In this document: positions 1 to 45,092 of the stretch, piece by piece
Layout of the letters: the number at the start of each line of letters is the position of its first letter
Numbering within the stretch: position 1 is the stretch's first letter
Source: Saprospiraceae bacterium
GTDB lineage: Bacteria; Bacteroidota; Bacteroidia; Chitinophagales; Saprospiraceae
Length of the DNA: 45,092 nucleotides
Assembly (NCBI GenBank): GCA_022841505.1
Contig: JALHRK010000010.1
Location: 1 to 45,092 of the forward strand
Direction of reading: 5' to 3'
Made by a program: the position numbers and the translations under genes
The notes under the pieces: model-generated
What the model saw: only the letters and a program-made list of their open reading frames with translations
The model's database searches: none
Told to the model about the DNA's origin: nothing

Positions 1-2
1 CC

Positions 3-233
3 CCGAACCCATTCGTTCAGGACCTGACGGTTGGCTTCGAACTCCCGGAAAGTGCAACGGTCGCCGCCGATTTGTTCGACCTGACGGGCCGCATCGTGGC
101 TTCCGAAACCTGGTCGGCGCCGATAGGCCGTTCTGCTCAGCATTGGTCGCTTCCGGGACTTGCGCCGGGTATGTATTTACTGCGTTTGCGGGCGAATGGC
201 GCGCAGGCGGTTATTCGCGTCGTTAAATCGTAG
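3..233 (+). CDS. C-terminal end of a T9SS-secreted protein (5' truncated by the window edge)
   Basis: The frame is open from the first bases and ends at TAG 231-233. The translation starts PNPF and continues with LFDLTGRIV and LAPGMYLLRLRANG before ending VIRVVKS. This is the classic layout of a type IX secretion type A sorting domain: a PNPF/PNP start, a 'DltGr' strand, a 'L..GmYll' strand and a basic end. The domain directs export across the outer membrane of Bacteroidota and is removed by the PorU sortase. The cargo part lies upstream of the window, so the role of the protein cannot be told. Confidence 0.85.
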   Translation, partial: PNPFVQDLTVGFELPESATVAADLFDLTGRIVASETWSAPIGRSAQHWSLPGLAPGMYLLRLRANGAQAVIRVVKS

Positions 234-252
234 AGCGATGCTCTACGTGAAG

Positions 253-302
253 GATGGCGCCCTTACAGGGCTTGTAGCTAATAGCCCTGTAAGGGCGCCA
301 TC
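253..302. repeat. 20-bp perfect palindrome with 10-bp loop
   Basis: The arm at 253-272 (starts GATGGCGCCC) is the exact reverse complement of 283-302, separated by the 10-base loop 273-282. Flanking bases (GCGATGC before, GCATCGC after) extend the symmetry imperfectly. It lies about 20 bp after the stop of the T9SS gene and about 180 bp before a dead REP-associated transposase. It could be a transcription terminator without a T-run, or a REP-like palindrome once mobilised by such a transposase. Only one copy is visible here. Confidence 0.7.
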
Positions 303-327
303 TACCGGAGCATGGGGCATCGCCCTA

Positions 328-388
328 TGCGACCATACGCGACATGCGAAATACGACATGCGACCATGCGACCATACGACCAAACGAC
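328..388. repeat. Irregular short direct repeats of CGACCAT/CGACAT
   Basis: The words GCGACCAT, ACGACAT and ACGACCA recur about eight times at 7-10 bp spacing without fixed spacers. The array ends about 90 bp before the transposase remnant. It is too short and irregular for CRISPR. It looks like slippage-generated repeat. Confidence 0.5.
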
Positions 389-479
389 ATTATCGGACAT
401 TTCAAGACATCATCGGCCATTTTAAGCCACGATGCAACAAGGCATCCCTCTATGCAATATTTTTGCAAAAAAGAGCGCC

Positions 480-597
480 ATGCCACAGTCGCTGACCAAA
501 GTATACGTACACCTCGTATTCAGCACCAAAAGATGAATTTCGAGCCTATTTGCACAAATACCAGATCGAATACGACGAGCGCTATGTTTGGGATTGA
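480..597 (+). pseudogene. Remnant of a REP-associated tyrosine transposase (IS200/Y1 type)
   Basis: ATG at 480 begins MPQSLTKVYVHLVFSTK, the typical N-terminus of Bacteroidota RAYT/IS200-like transposases (Y1 family, normally about 150 residues with a HUH motif and a catalytic Tyr). The frame stops two codons later at 534. One frame over, from 532, the sequence reads DEFRAYLHKYQIEYDERYVWD and stops at TGA 595-597; this matches the usual C-terminal end of the same family. The middle of the gene, with the HUH and Tyr motifs, is therefore missing and the two ends are out of frame. What is seen: the two end segments. From family knowledge: the assignment. Inference: internal deletion of a once full-length gene. 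Confidence 0.75.
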
Positions 598-1907
598 AGG
601 GTTTGTTCCCCCTCAAAAGCCGCTTTCAACACCCCAATATCCAATTTTTTCATTTGCATCATAGCCTCCATCACCCGCTGGGATTTGGCTGCATCCGGAC
701 TTCCAAGCATTTGACTCAACACCGGCGGCACCACCTGCCACGACACGCCAAATTTGTCTTTCAGCCAGCCGCACATGCTTTCTGCACCGCCGTCAGCCGT
801 CAATTTATTCCAATAATAATCTATCTCTGCCTGCGTATCGCAATTGATGACAAACGACAAGGCTTCATTAAACTGGAATGCATGCGGCATAGCGCTGTCC
901 ATAGCCATAAAAACTTGACCGTCAAGCTTAAACTGGGCGTGTTTTATGGTGCCATCCGGATCTGAGTCTTCCGGTCCGTACCGCAGAATTCCAGAAACGG
1001 AGGAGTCTTTGAAGAGAGAAGTGTAAAAATTGATCGCTTCTTCCGCCTTGCCTTGTTGTTCGCCGGTAAACATCAACGTTGGGGTAAATTTTTGCCCCAC
1101 ATCCGCTATTTTTCCAAAGGAAATCTGCCAGGAAACGCCATATCGGTCGTTCAACCAACCGTATTTTTCGCTCCACTCGTACTTGTCGTACGGCATCATC
1201 ACTTCGCCGTCCTTCAGCAACGCCGCCCACACAGCATCCGCCTCTGCTTCGGTTTCGCAGACGACAAAAAAGGAAATGGAAGGATTGAGTTTAAACATTG
1301 GCCCCCCATTTAGCGCCGCAAAATGCTGTCCGCCAAGCGTAAACCCAACCGTCAGCACAGCATCGCCATTGCGAACCACCTGATTCATTGCCGAATCGGC
1401 AAAAATGGAGGTATACAGCTTTACCGCTTCTTCTGCCTGGCGGTCGAACCAAAGGAATGGCGTAATTTTTTCCCCCTCTGCCAAGGATTTAACCTTTGCC
1501 AGCGCGATCGGAAATTTATCCTTGAAGTAATCCTCAAAATTGTCATCGGCGTCCATTTCAACAACCAATGAGGTGCCTCCGTTTTTTTCCTCCAGCGTAT
1601 AGTTTTCCAACGCGCCCGACCAACCATGCGTTTTTGCCGTTTCAAAATCTTCCACGCCATCCTTGATCTCACCAAGGTGTTCAAAGGACATGAACTGGTT
1701 GGGAATCAGTCGGGCAATGCGGCTGGTCATGCCATTACCGCTACCATCGCCGAACAATATTTTGCTACCCTCCTGCCAATCGCTTTCGGCGCAGGAACCT
1801 TCGTGAAAAACGGTCGTCCAGGCGCGGTAGGATAAGTCGTTCCAAAGGGTACTCCATACGCGGGAAGCAGGAGCGTTGATTTGGGTTGAGAAATTAATTT
1901 TTTTCAT
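582..1907 (-). CDS. SRPBCC (AHSA1-like) domain fused to two PhnB-like VOC domains
   Basis: 441 residues in three parts. Residues 1-142 form an SRPBCC/START-like ligand-binding domain (starts MKKINFSTQINAP, with FEHLGEI and WSGALENY). Residues 146-265 and 273-432 are two PhnB/3-dmu-9_3-mt type VOC domains, marked by KITPFLWF, AVKLYTSIF, then FTPTLMF, AINFYTSLF, and FGVSWQ in each. The single domains are common small proteins; as a chain they probably bind or modify a small hydrophobic molecule, but no substrate can be named. No signal peptide, so cytoplasmic. The last four to five residues and the stop overlap the end of the transposase remnant on the other strand, so the native C-terminus was probably at about residue 433. 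Start ATG at 1907 is the only sensible one. Confidence 0.85.
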   Translation of the reverse strand: MKKINFSTQINAPASRVWSTLWNDLSYRAWTTVFHEGSCAESDWQEGSKILFGDGSGNGMTSRIARLIPNQFMSFEHLGEIKDGVEDFETAKTHGWSGALENYTLEEKNGGTSLVVEMDADDNFEDYFKDKFPIALAKVKSLAEGEKITPFLWFDRQAEEAVKLYTSIFADSAMNQVVRNGDAVLTVGFTLGGQHFAALNGGPMFKLNPSISFFVVCETEAEADAVWAALLKDGEVMMPYDKYEWSEKYGWLNDRYGVSWQISFGKIADVGQKFTPTLMFTGEQQGKAEEAINFYTSLFKDSSVSGILRYGPEDSDPDGTIKHAQFKLDGQVFMAMDSAMPHAFQFNEALSFVINCDTQAEIDYYWNKLTADGGAESMCGWLKDKFGVSWQVVPPVLSQMLGSPDAAKSQRVMEAMMQMKKLDIGVLKAAFEGEQTLQSQT

Positions 1908-1954
1908 TGTTGAGTGATTTGTAGAAAAAGTAGTCGGGTGATTTCTTGGTGGCT

Positions 1955-2098
1955 AATGTCTGTTAGTCGAGTGTCTGTTCTTTAGAGTTCGAGAGCAAGG
2001 CATATTTTGCCCCAAAAACGGGAGTCCCGCCCGCCGGACGGGATGACCGGTTTTGGGGCAAAATATAACGCAGCTATCGGACTATAAAGACAGACACT
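1955..2098. repeat. MITE-like element, copy 1 (terminal inverted repeats, palindromic core)
   Basis: The left end reads GTGTCTGTTCTTTAGAGTTC and continues GAGAGCAAGGC. The right end, read inward from the other strand, is AGTGTCTGTCTTTATAGTCC and continues GATAGCTGCGTT. The ends are imperfect inverted repeats of about 30 bp. The core, about 2002-2067, is its own palindrome built on TATTTTGCCCCAAAA and TTTTGGGGCAAAATA around a GGGAGTCCCGC/GGACGGGAT centre. A second copy with the same ends and a different core lies at 2876-3041. Copy 1 ends 2 bp from the stop codon of the minus-strand gene at 2101. There is no internal coding sequence, so it would be non-autonomous. Confidence 0.7.
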
Positions 2099-2100
2099 AT

Positions 2101-2331
2101 TTATTCCCCCAGCAATTCTATTTTTTTTGCATACGCAGCCCCGGTTTCCAAAACGGCTTCCACATCAATTTCGCCATTTTTTGAAGCGATGCGCATCACC
2201 TTATCGCAATCTTCGAGGTCAAAGGTGATGCGGTATCCGGAGAGGTGTTCCAGAATTTTGATGGTCATGGCCATGCCCTCAGCAGGGTTCTGAATATCCG
2301 TTTTGAAAACTTCAACCGTCATAGTCGGCAT
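2101..2331 (-). CDS. Small conserved-type protein of unknown function, paired with a VOC protein
   Basis: 76 residues starting MPTMTVEVFKTDI, with a compact alpha/beta pattern (TVEVFKT, IKILEHL, ITFDLEDCDKVMRI). The pattern resembles small ferredoxin-fold (HMA-like) Bacteroidota proteins with a FDLEDCDKVLR-type core, but no metal motif CxxC is present. A longer reading back to 2385 would overlap the upstream gene. The ATG at 2331 lies 5 bp after that gene's stop and is preferred; ATG at 2322 is also possible. Translational coupling with the VOC gene is likely. Function unknown. Confidence 0.65.
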   Translation of the reverse strand: MPTMTVEVFKTDIQNPAEGMAMTIKILEHLSGYRITFDLEDCDKVMRIASKNGEIDVEAVLETGAAYAKKIELLGE

Positions 2332-2336
2332 TCTTT

Positions 2337-2747
2337 TTAAGCAGATGGCGGCACTGCGTTTTCGTCCATGTACACAACTTCCCACTGGTGCCCGTCGAGG
2401 TCGGCGAAACTGTGGTAGTACATCCAGCCGTAGTCTATCACTTCTGCATAAAGCGTGCCACCCGCTTCAACAGCTTTGCGCACCATGTCGTCTACAGCTT
2501 CGCGGTTTTCGGCGTCTATGGCAATGATGACTTCCGTGGTTTTGTGTGCATCGGCGACGGCCTTTTTGGTAAACTCCTGAAACCGCGTGTCCACCATTAA
2601 CATGGCGAATATGTTTTCCCCAATGATCATGCAGGTTGCGGTTTCGTCTGTGAATTGCGGATTAAACGTAAAACCCAGATGGGTAAAGAATTCGATCGAT
2701 TTTTGCAAGTCTTTAACCGGCAGGTTGACAAAAATTTTGGTTGCCAT
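2337..2747 (-). CDS. VOC (glyoxalase/extradiol dioxygenase-like) family protein
   Basis: 136 residues with the two beta-alpha-beta-beta-beta modules of the vicinal oxygen chelate fold: FVNLPVKDLQKSIEFFTHLGF at the start and YHSFADLDGHQWEVVYMDE near the end. This is the clade of small VOC proteins often annotated as glyoxalase or lactoylglutathione-lyase-like; the true substrate is not predictable. No signal peptide. It is the first gene of a two-gene unit with the 76-residue protein, preceded by a clear -7 box. The unit is bracketed by the two MITE-like repeats. Confidence 0.85.
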   Translation of the reverse strand: MATKIFVNLPVKDLQKSIEFFTHLGFTFNPQFTDETATCMIIGENIFAMLMVDTRFQEFTKKAVADAHKTTEVIIAIDAENREAVDDMVRKAVEAGGTLYAEVIDYGWMYYHSFADLDGHQWEVVYMDENAVPPSA

Positions 2748-2780
2748 TGTTTAAATAATTTGTTTTATAAAAGCATAACG

Positions 2781-2788
2781 CAAAGATA
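2781..2788 (-). promoter_or_regulatory. -7 promoter box for the VOC gene
   Basis: On the minus strand the sequence is TATCTTTG followed by CG, an exact match to the Bacteroidota -7 consensus TAnnTTTG. It lies 34 bp upstream of the ATG at 2747. No convincing TTG at -33 was found. Confidence 0.55.
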
Positions 2789-2875
2789 CAACCTTGCCAT
2801 CAAGAAGTGTGCGTGTTGATAACGACAGGCTTGGGGGGGATTTGCGACAAACTTTTTGTTTTATTTACACATGCC

Positions 2876-3041
2876 AGTGTCCGTTCATTAGAGGGGTGTC
2901 TGCTCTTTAGCGTTCGAGAGCAAGGCGTGCGAAGGGCCGTTTCGACTTCGCTCAACGTCCATTCGTTTCGACTTCGCTCAATGGCCGCTCGTTGAGCGAA
3001 GTCGAAATGAACGCAGCTATCGGACTTTAAAGACAGACACT
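2876..3041. repeat. MITE-like element, copy 2 (same ends, different core)
   Basis: The ends match copy 1: GTGTCTGCTCTTTAGCGTTC then GAGAGCAAGGC on the left; ACGCAGCTATCGGACTTTAA then AGACAGACACT on the right. The core differs: three copies of a CTTCGACTTCGCTCA-type word, two direct at about 2941-2980 and one inverted at about 2992-3008, making a different palindrome. The last bases form part of the stop codon (3040-3042) of the minus-strand M28 peptidase gene. The CGACTTCGCTCA word also occurs in the repeats near 13620 and 36380. Confidence 0.7.
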
Positions 3042-4773
3042 AGTTTGCAAAAATCATTCTTCTGGTACCGGCCAACTTCCCATCAACCACCAGGCTGTAA
3101 GCATAGACGCCCGTAGTATTATACCCATGCTCATAAACCACCTCATTCATCCCCGTTTTGAAGGACAGTTTTTCACTCCACAGGACCTTCCCGTTCATAT
3201 CCGAAACGTTTAAAATGGCCTCCTGGAAGGATATTTCAGGGTCTACCCAAAAAGAAATAATTGTGGCCTCATCGAACGGGTTTGGGCGGTTTTGGAGCAA
3301 TTCCACAGTGGGTAATGCTTCCTGTTCCGGCTCGTCGGTATCGGATACGAGCCCAGGCAGCACTTCCCTTGAAAAAAGGCTTTCAATGCCGTTCTCATCC
3401 ACCGATGCCACGCTGACATAAAAGGTAAATTCGGGCTGTGGAAAAACAAAATGCGTGTCAAGCGACGTATAAATGGTGTCAAAATCATTGCTGGAAGAGC
3501 GCACGAAAATCCGGTAATGTCCGTAATCGAGTGGGTCTGTAATGTCCACAATGGCAACCTCGCCATTCCTGACCACCTGAAAATCAGGCGTTACCGGCCC
3601 AATTGCTGCCATGGCGCCCGCGACGCCGTTGATAACCGTATTTCTCGACAAATAATTGAAATCCACAAAAAAAGAATCCAGCACCGAGTCGCCGTCCGTG
3701 TCCACACCGAGGATGTCATCGGAAGTATGCTGCCGGTCGTGGTAGCTGGCACTGGAAACATTGGCGTTGCCGTGTTCGTTGGCGGAAGTGAACCGCATGG
3801 CTGCAAAACCCTGCTCCCGGAAAGGGATGTGGTCGCCGCCCCGCCCGGTGCGGTCTTCGGCAGACATGATGGTGACCAGCATCGGTACGGCTGCCAAATC
3901 CCGCACCTCTTCTATGTATTCCAGTTTGATAAACCGGGACAATTGTTTGTTTCTTGAATTAAAACCGCCAGCCGAAAACAACCTGACTTGCGTACTGTCT
4001 ATATGGTTAAAACCCGGGCAGGACGGCGCGGAAGAGGTTTGGCCGCAAACAATTCCACCGACGATGTCGTTATTGAACACCGCCCGAAGCGGGATGTCTT
4101 TGATGTTGGAATAGGTTGCAAATGCTTCTGCACCGTGAAGGCCCTGTTCTTCGCCAATCGTGGCCATAAAAACGATGGTGCGGTCGAAAGCCAACTGGCT
4201 CATCACCCGGGCCAGTTCAATGACGAGCGCTACGCCGCTGCCGTTGTCCTCCATGCCGTGCGCTTCGCAAGTGATGTCGCATTCGCCTGCACAACGGCTG
4301 TCTAAATGCGCCTCAATCAGCACCACGCCGTGCGCTGAAGTGTCAATGCCGGGCAGCACCGCGAAGACGTTCCGGTGTTGCAATACCCCGCAAATATTGA
4401 GGTTAAACTGAAGGTAAGACGGGAGGAGCCGGCCTTCGTTCTGGGCGCTGATTTCCGAAAACTTCTGATGCACCCAACGCCGTGCAGCCCCGATCCCCGT
4501 TACGTTTGAGACCGTGTCCGCTCCGGTATTCCGGTTCTCGAACGTGCTCATTTTTAACAAATACGTCTTCATGGAATCCGGCGAAACACCATTGAGAATG
4601 GCTGAAACCAAATCATCGGGATGGTTCACCACAACCGAAGGCAGGTATGTGGCCGGATCGTAATTCCCAAGCAAAACCTGTTCCGCTACCGGGTTGGTGG
4701 AAAGGATGTTAGATTGGGCGGCAAGCCAACAATTTGCGAGGATAAAGCAGCAGCAGGTAAACAGGCTTTTCAT
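3040..4773 (-). CDS. Secreted M28-family zinc aminopeptidase with T9SS sorting domain
   Basis: 577 residues. Residues 1-20 are a signal peptide. The M28 peptidase core (about 95-390) shows the metal ligands in order: H156 and D158 (EAHLDSR), D176 (MEDNGSG), E208/E209 (TIGEEQG; catalytic base plus ligand), D236 (FNNDIVGG), and a later HTSDD His. Residues about 395-490 look like a fibronectin/PKD-like domain. The end, NRPNPFDEATIISF to GKLAGTRRMIFAN, is a T9SS type A sorting domain. The product is probably a surface or released aminopeptidase for scavenging peptides. The cysteine-rich stretches CAGECDITC and CGQTSSAPSC suggest disulphides. The stop codon is formed at the junction with the MITE-like repeat, so the very last residues may be altered. 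Confidence 0.93.
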   Translation of the reverse strand: MKSLFTCCCFILANCWLAAQSNILSTNPVAEQVLLGNYDPATYLPSVVVNHPDDLVSAILNGVSPDSMKTYLLKMSTFENRNTGADTVSNVTGIGAARRWVHQKFSEISAQNEGRLLPSYLQFNLNICGVLQHRNVFAVLPGIDTSAHGVVLIEAHLDSRCAGECDITCEAHGMEDNGSGVALVIELARVMSQLAFDRTIVFMATIGEEQGLHGAEAFATYSNIKDIPLRAVFNNDIVGGIVCGQTSSAPSCPGFNHIDSTQVRLFSAGGFNSRNKQLSRFIKLEYIEEVRDLAAVPMLVTIMSAEDRTGRGGDHIPFREQGFAAMRFTSANEHGNANVSSASYHDRQHTSDDILGVDTDGDSVLDSFFVDFNYLSRNTVINGVAGAMAAIGPVTPDFQVVRNGEVAIVDITDPLDYGHYRIFVRSSSNDFDTIYTSLDTHFVFPQPEFTFYVSVASVDENGIESLFSREVLPGLVSDTDEPEQEALPTVELLQNRPNPFDEATIISFWVDPEISFQEAILNVSDMNGKVLWSEKLSFKTGMNEVVYEHGYNTTGVYAYSLVVDGKLAGTRRMIFAN

Positions 4774-4796
4774 GGAAAGGCAATTTTGATGAGGAA

Positions 4797-4804
4797 CAAA
4801 CTTA
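4797..4804 (-). promoter_or_regulatory. -7 promoter box for the M28 peptidase gene
   Basis: On the minus strand TAAGTTTG matches TAnnTTTG, 24 bp upstream of the ATG at 4773. The 148 bp between this gene and the histidine kinase gene hold no other recognisable feature. Confidence 0.5.
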
Positions 4805-4921
4805 GGAAATTATGACCATCGAATGATCTCATTTGCCGGAATCTTCCTCTTCGAGATGTTGGAGCCCAGGAAAGAACGAAGGCTAAGACACCTTTCCACT
4901 CAGCGCTTCCTGCTCAAGCAT

Positions 4922-6304
4922 TCACGCCTCCTCCCCAAAATCCATCAAAAACCTCGTCCCCTTCCCCGTTTCACTTTCCACCCTCAGCCCGATCCCCTGC
5001 ACATCCGCCAATTTTTTTGCAATAGACAACCCAAGTCCCGTACCCGGAATTTTGGCGTTCCTGGAAGTGTCGGTGCGGTAAAAGCGGTCGAACAGGTAAG
5101 GCAGGTGTGCTGCAGCAATACCGGGGCCGTCGTCGGCTAAGGCGAGGGTTTGGGTGGCAGCGTTCCAGGAAAGGTTAACCTTGCCGCCGGTTGAGCCATA
5201 TTTCAGCGCATTGCTGAGCAAATTGCCCGCGATGAGTTCCAGCAATCCGGCATCGGCAGTGACGACGGTTTCCGGGGAGATATTCAGATCCACAGCCACT
5301 TGTTTTTCGGTCAGCAGCGGTTGCCATTTTTCTAAAAAAGCCATAAAAAACCGTTGTAAAGCTACCGGTTCCTTATTGGGCAGTACCCTCCCCGATTCTA
5401 AGCGCGACAACTGGAGGAGTTGTTCCAGCATCCGGTTCATGCGGTCGGTTTCCAGCAGTACCTGCTCGATTTTTTGTTCGTACTGTTCCGGTTCCCGTTG
5501 TTTCCGGAGCAGCACTTCGAGCGTGCCGCGGATGCCGGCGAGGGGCGTGCGCAATTCGTGGGAGATGTCCTCCGTAATTTGTTTTTCGCGTTCCATGCTG
5601 GTTTCAACGCGGTGCAGGAGGTCGTTGATGGTGGCGGCCAATTTGTAAATTTCGTCGCGGTGCGGCGGCAAAGGCAGGCGTGTGCCGATGCTGCGGTCGT
5701 CAATTTGGGTGGCGGTTCGGATCAACTGGTGGATTGGCGCAATGCCCCGCGCAGCCGCAAAAGACGACGCCCAATAAAAAATCAGGGTCAGCAAAGGAAA
5801 TGCAATCAACAACGTCAATCTCAGGTTTTTCAAAACCAACGCCGATTCTACCTGCGACACCCCCACGCTCAAATGTCCAATGACTTTTCCCGAACGGTTT
5901 AAAATTGGAAATTGCCCCAAACGGATACGCTCGTTGTTGAATTCGTGGTCAAAAAAAGCGACACGTGTCAGCGACTGATCGAACTTCAGCCGGTCTTCCT
6001 TCATATTCGCCGATTGAAAAACCAGCTTGCCGGTTGCGTCTGTGACTTGCAGAAAGGTAGGATTCACTTCCACCTGTTTGTGTTCTTTTTCATCCAATTC
6101 CGGGCTGTGGCGCATCGAAATTGAGTCTCCTTCGAGGTTCATGCTTTTAAAAACATCCGCTTTTTCCTTGCGGATGTCATCGTCTAAATGCTTGTACGCC
6201 GTCAGATAAACCACCAAGTACAATGCCACAAAAACCAGTAAGGTGCTGGTAGCAGCAGCAACGGTATTGAAAAACGCGATGCGGTTTTTGAATTTCAAAG
6301 TCAT
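4922..6304 (-). CDS. Membrane sensor histidine kinase
   Basis: 460 residues. Transmembrane helices are at about 11-35 and 160-182, enclosing a roughly 125-residue periplasmic sensor region. A HAMP-like linker follows (183-237). The HisKA box DISHELRTPLAG carries the phospho-accepting H249. The HATPase domain has the N box NLLSNALKYG, G1 DDGPGI and G2 GTGLGLS. All catalytic elements are intact. The start ATG overlaps the response regulator stop by 4 bp (ATGA), so the two are translationally coupled. The signal sensed is not identifiable from the periplasmic region. Architecture resembles heavy-metal/copper-type sensor kinases, but no metal motif is seen. Confidence 0.93.
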   Translation of the reverse strand: MTLKFKNRIAFFNTVAAATSTLLVFVALYLVVYLTAYKHLDDDIRKEKADVFKSMNLEGDSISMRHSPELDEKEHKQVEVNPTFLQVTDATGKLVFQSANMKEDRLKFDQSLTRVAFFDHEFNNERIRLGQFPILNRSGKVIGHLSVGVSQVESALVLKNLRLTLLIAFPLLTLIFYWASSFAAARGIAPIHQLIRTATQIDDRSIGTRLPLPPHRDEIYKLAATINDLLHRVETSMEREKQITEDISHELRTPLAGIRGTLEVLLRKQREPEQYEQKIEQVLLETDRMNRMLEQLLQLSRLESGRVLPNKEPVALQRFFMAFLEKWQPLLTEKQVAVDLNISPETVVTADAGLLELIAGNLLSNALKYGSTGGKVNLSWNAATQTLALADDGPGIAAAHLPYLFDRFYRTDTSRNAKIPGTGLGLSIAKKLADVQGIGLRVESETGKGTRFLMDFGEEA

Positions 6305-6984
6305 GCGTCGTCGTCGTTGATGCGGTAACCAATGCCCCGAATGGTGGTGATGAACGAGGTTTCCGCGCCCGAGTCTTCTAATTTTTTGCGCAAAAAATTG
6401 ATGTACACGTCAATCACTGCCGTACTGTGGTCAAAATTGATGTCCCAAACTTTTTCGATGATGCGGGTGCGGCGGCAAACCCGGCCTTTATTGCGCAGCA
6501 GGTATTCCAGCAGCGCGAACTCTTTTTGGGTGAGCTCCACCGCTTCTCCGTTTTTGGTCACGCGGTGGGTATCGAGGTTCATTTCGATGTTTTTGTGTCG
6601 AAAAACGGTTTGTTCGCCGCTTTTGCTGCGTAGCAATACGCGGATACGCGCCAGCATTTCTTCAAAGGAGAATGGCTTCCGAATGAAATCGTTCGCGCCG
6701 GTTTCCAACGCAAACACGGCATCGTCCACCGTGTCTTTTGCCGTCAAAAAAATGATGGGCAATTGTTGATTTTCTTTGCGGATGGCGCGGCAAATCTCAA
6801 TGCCGCTCAGACCGGGCAACATCCAGTCGAGCAGCAGCAGGTCGTACTCTTCCAAATTGTTGAGTGCGATTTCCAGGCCTTTTTTGCCATTGTCCGCCAC
6901 ATCCACCGCAAATCCTTCTTCTTCGAGTCCCTCTTTGATGAAGTTTGCGATGGATGTTTCGTCTTCAATTAATAAGATTCTCAT
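6301..6984 (-). CDS. OmpR/PhoB-type response regulator
   Basis: 227 residues. The receiver domain (1-120) has the acidic pocket E7/D8, phospho-acceptor D53 (LLLLDW), T81 and K103 (RKPF). The C-terminal winged helix (about 130-223) shows LTQKEFALLEYLLRN, VWDINFDHSTAVIDVYINFLRKK and TIRGIGYRI. It is the partner of the kinase that follows with a 4-bp overlap. It lies 3 bp after the stop of the membrane protein gene, so the three form one transcription unit. Its target genes are unknown; the preceding membrane protein is the most likely one by position. Confidence 0.95.
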   Translation of the reverse strand: MRILLIEDETSIANFIKEGLEEEGFAVDVADNGKKGLEIALNNLEEYDLLLLDWMLPGLSGIEICRAIRKENQQLPIIFLTAKDTVDDAVFALETGANDFIRKPFSFEEMLARIRVLLRSKSGEQTVFRHKNIEMNLDTHRVTKNGEAVELTQKEFALLEYLLRNKGRVCRRTRIIEKVWDINFDHSTAVIDVYINFLRKKLEDSGAETSFITTIRGIGYRINDDDA

Positions 6985-6987
6985 AAG

Positions 6988-7497
6988 CTAATCGTCGTCG
7001 TCTACACCTTCGCCAGCTTCTCCCCCACCGTTTTCCATTCCTGCTTGTGCGGTAGCGCCGCTGCGGATCTCTGTATGACGGATTTGACCGCCCAGATAAC
7101 CCGTGCGCGCCATCAACCCGAAAGTAACCAAACTTAATGCAAAGGCCGAGCCAATGAGTATTTTTTTAGAGTTTTCTCCTTTAAATCCTGCAAAAAGGGC
7201 GATTAAAGACAATAAGCCCAGCGCTTCCATGACCCAAAGTGCGAGTTCAGCAGCTTCTTCGTGTTGTTCGATCAGCACTTCCGAAACGCCGGCCAGCCCT
7301 TCTACGCTTTCTTCTGCAGGTTCGCCGGTCAGGAAAACCGGAATGGCAATTAGGGCCATGATGAACCAGTTCCATAATGCTGCTTTTTTGGTGGGTTCGG
7401 ATTTCGTGAGGTACCCGTAGGCCATAACGCCCGTCCCAAGAATGGTTCCAATGATGGGAAAGTGATTGAGGATCAAATGCAAATGCGTGCTGTCCAT
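6988..7497 (-). CDS. Four-helix membrane protein (DUF2231-like) heading a two-component operon
   Basis: 169 residues, about four transmembrane helices: LHLILNHFPIIGTILGTGVM, FIMALIAIPVFLTG, WVMEALGLLSLIALFAG, ILIGSAFALSLVTFGLMA. Motifs HLHLILNHFPIIG near the N-terminus and GYLGGQIRHTEI near the end match Bacteroidota DUF2231-like membrane proteins; conserved His residues in such proteins may hold haem or metal, which is inference. The soluble tail is glycine-rich and ends in four Asp. It precedes the response regulator by 3 bp. It may be an accessory sensor or the regulated output of the two-component pair. Confidence 0.8.
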   Translation of the reverse strand: MDSTHLHLILNHFPIIGTILGTGVMAYGYLTKSEPTKKAALWNWFIMALIAIPVFLTGEPAEESVEGLAGVSEVLIEQHEEAAELALWVMEALGLLSLIALFAGFKGENSKKILIGSAFALSLVTFGLMARTGYLGGQIRHTEIRSGATAQAGMENGGGEAGEGVDDDD

Positions 7498-7637
7498 TTT
7501 GCTGAGTTTTAATATTAAATAATTAGTGCAAAGTTGGTGGCCCGCAGGTTATAGGAGACTTTGGGTTTTCTTAAAATTGGCTAAAAACGAGCGTTCGGGC
7601 ATTTACTATTGCCGTTTCCCACCTTTGTAAGAAATAA

Positions 7638-7698
7638 GGCGGACTAAAGCCCGCGAAACAAGTGGCGCCGTACCTTGTTTCGCGGGCTTTAGTCCGCC
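7638..7698. repeat. 25-bp perfect palindrome
   Basis: The arm 7638-7662 (starts GGCGGACTAAAGCCCGCG) is exactly repeated inverted at 7674-7698, with an 11-base loop. It lies in the 312-bp gap between two divergent genes, so it is not downstream of any gene and is unlikely to be a terminator. It is more likely a dispersed palindrome. The rest of the gap holds only an A/T-rich stretch and the gapN promoter. Confidence 0.75.
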
Positions 7699-7771
7699 GT
7701 TCTTAAATAAATGCCTGAATTCACGTTAGAAATCAATCCCAAAAAATAAAAAAATTTCCCCCGCCTTCCCC

Positions 7772-7779
7772 TATTTTTG
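7772..7779 (+). promoter_or_regulatory. -7 promoter box for the GapN-like gene
   Basis: TATTTTTG followed by C matches TAnnTTTG, with transcription expected to begin near 7785. A longer reading of the gene from a TTG at 7777 would therefore start inside the promoter. This decides for the ATG at 7810. Confidence 0.6.
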
Positions 7780-7809
7780 CTGAATAACACACCTCAACCT
7801 GATTCCACC

Positions 7810-9429
7810 ATGACAAAAGTACTGCAAGCACATTTTCCGGCTGCTGCCGACATTCCATCGGAAGTACGCCTGGCCGAGCCGTATCACCTGAGCGATTATT
7901 TGGTCGGCGGTGAAATTGTCCGCTGGAAAGGGGACGTACAGCAGGTGCATTCGCCCATTTATGTGCGCAACGGAGAGGCGTTCGAGCCGCAACACCTTGG
8001 CTCCTACCCGCTCATCGGCGAAAAAGAAGCCCTCGAAGCCCTGGATTCCGCCGTGCAAGCCTACAACAACGGGCGCGGCGTGTGGCCCACAATGTCGGTG
8101 GAAGACCGCATCCGCAGCATGGAAGCTTTTACCAAAATGATGGTGGAGCAACGCAACGCAGTGGTCAAACTGCTCATGTGGGAAATCGGCAAAAGCTTAG
8201 CCGATTCGGAAAAGGAATTCGACCGCACGGTAGAGTACATTTACGCCACCATTGACGAGTTAAAAAAACTGGACCGCAGCGGCAGTACCTTCCTCATTGA
8301 ACAAGGCATCATCGGTCAGATCAGGCGTTCGCCAATGGGCATTGTCCTGTGCATGGGGCCTTTCAACTACCCGCTCAACGAAACCTTCACGCTGCTGATT
8401 CCGGCCCTCATCATGGGCAATGTCTTGCTGTTCAAGCCGCCGCGCCAGGGCATTCTGCTGCACGGTTTGTTTCAGGAGGCTTTCCGCCAATGCTTCCCGA
8501 AAGGCGCCATCAATTTCCTGTTTGGCCGCGGCTCGGTGGTCATCCCGCCCATCATGGAATCGGGAAAAGTGGACGTGCTGACGCTGATCGGGTCTTCGCG
8601 CATGGCCGACCGCCTCCAAAAATCGCACCCGAAAGTCAACCGCCTGCGTTCAGTATTGGGTTTGGATGCCAAAAATGCGGCCATCGTACTGGAAAATGCA
8701 GACTTAGAGATTGCCGTAAAAGAAATCATCCTCGGCGCCTTGTCTTTTAACGGGCAGCGATGTACCGCCATCAAAATCGTGTGGGCGCACCGCGCTATTG
8801 TGGATGCACTGGTGGCGCAGCTTTCCAAAGCCGTCGCGGATCTCAAACTGGGTATGCCCTGGGATAAGGGGGTGCAAATCACGCCGGTAGCAGAGCCAGA
8901 AAAACCGGCCTATCTCCAGGAAGTCATTGTAGATGCAACGCGCAAAGGGGCCACCGTAGTCAATGAAGGCGGCGGTGAGCAATACGCCTCGTTCGTTTTT
9001 CCGGCGATTGTCTACCCCGTAAAACCCACCATGACCCTTTACCGGGAGGAACAATTCGGGCCGGTGATCCCGATTGCGGTTTTTGAAGACCTGGAAGAGC
9101 CATTGCAATACCTGATTGACAGCGACCACGGCCAGCAGGTTTCGATTTTTGGAACGGATGCAACCCAAATTGCGAGCCTGATTGACCCATTGGTGAACCA
9201 GGTGACCCGCGTCAACATCAACGCGCAATGCCAGCGCGGCCCGGATACCTTCCCGTTTTCGGGGCGGAAAGACTCTGCGCAGGGCACGCTTTCGGTGCTG
9301 GACGCCATCCGGTCCTTTTCCATCCGGTCGGTAGTCGCCACCAAAGACCGGGCCGACAACAAGGTGCTGCTCAATGAGATTGTGAAGGAGGATTTGTCCA
9401 ATTTTTTGTCTACGAGGTTTATTTTTTGA
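7810..9429 (+). CDS. Aldehyde dehydrogenase, non-phosphorylating GAPDH (GapN)-like
   Basis: 539 residues, cytoplasmic. The ALDH fold is shown by PFNYPLN (N186), FKPP (K209), GSS, FNGQRCTAIKI with catalytic C318, and EEQFGPVIPI. Length and the strings ALSFNGQRCTA, VNINAQCQRGPDTFPFSGRKDS match NADP-dependent glyceraldehyde-3-phosphate dehydrogenases (GapN), which oxidise GAP to 3-phosphoglycerate with NADPH formation and no ATP. Odd: the usual general-base motif ELGGK reads GLDAK (284-288), so the Glu is missing at that place. This may be a trait of a GapN-like subclade; the enzymatic assignment is therefore moderately sure. It stands alone, followed by two hairpins. Confidence 0.82.
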   Translation: MTKVLQAHFPAAADIPSEVRLAEPYHLSDYLVGGEIVRWKGDVQQVHSPIYVRNGEAFEPQHLGSYPLIGEKEALEALDSAVQAYNNGRGVWPTMSVEDRIRSMEAFTKMMVEQRNAVVKLLMWEIGKSLADSEKEFDRTVEYIYATIDELKKLDRSGSTFLIEQGIIGQIRRSPMGIVLCMGPFNYPLNETFTLLIPALIMGNVLLFKPPRQGILLHGLFQEAFRQCFPKGAINFLFGRGSVVIPPIMESGKVDVLTLIGSSRMADRLQKSHPKVNRLRSVLGLDAKNAAIVLENADLEIAVKEIILGALSFNGQRCTAIKIVWAHRAIVDALVAQLSKAVADLKLGMPWDKGVQITPVAEPEKPAYLQEVIVDATRKGATVVNEGGGEQYASFVFPAIVYPVKPTMTLYREEQFGPVIPIAVFEDLEEPLQYLIDSDHGQQVSIFGTDATQIASLIDPLVNQVTRVNINAQCQRGPDTFPFSGRKDSAQGTLSVLDAIRSFSIRSVVATKDRADNKVLLNEIVKEDLSNFLSTRFIF

Positions 9430-9438
9430 CGGGGTAGT

Positions 9439-9505
9439 GACCGGGTGACTTCGAGTCACCCGGTCCCTTTCAAAATAGGGGTAGGATGCAACCAAAAGCA
9501 TCCTA
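9439..9505 (+). terminator. Two hairpins after the GapN-like gene
   Basis: GACCGGGTGACT at 9439-9450 pairs perfectly with 9454-9465 across a 3-base loop, 10 bp after the stop. A second stem TAGGATGC (9482-9489) pairs with 9498-9505. There is no strong T-run, so a factor-independent terminator is likely but not certain. Confidence 0.55.
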
Positions 9506-9552
9506 TCCTATGTCTAATGATTTTTGAAACCAACCTACTACCTTCAACCTTT

Positions 9553-10752
9553 ATGCAAACAAGTCTCCCAACCGCCCCCGAAAACCGCCTCCAACTCGTA
9601 GACGCCCTGCGCGGCTTTTCCCTGGCCGGCATCGCCATCGTGCATTTCATGGAACAATATTTAGCGGGCCCGGCGCCGGAAAGTGTGGGCAACTTCACCC
9701 AGCAAAACACAGTGGATCTTGTGCTCGAAGTCATTACCCAGGTTTTGATCCGCGGCAAATTTTTTGCACTGTTTTCTTTTTTGTTCGGACTCAGTTTTTC
9801 ACTGCAAATGGACCGTACGCAGGCCCGAACCGGTCAGGATTTCAGCCTGCGGTTTGCCTGGCGGCTGTTGGTCTTATTCGCAATCGGATTATTCCACCAG
9901 TGCTTTTACCGCGGCGATATCCTCACGGTTTTTGCGATGCTGGGTTTTCCGTTACTCCTTTTTTATCGGGTTCCTGACCGCTGGGTGGGGATTATAGCAG
10001 CTTTGTTGTTATTGGGGCTCCCGCGATTGATCATCCAACTCAGCGGCGGCGGCATGATGGAATCGTCGCCCGAAAACGACCTGCATTATTGGAATACCGT
10101 CAAAACCGGCACTTTTTCTGAAATAGCCTGGCTGAACAGTTGGGATGGGTTTTGGCAAAAAATGGAGTTTCAGTTTGGTTTATTTTCGCGGGGTTATCAA
10201 AGTTTTGGATGGTTCCTGTTCGGCTTGCTTGCTGGTCGCTTGCGGTTGTTTGAGTTTGCGGAAGCTTACCGGCCGGTCTGGCGGAAATTGCTGCGCTATG
10301 GGCTTTTTACGTTCCTCGGACTGATTGCTGCTGCGGCCGTGACTTTTGGCCTTTTCGGCAAACAAATTCCTGAATCGCTGGCCAGTTTCCTCGGCATCAG
10401 CTTTTTTGACTGGGCCAATATTGCCCTGACTCTTGCTTACATCGGTGCATTTGCGCTATTGTTTTTAAAACCCAACTGGCAACGGCGTTTATTGGTTTTT
10501 GCGCCGTATGGCCGCATGGCGCTGACCAATTACGTGTTGCAAACCCTGATTGGTACCACCATCTTTTTCAGTTTCGGATTGGGATTAATCGGAGATTTTG
10601 GCAACAGCGTCACCCTGCCACTCGGTTTAGCGGTTTGCGTCGTGCAAATCTGGTGGAGCGCCAGATGGTTGCAACATTTCCAATACGGGCCTTTGGAATG
10701 GCTGTGGCGGTCGTTGACGTGGTTTTCGTGGCAGGCTTTCCGGAAGAAGTGA
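9553..10752 (+). CDS. DUF418-family polytopic membrane protein
   Basis: 399 residues from ATG 9553 (MQTSLPTAPENRLQLVDALRG). About eight to ten transmembrane helices follow. The N-terminal motif RLQLVDALRGFSLAGI and the C-terminal APYGRMALTNYVLQT with WSARWLQHFQYGPLEWLWRSLTW are hallmarks of the DUF418 family (YeiB-like), related in fold to acyltransferase-3 membrane proteins. Role unknown; transfer of an acyl or other group across the inner membrane is only a guess. The longer reading from 9445 would cover both hairpins behind gapN and is rejected. Confidence 0.88.
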   Translation: MQTSLPTAPENRLQLVDALRGFSLAGIAIVHFMEQYLAGPAPESVGNFTQQNTVDLVLEVITQVLIRGKFFALFSFLFGLSFSLQMDRTQARTGQDFSLRFAWRLLVLFAIGLFHQCFYRGDILTVFAMLGFPLLLFYRVPDRWVGIIAALLLLGLPRLIIQLSGGGMMESSPENDLHYWNTVKTGTFSEIAWLNSWDGFWQKMEFQFGLFSRGYQSFGWFLFGLLAGRLRLFEFAEAYRPVWRKLLRYGLFTFLGLIAAAAVTFGLFGKQIPESLASFLGISFFDWANIALTLAYIGAFALLFLKPNWQRRLLVFAPYGRMALTNYVLQTLIGTTIFFSFGLGLIGDFGNSVTLPLGLAVCVVQIWWSARWLQHFQYGPLEWLWRSLTWFSWQAFRKK

Positions 10753-10760
10753 GTTTTTTT

Positions 10761-10863
10761 TACCACATAGTACACATAGTTGTTTTCACATAGTTCACAT
10801 AGGCGGCTTCCCTGTGCTATGTGTCCTATGTGAAAACCTCTACTGTGATCTATGTGGTAAAAA
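10761..10863. repeat. CACATAG-unit inverted repeat, copy 1
   Basis: The left arm starts TACCACATAGTACACATAG and the right arm ends GATCTATGTGGTAAAAA. Both arms are made of three to four CACATAG words (CTATGTG inverted). A second copy at 35021-35137 shares the 3' arm GTGAAAACCTCTACTGTG almost exactly. Both copies lie shortly upstream of a -7 promoter for a plus-strand gene with a signal peptide. Confidence 0.75.
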
Positions 10864-10917
10864 TAAAAAATCTATACCCGTTACGGGACAATTTGTATTA
10901 AATCGGCATCAAACACC

Positions 10918-10925
10918 TACTTTTG
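10918..10925 (+). promoter_or_regulatory. -7 promoter box for the MORN-type lipoprotein
   Basis: TACTTTTG followed by C matches TAnnTTTG; a TTG at 10893-10895 lies 22 bases further upstream, close to the usual -33 spacing. It sits about 20 bp before the ATG at 10946 and supports that start over longer readings. Confidence 0.55.
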
Positions 10926-10945
10926 CGCAGCTAAAAAAAGATACC

Positions 10946-11575
10946 ATGAAATACCTGTTCCTGCTTGTATTCCCTTTCCTCTTGATTGCCTGCGATCAGG
11001 CGAAAAAGCCAAAATCCGCCACCGAACCAACGGGTGCTGCGCCCTTGGATGAGTTTGACCTTGCCAACTACACCCTCGAAAGCGTACCCGGCAGCGATAT
11101 CCAACTGGCGGTGAAAAAAAGCGAAGAAGGGGTGATCCGTGAAATGGGCAATGTCTTAGACGGTAAACGCACCGGAACCTGGACCCTTTATGCGAACGAT
11201 CCGCTCCGTCCCCGCAAGGTTGTGAATTACGTGAACGGCAAAAAAAATGGCGTTTATATAGAAATGAGTGAAGCGTATTCGATTGATATTCTGGCGCATT
11301 TTAAAGACGATAAATTGCACGGCAATTGGGCAAAATACCGCTTTGGCCGCCCCCTGCAAACGGCTGAATACCAAAACGGGGAATTACACGGCCCGCAACG
11401 GGAATTCGAAATCCGCAACGGAAAAATCATCAAGGAAGCCAATTATAAAAATGGTCAGTTACACGGCCCGTTCAAACACTTCAACGAAAAAGGCGAAGTG
11501 AGCCTTCAATATGAATACAAAGATGGGGTGAAAGTTGGAGAGGGGGTGCTGCATCCAGCTGATTCAATTCGGTAA
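10946..11575 (+). CDS. Lipoprotein with MORN-type (YwqK-like) repeats
   Basis: 209 residues. The signal ends in a lipobox LIAC, so the protein is a lipoprotein anchored at Cys 15. The body contains repeated units GNVLDGKRTGTWTLY, VNYVNGKKNGVYIEM, AHFKDDKLHGNWAKY, AEYQNGELHGPQREF, ANYKNGQLHGPFKHF. These are MORN_2/YwqK-type beta-hairpin repeats of about 23 residues. Such repeats occur in many Bacteroidota surface proteins, and the 'antitoxin YwqK' label often attached to them is not evidence of a toxin system. Role unknown, possibly envelope-associated. Confidence 0.88.
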   Translation: MKYLFLLVFPFLLIACDQAKKPKSATEPTGAAPLDEFDLANYTLESVPGSDIQLAVKKSEEGVIREMGNVLDGKRTGTWTLYANDPLRPRKVVNYVNGKKNGVYIEMSEAYSIDILAHFKDDKLHGNWAKYRFGRPLQTAEYQNGELHGPQREFEIRNGKIIKEANYKNGQLHGPFKHFNEKGEVSLQYEYKDGVKVGEGVLHPADSIR

Positions 11576-11620
11576 TTTGAAGATTTGAAAATTTGGTGAT
11601 TTGAAGATGCGCGTAGGACG

Positions 11621-11651
11621 GTTGTCGGACACTATTGAAGCGTCCGACAAC
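11621..11651. terminator. Hairpin between convergent genes
   Basis: GTTGTCGGAC (11621-11630) pairs perfectly with GTCCGACAAC (11642-11651). It lies between the stop of the MORN lipoprotein and the stop of arsM on the other strand, fitting a bidirectional terminator. The simple-repeat stretch ATTTGAAGATTTGAAAATTTG precedes it. Confidence 0.55.
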
Positions 11652-11662
11652 GAACCAAACGC

Positions 11663-12505
11663 TTAGCAACATCCCGAACCCGGCGCGCAGCAGGATTCCG
11701 GTTTTTTCGCAAATACCGTAATGCTGAAAATGCCGGTTTGTCCTGACTTAAATTGCGCCAGCTCGGCGTCGTTCAGGTAGTTTTTCAAAATATCGTCCGG
11801 TATGACGATGGCTTTTTGCTTTTGAACGGTGACCCAGTTGAAGCCGTTTTGGTGAATCAACTCTAAGTATTTTTCCCTCTGAATTGCGCCTGATACGCAG
11901 CCTGCGTACATTTCGGCGTCTTTTTGCAGCGCTTCCGGCAGGTCGCCCACCAAAACGATGTCCGAGATGCTGAAATGCCCGCCCGGCTTGAGGGTGCGGA
12001 AAATTTCCTGGAACACGGCGTCTTTATCGGGCACGAGGTTCAGCACGCAATTGCTGACGATTACATCGGCGACGTTGTCAGCCAAAGGCATTTTTTCGAT
12101 GTCGCCTTGCAGAAATTCCACATTGCTGAAACCCAATTTTGCCGCATTGGCCCGGGCTTTGTCCACCATCGCCGGCGTGAAGTCAATACCAATTACCCGC
12201 CCGGTATCGCCGGTTTCTTCCCGAGCGATGAAACAATCGTTGCCTGCGCCCGAGCCGAGGTCTACCACCGTATCGCCTTTTTTGATTTTCGCGAACTGCG
12301 TTGGCAAGCCGCAGCCCAGTCCCAGGTCGGCATCGGGGTTGTAGCCGCCCAGCGTGGAGTAGTCATCCGACATAATGTTGTACACTTCCGTGGAGCAGCC
12401 ACCCGCACCGCAGCAGGAAGCCATGTTCACGTCCTTATCCTGCAGGGCGATTTCGGAATACTTTTGCTGCACCAACGATTTAAGTTGTTCTGATGATGAT
12501 TGCAT
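11663..12505 (-). CDS. arsM: Arsenite methyltransferase ArsM
   Basis: 280 residues, cytoplasmic. The SAM-binding motif VVDLGSGAGNDCF is at 80-92. The three cysteines that bind As(III) in ArsM enzymes are present: C65 (GLGCGLP), C153 (SNCVLNL) and C203 (AGCVSGA). The enzyme transfers methyl groups from SAM to arsenite, giving methylated and partly volatile arsenicals. The N-terminus also has CC at 31-32 plus C37, and the C-terminus ends with two CC pairs, likely extra thiol ligands. It lies about 50 bp downstream of an ArsR-family gene and is probably co-transcribed with it. No arsenite pump or arsenate reductase gene is nearby. Confidence 0.93.
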   Translation of the reverse strand: MQSSSEQLKSLVQQKYSEIALQDKDVNMASCCGAGGCSTEVYNIMSDDYSTLGGYNPDADLGLGCGLPTQFAKIKKGDTVVDLGSGAGNDCFIAREETGDTGRVIGIDFTPAMVDKARANAAKLGFSNVEFLQGDIEKMPLADNVADVIVSNCVLNLVPDKDAVFQEIFRTLKPGGHFSISDIVLVGDLPEALQKDAEMYAGCVSGAIQREKYLELIHQNGFNWVTVQKQKAIVIPDDILKNYLNDAELAQFKSGQTGIFSITVFAKKPESCCAPGSGCC

Positions 12506-12556
12506 TTTTTGTTTGTTTATGATTAAAATGAGTGATTTAGTGACTTTACCACATTA

Positions 12557-12889
12557 TCAACAGCACGTGCTACTTTTTTCCAGAAAACTGGTAAACATAG
12601 CATTCAGCACGCCATGAAACCGTTTCCAGGTCTGATCGTCAATGCAATAACATACCGCATTGCCATCAATGGATCCTTTGATGAGACCCGCGTTTTTGAG
12701 TTCTTTCAGGTGCTGAGAAACGGTGGGCTGCGCCAGCGGCAACTCGTTCACAATGTCTCCGCAAATGCAGGTATCCACCTTGATCAGGTATTCGATGATG
12801 GCCACCCGCGCCGGATGCCCCAAGGCTTTGGCTAAGGTCGCCAGCTCATTTTGCTGGTCGGTGAAGTGGTCAGTTTTAGTAGCGCCCAT
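12557..12889 (-). CDS. arsR: ArsR/SmtB-family arsenic-type repressor
   Basis: 110 residues with the winged-helix core [36 protein letters not shown] and VCYCID. Two candidate As(III)-binding pairs are seen: C41/C43 (DTCICGDI, the alpha-3 position of classical ArsR) and C109/C110 at the very end, plus C80/C82. It is a repressor released by arsenite. It heads the arsR-arsM pair; a dyad overlapping its promoter at 12906-12927 is the likely operator. Confidence 0.92.
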
Positions 12890-12905
12890 TAACTTTGATT
12901 ATTTA

Positions 12906-12927
12906 TTCATTGCAATATTACGATGAA
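12906..12927 (-). promoter_or_regulatory. Candidate ArsR operator over the arsR promoter
   Basis: TTCATTG and CGATGAA form an imperfect dyad (6 of 7 bases paired) around an A/T-rich centre. On the minus strand the centre holds TAATATTG, one base off the -7 box, placed about 25 bp before the arsR ATG. A repressor bound here would block its own promoter. The dyad is seen; the operator role is inference. Confidence 0.4.
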
Positions 12928-12984
12928 GTTTTGAATCGCGCAAGTTTTTTTTTCAAAAAAGTGCTGCACACGGTAAAGCCGCCT

Positions 12985-12992
12985 TACATTTG
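12985..12992 (+). promoter_or_regulatory. -7 promoter box for the haem-binding protein
   Basis: TACATTTG followed by C matches TAnnTTTG, about 60 bp upstream of the ATG at 13053. Confidence 0.5.
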
Positions 12993-13052
12993 CCTGAATA
13001 ATAGGGGCTTCCAGCCTTAGGTGTTTTTGAAAATTTTAAAAAAAAGAAATAC

Positions 13053-13565
13053 ATGCTCAAAAAAATCCTCCTCGGTCTCCTGGCTGTAATGGTCATCATC
13101 CAGTTCTTCCGCCCGGAAAAAAATGACTCCAACGACCAGCAAAACCATGTCTCCACCAAATACGAGGTGCCTGCAGAAGTGGCAACCATCCTGAAAGGCG
13201 CCTGCGACGATTGCCACACCAACAAAACCGAATACCCGTGGTACGCCAATGTTCAACCCGCTGCCTGGTGGCTGGCAGGGCATGTGGAAGATGGCAAACG
13301 ACATTTGAATTTTTCCGACTTCACCACCCGGAGAATCGCCGTTCAAAACCACAAGTTTGAAGAAGTCGTAGAAATGGTGGAAGAAAAAGAGATGCCGCTC
13401 CCTTCGTACACCTGGTTGGGTTTGCATCCGGAGGCCAAACTCACGGATCAGCAACGCCAGACGCTCGTCAATTGGGCCAAAGCGCAAATGGATACCTTGA
13501 AAGCGAATTATCCGGCAGACAGCTTGGTAATGAGAAGGCCGTCGAATCCACAGCCAGGAAAGTAA
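13053..13565 (+). CDS. Membrane-anchored haem-binding domain protein (Haem_bd type)
   Basis: 170 residues. A single N-terminal hydrophobic helix (3-18) acts as uncleaved signal/anchor. C51-D-D-C54-H55 is a cytochrome-c type CxxCH haem attachment motif. It is followed by YPWYANVQPAAWW and EMPLPSYTWLGLHPEAKLT, the signature of the Haem_bd (PF14376-type) family of periplasmic monohaem proteins. Likely an electron carrier or redox partner in the periplasm. It has its own promoter and stands alone between arsR and a repeat. Confidence 0.88.
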   Translation: MLKKILLGLLAVMVIIQFFRPEKNDSNDQQNHVSTKYEVPAEVATILKGACDDCHTNKTEYPWYANVQPAAWWLAGHVEDGKRHLNFSDFTTRRIAVQNHKFEEVVEMVEEKEMPLPSYTWLGLHPEAKLTDQQRQTLVNWAKAQMDTLKANYPADSLVMRRPSNPQPGK

Positions 13566-13567
13566 TA

Positions 13568-13688
13568 GTGCTGGCGCGAGGCCGGTAGCTGAGCTGGTGG
13601 TTGAGCGACTTGTACTGAGCGAAGTCGAAGTAAGTCGAAGTCAAGTCAAAGCTCCAGCCTCGTGTCTTCTATTTTTTGGGCTCTGCCC
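13568..13688 (-). repeat. GGGCAGAGCCC-family repeat, copy A
   Basis: Read on the minus strand: GGGCAGAGCCC, then AAAAAATAG, then ACACGAGGCTGGAGC, then several TTCGACTT words and CTCAGCTACCGGCCTCGCGCC. The order and the CGGTAGCTGAG block match copy E at 36354-36430, with an internal expansion. The TAG is the stop codon of the hydroxyacid dehydrogenase gene, and the repeat encodes its last residues RAEPKK. Confidence 0.7.
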
Positions 13689-14832
13689 GAATCAAATGCC
13701 ACGGCAAATCCGTCACCCGCTCGCAACAAAGCTGTTCCATCACCTGCTTCAATTGGATTTTTAAGATGGACATGGTATGCTGGCCGCCATCTTTTCCCAA
13801 AGCGGCAACGCCGTACATAAACGACCGCCCGAGAAACACAAAATCCGCGCCGCTCGCCAGTGCACAAGCAATATCGGGGCCGGTGCGCACGCCGCTGTCG
13901 AGCATAATTTTAATCTGGCCGGCGTATTTCCGGACAATCGGCACAAGCGCATGGATGGTGGACTGCCCGGCATCCAGTTGACGCCCGCCGTGGTTGGACA
14001 CAATGATGCCATCCAACCCTAGTCGAATGGCCAGGTCTGCATCTGCTTCGCTCACGACGCCTTTCATCACGATTTTTCCTTTCCAGCGCTCGCGGATCGC
14101 AGCGATTTTTGCTTCGTTCAACCGACCGGAAAAAGTTTGATTCATGAAAGCGCCGAGTTGCCCCATGTCCATGTTTTTGGACATGTATTTTTTCAGGTTT
14201 GCAAAACTTGGTTGCCCGTGCCGGAGCGTATTGATGGCCCAATTTGGTTTACCTAAAATTTGCAAAACATTGCGCATGGTCATTTTTGGCGGCATGGCCA
14301 ACCCGTTTCGGATGTCGCGCGGCCGGTAGCCAAAGGTGGGCACGTCGCAAAGGAGCACCAAAACCTGGCAGCCGGCAGCCTCAGCGCGGTTGAGCAGGTC
14401 GTCGCGCAAAGCGTTATCCGTAGGGTGGTAGAGTTGGTACCAAAACTTACCTGCCGTCAACTCGCCAATGCGTTCAATACTTGAAGTCGTGACGGTGCTC
14501 AGGGCAAACGGAATGTTGTGCGCAATGGCCGCTTTGGCCAGAATTTCCGGGGCATTGGGCCACATCAGCCCCTGCAAACCCACGGGAGCAACCCCAAACG
14601 GCGCATCGTAAACCTGTCCGAAAAGTTCGGTTTTTAAATCAGCAGTCTTGAAGTCCTTTAAATAATAGGGCATCAGCTCCACTTCGCGGATTTCAGCAGT
14701 ATTTTTATGAAGGTTCACATCCTCGTTGCAGCCGCCGTCGAGGTATTCAAAGGCAAACCGCGGAATGCGCTGCCGGGCGCGGGCGCGCAAGTCGTCAATA
14801 GACGGGTAGTTTGAGTTGTAGGTCAGTTCCAT
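13669..14832 (-). CDS. FMN-dependent alpha-hydroxy-acid dehydrogenase (LldD-like)
   Basis: 387 residues from ATG 14832 (MELTYNSNYPSIDDL); a longer open frame to 15033 runs through the PnuC gene and is rejected. It is a TIM-barrel flavoenzyme of the lactate/glycolate oxidase family. Seen: YQLY (132-135), CDVPTFGYRPRDIRNG, K257 (IVMKGV), catalytic H281 with R284 in SNHGGRQLD, and the FMN phosphate site LDSGVRTG. It oxidises a 2-hydroxy acid, most likely L-lactate, to the keto acid. The last six residues (RAEPKK) and the stop come from repeat copy A. Copy B lies just upstream, between it and PnuC. Confidence 0.9.
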   Translation of the reverse strand: MELTYNSNYPSIDDLRARARQRIPRFAFEYLDGGCNEDVNLHKNTAEIREVELMPYYLKDFKTADLKTELFGQVYDAPFGVAPVGLQGLMWPNAPEILAKAAIAHNIPFALSTVTTSSIERIGELTAGKFWYQLYHPTDNALRDDLLNRAEAAGCQVLVLLCDVPTFGYRPRDIRNGLAMPPKMTMRNVLQILGKPNWAINTLRHGQPSFANLKKYMSKNMDMGQLGAFMNQTFSGRLNEAKIAAIRERWKGKIVMKGVVSEADADLAIRLGLDGIIVSNHGGRQLDAGQSTIHALVPIVRKYAGQIKIMLDSGVRTGPDIACALASGADFVFLGRSFMYGVAALGKDGGQHTMSILKIQLKQVMEQLCCERVTDLPWHLIRAEPKK

Positions 14833-14850
14833 ACACAATAATTTTCTTCT

Positions 14851-14904
14851 GCTCACGCGGCGGCTCCGCCCCGCGTGTACTATTTTTCGGGCTCCTGCCC
14901 GATC
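14851..14904 (-). repeat. GGGCAGAGCCC-family repeat, copy B
   Basis: On the minus strand: GGGCAGGAGCCCGAAAAATA then GTACACGCGGGGCGGAGCCG then CCGCGTGAGC. It contains two potential hairpins, GGGC..GCCC and GGCGG-AG-CCGCC. It begins inside the 3' end of the PnuC gene, giving the residues GQEPEK and the TAG stop. It ends 18 bp before the start of the dehydrogenase gene, so it sits between two co-directional genes. Confidence 0.75.
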
Positions 14905-15494
14905 AAAACCCGCTTCCTCCAACCCAAATACGCCATCACCGCAATTACCGTATACACCACCATCACCGCCGAAAGCAACCAGGCGCCACGCGAAGCAAAA
15001 AGATAAACCGAAGCGGCATCTACGACGATCCAATAGAGCCAGTTTTCCAGAATTTTCCGGGTCATCAACCAGGTGGCCAGCATGGCAAACACCGTAACAA
15101 ATGCATCCAGATAAGTAGCCGCAGCTGGCGTGTAAGCATCAAAAAAATAGCCAAAAGCCAGGGCCAGCAAAGAACCTCCTGCCAGCCAGCGCAAGTGTTG
15201 CCGCAAAGGCCAGCGTAGAATTGGCGCTTCTGCCTGTCCCCTACCCGCTCGCCAATAATACAACCCCACGAAGCCCATGCCTACATAAAACAACTGCAAC
15301 AGCGCATCCAAATAAAGGCTATAGAACGCAAAGCTCGCATAGGCCCACAAACCACAACTGACGATGCCCCAAACCCAGCACCAGGGGTTTTCCCGCGCCG
15401 CCAACACTACATAGATTAAGGCGGTGATGGTGACCGTCCAGTCTACCCAGCCAAGGGCCAGCGCTTCCGCCACTATTTTTTCTAATAATTCCAT
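14880..15494 (-). CDS. PnuC-family vitamin/nucleoside transporter
   Basis: 204 residues, about seven transmembrane helices. The family motif NWLYWIVVDAASVYLFASRG near 150-170 and WCWVWGIVSCGLWAY near 40 place it in the PnuC family, which takes up nicotinamide riboside (PnuC), thiamine (PnuT) or riboflavin (PnuX) by facilitated diffusion. The leader was read for a TPP riboswitch (CTGAGA/ACCTGA boxes) and none was found, so the substrate is open. The C-terminal GQEPEK comes from repeat copy B. The gene probably shares a transcript with the dehydrogenase. Confidence 0.85.
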   Translation of the reverse strand: MELLEKIVAEALALGWVDWTVTITALIYVVLAARENPWCWVWGIVSCGLWAYASFAFYSLYLDALLQLFYVGMGFVGLYYWRAGRGQAEAPILRWPLRQHLRWLAGGSLLALAFGYFFDAYTPAAATYLDAFVTVFAMLATWLMTRKILENWLYWIVVDAASVYLFASRGAWLLSAVMVVYTVIAVMAYLGWRKRVLIGQEPEK

Positions 15495-15617
15495 ATTGTT
15501 CTTAAAACAGAAAGCCGAACATTCCTGCCCGGCCTTCTATGGTCATGGGCAACCCGCAGGCTGCCATTTCAAACGCATTTTAAGGATGCGGGAAGTTGCT
15601 CAAGGGTTGGTTTATCC

Positions 15618-15716
15618 AAGGTTAAAGTAGAAAGGAGAAAGGTTAAAGTAGGGATTACATTTTCTCATGATGTTACGTATCCCTCCTTTAACCTTTTTAC
15701 TTTAGCCTTTAACCTT
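15618..15716. repeat. Imperfect inverted repeat of GGTTAAAG words
   Basis: AAGGTTAAAGTAGAAAGGAG and onward (15618-15654) is mirrored at 15680-15716 (TCCCTCCTTTAACC to TTTAACCTT). Both arms carry two GGTTAAAG units. It lies between maeB and pnuC. Similar simple words (AGAAAGTAGAAAGTAG) appear after the SSS symporter gene near 20640. Confidence 0.6.
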
Positions 15717-15721
15717 CTCAT

Positions 15722-15746
15722 TCCCCCTTCGGGGGTTAGGGGGCTT
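15722..15746 (-). terminator. Hairpin directly after maeB
   Basis: CCCCC-TTC-GGGGG with a further run of G (TTAGGGGGC) lies immediately after the maeB stop. On the transcript this gives AGCCCCCTAACCCCCGAAGG and onward, a G/C stem typical of Bacteroidota intergenic terminators. No long T-run follows. Confidence 0.5.
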
Positions 15747-18023
15747 TTACCCTCCAGCGTGCTCCACCACCGCATACGCCACCATATTCACAATTTCCCG
15801 TTCCGAGCTGCCCATTTGAAGCACGTGAACCGGTTTGCGCAAGCCCAGCAAAATAGGGCCAACCGCTTCCACGCCGGCAACTGCTTTCAAGAGGTTATAG
15901 GCAATGTTGCTGGAAGAAAGGTTCGGAAAAATCAGTGTATTTGCAGCGCCGTCGGCCAATTTGCAAAACGGGTGGTTTTTACGAAGCAGTTCTGTATCGA
16001 AAGCAAGATGCGCCTGCATTTCGCCGTCTACAATCAGGTCGGGGTACTTTTCCTGCAAAATCGCCACCGCCCGGTTCATTTTCACGGCGTCTTCCCCGGC
16101 AGCATTGCCAAAATTGGAATAATTGACCAAAGCGATGCGCGGCTCGATGTTGAATTTGCGAACCGCCTGCGCCGTCAGTTCCGTAATTTCGACAATTTCT
16201 TCGACCGTTGGATTGAAGTTCACCGTGGTATCCGAAAGGAAAATTGGCCCTTTTTTGGTCATCATGATGTACATGCCTGCCACTTTTTTCACCCCGGCTT
16301 TGGTGCCAATGATCTGAAGCGCAGGCCGGATTGTATCGGGATAGTTGCGCGTTATGCCAGAAATCACGGCATCGGCTTGCCCCATTTCCACCATCATGGC
16401 GCCAAAATAGTTGCGGTGCGACATGTTTTTCATGGACTTCGACCTGCTCATGCCTTTGCGTTGCCGCTTCGCATAGAGGTGTTCGCCAAATGCTGTACAG
16501 GTTGCTTCCGTGTCAAGAGATTTTGGGTCAATAATGGGCACATCGTTCAAATCAATGTGGAAAGTCTCCATCAAATTCCGGATCAAAGCTTCATTGCCCA
16601 GCAGGATCGGGAATGCAATTTGTTCATCCCGAACCTGTTGTGCGGCCTTCAGCACGCGGGGATCTTCGGCGTCGGCAAACACCACCCGACAAGGGTGACG
16701 CTTGGCTTTGTTGATGAGTACCCGGGTTACCTGGTTGTCGAATCCGCCCCGGCGCGCCAGTTCCTGTTCGTAGGCCTCCCAATCCTGAATTGGATTCCGT
16801 GCAATCCCGCTTTCCATAGCAGCTTTCGCAACAGCAGGCGCTACGGTGGTCAGGAGCCGGGGATCCATCGGCTTTGGAATAATATAAGTCGGCCCAAAAG
16901 TAAGGCGGTTGTCGCTATAGACCATGGCTACACTGTCGGGTACCGGTTTTTTCGCCAACTCTGCAATGGAATAAACCGCAGCCCGTTTCATCGCTTCATT
17001 AATATCGGTGGCCCGCACATCCAAAGCGCCCCTGAAAATGTAGGGAAAGCCCAACACGTTGTTGACCTGGTTGGGATAATCCGAGCGGCCGGTGGCCATG
17101 ATGACGTCCGCGCGGGCTGATGTTGCCGCCTCATACGTGATTTCCGGATCGGGATTGGCCATTGCAAACACAATCGGGCTGGGCGCCATGGAACGCACCA
17201 TGTCCTGGCTCAAAATATTACCTTTGGACAAGCCCAGAAAAACATCGGCGCCTTTCATGGCTTCCTCCAGGGTTGTTTCCGGAGGATAGACCGAAGTTGC
17301 AAACAGGGCTTTGGTTTCGGCCAGATCTTCCCGGCTGCTGTGGATGATGCCGGTTCGGTCGAACATCACCATGTTCTCTGCTTTTGCGCCAAGCAGCAGG
17401 TACATTTGTGCGCAGGTAATGGCTGAAGCGCCCGCGCCGCTGACCACGAAGCGTACGTCCTCAATATTTTTGTTGACCACCTCCAGCGCATTCAGCAAGG
17501 CCGCGCCGCTGATGATGGCTGTCCCATGCTGGTCGTCGTGCATGACCGGAATATTCAGTTCTTTGCGCAGCCGTTTTTCAATCTCAAAACACTCCGGCGC
17601 CTTGATGTCTTCCAGGTTGATGCCGCCGAATGTAGGCGAAATGGCTTTCACGGTATTGACAAATTCGTCAATGCCTTTTGCATCAATTTCGATGTCGAAC
17701 ACGTCTATGTCGGCGTATATTTTGAACAACACGCCTTTGCCCTCCATGACCGGTTTGGAGGCTTCGGGGCCAATATCGCCAAGGCCAAGCACGGCAGTCC
17801 CGTTGCTGATCACTGCGACTAAATTGCCTTTGGCGGTGTATTTGTACACGTCCTCCCAATTAGCTGCAATTTCCAGACAGGGTTCTGCTACCCCGGGTGA
17901 ATAAGCTAAGGAAAGGTCGCGCGGCGTGTTGGTTTCTTTGGTGGGAATGACCTCGATTTTGCCGGGTCGGCCCTTGGCATGGTAGTACAGGGCGTCTTCT
18001 TTACGAATGTTCTTTTGCTCCAT
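15747..18023 (-). CDS. maeB: NADP-dependent malic enzyme with C-terminal phosphotransacetylase-like domain
   Basis: 758 residues, the usual length of MaeB. Residues 1-430 are the malic enzyme: [43 protein letters not shown] (divalent metal and substrate), [20 protein letters not shown] (nucleotide site), MANPDPEI. Residues 431-758 are the phosphate acetyl/butyryltransferase-like domain ([45 protein letters not shown]), known to be a regulatory module binding acetyl-CoA in this class. The enzyme decarboxylates malate to pyruvate with NADPH formation. Start [15 protein letters not shown] fits the family; a -7 box lies 30 bp upstream. Confidence 0.96.
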
Positions 18024-18052
18024 AATTGAGTTGTTTGCTTTATACAGGAGGC

Positions 18053-18060
18053 CAAAATTA
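18053..18060 (-). promoter_or_regulatory. -7 promoter box for maeB
   Basis: On the minus strand TAATTTTG matches TAnnTTTG, 30 bp before the ATG at 18023. Confidence 0.5.
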
Positions 18061-18670
18061 AGCCGGATTATTCAATATTTGCATTTAACATAGCAAGGTA
18101 TAATTAGTGTATGTCCATTTAGTCTCGTAATTGGGGTATGGCAGGTGTCCCGTAGGGACTTAATGCCGGTAGCTGTACAACATTTTTCAAAAAAAAATCA
18201 AAACCCGGTAACGTCTTTCCAAATCCCGGTATAAAGGGAGGTACACGCTTTTAAAACAGCGGGACGACCTCAAAAAATCATCGTTTGACAAGCCCGACGA
18301 GCTGCGCTTCCCGGAGGGCAAATCCCAGAAACTTTTCTGAAGCGCTGTAATCCTATGAACACTTGGCCGGGTAACGGCGCTATCTGCTTAAACTTATTAT
18401 CCCATGTACACTTTTTTCTGAATCCCATGATTCAGCAGTCATCTTTTCCGGGGATGGCTGTCCTGAATTGCCCATGTTTTTTCCCTATGTGCGAAAAGCC
18501 TCCCTTTGACAAGGAGGTATCCATTTAAGAAGTGCTGCAACTGCAAGGTTGACAGCGCTTTTTTTTTGGGGTTGGCGATTCGGTTGTCTGGCTTTGAATT
18601 CCGTTAATAATTGTTAAAATTTAGGCTATTCCAGCGTCAAATTCTATTTTGCGTGATAAAACACCTGAGA
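18061..18670. other. Long gap with a GTCCC-GTA-GGGAC palindrome and a possible gene fragment
   Basis: About 610 bp between divergent genes, with no complete gene. Near 18148-18158 is a small palindrome GTCCCGTAGGGAC followed by TTAATGCCGGTAG, resembling dispersed intergenic sequence of this phylum. A short plus-strand frame ending at 18340 reads DDLKKSSFDKPDELRFPEGK; the KPDE-R-F-GK pattern recalls the start of small cupin proteins, but there is no ATG and no continuation, so at most it is a decayed fragment. A hairpin-like AAGCCTCCCTTTGACAAGGAGG lies near 18498-18519. Confidence 0.3.
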
Positions 18671-18808
18671 ATGCTGGAAAATCATACTCCTGACGAAGAC
18701 GACAAGCCGCCCATCGCCGGCTCCTGGAACCGGCTCTATGCCTTTGTGCTCCTGCTGCACGTAGTGATCATTGCCGCTTTGTACCTTTTCACCTACGTGC
18801 ATTCCTGA
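18671..18808 (+). CDS. 45-residue single-pass membrane protein upstream of the SSS symporter
   Basis: ATG 18671 gives MLENHTPDEDDKPPIAGSWN, then the hydrophobic helix LYAFVLLLHVVIIAALYLFT and a short end YVHS. The acidic/proline N-terminus, SWN-LY and one helix resemble the tiny proteins that precede sodium:solute symporter genes in Bacteroidota. The symporter starts 43 bp downstream on the same strand. It may be a small subunit or stabiliser of the transporter, as in the YhdT/PanF type pairs; that is inference. A longer reading from 18611 adds an uncharacteristic N-terminus. Confidence 0.7.
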   Translation: MLENHTPDEDDKPPIAGSWNRLYAFVLLLHVVIIAALYLFTYVHS

Positions 18809-18851
18809 AATCCGCAAGCCCTTTTCCTGTTTTTAAAACCCGTTATGACTC

Positions 18852-20651
18852 ATGCATCCACTCGACTGGACCATTCTGTTGCTTACCCTGTTCAGCATTG
18901 TCGCTTATGGCGTTTGGAAAACCCGCCACATCAACACCACACAAGGTTATTTGCAGGGCGACCGCGATTTGCCATGGTGGACCATCGGGTTGTCGGTGAT
19001 GGCCACGCAAGCCAGCGCCATTACCTTTTTGTCCACCCCGGGACAAGCCTACAACGACGGGATGCGTTTTTTGCAGTTCTATTTTGGGCTGCCAATCGCA
19101 ATGGTGGTCTTGTGCGCCTTCGCTTTGCCGCTTTATTACAAACTCAATGTTTATACGGCTTACGAATTTTTAGAGCGCCGTTTTGACCTGCGCGCCCGAA
19201 GCCTTACTGCCATTTTGTTTCTGATCCAGCGGGGATTGGCGGCCGGGTTGACCATTTACGCCCCCAGTATCGTGCTGTCTGAAATCATGGGTTGGTCGTT
19301 AGACATTACGATCCTGTTGATGGGGATTTTTGTAATTTTCTACACCGTATCCGGAGGCACCAAAGCGGTGAGCGTGACCCAACTGCATCAAATGACCATC
19401 ATCCTGATCGGAATGGCCGTGGCGGTTTTGATCATTATTTTCCGGATTCCCAAAGACATCGGGTTCAACGGCGCTATGGACATAGCCGGGCAGTTGGGCA
19501 AACTGAAAGTGGTAGACACCGAATTTAGCTGGAGCAACCGATACAATATCTGGTCGGGCCTGATCGCGGGCACCTTCCTGTTTTTATCCTATTTCGGCGC
19601 CGACCAGTCGCAGGTGCAGCGCTACCTTTCCGGCAAGTCCTTGGCACAGAGCCGCATGGGGTTGTTGTTTAACGGCATTTTTAAAGTGCCCATGCAGTTT
19701 ATGATCCTGTTTGCCGGCATCCTCGTTTTTGTTTTTTACCAGTTCAACCAGCCGCCCGTTCACTTCAACAAGGCCAATGTGCTGCAACTGGAACAATCTT
19801 CGTACAACGGCCAATACCAGCAGTTAACCACCCAATACGACAGCGTTTTTCAGCTCAAACAAACGGCTGTCCGCAACATGCTGACCGCAGAACGGAGCAA
19901 TGACGATGTGCTTTTAGACACCTCCCGCGCTCAGGTGAAACGCTTGCAGCAATCCGCCGCCGGCATCCAGGCGAAAGTGGACGCACTCATCCTGAAAGTG
20001 GACGAAAAGGCAGTTGTGGAAGATACGGATTACGTGTTTTTGTCCTTCATCATGGGTTATATGCCGATCGGGATGATCGGTTTGTTGCTGGCCATTATTT
20101 TTTCGGCAGCGTGGTCTTCCACTGCCTCTGAATTGAGCGCCCTGGCGACGACTACGGTGGTGGACATCTACCGCCGCTCTTTGAACAAAAACAAAAGCGA
20201 CCGCCACTACCTCATTACTTCGCGCTTGTTTACTGTGATGTGGGGCGCTTTGGCTTTGTTTTTCGCCTACACCGCCAGCTTGTTTGAAAACCTCATTCAG
20301 GCGGTCAACATCATCGGGTCTTTGTTTTATGGAACCATCCTCGGCATCTTTTTCGTGGCGTTTTTTATGAAAAAAATTGGCGGCAGGGCTGTGTTTTATG
20401 CGGCGCTGATTGCGGAAGCCATCGTTTTGTTGATGTTTTACCTTTCCGGTAACGTGGCTAAAGTCAACGACATACTCGCTGATTGGGCCACGGGGGCCCC
20501 GGAATTCATTGCTTCTATATGTACTGCGGCTATCCGGGCGGTGGAGGTAATCGGGAATGTGTCGTACTTGTGGTACAACATTTTCGGTTGCTTGTTGGTG
20601 ATGGGCATTGCGTGGGTACTGGAAAAGGTTAGAGCAGAAAGTAGAAAGTAG
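18852..20651 (+). CDS. Sodium:solute symporter (SSS family) with a long hydrophilic insertion
   Basis: 599 residues, about thirteen helices. Family features: LDWTILLLTLFSIVAYGVW, DLPWWTIGLSVMATQASAITFL, YTVSGGTKAVSVTQLHQM, SYFGADQSQVQRYLS and the late sodium-site helix AIIFSAAWSSTASELSALATT. Between the helix ending near residue 298 and the next starting near 393 there is an insertion of about 90 residues, predicted helical (KANVLQLEQSSYNGQ, RAQVKRLQQSAAGIQAKVDA). It likely forms a coiled-coil hairpin outside the core, longer than in typical SSS transporters. Substrate unknown; sialic acid, sugar or organic anions are all possible. ATG 18852 is preferred over the out-of-frame ATG 18845. Confidence 0.9.
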   Translation: MHPLDWTILLLTLFSIVAYGVWKTRHINTTQGYLQGDRDLPWWTIGLSVMATQASAITFLSTPGQAYNDGMRFLQFYFGLPIAMVVLCAFALPLYYKLNVYTAYEFLERRFDLRARSLTAILFLIQRGLAAGLTIYAPSIVLSEIMGWSLDITILLMGIFVIFYTVSGGTKAVSVTQLHQMTIILIGMAVAVLIIIFRIPKDIGFNGAMDIAGQLGKLKVVDTEFSWSNRYNIWSGLIAGTFLFLSYFGADQSQVQRYLSGKSLAQSRMGLLFNGIFKVPMQFMILFAGILVFVFYQFNQPPVHFNKANVLQLEQSSYNGQYQQLTTQYDSVFQLKQTAVRNMLTAERSNDDVLLDTSRAQVKRLQQSAAGIQAKVDALILKVDEKAVVEDTDYVFLSFIMGYMPIGMIGLLLAIIFSAAWSSTASELSALATTTVVDIYRRSLNKNKSDRHYLITSRLFTVMWGALALFFAYTASLFENLIQAVNIIGSLFYGTILGIFFVAFFMKKIGGRAVFYAALIAEAIVLLMFYLSGNVAKVNDILADWATGAPEFIASICTAAIRAVEVIGNVSYLWYNIFGCLLVMGIAWVLEKVRAESRK

Positions 20652-20718
20652 AGCGTAGAAAGTAAGGCAACACTTGAATTGTAGAGGGCGATTCACGATG
20701 AAAAGACAGTGTCACACA

Positions 20719-20802
20719 CGTTGTGATCGTTGTGCCGTTGTGTGAAATAATACGTCGCGTGGGTGTTAGCGGGTTTCACACAACGGCACAACGCTCACAA
20801 CG
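20719..20802. repeat. 29-bp inverted repeat of GTTGTG words
   Basis: The arm 20719-20747 (CGTTGTGATCGTTGTGCCG and onward) is mirrored at 20774-20802 with a single mismatch, across a 26-base loop. Each arm has three TTGTG units. The architecture (short word repeated within each arm) parallels the CACATAG elements though the sequence is unrelated. Confidence 0.75.
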
Positions 20803-21371
20803 AAAATACAGCTTCGTGCCAGGGTGTGAAAGCAGCAACGCCGTGCGAAAAAACATGGTGCGCGAAACGAAACAATTGAAACAAAAAGGAAACTGCGCCG
20901 TAAAACGCTAAGGCAGGAAACCAGGTTGGTAAAAAAGAAAAAAGGGAACTACCATCGCGAACGATTGCAGTGCCCTTTCCTAACCAACACTCATGAGATT
21001 ATAAATTCCTGATAACAGGAAAAAATTGGCCAACAACATCTTAATTGAAACTGGATTTGTCGGCTAAAACGATCCGGCACTTATGCCAGGTCAATAAAAT
21101 GGGATCAAAAAAATCTGTTAGTAGAAAGTCGTCGTCTTAAAAAAATAAAAGGAATTATAATTTGCTAGTAGCGAGTCGTTTTTGTCTTTCCGGAATTGTT
21201 ATTTCCTTCCGACAATACAAAAGTGCTGCTAAAAACTTGGGCAGGTAAGTACATTTTTATAACTTACTGCATCAAAAACAGAGCCTCGGTTTTTTATAAC
21301 AAACTAAAATTCAGTTTTCTATCGTTCAAAAGCCAAGGCACAACTTTTTTTGATATGAAATTTTCACTAAT
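20803..21371. other. Long non-coding leader region
   Basis: About 570 bp without a credible gene. A possible stem AAAGGG-AACT...AGTG-CCCTTT is at about 20938-20981. The region is A/T-rich towards the next gene. No riboswitch or tRNA was recognised. The length suggests a long 5' region or a small RNA, for which no positive evidence exists. Confidence 0.3.
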
Positions 21372-22814
21372 ATGGATCAGAGCCGTTTGATAAAATATAT
21401 TCAGGAACTGGCGCCGAAAGAGCGGGAACGCTTCCGGGAATTCGTGCTGTCGCCTTATTTCAACCAGCACAAGAAGACCACGGAGCTGCTGGAACTGATT
21501 TTGGACCAGTTGGATAAAAAAAGCGGAAAGGGCCTGGAAAAGGAAGTCGTTTACAAAAAATTATTCCCTAAGGAGCCTTTCGACGAGCAAAAGCTGCACA
21601 ACGTCATGTCTTACCTCAAGAAGTTGTATCATCGCTTTTTATCCCAGCAATACATGGAAAGCCTTGATTTTCAAGAGGAATTGTTTACCTTGGAATACGC
21701 TTACGCCAATAATCGCTTTGATCTGCTGGCCAACCGCAGCAAGCAATTGGAAAAAAAGCTGATGACTCAGCCTTACCACGACGCTACTTATTTTTTTGCA
21801 ACCTACCGGCTGAACTACCTGCTCGGATATTACAGCGGAAACTACGCCGACCGTTCAAAATCGGAGTTGTTTCAAAAAATGCTCACCAACCTCGACCAGT
21901 ATTACATCGTAGAAAAACTGCGCAACTGCTGTCATCTCACCGCCAACATGATGATGATGAATACGCACTACGAGTTCCGGTTTATAGAGGAATTGTTGGA
22001 ACATGTGCACATCAATGAGGACAACTGCCGGGAAGACCATTCCATTCTGCTCTATTATTCCATCTTAATGAGCATGCGGGAAGAAAACAATACCGAGCAC
22101 TACGAGCAGCTCAAAACGATTCTCGACCTGCATATCCAGCACCTTAACTTACAGGAACGCGGTGATTTGTACGCTTTTGCCATCAATTATTGTATCCGCA
22201 AAATCAATGCCGGAGAAAGTAATTACCAGCGGGAGTTGTTCGATTTGTATAAAAGCGGTCTGAAAACCGGCCTGCTGCTGAGCAATGGCTTGCTGTCGGA
22301 ATGGAATTATAAAAACATTACAGCCTTGGGCTGTAGCCTCAAAGAATTTGAGTGGACGGAAAATTTCATTCTGGAATACAAGGACAAACTCCTCGGCAAC
22401 CGTCGCGACAATGCCTACAACTATAACCTGGCCCACCTTTACTACAATAAAAAAATGTACAGCGAAGCGCTTTCTGCTTTGCTCCTGGTTCAGTTTTCGG
22501 ATATGATGTACCACCTGAGCACCACGTTCTTAATGTTGCGCACTTATTACGCCCTGCGTGACACGGAGGCGCTCTTGTCGCTGATCGAAACGTTCCGTAT
22601 TTATGTAATCCGCAATCAAAAAATGACGGTAGATCAAAAACGCGGCTACACCAATTTCCTGCGTTTTGCAAAAAAATTGGTGCTGCTGAAACACCATGCC
22701 AATACGTATTCGCGAAAAGCGCTGGAAGAAAAATTATCAACCCTGAAGGAAAAAATCAACGGCACGGAAAATGTGATTAATCGGTATTGGCTGGTGGAGG
22801 AATGTGCTGCGTGA
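21372..22814 (+). CDS. Large all-helical protein of unknown function
   Basis: 480 residues, no signal peptide or membrane segment. It begins MDQSRLIKYIQELAPKERER and FREFVLSPYFNQHKKTTELL, then is predicted helical throughout, with TPR-like spacing (AYNYNLAHLYYNKKMYSEALSALL near 360-385). Such proteins occur, often as paralogues, in Saprospiria-type genomes without a known function; this statement is from memory and not checked. The repeat-solenoid look suggests a scaffold or protein-binding role. It has a 570-bp non-coding upstream region and an inverted repeat after it. Confidence 0.8.
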   Translation: MDQSRLIKYIQELAPKERERFREFVLSPYFNQHKKTTELLELILDQLDKKSGKGLEKEVVYKKLFPKEPFDEQKLHNVMSYLKKLYHRFLSQQYMESLDFQEELFTLEYAYANNRFDLLANRSKQLEKKLMTQPYHDATYFFATYRLNYLLGYYSGNYADRSKSELFQKMLTNLDQYYIVEKLRNCCHLTANMMMMNTHYEFRFIEELLEHVHINEDNCREDHSILLYYSILMSMREENNTEHYEQLKTILDLHIQHLNLQERGDLYAFAINYCIRKINAGESNYQRELFDLYKSGLKTGLLLSNGLLSEWNYKNITALGCSLKEFEWTENFILEYKDKLLGNRRDNAYNYNLAHLYYNKKMYSEALSALLLVQFSDMMYHLSTTFLMLRTYYALRDTEALLSLIETFRIYVIRNQKMTVDQKRGYTNFLRFAKKLVLLKHHANTYSRKALEEKLSTLKEKINGTENVINRYWLVEECAA

Positions 22815-22826
22815 TGATTTGAAAAA

Positions 22827-22943
22827 TTGAGGATTTGAGGAGTTGAGTATTCGAGGATTTGAGGAGCTGAAGATTCGAGGAAACCAAAAAATTGTCGGGA
22901 AGTCTCGAATACTCAAATCCTCAAATAACCGAATCCTCAATAA
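22827..22943. repeat. Inverted repeat of GAGGATTTGAGG words
   Basis: Direct units GAGGATTTGAGGA, GAGTATTCGAGGATTTGAGG on the left are mirrored by CTCGAATACTCAAATCCTCA and GAATCCTCAA on the right. It lies after the stop of the helical protein and before the dipeptidase gene and could terminate transcription. Similar words occur near 11580. Confidence 0.6.
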
Positions 22944-22974
22944 CAATCAACCACCACTAACAAAAACCTAAACA

Positions 22975-23571
22975 ATGTATCAAATACTCATTTTCCTGTT
23001 TGCCAGTGTCTTTGCCACACCAAGGGAAGAGCAATGGACGGAAGTCAAAACCTTAGACAAAACCATTGTGCTGGATTTGAAATACGCCACGACCGATAAT
23101 TTTGTCAAGCAACAACTGTACGAATGCGCGCGCTGTTATCTCCGGCCGGAAGTGGCCAAAGCGGTGGTGGCTGCGCACCAGGAGTTGCGGAAAAAAGGCT
23201 ACGTCGGGCTGAAGCTGTTCGATTGCTACCGCCCGCGTCCCATTCAGCGCAAGCTCTGGGAAATTTTGCCCGATGACCGCTTTGTGGCCGACCCCAATAA
23301 AGGTTCCATGCACAATCGCGGCGCTGCGGTGGATTTGACCATCGTAGATAAAAATTGCAAGGAATTGGACATGGGCACCGAATTTGATTATTTTGGGCCG
23401 GAAGGCTATCACAGCTACACCAAACTGTCCAAAACCGTGCTGCAAAACCGCAAACTCCTACGGGAAACCTTGGCCAAACATGGTCTGCAACATATTAAGA
23501 CGGAGTGGTGGCATTATTCTTACCGGGGGAAGCAGTTTGGGCTTTCGGATTGGGTTTGGGAATGTGAATAA
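22975..23571 (+). CDS. D-alanyl-D-alanine dipeptidase (VanX/DdpX-like, M15D)
   Basis: 198 residues with an N-terminal signal (MYQILIFLFASVFA), so periplasmic. Zinc ligands H113 and D120 (SMHNRGAAVD) and H180 with catalytic E177 (EWWHYS) are in place, as is R86 in the CYRPR motif that lines the VanX active site. The enzyme hydrolyses D-Ala-D-Ala; in organisms without vancomycin resistance it serves cell-wall dipeptide recycling. No vanA/vanH genes are near, so resistance is not implied. It ends 8 bp before radA and may be co-transcribed. Confidence 0.92.
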   Translation: MYQILIFLFASVFATPREEQWTEVKTLDKTIVLDLKYATTDNFVKQQLYECARCYLRPEVAKAVVAAHQELRKKGYVGLKLFDCYRPRPIQRKLWEILPDDRFVADPNKGSMHNRGAAVDLTIVDKNCKELDMGTEFDYFGPEGYHSYTKLSKTVLQNRKLLRETLAKHGLQHIKTEWWHYSYRGKQFGLSDWVWECE

Positions 23572-23579
23572 AGAATGAT

Positions 23580-24959
23580 ATGGAAAAAGTCAAAAAAATA
23601 TTCGCCTGCACGAGCTGCGGCGCCACCTCCCCCAAATGGGTAGGCAAATGCCCGGCCTGCGGGGAATGGAATACCCTGCAGGAGGAAATCATTTCGAAGC
23701 AGACCAAACAAGAGGAACGCAGCCGTTCCTGGCAGGACAGCGCGGCCAAACGCCCGGAACCCAAGCCCGTACTGCTCCAGGACATCCAGGCGGGGCAAAC
23801 GCAACGCCTCCTCACCCACGACGAAGAACTGAACCGGGTGCTGGGTGGCGGTGTGGTACCGGGTTCGCTGGTGCTCATTGGCGGGCAACCAGGCATCGGG
23901 AAATCTACGCTGTTGCTGCAATTGGCGCTCACAGCCCCCATCCGCGTGCTGTACGTGTCGGGGGAAGAAAGCGAGGAGCAGATCAAAATGCGGGCGGAGC
24001 GCGTCGGCTCCCAAATGTCGGAATGCTATATCCTGACAGAGACCAATACCAATCGTATCCTCCAGCACGCGCAGCAGCTCACGCCCGATTTGCTGATTGT
24101 AGATTCTATCCAAACCTTATCATCGCCGCATATTGATTCCACGCCGGGCAGCATTTCGCAAGTGCGGGAATGCGCGGGCGAATTGCAGCGCTTTGCCAAA
24201 GAAACCAATATCCCCGTGTTCCTGATTGGCCACATCACCAAAGACGGCGCCATTGCCGGCCCGAAGCTGCTGGAACACATCGTAGACACGGTGTTGCAAT
24301 TTGAAGGCGACCGCAATTATACCTACCGAATCCTGCGCACCATTAAAAACCGCTTCGGCTCGACCGACGAAATGGGCATTTACGAAATGCAGGCTTCGGG
24401 GTTGCGCGAAGTCTCGAATCCTTCCGAAATTCTGCTTTCGCAAAAAGACGAAGACCTCAGCGGAAGCGCCATTGCGGCCACGATGGAAGGCATGCGCCCA
24501 ATGCTGATTGAAGCCCAGGCCTTAGTGAGCAAGGCGGTCTATGGCACGCCCCAGCGCTCGGCTACGGGTTTCGACCTGCGCCGGCTGAGCATGTTGCTGG
24601 CGGTGCTGGAAAAACGGGGCGGTTTCCCGCTGGGGCAGCACGACGTGTTCCTGAACATCGCCGGCGGCATCCGCGTGGACGACCCGGCCATAGATTTGGC
24701 CATCATCAGCGCGCTGATTTCTTCGTTTGAAGACGTGGCGGCGCCTACGGATATCTGTTTTGCCGGCGAGGTAGGCCTTTCCGGCGAAATCAGGGCGGTA
24801 CACCGCATTGAACAGCGCATCCAGGAGGCGGATCGTTTGGGCTTTCGCCAAATTTTTATTTCCAAATACAATACAAAAGGGATTGATCCGAAGCGGTATC
24901 AGTTGGAAATTGTGATGCTGGGGAAGGTGGAAGAGTTGTATCAGACGTTGTTTACATGA
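23580..24959 (+). CDS. radA: DNA repair protein RadA
   Basis: 459 residues, standard length. N-terminal zinc finger C10-C13...C24-C27 (CTSCG, CPACG). RecA-like ATPase with Walker A GGQPGIGKST (101-110), Walker B LLIVDSIQTL, and the RadA-specific KNRFGSTDE. The C-terminal Lon-like domain (DVFLNIAGGIRVDDPAIDLA, GEVGLSGEIRAV) is complete. It is a branch-migration helicase in recombination, acting with RecA. The 3' end is followed within a few bases by repeat copy C. Confidence 0.97.
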   Translation: MEKVKKIFACTSCGATSPKWVGKCPACGEWNTLQEEIISKQTKQEERSRSWQDSAAKRPEPKPVLLQDIQAGQTQRLLTHDEELNRVLGGGVVPGSLVLIGGQPGIGKSTLLLQLALTAPIRVLYVSGEESEEQIKMRAERVGSQMSECYILTETNTNRILQHAQQLTPDLLIVDSIQTLSSPHIDSTPGSISQVRECAGELQRFAKETNIPVFLIGHITKDGAIAGPKLLEHIVDTVLQFEGDRNYTYRILRTIKNRFGSTDEMGIYEMQASGLREVSNPSEILLSQKDEDLSGSAIAATMEGMRPMLIEAQALVSKAVYGTPQRSATGFDLRRLSMLLAVLEKRGGFPLGQHDVFLNIAGGIRVDDPAIDLAIISALISSFEDVAAPTDICFAGEVGLSGEIRAVHRIEQRIQEADRLGFRQIFISKYNTKGIDPKRYQLEIVMLGKVEELYQTLFT

Positions 24960-24960
24960 G

Positions 24961-25055
24961 GTCAGGCAAAGCCCGGATAATAGGACACGCAAGGTGGACC
25001 ATAGCGTGAGCGGCGAATAGTACGTGGAGCGGAACTTTGACTCTGCTCAGTTGCC
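24961..25055 (+). repeat. GGGCAGAGCCC-family repeat, copy C
   Basis: GGCAAAGCCCGGATAATAGG then ACACGCAAGGTGGACCATAG then CGTGAGC, followed by a second partial unit GAATAGTACGTGGAGCGGAA and GACTCTGCTCAG. It starts about 4 bp after the radA stop. A degenerate version of the family; one frame reads GQAKPG then stop, recalling the RAEPKK/GQEPEK tails seen at copies A and B. Confidence 0.6.
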
Positions 25056-25077
25056 ACCACAGCCCAAGCGAGGTCAT

Positions 25078-26088
25078 TTATTTCCCGTACCAGGCTGCGC
25101 CAAGCAGCGCCGTTTTGGGGTTCAAAATCAATTGAATCGTCATTTCTTCCAGCAAAGGCTGCATCCGTCCGACCTGAAAAAAGTGTTCGAGAAAAATGCT
25201 GCGGAACTTTTCATTCCAGATTTTTGGCAGGATGCCGCCGCCAATGTAAATGCCTCCGGTAGACTTCAATTTCAGGGCAAGATTTGAGGTCTCGATTGCC
25301 AAATATTGCACAAACAACTGCATCGTTTCTTCGCAAATCGGACAATTTTCCTGCGCAGCAAGGGCTATTGCTGCCGATGGATCACTGCTTTCTATACGTT
25401 CCCGCAAGTGGGCAGGTTCTTCTCGTTTTTTTACATCCCGAAGAAAACAATAAATCTGATGAATGCCGGGGCCGGACACCACCCTTTCCCAACTAACATG
25501 ACCAAATTGTTTTTGTAAAAAAAGCAGCAACTCCCAGTCGAATTCCGTGCGGGGCGCAAAATCCGTATGCCCGCCTTCAGTAGCGAACGGATGGAACAGT
25601 TGGCCATCCCAAATCATTCCTGCCTCGCCCAGCCCCGTACCGGGAGCAATGATGGCTATATTGCCATCCTCCGAATTGTTTCCTGAAAAAATGGTGGTCA
25701 AATCCTGCTCATTCAAAGCCGCTAAGCCATACGCTTTTGCTTCCAGGTCGTTGAGCAAAAAAACGTCAGGAATCCCCAGTTCGCGACCCAAAACTTCCGC
25801 ATCAACGCGCCAATCTAAATTCGTGGCCGTGGCTTTGCCTCGTAGTACCGGCCCGGCAAAAGCGATGCTCAATCTTTCCGGCAACGGCGCATTTCCATTG
25901 AAATTCCGAATAATTTCAGCCAGCGAGTCGAATTTTTTAGAAGGGAAAACAGCCTCTTTTTCGAGCACCATTGCCCCGTTGCGGCGTTTAAAAAGCGCCA
26001 CGTCGGTTTTAGTGCCGCCGACATCTGCTGCGAGCAAAACGGTGCCGTCTGCAATGGATTTCTTTTTTGGAAACGCAATTGGAATCAT
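25078..26088 (-). CDS. glk: Glucokinase
   Basis: 336 residues of the ROK-independent bacterial glucokinase family. The phosphate-1 motif LAADVGGTKTDVALF is near 18-32; LLNDLEAKAYGLA contains the catalytic Asp; APGTGLGEAGM binds phosphate; FATEGGHTDFAP is the glucose loop with its conserved Glu-Gly-Gly-His; GGIYIGGGILPK is the adenosine motif. It phosphorylates glucose to glucose-6-phosphate with ATP. It is monocistronic, converges with radA and is preceded by a -7 box. Confidence 0.94.
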   Translation of the reverse strand: MIPIAFPKKKSIADGTVLLAADVGGTKTDVALFKRRNGAMVLEKEAVFPSKKFDSLAEIIRNFNGNAPLPERLSIAFAGPVLRGKATATNLDWRVDAEVLGRELGIPDVFLLNDLEAKAYGLAALNEQDLTTIFSGNNSEDGNIAIIAPGTGLGEAGMIWDGQLFHPFATEGGHTDFAPRTEFDWELLLFLQKQFGHVSWERVVSGPGIHQIYCFLRDVKKREEPAHLRERIESSDPSAAIALAAQENCPICEETMQLFVQYLAIETSNLALKLKSTGGIYIGGGILPKIWNEKFRSIFLEHFFQVGRMQPLLEEMTIQLILNPKTALLGAAWYGK

Positions 26089-26123
26089 TTAATTTGAATT
26101 TTCAGTTGTCAGAAATTCAAATT

Positions 26124-26131
26124 CAAAATTA
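26124..26131 (-). promoter_or_regulatory. -7 promoter box for glucokinase
   Basis: On the minus strand TAATTTTG matches TAnnTTTG, 36 bp upstream of the ATG at 26088. Confidence 0.5.
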
Positions 26132-26249
26132 TGTTCTGCGCTTGCAGCAGACAATGACTGTGGTCATCTCTGTTGCTGACAATTGGTGGCGCGAACCTTG
26201 GAGGGATAGCATCCGGTCGGGTTTCGTATTGGCAAAGGCAGGAAAATCC

Positions 26250-26299
26250 CGGGCAGAGCCCGGGGAATAGTACACGCGAGGCGGAGCCATCGCGCGAGC
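26250..26299 (+). repeat. GGGCAGAGCCC-family repeat, copy D
   Basis: The cleanest copy: GGGCAGAGCCCGGGGAATAG, TACACGCGAGGCGGAGCC, ATCGCGCGAGC. It lies in a 402-bp gap between divergent genes. A short plus-strand frame running into it ends RAEPGE then TAG, the same tail type as at copies A and B, but no gene is recognisable upstream. The rest of the gap (26300-26490) shows no feature except A/T-rich sequence. Confidence 0.75.
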
Positions 26300-26490
26300 A
26301 ATTTTGCGACAAGCACAAGAGATTTATAGCAATCCAGATTAGATTTTGTTCACGCCACACCTTATAATAATTTCAAAAGTGACGGCTGTCTTTCAAAACC
26401 ACCTGAACGGAAACAAATCGGTGAACACCTGCCTGCTCTTCCTGTTCGGCTCTCTGAAGAACCTATTTTATTAACCAAAAACAAACCAGT

Positions 26491-29400
26491 ATGCGTAAGT
26501 TGTATGCACTACTGGCTGCGCTCTCCCTTACACTCTCTCTTACAGGGCAAACAGCCAGGGTTCAAGTCATCCACAATTCTCCCTCTCCGACCGTTGACGT
26601 TTATGCCAACGGCGCACTCCTGCTTGACGATTTTGTATTCCGAACCGCAACGCCATTTGTTGACCTGCCCGCCGGCGTGGAAATTGACCTCGCGGTTGCT
26701 CCGGGTAACAGTACTTCCGTAAATGACGCCATTGCTACTTTTGAAAACATTGTACTCGACGAAACAAAAACGTACGTGATTTCAGCCGGCGGCATTGTTG
26801 GCGACAACGACTATCCCTTCACCTTGCAAGTGACCGACGCCGGTCTGGAAGCTTCCGGCAACGATCAGGTTCAGGTGAATGTGCTCCACGGCTCACCCGG
26901 CGCTCCCAATGTGGACGTCAGTGTTTTTGGCGGCGGTGATTTGGTTACAAATCTTGTCTACGGGAATTACTCCAGCTACCTTGGCGTGCCGGCAGGACTG
27001 TATTTACTGGAAATAAAAGCAGCAGGTACGCCCGACGTTGTGGCAACCTTTACGGCAGATCTGAGCGCATTGAGCGGCCAGGCACTGACGGTGTTTGCGT
27101 CCGGTATTTTGGGTGGCGACCCGGCGTTTGGGTTGTTTGCGGCACTGGCAGACGGCACGGTCGTGGAACTGCCCCTAACAGAATTTGCCCGGGTCCAGGT
27201 GATCCACAATTCCCCGTCCCCAGACGTTGACGTGTATGCCAACGGCGCACTCCTGCTTGACGATTTTGTATTCCGCACCGCAACGCCCTTTGTTGACCTG
27301 CCCGCCGGCGTGGAAATTGACCTCGCGGTTGCTCCGGGTAACAGTACTTCCGTAAATGACGCCATTGCTACTTTTGAAAACATTGTACTCGACGAAACGA
27401 AAACGTACGTGATTTCAGCCAGCGGCATTGTTGGCGACAACGACTATCCCTTCACCTTGCAAGTGACCGACGCCGGTCTGGAAGCTTCCGGCAGTGCTTT
27501 TGTTCAGGTGAATGTGCTCCACGGTTCGCCCGGCGCTCCCAATGTGGACGTCAGTGTTCGCGGCGGCGGCGATCTGGTCACCGATCTTGCCTACGGGAGT
27601 TACTCCGGTTACCTTGGCGTGCCGGCAGGCGTTTATGATTTAGACATAAAAGCTGCAGGTTCATCAACCGTAGTGGCAACGTTTACAGCAGACTTGAGCG
27701 CACTGAGCGGCCAGGCACTGACGGTGTTTGCATCTGGTATTTTGGGTGGCGACCCGGCGTTTGGGTTGTTTGCAGCACTGGCAGACGGCACGGTGGTGGA
27801 ACTGCCGCAAGCATTTTTTGCGCGGGCTCAAATTGTGCACAACTCGCCCTCGCCGACTGTGGACATTTATGCCAACGGCGAATTGTTCATCAACGATTTC
27901 GAGTTCCGCACCGCTACGCCATTTGTTGACCTGCCTGCCGGTGTTGAAATTGACATCGCGGTGGCACTCGGCAACAGTACCTCAGTTGACGATGCCTTGT
28001 TTAATTTCGACAACTTAGTTTTTGAAGCCGATAAGAACTACGTCATTTTTGCAAATGGGATCGCCGGAGATCCGGACTTTCCTTTCACCCTGGCGGTAAC
28101 GGATGCTGGTCGGGAAGAAGGGATAGACCCGGACGCTTTTGACGTTTCCGTTTTCCACGGATCGCCAGGCGCGCCTCCGGTTGATGTTTTTGATTTCCCT
28201 GAATTTCAGTTGGTGGATAGCCTTGCGTATGGCAATTTCACCCCGTATGCTTCCTTACCGGTCAACCAGTATATCCTCGATGTGCGCCCGGAAGGAACTG
28301 CAACAACAGTTGGCTACTTCCTGGCCGATGTTACCGATCTGGGCGGCAGCGCAGGGGTCATATTTGCGTCCGGTCAGTTAGGCGGCGATCCTGGTTTCGA
28401 CTTATTGGTTGTATTCCCGGACGGGACTGTTGGAACGTTATTGCCCCTCGCTCCGGTACAAATCATCCACAATTCACCTTCTCCAATTGCCAGTACGGTA
28501 GATATTTGGGTGAACAATGCCGTGAAAATTGTTGAAGACCTGTCGTTCCGCAACGCAGAACCCTTCACATTTTACCCGGCGCGTTTCCCGCTGACGTTTG
28601 GCGTGGCAGCTGCCAACAGCCAAACACCTGCGGACATCCTGATCAACGCAGGCACGCTTACCCTGGAAGATGGAAAAACGTACACGGTTATTGCAAACGG
28701 CATTCCTGGCGACGCAACTTACCCATTTGAGCTTGCCGTCAACAGCAGTGCACGCATCTTCTCTGAATCAGATGACCAGGTTGACGTGGCGGCTTTCCAT
28801 GGCTCGCCGGGAGCGCCTAATGTGGATGTAGACGTCCGCGGAATTGGGAATGTGATTGACAATTTAGCTTACGGCGATTATTCCGGCTACCTCAATATTG
28901 ATCCGGATCAGTATTTTCTTGAAATCCGTGCCAACGGCAGCCCCGATCTTGTGGGTACTTTTGTAGCAGACCTGAGCCCTCTGGCCGGACTTTCAACAGT
29001 GGTTTTTGCCTCCGGGCAATTGGGACAGGATCCGGCTTTTGGTTTGTTTGCTGCTTTGCCGAACGGAACGGTTGTTGAACTGACGCCGGTGTCACGCGTG
29101 CAGATTATCCACAACTCGCCCGAGCCAACCGTAGACCTTTACATTGATGGCGAACTGGCGGTTGATGACCTCGCTTTCCGCGAAGCGACGCCATTCCTCG
29201 ACGCAGAAACGCGCATTCCTTATGAGATTGCTGTTGCTCCTGCCAATAGCCAGTCGGTCGCAGACGCCATTGCCACGTTCAGTGGGGTGACTTTTGAAGA
29301 TGGAAAATCCTATGTCGTTTTTGCAACAGGTGTGGTTGGGGATCCTGAAACGCCCTTTGACCTGCGTATTTTTGACGCAGCCCGCGAGCGTTCCGAAAAC

Positions 29401-30015
29401 CCGGACAATGTAGATATTTTGCTCTACCACGGGGCGCCGGACGCACCGGAAGTGGACGTCGTTGCAGCAGGTGTAGGCGTCATTTTCGACAACATCGCTT
29501 ATGGCGAATTCAGCGCCGATTACCTGAGCGTGCCCGCAGCGACCTACACGCTGAACGTGACGCCTGCTACTGATAATACGGTTATTGTAAAATCTTACAC
29601 AGCCCCGCTGGAAGGCTTTGCCGGAGGCGCCGGCGTTGCTTTTGCAACAGGTTTTCTGGCGGATGAGCCTGCGTTTGGCGTATGGGTGGCTTTACCGGAT
29701 GGAACGACGTTCCCGCTTTCGGAAATTGTGGCTTCCGAAGAGGTCAAAGCGCTGTTGCCTGGTTTCCGGATCATGCCGAACCCGGTCACGGATCTCGCAC
29801 AAATTGAATTGACTTTCGCAGATGCAGCGGATAATGTAAGCCTGATTATTTCGGATGCAACCGGTAAAACGTTGCAAACGCGCACCCTGGGCAACCAGTT
29901 TGCCGGAACGCAAACCGTCGCATTAGACGCCACAAACCTGGCGCAAGGCGTTCATTTCTGCACGATTGTGACGGAAAAGGGCGTGATTACGAAGCGTTTT
30001 GTAGTGACACGGTGA
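26491..30015 (+). CDS. Secreted protein of five tandem DUF4397-type repeats with T9SS sorting domain
   Basis: 1174 residues. The signal peptide is MRKLYALLAALSLTLSLTGQ. Five tandem units of about 211 residues follow; their RVQVIHNSPSP-type starts are encoded at 26569, 27202, 27835, 28465 and 29107. Each unit has two related DUF4397-like halves, the first with HNSPSPTVDVYANG and the second with LHGSPGAPNVDV and YGNYSSYLGVPAG, so ten beta-sandwich-like modules in all. Units 1 and 2 are nearly identical; 3 to 5 are diverged. The C-terminus (FRIMPNPVTD to VITKRFVVTR) is a T9SS type A sorting domain. Probably a surface or released fibre-like adhesin; function inferred only from architecture. Confidence 0.92.
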   Translation: MRKLYALLAALSLTLSLTGQTARVQVIHNSPSPTVDVYANGALLLDDFVFRTATPFVDLPAGVEIDLAVAPGNSTSVNDAIATFENIVLDETKTYVISAGGIVGDNDYPFTLQVTDAGLEASGNDQVQVNVLHGSPGAPNVDVSVFGGGDLVTNLVYGNYSSYLGVPAGLYLLEIKAAGTPDVVATFTADLSALSGQALTVFASGILGGDPAFGLFAALADGTVVELPLTEFARVQVIHNSPSPDVDVYANGALLLDDFVFRTATPFVDLPAGVEIDLAVAPGNSTSVNDAIATFENIVLDETKTYVISASGIVGDNDYPFTLQVTDAGLEASGSAFVQVNVLHGSPGAPNVDVSVRGGGDLVTDLAYGSYSGYLGVPAGVYDLDIKAAGSSTVVATFTADLSALSGQALTVFASGILGGDPAFGLFAALADGTVVELPQAFFARAQIVHNSPSPTVDIYANGELFINDFEFRTATPFVDLPAGVEIDIAVALGNSTSVDDALFNFDNLVFEADKNYVIFANGIAGDPDFPFTLAVTDAGREEGIDPDAFDVSVFHGSPGAPPVDVFDFPEFQLVDSLAYGNFTPYASLPVNQYILDVRPEGTATTVGYFLADVTDLGGSAGVIFASGQLGGDPGFDLLVVFPDGTVGTLLPLAPVQIIHNSPSPIASTVDIWVNNAVKIVEDLSFRNAEPFTFYPARFPLTFGVAAANSQTPADILINAGTLTLEDGKTYTVIANGIPGDATYPFELAVNSSARIFSESDDQVDVAAFHGSPGAPNVDVDVRGIGNVIDNLAYGDYSGYLNIDPDQYFLEIRANGSPDLVGTFVADLSPLAGLSTVVFASGQLGQDPAFGLFAALPNGTVVELTPVSRVQIIHNSPEPTVDLYIDGELAVDDLAFREATPFLDAETRIPYEIAVAPANSQSVADAIATFSGVTFEDGKSYVVFATGVVGDPETPFDLRIFDAARERSENPDNVDILLYHGAPDAPEVDVVAAGVGVIFDNIAYGEFSADYLSVPAATYTLNVTPATDNTVIVKSYTAPLEGFAGGAGVAFATGFLADEPAFGVWVALPDGTTFPLSEIVASEEVKALLPGFRIMPNPVTDLAQIELTFADAADNVSLIISDATGKTLQTRTLGNQFAGTQTVALDATNLAQGVHFCTIVTEKGVITKRFVVTR

Positions 30016-30040
30016 GATAATTTAGCATTATAAATTTGGA

Positions 30041-30079
30041 CAGGCGGGTCGGTGTATGTCGGCTCGCCTGATTTTTTTA
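30041..30079 (+). terminator. Rho-independent terminator after the DUF4397 array gene
   Basis: CAGGCGGGTCG pairs with CGGCTCGCCTG around a short loop and is followed by ATTTTTTTA. This is the classic stem plus T-run, about 25 bp after the stop. Confidence 0.8.
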
Positions 30080-30338
30080 TGAGAAGAAAACCGGTGGCCG
30101 GCTGCTTCGAATCATTCAGGAAGAACCGGAGTCCCCGCATCCTTTTTTGCGCACCACGCTTGAAAAAACACCGGAAAAGGAAATTGATGAATTGGTGATC
30201 ACGCTGGAGCTCTCACAGGAAGTGAAACCAATACTTGAAGTACTCATTAGAAAATGGGTGGTGGACGCCGCAGAGAAAGAGGCCATGTCCGCTTATTCAA
30301 GAAACACTTCGGAATACACCATTCAAACCATAACTTGA
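30078..30338 (+). pseudogene. Open frame without ATG, possible truncated gene
   Basis: The frame is open from just after the terminator to the stop at 30336-30338 and reads KKTGGRLLRIIQEEPESPHP, then continues EKEIDELVITLELSQEVKPI and LEVLIRKWVVDAAEKEA. Its composition is that of a real soluble helical protein, but it has no ATG; the only candidate is TTG at 30147, which leaves 63 residues. The 5' end may have been lost or may lie in the terminator region. No family recognised. Confidence 0.35.
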
Positions 30339-30396
30339 GGTTTTCATGCATGGATATTGAAGCTTTCCTTAGCTTTTGCAGCCTTTACGAAAGATT

Positions 30397-30492
30397 ATTT
30401 CCCGCAAAGTCCGCAAAGCGTGACACCCTCTTAGCGCCCTTTGCGAAATCGAAGATTCACGATAGTAAACCTTAGCGAACTTCGCGGGAAAT
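30397..30492. repeat. Inverted repeat TTTCCCGCAAAG/CTTCGCGGGAAA
   Basis: ATTTCCCGCAAAGT at 30397-30410 is mirrored by ACTTCGCGGGAAAT at 30479-30492 with one mismatch; inner words GCAAAGCG and CCTTAGCG add partial pairing. It lies between the possible gene fragment and the convergent LuxC-type gene. Confidence 0.55.
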
Positions 30493-30563
30493 TTTTGCGG
30501 GAAACTTAAATGCAGAGAAGAACACAAAAATGCTGTTCGTCAAAGCCTTCATTTTTAAATAAT

Positions 30564-31580
30564 TCATAATTTGACCAGAAACGCCATCGTATCCACCCCA
30601 TCCGCATAATCCTCCAAACCAGGTTGCTGTGCTTTGCCGAAAGGCACAACCGGCAGTGCGATGGTCGCTGCGTTTGCCACGATGCATTGAATCTCAGCGC
30701 TTCGGTTGCTGAGTTCTGCTTCCAGATCGGTAATTGAGTCGTAAAATTCGTAATACAGGCAGGAGACCGGCGAAGCGATGGCCGTATTTTCTATCAATAC
30801 GATGCCGTTGCCCATCAGGTAAGGCTCGCGGCTGAGCATGCAGAGGGCTAAGTTGTAGTCAAAATTGTTTTTGTATTTGTCGTGCAACACCACTTCCCGG
30901 TACTCCGTCAGCAGTTCAAGCAAGGGAATAAAATCGTATCCGCGCGGTGCATAGAGTTTCGACACATTGCGGCAGCCCATCCCAAAATAGGAAAAAATAT
31001 CGCTGCCCAACGCCAGCAATTCGGCGTCCGTTTCCGTGCCGCTCAACACGGCAGCGGCATTGCGGTTTTTGCGGATGATGTGCGGTTTTTTGCCAAAATA
31101 AGCTTCAAAATAACGGGCCGTATTGTTGCTGCCGGTGGCAATGGTGGCGTCAAGGTCGTGCAGACGGTCGGCAATTTCAAAATAATCGGCCGTACGCAGG
31201 TCAATTTTTTCCAACACTTTCAGCAGGTACGGCAACAGGTAAGCGTCTTTTTCGGATAGCTTGATTTTGGCTTTGTGGCCCGCTGCAAAAACACACATGA
31301 CATCGTGAAAACCCACTAAAGGCAGGTTGCCCGCCATCACCAAACCCACGGTTTTTGGCGCAGCCGGCTCCGGTATTTCGTATTGCGAAAGCCAGTTTTG
31401 GAGCTTGTTTGCATCCAAAAATTCCTGTGCGATGGCTTGTACCGCCTGTTCCTGATTCGCCAGCGTAAACCACAGGTTGTTGTGGTACGTCCGGTGCATC
31501 ACGGCCCGCAGGTATTCGTCTTCCCCAAGCAGGTGTTCACCAAGGGCGGTGAGGGCGTTGATTCGTTCCTGGAAATGCAT
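30564..31580 (-). CDS. Acyl-CoA reductase (LuxC family)
   Basis: 338 residues, cytoplasmic. Contains VGLVMAGNLPLVGFHDVMCV (79-98), IATGSNNTARYFEAYF (nucleotide region) and the catalytic cysteine C203 in YFGMGCRNVSKLY, the LuxC/ALDH-like signature. The family reduces acyl-CoA or acyl groups to fatty aldehyde with NADPH. No luciferase or LuxD/LuxE genes are near; in Bacteroidota such single LuxC proteins occur beside general metabolic genes and their aldehyde use is unknown. It probably shares a transcript with nothing, being flanked by palindromes on both sides. Confidence 0.88.
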   Translation of the reverse strand: MHFQERINALTALGEHLLGEDEYLRAVMHRTYHNNLWFTLANQEQAVQAIAQEFLDANKLQNWLSQYEIPEPAAPKTVGLVMAGNLPLVGFHDVMCVFAAGHKAKIKLSEKDAYLLPYLLKVLEKIDLRTADYFEIADRLHDLDATIATGSNNTARYFEAYFGKKPHIIRKNRNAAAVLSGTETDAELLALGSDIFSYFGMGCRNVSKLYAPRGYDFIPLLELLTEYREVVLHDKYKNNFDYNLALCMLSREPYLMGNGIVLIENTAIASPVSCLYYEFYDSITDLEAELSNRSAEIQCIVANAATIALPVVPFGKAQQPGLEDYADGVDTMAFLVKL

Positions 31581-31598
31581 GTTAAGTATTATTAGTTG

Positions 31599-31679
31599 GG
31601 GCAGAAAATTTTCTGCCCTTACCCATATTGGCAGAAAATTTTCTGCCCTGAATATTGGGCGACCACGAGGGTCTCGCCC
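31599..31679. repeat. Twin palindromes GGCAGAAAATTTTCTGCC plus a third hairpin
   Basis: GGGCAGAAAATTTTCTGCCC (31599-31618) and GGCAGAAAATTTTCTGCC (31630-31647) are perfect palindromes 11 bp apart. The second is nested in an outer arm pair CCCATATT/AATATTGGG. A third stem GGGCGA...TCTCGCCC (31657-31679) ends on the stop codon of the pseudouridine synthase gene. The cluster lies between the LuxC-type gene start and the end of the synthase gene, both on the minus strand, so it may end synthase transcription. Confidence 0.75.
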
Positions 31680-32761
31680 TACTCCTCCTCATCCGGCGCC
31701 GGCGCACTCCCTCCATCCTTCCGAACCGCCACATACCCGCGCCACGCATCGAGCGCCGACTGGAAATCTTCTGGCAGTTCGCTTTCAAAATACATGCGTT
31801 TGCCGGTGGTGGGGTGTTCGAAGCCGAGCGATTTGGCGTGCAGTGCCTGCCGGGGCATCATCGAAAAACATTTTTCCACAAACAATTTATACCGGCTGAA
31901 AATAGCGCCCCGCCTGATGCTGTCGCCGCCGTATTTGTCATCGCTGAAAAGCGGGTGACCGATCATTTGCATGTGTACCCGGATCTGGTGGGTGCGCCCG
32001 GTTTCGAGGTTGCACTGCACCAAACTCACGTAATACAGGCTTTCGAGGACTTTGTAGTGCGTAACGGCCCATTTGCCCATATCGCCTTCCGGGAAAGCGG
32101 TGAACAATTTCCGAAACCGGGGGTGTCGCCCCACGTGCGCTTCAATGGTGCCCGTTTTTTCTTTGGGTTCGCCCCAAACCAACGCCCAGTAGGTGCGTTC
32201 GGTGGTATGGTAATAAAACTGCTTCGACAAATGCGCCATGGCGTATTCCGTTTTGGCCACCACCATCAGTCCGGTCGTGTTTTTGTCAATGCGGTGAACT
32301 AAGCCGAGCCGGTCTTCGGCGTTGCCGTCCAACACGGGTAGGCTCCGGAAATGGTAAGCCAGTGCGTTCACCAACGTGCCTTTGTAATTCCCCACCCCCG
32401 GATGCACCGGCATGCCGGAGGGTTTGTTGATGACCATCAGGTCGTCGTCTTCGTAAACGATGTTGAGCGGAATATTTTGGGGAAAAACGCGGATACCCTC
32501 GCCGCGCGGTCGCGGCAGGATGATGGTAATTTGTTGAAGCGGTTTGATTTTAAAATTGGGCTTCACGGGCTTGCCATCCACCATGACGGAAGCGGCGCGA
32601 ATCGCGTTCTGAATGCGGTTGCGCGACGTATTTTCCAGCCGGTCCATCAAAAACTTGTCAATCCTGATAGAAGACTGCTTTGGATCTACATCAATGACCT
32701 GTTGAAAAAAATAGTCGTCGTCGAATCTTCTTCGGTTTTTCTCCTCCATCCTGTTGATCAT
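31679..32761 (-). CDS. RluD-type 23S rRNA pseudouridine synthase (RluA family)
   Basis: 360 residues. An S4 RNA-binding domain (SSIRIDKFLMDRLENTSRNRIQ, about 30-95) precedes the catalytic domain with YEDDDLMVINKPSGMPVHP, the active-site D159 in VHRIDKNTTG, and LETGRTHQIRVHM. It isomerises uridine in rRNA, most likely positions equivalent to the RluD sites. Start at MINR (32761) or four residues later at MEEK (32749); both possible. The C-terminal extension is acidic (PAPDEEE), and its stop is shared with a palindrome. Confidence 0.92.
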   Translation of the reverse strand: MINRMEEKNRRRFDDDYFFQQVIDVDPKQSSIRIDKFLMDRLENTSRNRIQNAIRAASVMVDGKPVKPNFKIKPLQQITIILPRPRGEGIRVFPQNIPLNIVYEDDDLMVINKPSGMPVHPGVGNYKGTLVNALAYHFRSLPVLDGNAEDRLGLVHRIDKNTTGLMVVAKTEYAMAHLSKQFYYHTTERTYWALVWGEPKEKTGTIEAHVGRHPRFRKLFTAFPEGDMGKWAVTHYKVLESLYYVSLVQCNLETGRTHQIRVHMQMIGHPLFSDDKYGGDSIRRGAIFSRYKLFVEKCFSMMPRQALHAKSLGFEHPTTGKRMYFESELPEDFQSALDAWRGYVAVRKDGGSAPAPDEEE

Positions 32762-32912
32762 AAAACACGCTATACGGTTAGGTTTTGGTTAATGGGTCTG
32801 CAAAGTTGCACTTTTTCACAGCGCATTTGCGATTTCACAAAATTAAAGCAAGTTTGGTCGTTGCCAAAAAGAGTTTTTCAGTTCTTTGTCACTTCAACAA
32901 GTTTAAAAACGC

Positions 32913-34106
32913 ATGAAGAATAACATTGGTTTTGATTCGCTTTGCGCAAAAGAGTCGAAAGACCCGCGCACCACGGCGCCGCACGTGCTGCCGATTTATG
33001 CCACCTCGTCTTTTGCACTCGAGTCGGTTGACCAGGGCATTGACATTTTTACCGGCAAAACTGCCGGCCACGTGTATGGCCGCTACGGAAATCCGACCAT
33101 CGAAGCAGTGGCGGAAAAAATTGCCACCCTCGAAACGCATGGATTGGAGGTTGAGGCGCACGGCATCCTGTTTAGTTCGGGCATGTCGGCCATTGCCACA
33201 CTGATGATGGCGGTGTTGAAAAGCGGCGATAAAATCCTGACGCAGGGCAATCTATACGGCGGCACCACGGAGTTGTTTTTAAAGATTTTCGAACCGCTCG
33301 GCATCGAAACCATCCTCACCGACCTGAAAGACCTGAACCGGGTAGAGGAATTGGTGCGTTCGGATGCCCGCATCCGAATGTTGTATTTTGAAACGCCGGC
33401 CAATCCGACGCTTGCCTGCGTGGACATCGCCGCGTTGTCGGACATCGCCCGGCGGCATGGGCGTTTCAGCGCGGTGGACAATACCTTTTGCACGCCTTAC
33501 CTGCAACAACCTTTCCAATCTGGGGTGGATTTCATTGTGCATTCCACCACCAAATACCTGAATGGCCACGGCAATTCAATCGCTGGCGCGCTCGTGGGCC
33601 GCGATTTGGACCTGATGAAAGGCCGCGTTTGGCAAGCCATGAAGCTAACCGGTACCAATGCCAACCCCTGGGATGCCTGGCTCACACACAACGGTATGAA
33701 AACCCTGACGCTGCGCATGGATCGCCACAGCGCCAATGCTTTAGCGGTCGCCCAATTCCTGGAAAACCACCCAAAAGTGGAGCGTGTGAATTATAACGGG
33801 CTCCCCTCCCACCCTGACCACGCTTTGGCGAAAAAGCAAATGCGCGCGTTCGGCGGCATGCTCAGTTTTGAATTGAAAGGCGGTCTGGAAGCGGGCATCC
33901 ACCTGATGAACAGCATGCGTTTCTGCACGTTAGCCCCTACGCTAGGCGACGTGGATACGCTGGCACTGCACCCGGCTTCGATGTCGCACATCAATATTCC
34001 GAAGGAGGTGCGGTTGCAGAATGGGATTACGGATGGGTTGGTACGGTTGTCGGTTGGGATTGAAAATGCCGGAGATATTATTGCGGATTTGGAGGGGGGG
34101 ATGTAA
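32913..34106 (+). CDS. PLP-dependent Cys/Met metabolism enzyme (methionine gamma-lyase/cystathionine gamma-lyase type)
   Basis: 397 residues. Seen: YGRYGNPT (cofactor phosphate site of the neighbouring subunit), FSSGMSAIATLMMAVL, NLYGGTTELF, VDNTFCTPYLQQP with the pyridine-binding Asp, and the Schiff-base K214 in HSTTKYLNGHG. The C-terminus LRLSVGIE-type motif (VRLSVGIENAGDIIADL) is intact. Members of this fold type I group cleave or form C-S bonds of methionine, cystathionine or homocysteine; the exact reaction cannot be fixed from sequence reading. It converges with the next gene with directly adjacent stops. Confidence 0.9.
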   Translation: MKNNIGFDSLCAKESKDPRTTAPHVLPIYATSSFALESVDQGIDIFTGKTAGHVYGRYGNPTIEAVAEKIATLETHGLEVEAHGILFSSGMSAIATLMMAVLKSGDKILTQGNLYGGTTELFLKIFEPLGIETILTDLKDLNRVEELVRSDARIRMLYFETPANPTLACVDIAALSDIARRHGRFSAVDNTFCTPYLQQPFQSGVDFIVHSTTKYLNGHGNSIAGALVGRDLDLMKGRVWQAMKLTGTNANPWDAWLTHNGMKTLTLRMDRHSANALAVAQFLENHPKVERVNYNGLPSHPDHALAKKQMRAFGGMLSFELKGGLEAGIHLMNSMRFCTLAPTLGDVDTLALHPASMSHINIPKEVRLQNGITDGLVRLSVGIENAGDIIADLEGGM

Positions 34107-34958
34107 CTAAAACAACTCCACCTGCTTCATCACAGGTTCCGCCACCTCAACAGGCCGGGCCGGCGCCGTTGCCCGCCGCATCGGCATTCGCTTGATCACC
34201 CGCAAGTGGTGCGTATAGCGCCCCAGTTCTTCATTAAAAACGCCGAAGTGGTCGAAGTTGTCTATGCGCACACGGCCCGAAGCGTGGATGATTTGGCCGT
34301 CGGGTAATACGATGCCGGTGTGGTTGACGCGGTTGAATTTGTTTTCAAAAAATGCGAGGTCGCCGGGAAGGGCCTGTTCCACAAAATCAACGGTTTCGCC
34401 CAGCGCTAATTGGCGGTGTGCTTCGCGAGGAATATCAAAACCAGCCATGCGGAACACCATTTGGGTGAGGCCGGGCGCGTCAATGCCCATCGGCGAACGC
34501 CCGCCCCATAGATACGGCGCGTGCAGGTAGCGGCGCGCCAATTTCACCACAAATTCCGGCGTCGCTTCGATGTTGCCGGGAAAAACAGCCTGGCCGCTGA
34601 AGGTGTACGTGGTTTCGCACAATTCGAAGCGCATGCCGTCGAAATTCGGCAGGTGTGCGCCGAGGGTGATGGGCAGAAAGTGATCGCCCGCCATAGCTGG
34701 TTGGAACAATTCGAGACTGTAAGCAAAATGCGTTTGGTAGCGCTCGGATTCGGCAGGCGTCAGCGCTTTGAGCTGGTTGACGGCCATCCAGGCCACGAAG
34801 TTGTCGTTGCAGCAGCGCACTTTAACCCATTGACGGCCTTTTAGTTCCAGGATTTCCACCACCTCGCCAAACAACAATTGGGAGAGCATCTCGCTTCGGT
34901 TGGAAGGGGTGCTGCGCAGGGGCGCGATGCTGATTGGACAGATGCCGTAGTGGGCCAT
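34107..34958 (-). CDS. SH3-NlpC/P60 cell-wall hydrolase homologue lacking the catalytic cysteine
   Basis: 283 residues. N-terminal bacterial SH3-like domains (about 1-120: CPISIAPLRSTPSNRSEML, GEVVEILELKGRQWVKV) precede an NlpC/P60 domain (133-255). The active-site motif is normally GIDCSGF; here it reads GIDAPGL, so catalytic Cys is A161 and the next Ser is P162. H213 (VNHTGIVL) and H225 (IHASGRVRID) are kept. The codons GCG CCC are clear in the given sequence. Closest to the YkfC-type gamma-D-glutamyl-diamino-acid endopeptidases. No signal peptide. Either a pseudoenzyme that binds peptidoglycan fragments or a sequence/lineage-specific change. Confidence 0.88.
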   Translation of the reverse strand: MAHYGICPISIAPLRSTPSNRSEMLSQLLFGEVVEILELKGRQWVKVRCCNDNFVAWMAVNQLKALTPAESERYQTHFAYSLELFQPAMAGDHFLPITLGAHLPNFDGMRFELCETTYTFSGQAVFPGNIEATPEFVVKLARRYLHAPYLWGGRSPMGIDAPGLTQMVFRMAGFDIPREAHRQLALGETVDFVEQALPGDLAFFENKFNRVNHTGIVLPDGQIIHASGRVRIDNFDHFGVFNEELGRYTHHLRVIKRMPMRRATAPARPVEVAEPVMKQVELF

Positions 34959-34986
34959 GGAAAGCTGCTGTTTTGCAATTCAATTC

Positions 34987-34994
34987 CAAAAATA
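34987..34994 (-). promoter_or_regulatory. -7 promoter box for the NlpC/P60-like gene
   Basis: On the minus strand TATTTTTG matches TAnnTTTG, about 29 bp upstream of the ATG at 34958. A live promoter argues against simple gene decay. Confidence 0.55.
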
Positions 34995-35020
34995 ATATTT
35001 CTTTCGGAATGAGAGGAATT

Positions 35021-35137
35021 TACCACATAGTTCACATAGTTGTTTCACATACGAGATCACATAGGCGCTCGACTCCAACTTTCATTAAACGCTATGTGCC
35101 CTATGTGAAAACCTCTACTGTGCCCTATGTGGTAAAA
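35021..35137. repeat. CACATAG-unit inverted repeat, copy 2
   Basis: Left arm TACCACATAGTTCACATAG; right arm GTGAAAACCTCTACTGTGCC then CTATGTGGTAAAAA. The outer arms match copy 1 at 10761-10863 nearly base for base, while the centre (ATACGAGATCACATAGGCGC and onward) is longer. A half-unit CCTATGCACCTATGCAGTA follows. It lies 70 bp before the -7 box of the PorP/SprF gene. Confidence 0.75.
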
Positions 35138-35206
35138 AACCTATGCACCTATGCAGTAAAAATCAGTTTTCAGGAGGCTTGCAACCTGAAAACTCTTAAT
35201 AAAACC

Positions 35207-35214
35207 TACTTTTG
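35207..35214 (+). promoter_or_regulatory. -7 promoter box for the PorP/SprF gene
   Basis: TACTTTTG followed by C matches TAnnTTTG and is identical, with its preceding CC, to the box of the MORN lipoprotein gene at 10918. It leaves a leader of about 75 bases before the ATG at 35294. Confidence 0.5.
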
Positions 35215-35293
35215 CACCGATAACCGTTTTTTTGTCGTTTCAGGTAATTGAACCTATGCACTTCGTGGTGCGAAGCACAAATACAAATCAAAT

Positions 35294-36352
35294 ATGCACT
35301 TCAAAAAGTACGCCCTCTGTTTAGTTTTCGCCTGCACGGGCGCCGCGCTTTACAGCCAGGATCAACACTTTACCCAATTTTACGCCTCGCCCACCACGCT
35401 GAATCCAGCGCTCACGGGCGCTTACACGGGCAAATACCGGCTTTCGTTCATTTACCGCGACCAATGGCGCAACGTATTGGACAACCCCTACGCTACGTTC
35501 TCCGCAGCCACCGATTTTCGGTTCCGCATCAAAAGTTACCGCTCGGTTTCCCGCGATGCCGTTGGGGCAGGCGTGTTGTTTTACAGCGACCGGGTGCCGG
35601 GCGTGGATTTTTCCACCAACCAGATTTACCTGTCGGGCGCCTACCACAAGGCGCTGAACAAAAATGACGACCACTTTTTGAGCCTTGGGGCCCAGTTCGG
35701 CATTTTGCAGCGGAATGTCAATTATGGCTCGCTCAGCTTCAACGACCAGTTCGACGGCACAGGGAGTTATACCGACCCGACCAACGAGGTGTTGCCGGAA
35801 AATAATTTTTCTTTTGCCGATTACAACGTCGGCCTCGCCTACGCCTACGCGCCGGAGCGCAAGGCCGGTATTTTTATAGGGGCTGCGATGTATCATATTT
35901 CAGAACCACAACTCAGCTTTTTCTACAACGACGAGGAGCCGGAACTCGGTGGCAACAACAAATTGCACCGGAAATATACCGCTTATGTAAGCGGCATTGT
36001 CCCGTTGGGCAATTCCGTTCAGTTTTCGCCAAGGGCGTTGGTGTATGCTCAGGGACCGCATTTCGCTGCCAATGCTGGCGCGAATTTCCGCTTTCTGGTC
36101 AGCGACATCAGCGGTACTGCGCTGCACCTTGGCGCCTGGGTTCGCCCCGTCAAAAACGAACAGGATAAAATCTTCATGGACGCCATTGTGGGCATGTTCG
36201 GGCTGGAATTCAACCGCTTTTTGATCGGCGTGAGCTACGATGCCAACCTGACCGACCTGAACCTGCTGAAACAAGGCCAGGGCGCGCTGGAAATTTCGGT
36301 GGCATACCTTGGGGAGTATGATGATGATTTGGTGCTGTGCCCGCAGTTTTAA
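35294..36352 (+). CDS. PorP/SprF-family type IX secretion outer-membrane protein
   Basis: 352 residues. A signal peptide (MHFKKYALCLVFACTGAALYSQ) is followed by QDQHFTQFYASPTTLNPALTGAYTGKYRLSF-type sequence, the defining start of PorP/SprF proteins; the rest is an alternating beta-barrel of about 14 strands ending DLVLCPQF. In Flavobacterium and Porphyromonas these proteins are required for secretion or attachment of some T9SS cargo and usually sit next to a cargo gene. Here it is single; the nearest cargo genes are the DUF4397 protein 5 kb upstream and the triple-repeat protein 3 kb downstream. A repeat follows the stop directly. Confidence 0.93.
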   Translation: MHFKKYALCLVFACTGAALYSQDQHFTQFYASPTTLNPALTGAYTGKYRLSFIYRDQWRNVLDNPYATFSAATDFRFRIKSYRSVSRDAVGAGVLFYSDRVPGVDFSTNQIYLSGAYHKALNKNDDHFLSLGAQFGILQRNVNYGSLSFNDQFDGTGSYTDPTNEVLPENNFSFADYNVGLAYAYAPERKAGIFIGAAMYHISEPQLSFFYNDEEPELGGNNKLHRKYTAYVSGIVPLGNSVQFSPRALVYAQGPHFAANAGANFRFLVSDISGTALHLGAWVRPVKNEQDKIFMDAIVGMFGLEFNRFLIGVSYDANLTDLNLLKQGQGALEISVAYLGEYDDDLVLCPQF

Positions 36353-36353
36353 C

Positions 36354-36430
36354 CGCTCGCGCGGTGGCGCGGTAGCTGAGCGAAGTCGAAGCCCCGCCTC
36401 GCGTGCTTTATTTGAGGAGCTCTGCCCTGC
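36354..36430 (-). repeat. GGGCAGAGCCC-family repeat, copy E
   Basis: On the minus strand GGGCAGAGCTCCTCAAATAA then AGCACGCGAGGCGGGGC, CTTCGACTTCGCTCAGCTAC and CGCGCCACCGCGCGAGCGG. It shares the CGGTAGCTGAG block with copy A and the CGACTTCGCTCA word with the second MITE-like element. One minus-strand frame reads RAELLK then TAA. It begins within 2 bp of the PorP/SprF stop. Confidence 0.65.
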
Positions 36431-36442
36431 TTTAAACTCGTT

Positions 36443-36467
36443 GGTCTGCCAACTAAAGTTGGCGACC
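36443..36467 (+). terminator. Hairpin downstream of the PorP/SprF gene
   Basis: GGTCTGCCAACT pairs with AGTTGGCGACC around AA, followed a few bases on by a run of A rather than T. It may terminate plus-strand transcription or be another intergenic palindrome. Confidence 0.45.
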
Positions 36468-36471
36468 ACAT

Positions 36472-36509
36472 AAAAAAACGGACTGCACTTTATCCAAAGT
36501 ACAGTCCGT
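36472..36509 (-). terminator. Rho-independent terminator of the TonB receptor gene
   Basis: On the minus strand ACGGACTGTACTTTGGATAA continues into AGTGCAGTCCGT and then TTTTTTTA. A strong stem with a T-run, about 45 bp after the receptor stop. Confidence 0.8.
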
Positions 36510-36554
36510 ATACCACTTAAATTGAAATGAATTGCGCTGATTTTCTTTTTTACT

Positions 36555-39476
36555 CTACCGAATAAAATACGCCACATTAAACCCAAGCAGCGTACCCGCC
36601 TGAAAAGAATCGGCGATGTACGTAACGCCTTTGTATTCCTGTGTGCGCTCGAACCTCGGGTTCAGGATATTTTTTGCCGTAAAGGCCACCGAATAATTTT
36701 TGCCAAAGCGCTTCGAAATTTTGAAATCCAACTGCGGCGCTGGCTCTTCGTACACGTCCGGCGTGGCGCGCAGGGCGATGTTGTAAAGTTTGCGGCCTGA
36801 AACGTTGAACGCGATGGAGCTTTCCCAACCTTTTTCGAAATCCAAATACGTTAGAATCGCGTTCGCAATGAACGGCGCCTGACCCTGGAAAGGGCGCGTA
36901 GTGGTCGTATACGTCGTATCCACATTGCGCGAGTTTTCGATCTCGTCCTGTGGAATCGGGTAGCTTGATTGGATGATGGCAAAGTTGGTGCTGAAGTAAA
37001 AATTCTCCAGTGCCGGGCTGATGGCATTCAATTGCTTGCGGAATTCCACTTCCACGCCGTACACTTCCGCGTCTTTTACGTTGATGAACTTCAACTCCGG
37101 AATCGTTGCCTGCGGCACAAAAGCGCGCACAATGGCGTTGTCAAATTGCTTGTAGAATGCGCTGATGGCCAGCAATTCACCCGAACGCGGATACAGCTCA
37201 TAGCGCAAATCGAAGTTCTGGATCAGCGTGCGCTGCAAATCTGGGTTACCGAGGCTGAAAAAACCGTTTTTGGTGTCAAACTGCTCAAACGGCGCCAACT
37301 CGCGCAAGTTCGGGCGCGCCAGGGTTTGAGTGGCCGCCAGGCGCACGTTGGCTTTTTCCGACAAGGCGTAAATCAAACTCGCAGAATACGGGTAATCCGT
37401 CAGGTCAATTTTGCCTTCCGGTACATTCACGTCGCGGCTGATTACGCTCATGTCCGTGGTTTCCATGCGCAGACCGCCCACAAATTTCAGGCGGGGCGTC
37501 AGGTTGTACACGGCCATCAGGTAAGCAGCGATGATGGTTTGATCGCCGGTGTAGAAGTTGCGGTTATTGATCTGGTTGATGTAGTGCCAGCCGGTGGTAT
37601 AGCGCTGTACGCTGCCGTCGGTATTGAACACAGTATCAATGATGCCGAAGTTGTTGTCATTGAAGAAATCTTCAAATTTGCCGCCAAAAGAAGTGAACGC
37701 CCGGTCAGAAGGAATGCCGTTGTTGTTCATTTGATAGCGGTATTCCTCGAATTCCCGCTGTGTGCTGCTGTAAAGCCCTCCCAGCTTGATTTGATTAGAA
37801 CTTCCTTGTTTGCCTCGGGTCAGAAACGGGATGGTGATGTCAATTTTCCCCTGAAGCTGGTCATCCTGCAAATCGCGGAAGAAGTGGTACGGGAAAGCAA
37901 TTTCTGAGTTGTTGATGTAGTACTGAGGAACGCCTTCTTCGTCAGGCGCCACTGTGTATGCGAAATAGCGCAAATCCGGCTCTTTCTGGAACGATTTGCC
38001 CGAAGTGCCCTGCCATTCGATTTCTATGTTGTTAAGCGCCGGAAAGACGTGACGGCCACTTAACTGGTACGTTGTGAACTGGCGCTGGGTGAAGCTGATG
38101 GCATTGGTATTGAAACTTGCCGTAGCATCCGATACCTGACCGAGGTAGCGGCCGGTTTGCGAAAGCGACACGATATCTGCGTCGTTGTTGAAAATTACAT
38201 TCGCATTGATGATGTTGTTGTTCGACAATTTGTAGCTCAGGTTAAACAGCGCGCCAAGGTGTGGGTTTTCCACGCTGCGCGTTTCTGTTAAATCCTGATA
38301 GTCAAACAACTGCGTAGAATTGTTATTGATGTAAGTCGCAACAGTCGCGTTTTCGTAATGGTTGAAATTGCGCGAATAGTTGATGCCCAGCGTGAAGCCG
38401 AGGTCTTTGCCGAACACTTTGTAGCGGTCGCCGATGGAAAAGTTGAGGCCGTGGTTGAGCGGCGAAGTTTTTGTCGTAGGCACAAATTCGTGGCTCAGGG
38501 CGCGCGAAGATTCGTGGAAAATATTGCGCACGGCCAATGAATCTGGCCTTCTTGCCGTCAAATAAGTACTCGAAGAAAGGCGGTTCCGAACTGCTTCATC
38601 CAGGAGGAAATCTGGTTGGTCGCGACTTCCATCGTCTAATCCCAGCCAGTCGGTTTCACCCGCCTGCTGAGTGAGGAAATTGTCATTCATGGAAGCCTGC
38701 GTGTTGTAAGCGCCAGCCAGTTCAAAGTGCAGAGTGAATTTATCTGGGAGCGACTTCGTGGTCACATTGACCAAACCGCCGGAAAAATTAGCCGGCAGGT
38801 CGGGTGTGAAGGTTTTTGTCGTCACGATATTTTCAATCATCTGCGAAGGAATCAGGTCCAAACTGGAGCTGTTGCGGTACGGGTCTGTGCTGGGCATCGT
38901 CACCCCGTTCAGTTGGGACAACGAATAGCGGTCGCCGAGGCCACGCATGACGATAAATTTGCCGTCTTCTACCACCGCGCCGGTCATCTGTTTCATGGCG
39001 TCGGCGGCATTGGAGCTGCCCGTGCGGCTGATTTGCTGCGAAGAAATCCCGTCCTGGATAGAAAAGGATTTTTTCTGTAAAGCAATCAGCGAGGCATCGG
39101 TATTTTTAACCGCAGTTGCCTGCACCACCACTTCAGTCAGACCAACCGATTCGCTTTCCAGCGGCACATCAAGGGTCGTTACCTCGCCGGCTTTTACGAC
39201 GACGCCTTTGATCACCTGCTTGGTGTAGGAAATGTAGCTGATTGCAATATCGAAGGTACCAGGGTCTGCTTCAAACGAATAGTTGCCATCAAAGTCGGTG
39301 ATGGTACCAATGGTATTGTCGTTCACGCCTTCGATGTACACCGACGCCCCAATCAGGGTTTCGCCGCTTACTTTGTCAATTACCTTACCGGAAATAACGC
39401 CTTTTTGTGCCAACGCGGGGAGCGCGCACAGGGCGGTCATTAAAGTCGCAATGAATAAAAAGGAAAGCTTGCTCAT
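36555..39476 (-). CDS. TonB-dependent outer-membrane receptor with carboxypeptidase-like N-domain
   Basis: 973 residues from ATG 39476 (MSKLSFLFIATLMTALCALP, signal peptide); an eight-residue longer start at 39500 is less likely. After the signal comes a CarboxypepD_reg-like domain (GVISGKVIDKVSGETLIGAS, GNYSFEADPGTFDIAISYISY). The plug follows (GISSQQISRTGSSNAADAM, GAVVEDGKFIVMRGLGDRYS, SQMIENIVTTKTFTPDLPANFSGG), then a 22-strand type barrel ending GTLLGFNVAYFIR. It lacks an STN domain, so not a sigma-factor signalling receptor. It imports a large nutrient using TonB energy. The large surface protein upstream (39647-44023), same strand, is a probable partner, as in SusC/SusD-like pairs, though it is not SusD-like. 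Confidence 0.93.
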   Translation of the reverse strand: MSKLSFLFIATLMTALCALPALAQKGVISGKVIDKVSGETLIGASVYIEGVNDNTIGTITDFDGNYSFEADPGTFDIAISYISYTKQVIKGVVVKAGEVTTLDVPLESESVGLTEVVVQATAVKNTDASLIALQKKSFSIQDGISSQQISRTGSSNAADAMKQMTGAVVEDGKFIVMRGLGDRYSLSQLNGVTMPSTDPYRNSSSLDLIPSQMIENIVTTKTFTPDLPANFSGGLVNVTTKSLPDKFTLHFELAGAYNTQASMNDNFLTQQAGETDWLGLDDGSRDQPDFLLDEAVRNRLSSSTYLTARRPDSLAVRNIFHESSRALSHEFVPTTKTSPLNHGLNFSIGDRYKVFGKDLGFTLGINYSRNFNHYENATVATYINNNSTQLFDYQDLTETRSVENPHLGALFNLSYKLSNNNIINANVIFNNDADIVSLSQTGRYLGQVSDATASFNTNAISFTQRQFTTYQLSGRHVFPALNNIEIEWQGTSGKSFQKEPDLRYFAYTVAPDEEGVPQYYINNSEIAFPYHFFRDLQDDQLQGKIDITIPFLTRGKQGSSNQIKLGGLYSSTQREFEEYRYQMNNNGIPSDRAFTSFGGKFEDFFNDNNFGIIDTVFNTDGSVQRYTTGWHYINQINNRNFYTGDQTIIAAYLMAVYNLTPRLKFVGGLRMETTDMSVISRDVNVPEGKIDLTDYPYSASLIYALSEKANVRLAATQTLARPNLRELAPFEQFDTKNGFFSLGNPDLQRTLIQNFDLRYELYPRSGELLAISAFYKQFDNAIVRAFVPQATIPELKFINVKDAEVYGVEVEFRKQLNAISPALENFYFSTNFAIIQSSYPIPQDEIENSRNVDTTYTTTTRPFQGQAPFIANAILTYLDFEKGWESSIAFNVSGRKLYNIALRATPDVYEEPAPQLDFKISKRFGKNYSVAFTAKNILNPRFERTQEYKGVTYIADSFQAGTLLGFNVAYFIR

Positions 39477-39506
39477 CTTGTTTTTAATGTTGATTATCAA
39501 TGCAAA

Positions 39507-39545
39507 AAGCTAAAGCAGTGGTTTGCATGCCAACTGCTTTAGCTT
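39507..39545 (-). terminator. Hairpin between the triple-repeat protein and the TonB receptor
   Basis: AAGCTAAAGCAGT (39507-39519) pairs perfectly with 39533-39545. It lies downstream of the surface protein gene and about 30 bp before the receptor ATG. On the minus strand it is followed by TTTTTGCAT, so it could terminate or attenuate transcription between the two genes, allowing more of the first product than of the receptor. Confidence 0.6.
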
Positions 39546-39551
39546 GTAATA

Positions 39552-39639
39552 AGATATTAGATGTTAGATATTAGATGTTAGACACTGTTCGATCGGAAAA
39601 CGAATCTATCTAAAATCTAATGTCTAAAATCTAATATCT
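39552..39639. repeat. Inverted repeat of TTAGATATTAGATG words
   Basis: Two direct AGATATTAGATGTTAG units on the left are mirrored by TCTAAAATCTAATGTC and AAATCTAATATCT on the right. It lies directly after the stop of the triple-repeat protein. The design, a short word repeated inside each arm, is the same as at 15618, 20719 and 22827. Confidence 0.6.
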
Positions 39640-39646
39640 CAAAGAA

Positions 39647-42600
39647 TTAGTCTACGATCAGTTTTTTCGTCACAAACTTACCGCCCTGAGTCGTAAACTT
39701 GATTACGTACATCCCGGCTGGCAGTGCTGCAATTTCCACGCGGGTCAGTTCGTCTGCGACCGAATTCAGGGTGCGCAGAAGCTGGCCAGAGAGGTCGAAA
39801 ATTTCGATATTAACTGGTTCGTTGAATTTAGATACTACCGTGAAGGCGCTGGAAGCCGGGTTCGGGAAGATGTTGAACACTTCGTTCAGTGTCACATCTA
39901 CTTGTTCCGTGCTGTTCACTAAGCCAATGTGCTGGTTCGTCCACAGCGTTGTCCAGCCTCTCAGCCAAAAAGCATCATCGCTTTCCGCGAAAGCGCCTTT
40001 GTAATTCACCGAAGTGAAGAACGGATCGCCTGCCGGATAGGTCGCCAATTGGGTATTGTAAGCAGCGCCCGTTGACAACACCCTCGGGTCAAGCATGTTG
40101 TCCTGCTGGCGGCTGATGCGCAGGATTTGCGGATCGGCGATGGCGTTGTTGTTCGTGTTCAGGTGGTTGATAAGTACAGATCCAGTTGGATCGTCCTGGG
40201 TAGGTTGGCCCGAAGTTACGCGGATGATCCCCGTACCCGTTGCATCAATCGTGGTGTTCGTACCGCATTCCCAGAACAGGTTGTTCAGGATTTTCAGGTC
40301 ACCGCTCACCAATTTCTGATGCGCGTCATTGGTGCCTGTGTTTTTGTCCTGTACTTCCAGTGCTTTGTTCTTTTGCGAAGCAACAATGCAATTCGCTACT
40401 GTACCAGCCGTGCCAGCGCGGAACAACCAGCCTAATGGGTTGGAAGCCGCAGCGCCCGGGCCGGAGCCGATATGCGTCCAGTTGTAAACCGTTGGGTTGG
40501 AAGAAGGCGTCAGGTCATCCGGCGTAGAGCCATCCAATTCGCCACCAAGGTCAGCAACATCTTCGCGCTGGATCGAGAACCAAAACTGGCCTTTACCCGT
40601 GTATACTTCGTCCCAGTCATAGCTGTCGTCTTCGGCGAAAGCCACCACTGCATATTTCAGGTTGGGCGCACCACCGAAAAATTCGATGCCGTCGTCAGAG
40701 TTGGCGTATACTTCGATGTATTCGAGCGTCGTACCGCTACCAACCGCAGCAAGGGACAAACCGTTCAATTCACTACTAGAAACAATCTGGCGGCCACCGT
40801 GGCGGATGGTGACGTACTTCAGCACACCAGAGTTGTCTGTGTTATCCGTGCCACCATAATTACCGCGTGGTTCTGTTGTCGGAATCCCTTCAAGGTTTGC
40901 CGTTGGGTTGCCGTTTTTCTGCGTAATGCCTTTGCCAAGCAGGGCCAAACCGCCCCAGAGGGAAACATCCGTTGGGCCAAGGTCAAATGCATCTTCTACA
41001 TCATCCGCTTCAGCTGTAAAGATAATCGGCTGATCTACGGTGCCTTCTGCGAAAATTTTACCACCGCGGGCAACAACTAAAGCGGAAGGATTGCCAACAT
41101 CGGCGCGCTCCGTGAATTTCACTACGGTGCCTGCTTCAATAGTCAGGGTAGCACAGTCTTCTACGAAAAGTACGCCGTCAACAACGTAAGTTTTGTCGTT
41201 GGTCCAAACGATGTTTTGGCAAGGCTCCACATCGGCATCCGTTACAAACTCGATCTGACCGCCCTGCGTCAGGTCTTTCAGGTGATTGTTGCGGGCAAGC
41301 GCCGTCCAACCCTGAATCCAAAGGTCAGAAGCGAATGGGCTGAATGCGCCTTTATAAGAAACTTGTGTAAAGAAATCATTTGCAGGTACTGCTGCCAGCG
41401 CCGTATTTACTGCTGCACCGCTGCCGCTTGGGCGCGGGTCGAGGTTGTTGTCCTGAATACGGCTGATGCTCTGGATGCCTGGGTTATCAAGCAGGTTAGC
41501 GTTCATTACCAGATTGTTGGTAATCGTTACACCAGACATATCATCCTGGGTAGGCTGGCCGGAAGTAACCCGAATAATGCCGGTAGCAGGAACTGCGTCA
41601 AGGGTCGTATTGCCGCCTGCTTCCCAGAACAGGTTGTTCAGGATTTTTAGCTCACCGTTGAGCATTTTCTGATGGGAATCGTTCGTACCGGTGTTTTTAT
41701 CCTGAATTTCTATGGCTTTGCCTTTTTGAGCGACCACCATGGAGTTGGCTACTGTACCGGCAGTACCGGCTCGGAACAACCAGCCCAATGGGTTGGAAGC
41801 TGCGGCGCCAGGACCTGCACCAATGTGCGTCCAGTTGTAAACCGTTGGGTTGGAAGAAGGTGACAAGTCATCCGGCGTGGAACCATCCAATTCACCGCCA
41901 AGGTCAGCGACATCAGCGCGCTGAATCGAGAACCAGAACTGGCCCTGTCCTGTGTAAACTTCATCCCAGTCGTAGCTATCATCTTCGGCGAATGCCACTA
42001 CTGCATATTTCAGGTTGGGTGCGCCACCGAAAAATTCGATGCCGTCGTCAGAGTTTGCGTATATTTCAATGTATTCCAAAGTGGTGCCACTACCTACCGC
42101 AGCGAGGGATAAGCCGTTCAATTCGTTACCAGAAACAATTTGGCGTCCACCGTGGCGGATAGATACATACTTCAAAACGCCAGAGTTGTCCGTATTGTCA
42201 TCACCACCGTAGTTACCGCGTACTTCTGTCGTTGGAATGCCTTCCAGGTTGGCGTTTGCGTTGCCGTTTTTCTGCGTGATGCCATTACCCAGAATGGCCA
42301 GACCTCCCCACAAAGAAACGTCAGTTGGTCCCAAGTCGAGGGGATCGCTTACATCATCTGCTTCGGCAGTGAAAATGATCGGCTCTTCAGCCGTACCTTC
42401 TGCGAAAATTTTGCCGCCACGGGCGATAATGAGAGCAGAAGGGTTGCCCACTTCGGCAAGCTCGGTGAATTTCACCACAGTACCTGCTTCGATGGTCAAC
42501 GTTGCGCAGTCTTCGACAAAAACAAGGCCGTTAAGCAAATAGGTTTTATCTTTTGTCCAAACCACGTTTTCACAAGGCTGGATGCTGCTGTCGTCAATGT

Positions 42601-44023
42601 TAACAATTTCTCCACCCGACAAATCAGCAAGGTGGTTGTTGCGGTCAAGTGCAGTCCAGCCTTTGATCCACAATTCATCTGCAAACGGGCTGAAAGCGCC
42701 TTTATAGTTAACTTCCGTAAAGAAATCACCAGCAGGTAATGCTGCTAAATCCGTATTGTATGCTGCGCTGTTGCCGGAAGGGCGCGGGTCTAAACCATTG
42801 TCCTGCGTACGGCTGATGCTGGTGATTTTAGGATCTGCAATCAGGTTGTTGTTCATCACCAGATTGCTGGTTATGGTTGCGCCGGTTGGGTCGTCCTGAG
42901 TAGCCTGACCAGAGGTTACGCGGATGACGCCACTTGCAGAAGCATCTAAGCTGGTATTGGCGCCGGCTTCCCAGATCAGGTTGTTCAGGATGCGCAGTTC
43001 GCCATTCAGCATTTTCTGATGCGCATCGTTGGTGCCGGAGTTTTTATCCTGGATTTCGATCGCTTTCCCTTTTTGAGCAACCACAATCGAGTTGGCCACC
43101 GTGCCGGCCGTACCGGCGCGGAACAACCAGCCAAGTGGATTGGCTGCCGCTGCATTAGGGCCTGCGCCGATATGTGTCCAGTTGTAAACTGTTGGGTTGG
43201 AAGAAGGCGACAGGTCATCTGGTGTAGAACCATCTAATTCACCACCAAGGTCGGCCACATCCGGGCGCTGGATCGAGAACCAGAACTGGCCCTGGCCCGT
43301 GTAAACTTCATCCCAGTCGTAGCTGTCGTCTTCGGCGAAAGCCACCACTGCATATTTCAGATTCGGAGCGCCACCGAAAAATTCAATGCCGTCGTCCGAG
43401 TTTGCGTAAATTTCAATGTATTCCAATGTAGTGCCGCTACCAACAGCAGCAAGCGTTAAACCGTTTAATTCGTTGCCTGAAACGATTTGACGACCGCCAT
43501 GGCGGATCGAAACGTATTTGAGTACGCCGGAATCATCTGTATTGTCGTTGCCACCGTAAAGACCGCGTGGTTCGCTGGTCGGGATACCTTCTACGCTAAC
43601 CTCAGCGTTCCCATTTTTTTGCGTAACCCCATTTCCAAGGATGACCAGACCTCCCCAAAGAGAGACATCTGTTGGTCCTAAGTCAGTTGGATCGTTGGTA
43701 TCATCTGCTTCGGCAGTAAAGATGATGGGTTCTTCCGGCGTCCCTTCTGCAAAAATTTTACCGCCGCGGGCGATAACTAGGGCAGAAGGATTGCCAACTT
43801 CGGCAAGTTCTGTAAATTTCACTACTGTGCCTGCTTCGATGTTCAGGGTGGAACCATTTTCCACAAAAACAAGGCCATTCAGTAAGTAGATTTTGTCTTT
43901 TGTCCAGTTTACCGTCTGCCCCGGCGCGATGTCGGCGTCACTGATCGGAACGATCGGTTGCGCGACTGCCTGGAGGGTCAGCAGTAGGAAAGGAAGAAAT
44001 AGAGCGTAAAGCGTACGGTTCAT
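39647..44023 (-). CDS. Very large T9SS-secreted protein with three ~450-residue repeats
   Basis: 1458 residues. Signal peptide MNRTLYALFLPFLLLTLQAVAQ. Three tandem copies of a unit of about 450 residues follow, each with VWTKDKTYLLNGLVFVEDCA, LTIEAGTVVKFTELAEVGNP, SLWGGLAILGNGITQKNGNA, LKYVSIRHGGRQIVSGNELN, GTTLEYIEIYANSDDGIEFF and YDWDEVYTGQGQFWF. The pattern of short beta-strands with asparagine turns suggests a right-handed beta-helix. The same unit is seen singly in Bacteroidota surface proteins beside TonB receptors. The last 60 residues (FNIFPNPASSAF to GKFVTKKLIVD) are a T9SS type A sorting domain. Acidic DDG, EDDSYDWDE clusters may bind calcium. Probable surface ligand-capture protein working with the receptor downstream; ligand unknown. 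Confidence 0.93.
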   Translation of the reverse strand: MNRTLYALFLPFLLLTLQAVAQPIVPISDADIAPGQTVNWTKDKIYLLNGLVFVENGSTLNIEAGTVVKFTELAEVGNPSALVIARGGKIFAEGTPEEPIIFTAEADDTNDPTDLGPTDVSLWGGLVILGNGVTQKNGNAEVSVEGIPTSEPRGLYGGNDNTDDSGVLKYVSIRHGGRQIVSGNELNGLTLAAVGSGTTLEYIEIYANSDDGIEFFGGAPNLKYAVVAFAEDDSYDWDEVYTGQGQFWFSIQRPDVADLGGELDGSTPDDLSPSSNPTVYNWTHIGAGPNAAAANPLGWLFRAGTAGTVANSIVVAQKGKAIEIQDKNSGTNDAHQKMLNGELRILNNLIWEAGANTSLDASASGVIRVTSGQATQDDPTGATITSNLVMNNNLIADPKITSISRTQDNGLDPRPSGNSAAYNTDLAALPAGDFFTEVNYKGAFSPFADELWIKGWTALDRNNHLADLSGGEIVNIDDSSIQPCENVVWTKDKTYLLNGLVFVEDCATLTIEAGTVVKFTELAEVGNPSALIIARGGKIFAEGTAEEPIIFTAEADDVSDPLDLGPTDVSLWGGLAILGNGITQKNGNANANLEGIPTTEVRGNYGGDDNTDNSGVLKYVSIRHGGRQIVSGNELNGLSLAAVGSGTTLEYIEIYANSDDGIEFFGGAPNLKYAVVAFAEDDSYDWDEVYTGQGQFWFSIQRADVADLGGELDGSTPDDLSPSSNPTVYNWTHIGAGPGAAASNPLGWLFRAGTAGTVANSMVVAQKGKAIEIQDKNTGTNDSHQKMLNGELKILNNLFWEAGGNTTLDAVPATGIIRVTSGQPTQDDMSGVTITNNLVMNANLLDNPGIQSISRIQDNNLDPRPSGSGAAVNTALAAVPANDFFTQVSYKGAFSPFASDLWIQGWTALARNNHLKDLTQGGQIEFVTDADVEPCQNIVWTNDKTYVVDGVLFVEDCATLTIEAGTVVKFTERADVGNPSALVVARGGKIFAEGTVDQPIIFTAEADDVEDAFDLGPTDVSLWGGLALLGKGITQKNGNPTANLEGIPTTEPRGNYGGTDNTDNSGVLKYVTIRHGGRQIVSSSELNGLSLAAVGSGTTLEYIEVYANSDDGIEFFGGAPNLKYAVVAFAEDDSYDWDEVYTGKGQFWFSIQREDVADLGGELDGSTPDDLTPSSNPTVYNWTHIGSGPGAAASNPLGWLFRAGTAGTVANCIVASQKNKALEVQDKNTGTNDAHQKLVSGDLKILNNLFWECGTNTTIDATGTGIIRVTSGQPTQDDPTGSVLINHLNTNNNAIADPQILRISRQQDNMLDPRVLSTGAAYNTQLATYPAGDPFFTSVNYKGAFAESDDAFWLRGWTTLWTNQHIGLVNSTEQVDVTLNEVFNIFPNPASSAFTVVSKFNEPVNIEIFDLSGQLLRTLNSVADELTRVEIAALPAGMYVIKFTTQGGKFVTKKLIVD

Positions 44024-44184
44024 AAAAGAGCTTTTTTAGTTTATTAAAACCGGTGCAAGATTACGCCGCCAGTATAAACTCGCTATTAATCGTTTGTTAA
44101 GTTATTATTAAGCCTTCCATGTGTTTGTAAGAGTGGCCGGAGTTGTTTTTATTTGCAGTACACAATGATGTGAAATCAACCACA

Positions 44185-44925
44185 ATGACTATGCAGAAAG
44201 TACTACTTCTCAGTCTCGCGCTCCTGGTGCAGACAATCCCAGCCAGCGCTCAACTCTGGCTCGAACTGGGCGCGCGCGCCGGTTTTCATTTTAATGGCAT
44301 GTTTAATGACAACATTGCCAACGACCCTCAGCACGATTACAGCCTGGGGCACGCCTTAGCATCGGGATTGGTAGCCGGCATCAATGTGGGCGATTACCAC
44401 GGCATCAACCTGGAAGTTGTTTTGGCAAACAACCAGCAACAATTCAACTTCAGGGGGAGCGATTCTACTGGCACAGGGTCTTTTGTGAACCGGCTCAACT
44501 GGAAAACCACCGAGCTGAATTTGCTCTATCGCTATTATTCTGACTTCGGCGCTTATGTCGAGCTCGGCCCTAAAATTGCTTACATCCGCGAAATCCGCCA
44601 AAGACTGGGCATTGAGCCCGTGGACCTCAACGGAGAATACGAATCTTCTTATTTGGCCGGTATCTTTGGTATCGGGGGCTTCCTGGCAGCCAATGAAACC
44701 TTGACGCTCAAAATTGGCTTGCGTGCCGACTACGCTTTAGCCGACCTGGTTTCCGCCAAAGGAAAGGCAGATAACTACCCGGCGTTTTATACCTCCTATC
44801 CTTCACAGAAACCAACCCGCCCATTTCGAATCGGGATTTCACTGGAACTGTGCTTCGGCGTGGGCGGCATCGCCAGCGCTCAGTGCGGCAGCCGCAACCT
44901 GATGTTTGGTACGCGGTACCGGTAG
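44185..44925 (+). CDS. Outer-membrane beta-barrel protein
   Basis: 246 residues from ATG 44185 (MTMQKVLLLSLALLVQTIPA; ATG 44191 also possible). After the signal peptide the chain alternates polar and aromatic residues in strands (LWLELGARAGFHFNGMF, GINLEVVLANNQQQFNF, TELNLLYRYYSDFGAYVELG, LAGIFGIGGFLAA, LTLKIGLRADYAL). It ends CGSRNLMFGTRYR. This is an eight- to ten-stranded OmpW/OMP_b-brl-like protein of Bacteroidota. Function unknown. It is divergent from the triple-repeat protein gene; the 160-bp gap between them carries a TTTTATTTGCAG stretch near 44148 that resembles a -7 box. Confidence 0.8.
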   Translation: MTMQKVLLLSLALLVQTIPASAQLWLELGARAGFHFNGMFNDNIANDPQHDYSLGHALASGLVAGINVGDYHGINLEVVLANNQQQFNFRGSDSTGTGSFVNRLNWKTTELNLLYRYYSDFGAYVELGPKIAYIREIRQRLGIEPVDLNGEYESSYLAGIFGIGGFLAANETLTLKIGLRADYALADLVSAKGKADNYPAFYTSYPSQKPTRPFRIGISLELCFGVGGIASAQCGSRNLMFGTRYR

Positions 44926-44930
44926 TAGGA

Positions 44931-44959
44931 AATTGGTTGAATTGGTTGAATTGGTTGAA
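44931..44959. repeat. Tandem 9-bp repeat TTGGTTGAA
   Basis: Three consecutive copies of ATTGGTTGA directly after the beta-barrel gene stop, continued imperfectly by ACTTGG. A simple-sequence tract of the same sort as the intergenic words elsewhere in the window. Confidence 0.8.
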
Positions 44960-45092
44960 CTTGGAAAAGAAAAATGTATACAATTCAACTGCTTTGGCGA
45001 GTTTAACTTCTCCCGGTTTTGGCAATGGCGCGAAAATCGCTTTCTTTGCGCAACCTTTTCAATGAGGGAATGTTGGAAAGACTGTATTGTTT
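44960..45092 (+). other. Window end; possible promoter and start of a further gene
   Basis: TTTCTTTGC near 45039-45047 resembles a -7 box. ATG codons at 45064 and 45072 open short frames that run off the end. Too little is present to call a gene. Confidence 0.2.

Follow-up and report, generated by a model that had tools for sequence, protein, structure and literature searches.

Two neighbouring genes on the minus strand of a Saprospiraceae contig finish inside copies of the same short repeat. The stretch analysed, hereafter the window, covers 45,092 nucleotides (GenBank assembly GCA_022841505.1, contig JALHRK010000010.1, positions 1 to 45,092). The arrangement raises the question of whether the repeat is kept as a ready-made tail and stop codon for the genes that run into it, or whether it is an element with its own reasons for lying at gene ends.

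Repeat-derived ends of two neighbouring genes

The two genes encode an FMN-dependent alpha-hydroxyacid dehydrogenase and the NMN transporter PnuC (Table 1). On the minus strand the dehydrogenase ends ...LPWHLI-CGG GCA GAG CCC AAA AAA TAG, which reads RAEPKK-stop, and PnuC ends ...RKRVLI-GGG CAG GAG CCC GAA AAA TAG, which reads GQEPEK-stop. An earlier note on this DNA had proposed that repeat copies A and B supply these last codons and the TAG, and this was confirmed; each tail is the left end of a repeat copy. In a same-genus MAG, G001, both genes are syntenic and in the same order (88% identity for the dehydrogenase, 86% for PnuC), both lack the repeat, and their products end natively with ...DLPQHLVKP-stop and ...AWYKKV-stop, so that the native C-termini stop before RAEPKK and GQEPEK as the note had predicted. 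Farther dehydrogenase homologues end near HLI or HLV, with HLIP-stop and HLVR-stop in members of the close subgroup, and farther PnuC homologues end without GQEPEK. Because the repeat-free homologues end earlier, these alignments indicate that both tails are additions to the native proteins.

Five repeat copies were located in the window with a covariance model (CM). The pattern GGGCAGRAGCCC-N(0-12)-ATAG had an expectation of 0.00 in shuffles, which excludes chance. An analogous frame had also been claimed for the other three window copies, and it holds letter by letter because the spacing from hairpin 1 to AATAG is fixed. The frame of the copy at 24961, GQAKPG-stop, is unused because the native TGA of the adjoining gene is intact 1 nt before the copy; the same site is filled in G001 too.

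Table 1. Positions of the repeat copies, the two host genes and their tails within the window.
Feature	Position	Strand	CM match	Remarks
FMN-dependent alpha-hydroxyacid dehydrogenase	13669..14832	(-)		Pfam FMN_dh, E=2.6e-120, residues 19-381
Dehydrogenase tail RAEPKK	13672-13689	(-)		from copy A
Dehydrogenase TAG	13669-13671	(-)		from copy A
PnuC (NMN transporter)	14880..15494	(-)		Pfam NMN_transporter, E=4.7e-45, residues 16-194 of 204
PnuC tail GQEPEK	14883-14900	(-)		from copy B
PnuC TAG	14880-14882	(-)		from copy B
Repeat copy A	13570..13691	(-)	13645-13691	hairpin 1, AATAG linker, hairpin 2 with long TTCGACT...GCTCAG insert in loop; right end GCGCCAGC read from sequence, 4 nt from stop of convergent gene 13053-13565
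Repeat copy B	14851..14903	(-)	14851-14903	GGGCAGGAGCCC, one extra loop base; hairpin 2 perfect; CM 64.9 bits
Repeat copy	24961..25011	(+)	24961-25011	1 nt past intact native TGA of 459-aa gene 23580-24959
Repeat copy	26248..26299	(+)	26248-26299	between divergent genes, no called gene entering; CM 78.3 bits
Repeat copy	36355..36430	(-)	36375-36430	between convergent genes; right end read from sequence, 2 nt from stop of PorP/SprF-like gene 35294-36352

Anatomy and distribution of the repeat family

The repeat is an element of about 52 nt with the consensus nnnnGGC-AGA-GCCn'n'n'n'-nAATAG[T/G]ACA-CGCGAGGC-GGA-GCCnTCGCG-CGAGC, which comprises hairpin 1, a short AATAG linker and hairpin 2. In about 41 of the 113 copies a TTCGACT...GCTCAG insert extends the hairpin-2 loop, an additional hairpin (GGTCGCC..TTTAG..GGCAGACC) lies directly before the element in 20 copies, and a second subtype reads GTAGACACGAGGC-CGGA-GCCTCGCGCCAGC. 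These 113 copies, each scoring at least 27 bits, were found in this genome (a 7.5-Mb draft) with a CM built from 34 insert-free copies. The same search yielded 33 copies in G001, 5 weak ones in G016, 1 in G002 and 0 in 37 other relatives. The repeat is confined to this Saprospiraceae genus, save for a few weak relatives in the family. An exact-pattern scan of GTDB contigs returned a sole match, MAG contig JABWAJ010000343.1, which is apparently G001:C131. A comparison of five loci, four of which contain copies, with Rfam 15 gave no match at the gathering score, and searching the literature for CTTCGACTTCGCTCAG, the inserted motif, and for its complement returned no paper. The analysis documents a repeat family with a very tight stop-codon preference for which no description was found.

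Several further repeats were observed. Distant relatives in a different genus (G016 L267 and L268) have another hairpin 1 (CCGCC-GGA-GGCGG) and keep the AAT start of the linker and a similar hairpin 2. Two larger repeats in the window, at 1963-2102 and 2888-3045, have ends resembling AGTGTCTGTTCTTTAG ... CTATAAAGACAGACACT, and at other loci of the genome, L034 for example, the stop-codon element lies within a unit of this kind. Short mosaic repeats of CACATAGTTCACATAG and CTATGTGCCCTATGTG units occupy 10759-10863 and 35019-35138. Two large genes, at 26500-30015 and 39647-44023, contain long internal repeats with periods of about 633 bp and about 1350 bp.

Hairpin 1 covaries, with 34 cells changed on both sides compared to 12 in shuffles. 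There were 57 distinct left arms among 108 copies, and the arms are largely self-complementary within each copy though site-specific. Left arms differed at 2.1 of 7 positions between copies with identical 34-nt bodies, compared to 2.6 where the body was strongly diverged; identical bodies could reflect constraint rather than recent spread. At sites common to both species the arms were mostly kept while the body changed (2.2 differences, a mean raised by two mis-registered pairs, versus 3.3 for all cross pairs; permutation p=0.002). We tentatively consider that the outer arms of hairpin 1 may be written anew wherever the element inserts, with the left arm taken from the site and the right arm made complementary to it, although we lean against this reading. 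An inspection by eye of five copies with duplicated flanks for a left arm copied from the target was suggestive at C212:78 but not at C425. Rewriting could take place during insertion, by templating on a folded-back strand, or afterwards, when an imperfect palindrome is corrected by template switching; such switching is a known route to arm homogenisation in imperfect palindromes. If the arms are rewritten, the residues that vary behind RAEP would reflect the insertion site, and site-specific arms, should they hold up, would amount to a record, kept in nature, of corrected palindromes or of templated insertion.

Placement at gene ends, stop codon use and probable mobility

The element lies preferentially at gene 3' ends. 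An element end was within 10 nt (overlaps included) of 49 of 120 neighbouring gene 3' ends versus 1 of 73 starts (Fisher p=3e-11), and in 51 tandem gene pairs the median distance from the stop to the element was 0.12 of the spacer (KS p=1e-7). The usual position is just past an intact native stop. Placement in G001 ran in the same direction, at 10 of 33 3' ends compared to 2 of 25 starts (p=0.05). Genes were called with a home-made hexamer-based script on a 999-contig draft, both compared genomes are draft assemblies, and gene context was computed on individual extracted loci only. The bias is present at both element ends, which indicates a property of insertion or retention rather than of the RAEP reading frame, and the tight placement could in part come from selective loss of insertions elsewhere. 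Paralogous genes ending NPVKSLRSE-stop, or close variants, repeatedly have the element directly or shortly past the stop in both species (G000 C468, C538, C210 and C111; G001 L243, L246, L254, L256, L262 and L265).

Use of the element's own stop was assessed in 105 copies kept after thinning arrays and duplicates. Among 61 genes reading towards the left end, 4 use the element TAG. Two are the window genes; the others, named by sequence inspection, are a glycosyltransferase-like gene at C425 (VAEPHK-stop) and a DsbA-like gene at C8 (RLEPQK-stop). One gene (C560:786) reads through the element in another frame, and about 22 others have a native stop directly before the left end (within about 10 nt). 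At the right end three genes stop, in a different frame, at the TAG in GCTCGCGCGTAG or a near variant (PARA-stop, PARA-stop and IAHA-stop). The G001 orthologue of the C8 gene ends GTASRQRRP-stop, with sequence resembling a relict right end. Supplying a gene's stop is therefore a by-product and not the rule, and the frame itself is a by-product of the conserved hairpin. The suggestion that an element with a ready tail and stop inserts harmlessly at gene 3' ends was borne out as to its position and the little harm done, but the counts above speak against adaptation as an in-frame tail and stop. Enrichment of C-termini of the form [RG][AQ]EPx[KE]-stop, also anticipated, was not found among the copies beyond the four cases, because use of the TAG is rare and the right end abuts stops equally tightly.

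Orthologous sites in G001, the one same-genus genome on which this comparison rests, were empty for many copies, including those at the dehydrogenase and PnuC, and filled for others; in single cases absence from G001 could be due to loss rather than ancestral absence. Flanking duplications of 17-26 bp were present in 5 of 66 scorable copies (score at least 12), compared to 0 of 1296 shuffled pairings (maximum 10.5); most copies lack a target duplication. At C589:1999 the duplicated segment occurs once at the empty G001 site. Some duplicated stretches extend as far as the stop codon, as at C589:1999, or finish exactly at the stop. At C425, GTGGGGCAGCACTTC..., the likely native continuation, is found past the element after the duplicated stretch, so this tail was probably created when the element inserted within the end of the gene. 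Together, the empty sites and the flank duplications indicate that the element is mobile. In a comparison with classical MITEs, whose terminal inverted repeats are shared with an autonomous IS, the aligned copies showed no terminal inverted repeat that links one element end to the other.

In our assessment the repeat is very probably a mobile palindromic element that rests at gene 3' ends, and the new protein tails are tolerated by-products rather than selected features. It would be a small, non-coding and probably non-autonomous palindrome, presumably transposed by an enzyme. Its preferred resting place would be the 3' end of a gene, whichever way the element points, and one of its ends would fall 0-10 nt from the stop codon; in the best-preserved copies 17-26 bp of the gene end are duplicated. 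The native stop would usually survive before the element and leave the protein unchanged. Where insertion fell before the native stop, or that stop was later lost, translation would enter the hairpin and end at the first in-frame stop, either the TAG of the AATAG linker (giving the four EP-containing tails) or, from the right, the TAG in GCTCGCGCGTAG (giving PARA or IAHA). Such tails are presumably translated and tolerated.

An alternative is that the element acts in the transcript, as an RNA device that terminates or stabilises mRNA 3' ends through its two hairpins and has been conserved or recruited there, with its overlap of stop codons incidental. Both hairpins fold strongly, and on both strands (z of about -4.3 to -5.6 for the copies at 14851 and 26248; -4.85 for the RNA fold of copy B), the copies sit directly past stops, hairpin-1 pairing is preserved through double changes, and sites shared by the species keep their pairing despite changes of letter (GAAGGGC/GCCCTTC versus TAAGGGT/ACCCTTT). 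However, 2 of the 5 window copies fold no better than shuffles, orthologous genes often lack the element, and some copies lie between divergent genes. The consensus has no T-run behind either hairpin, and an intrinsic terminator was rejected on this ground. Selection on one RNA strand was rejected as well, as G-T mismatches are not in the excess expected over A-C (7 versus 13 in the inner five hairpin-1 pairs). We regard an RNA device as unlikely, perhaps a one-in-several prospect.

Less likely again is membership in the GTAG REP family mobilised by RAYT. The element is a small palindrome beside gene 3' ends that can supply TAG, and 19 of 113 copies read AATAGTAG, which carries the tag; most read AATAGTAC or AATAGGAC and lack it, and two hairpins are packed into about 52 nt. 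We take a GTAG REP to be defined by a stem-loop of 20-40 bp that has the tetranucleotide GTAG at one of its ends. Two Y1_Tnp (RAYT-like) genes are present in the genome, and the stretches surrounding them contain no repeat copy; mobilisation of the RAYT/IS200 type was rejected on this basis. Some copies have long flank duplications, which are not expected of Y1 transposases. With most copies lacking the GTAG tag and no copy found around a RAYT gene, the element was not classed as a GTAG REP.

It is very improbable that the element is kept as an in-frame C-terminal extension plus stop, a safe landing module, for although AATAG occurs in 88 of the 105 copies and its TAG ends four well-scored genes, few sense neighbours use that TAG, hairpin loop (3 or 4 nt) and linker lengths vary and shift the frame, the right end adjoins gene ends no less often, and the linker is AATAA in eleven copies and AATAC in three.

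Read as a mobile palindrome, the family illustrates, in individual cases backed by empty sites, how repeats of this kind alter protein C-termini, and it provides a countable system for small repeats settling at gene ends. It is also relevant to annotation, where RAEPxx or PARA tails may appear as spurious ends in alignments.

Comparison with known systems

The earlier note had likened the repeat to Rickettsia palindromic elements (RPEs). The likeness is loose: both are palindromic repeats that can be translated, but RPEs lie in frame inside ORFs, whereas the copies described here lie at or past gene ends, with a single read-through, at C560:786. REPs (PMC3733652) and YPAL (PMC2229807) are nearer.

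GTAG/CGTC REPs are short stem-loops located mostly <20 bp from ORF 3' ends, between convergent and unidirectional pairs; their termini often give TAG to the flanking ORFs, and subfamilies have alternative complementary stem residues (BMC Genomics 2013, PMC3733652). The Saprospiraceae element shares the short stem-loop build, the 3'-end location, the supply of TAG and the alternative complementary residues in its stem. Unlike these REPs, it has no constant GTAG or CGTC tag, consists of two hairpins joined by an AATAG linker, has no RAYT found in association with it and shows flank duplications in some copies.

The RU-1, RU-2 and RU-3 (ERIC-like) repeats of enterobacteria, units of 103-168 bp with open frames, are fused to ORFs (Delihas 2007, PMC2759123). 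The present element is likewise a small mobile repeat that adds residues to proteins, but in most cases it adds only about 5-8. YPAL/RU-2 of Yersinia, as De Gregorio 2006 is summarised in PMC2229807, has target duplications of 3-26 bp and filled and empty sites between species; the same source describes a unit of about 168 bp with internal inverted repeats, not A+T-rich, that forms in-frame fusions. By that description the element resembles YPAL in its duplications of variable length (17-26 bp, five copies) and its empty sites, as well as in having internal inverted repeats, a composition that is not A+T-rich and in-frame fusions, and differs from it in size (about 52 nt) and in its host, Saprospiraceae, of an unrelated phylum. 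The essentials of the element have been described already, for REPs in the 3'-end location and TAG and for YPAL in the 3-26 bp duplications, and the element works like the small mobile palindromes of the REP/YPAL type.
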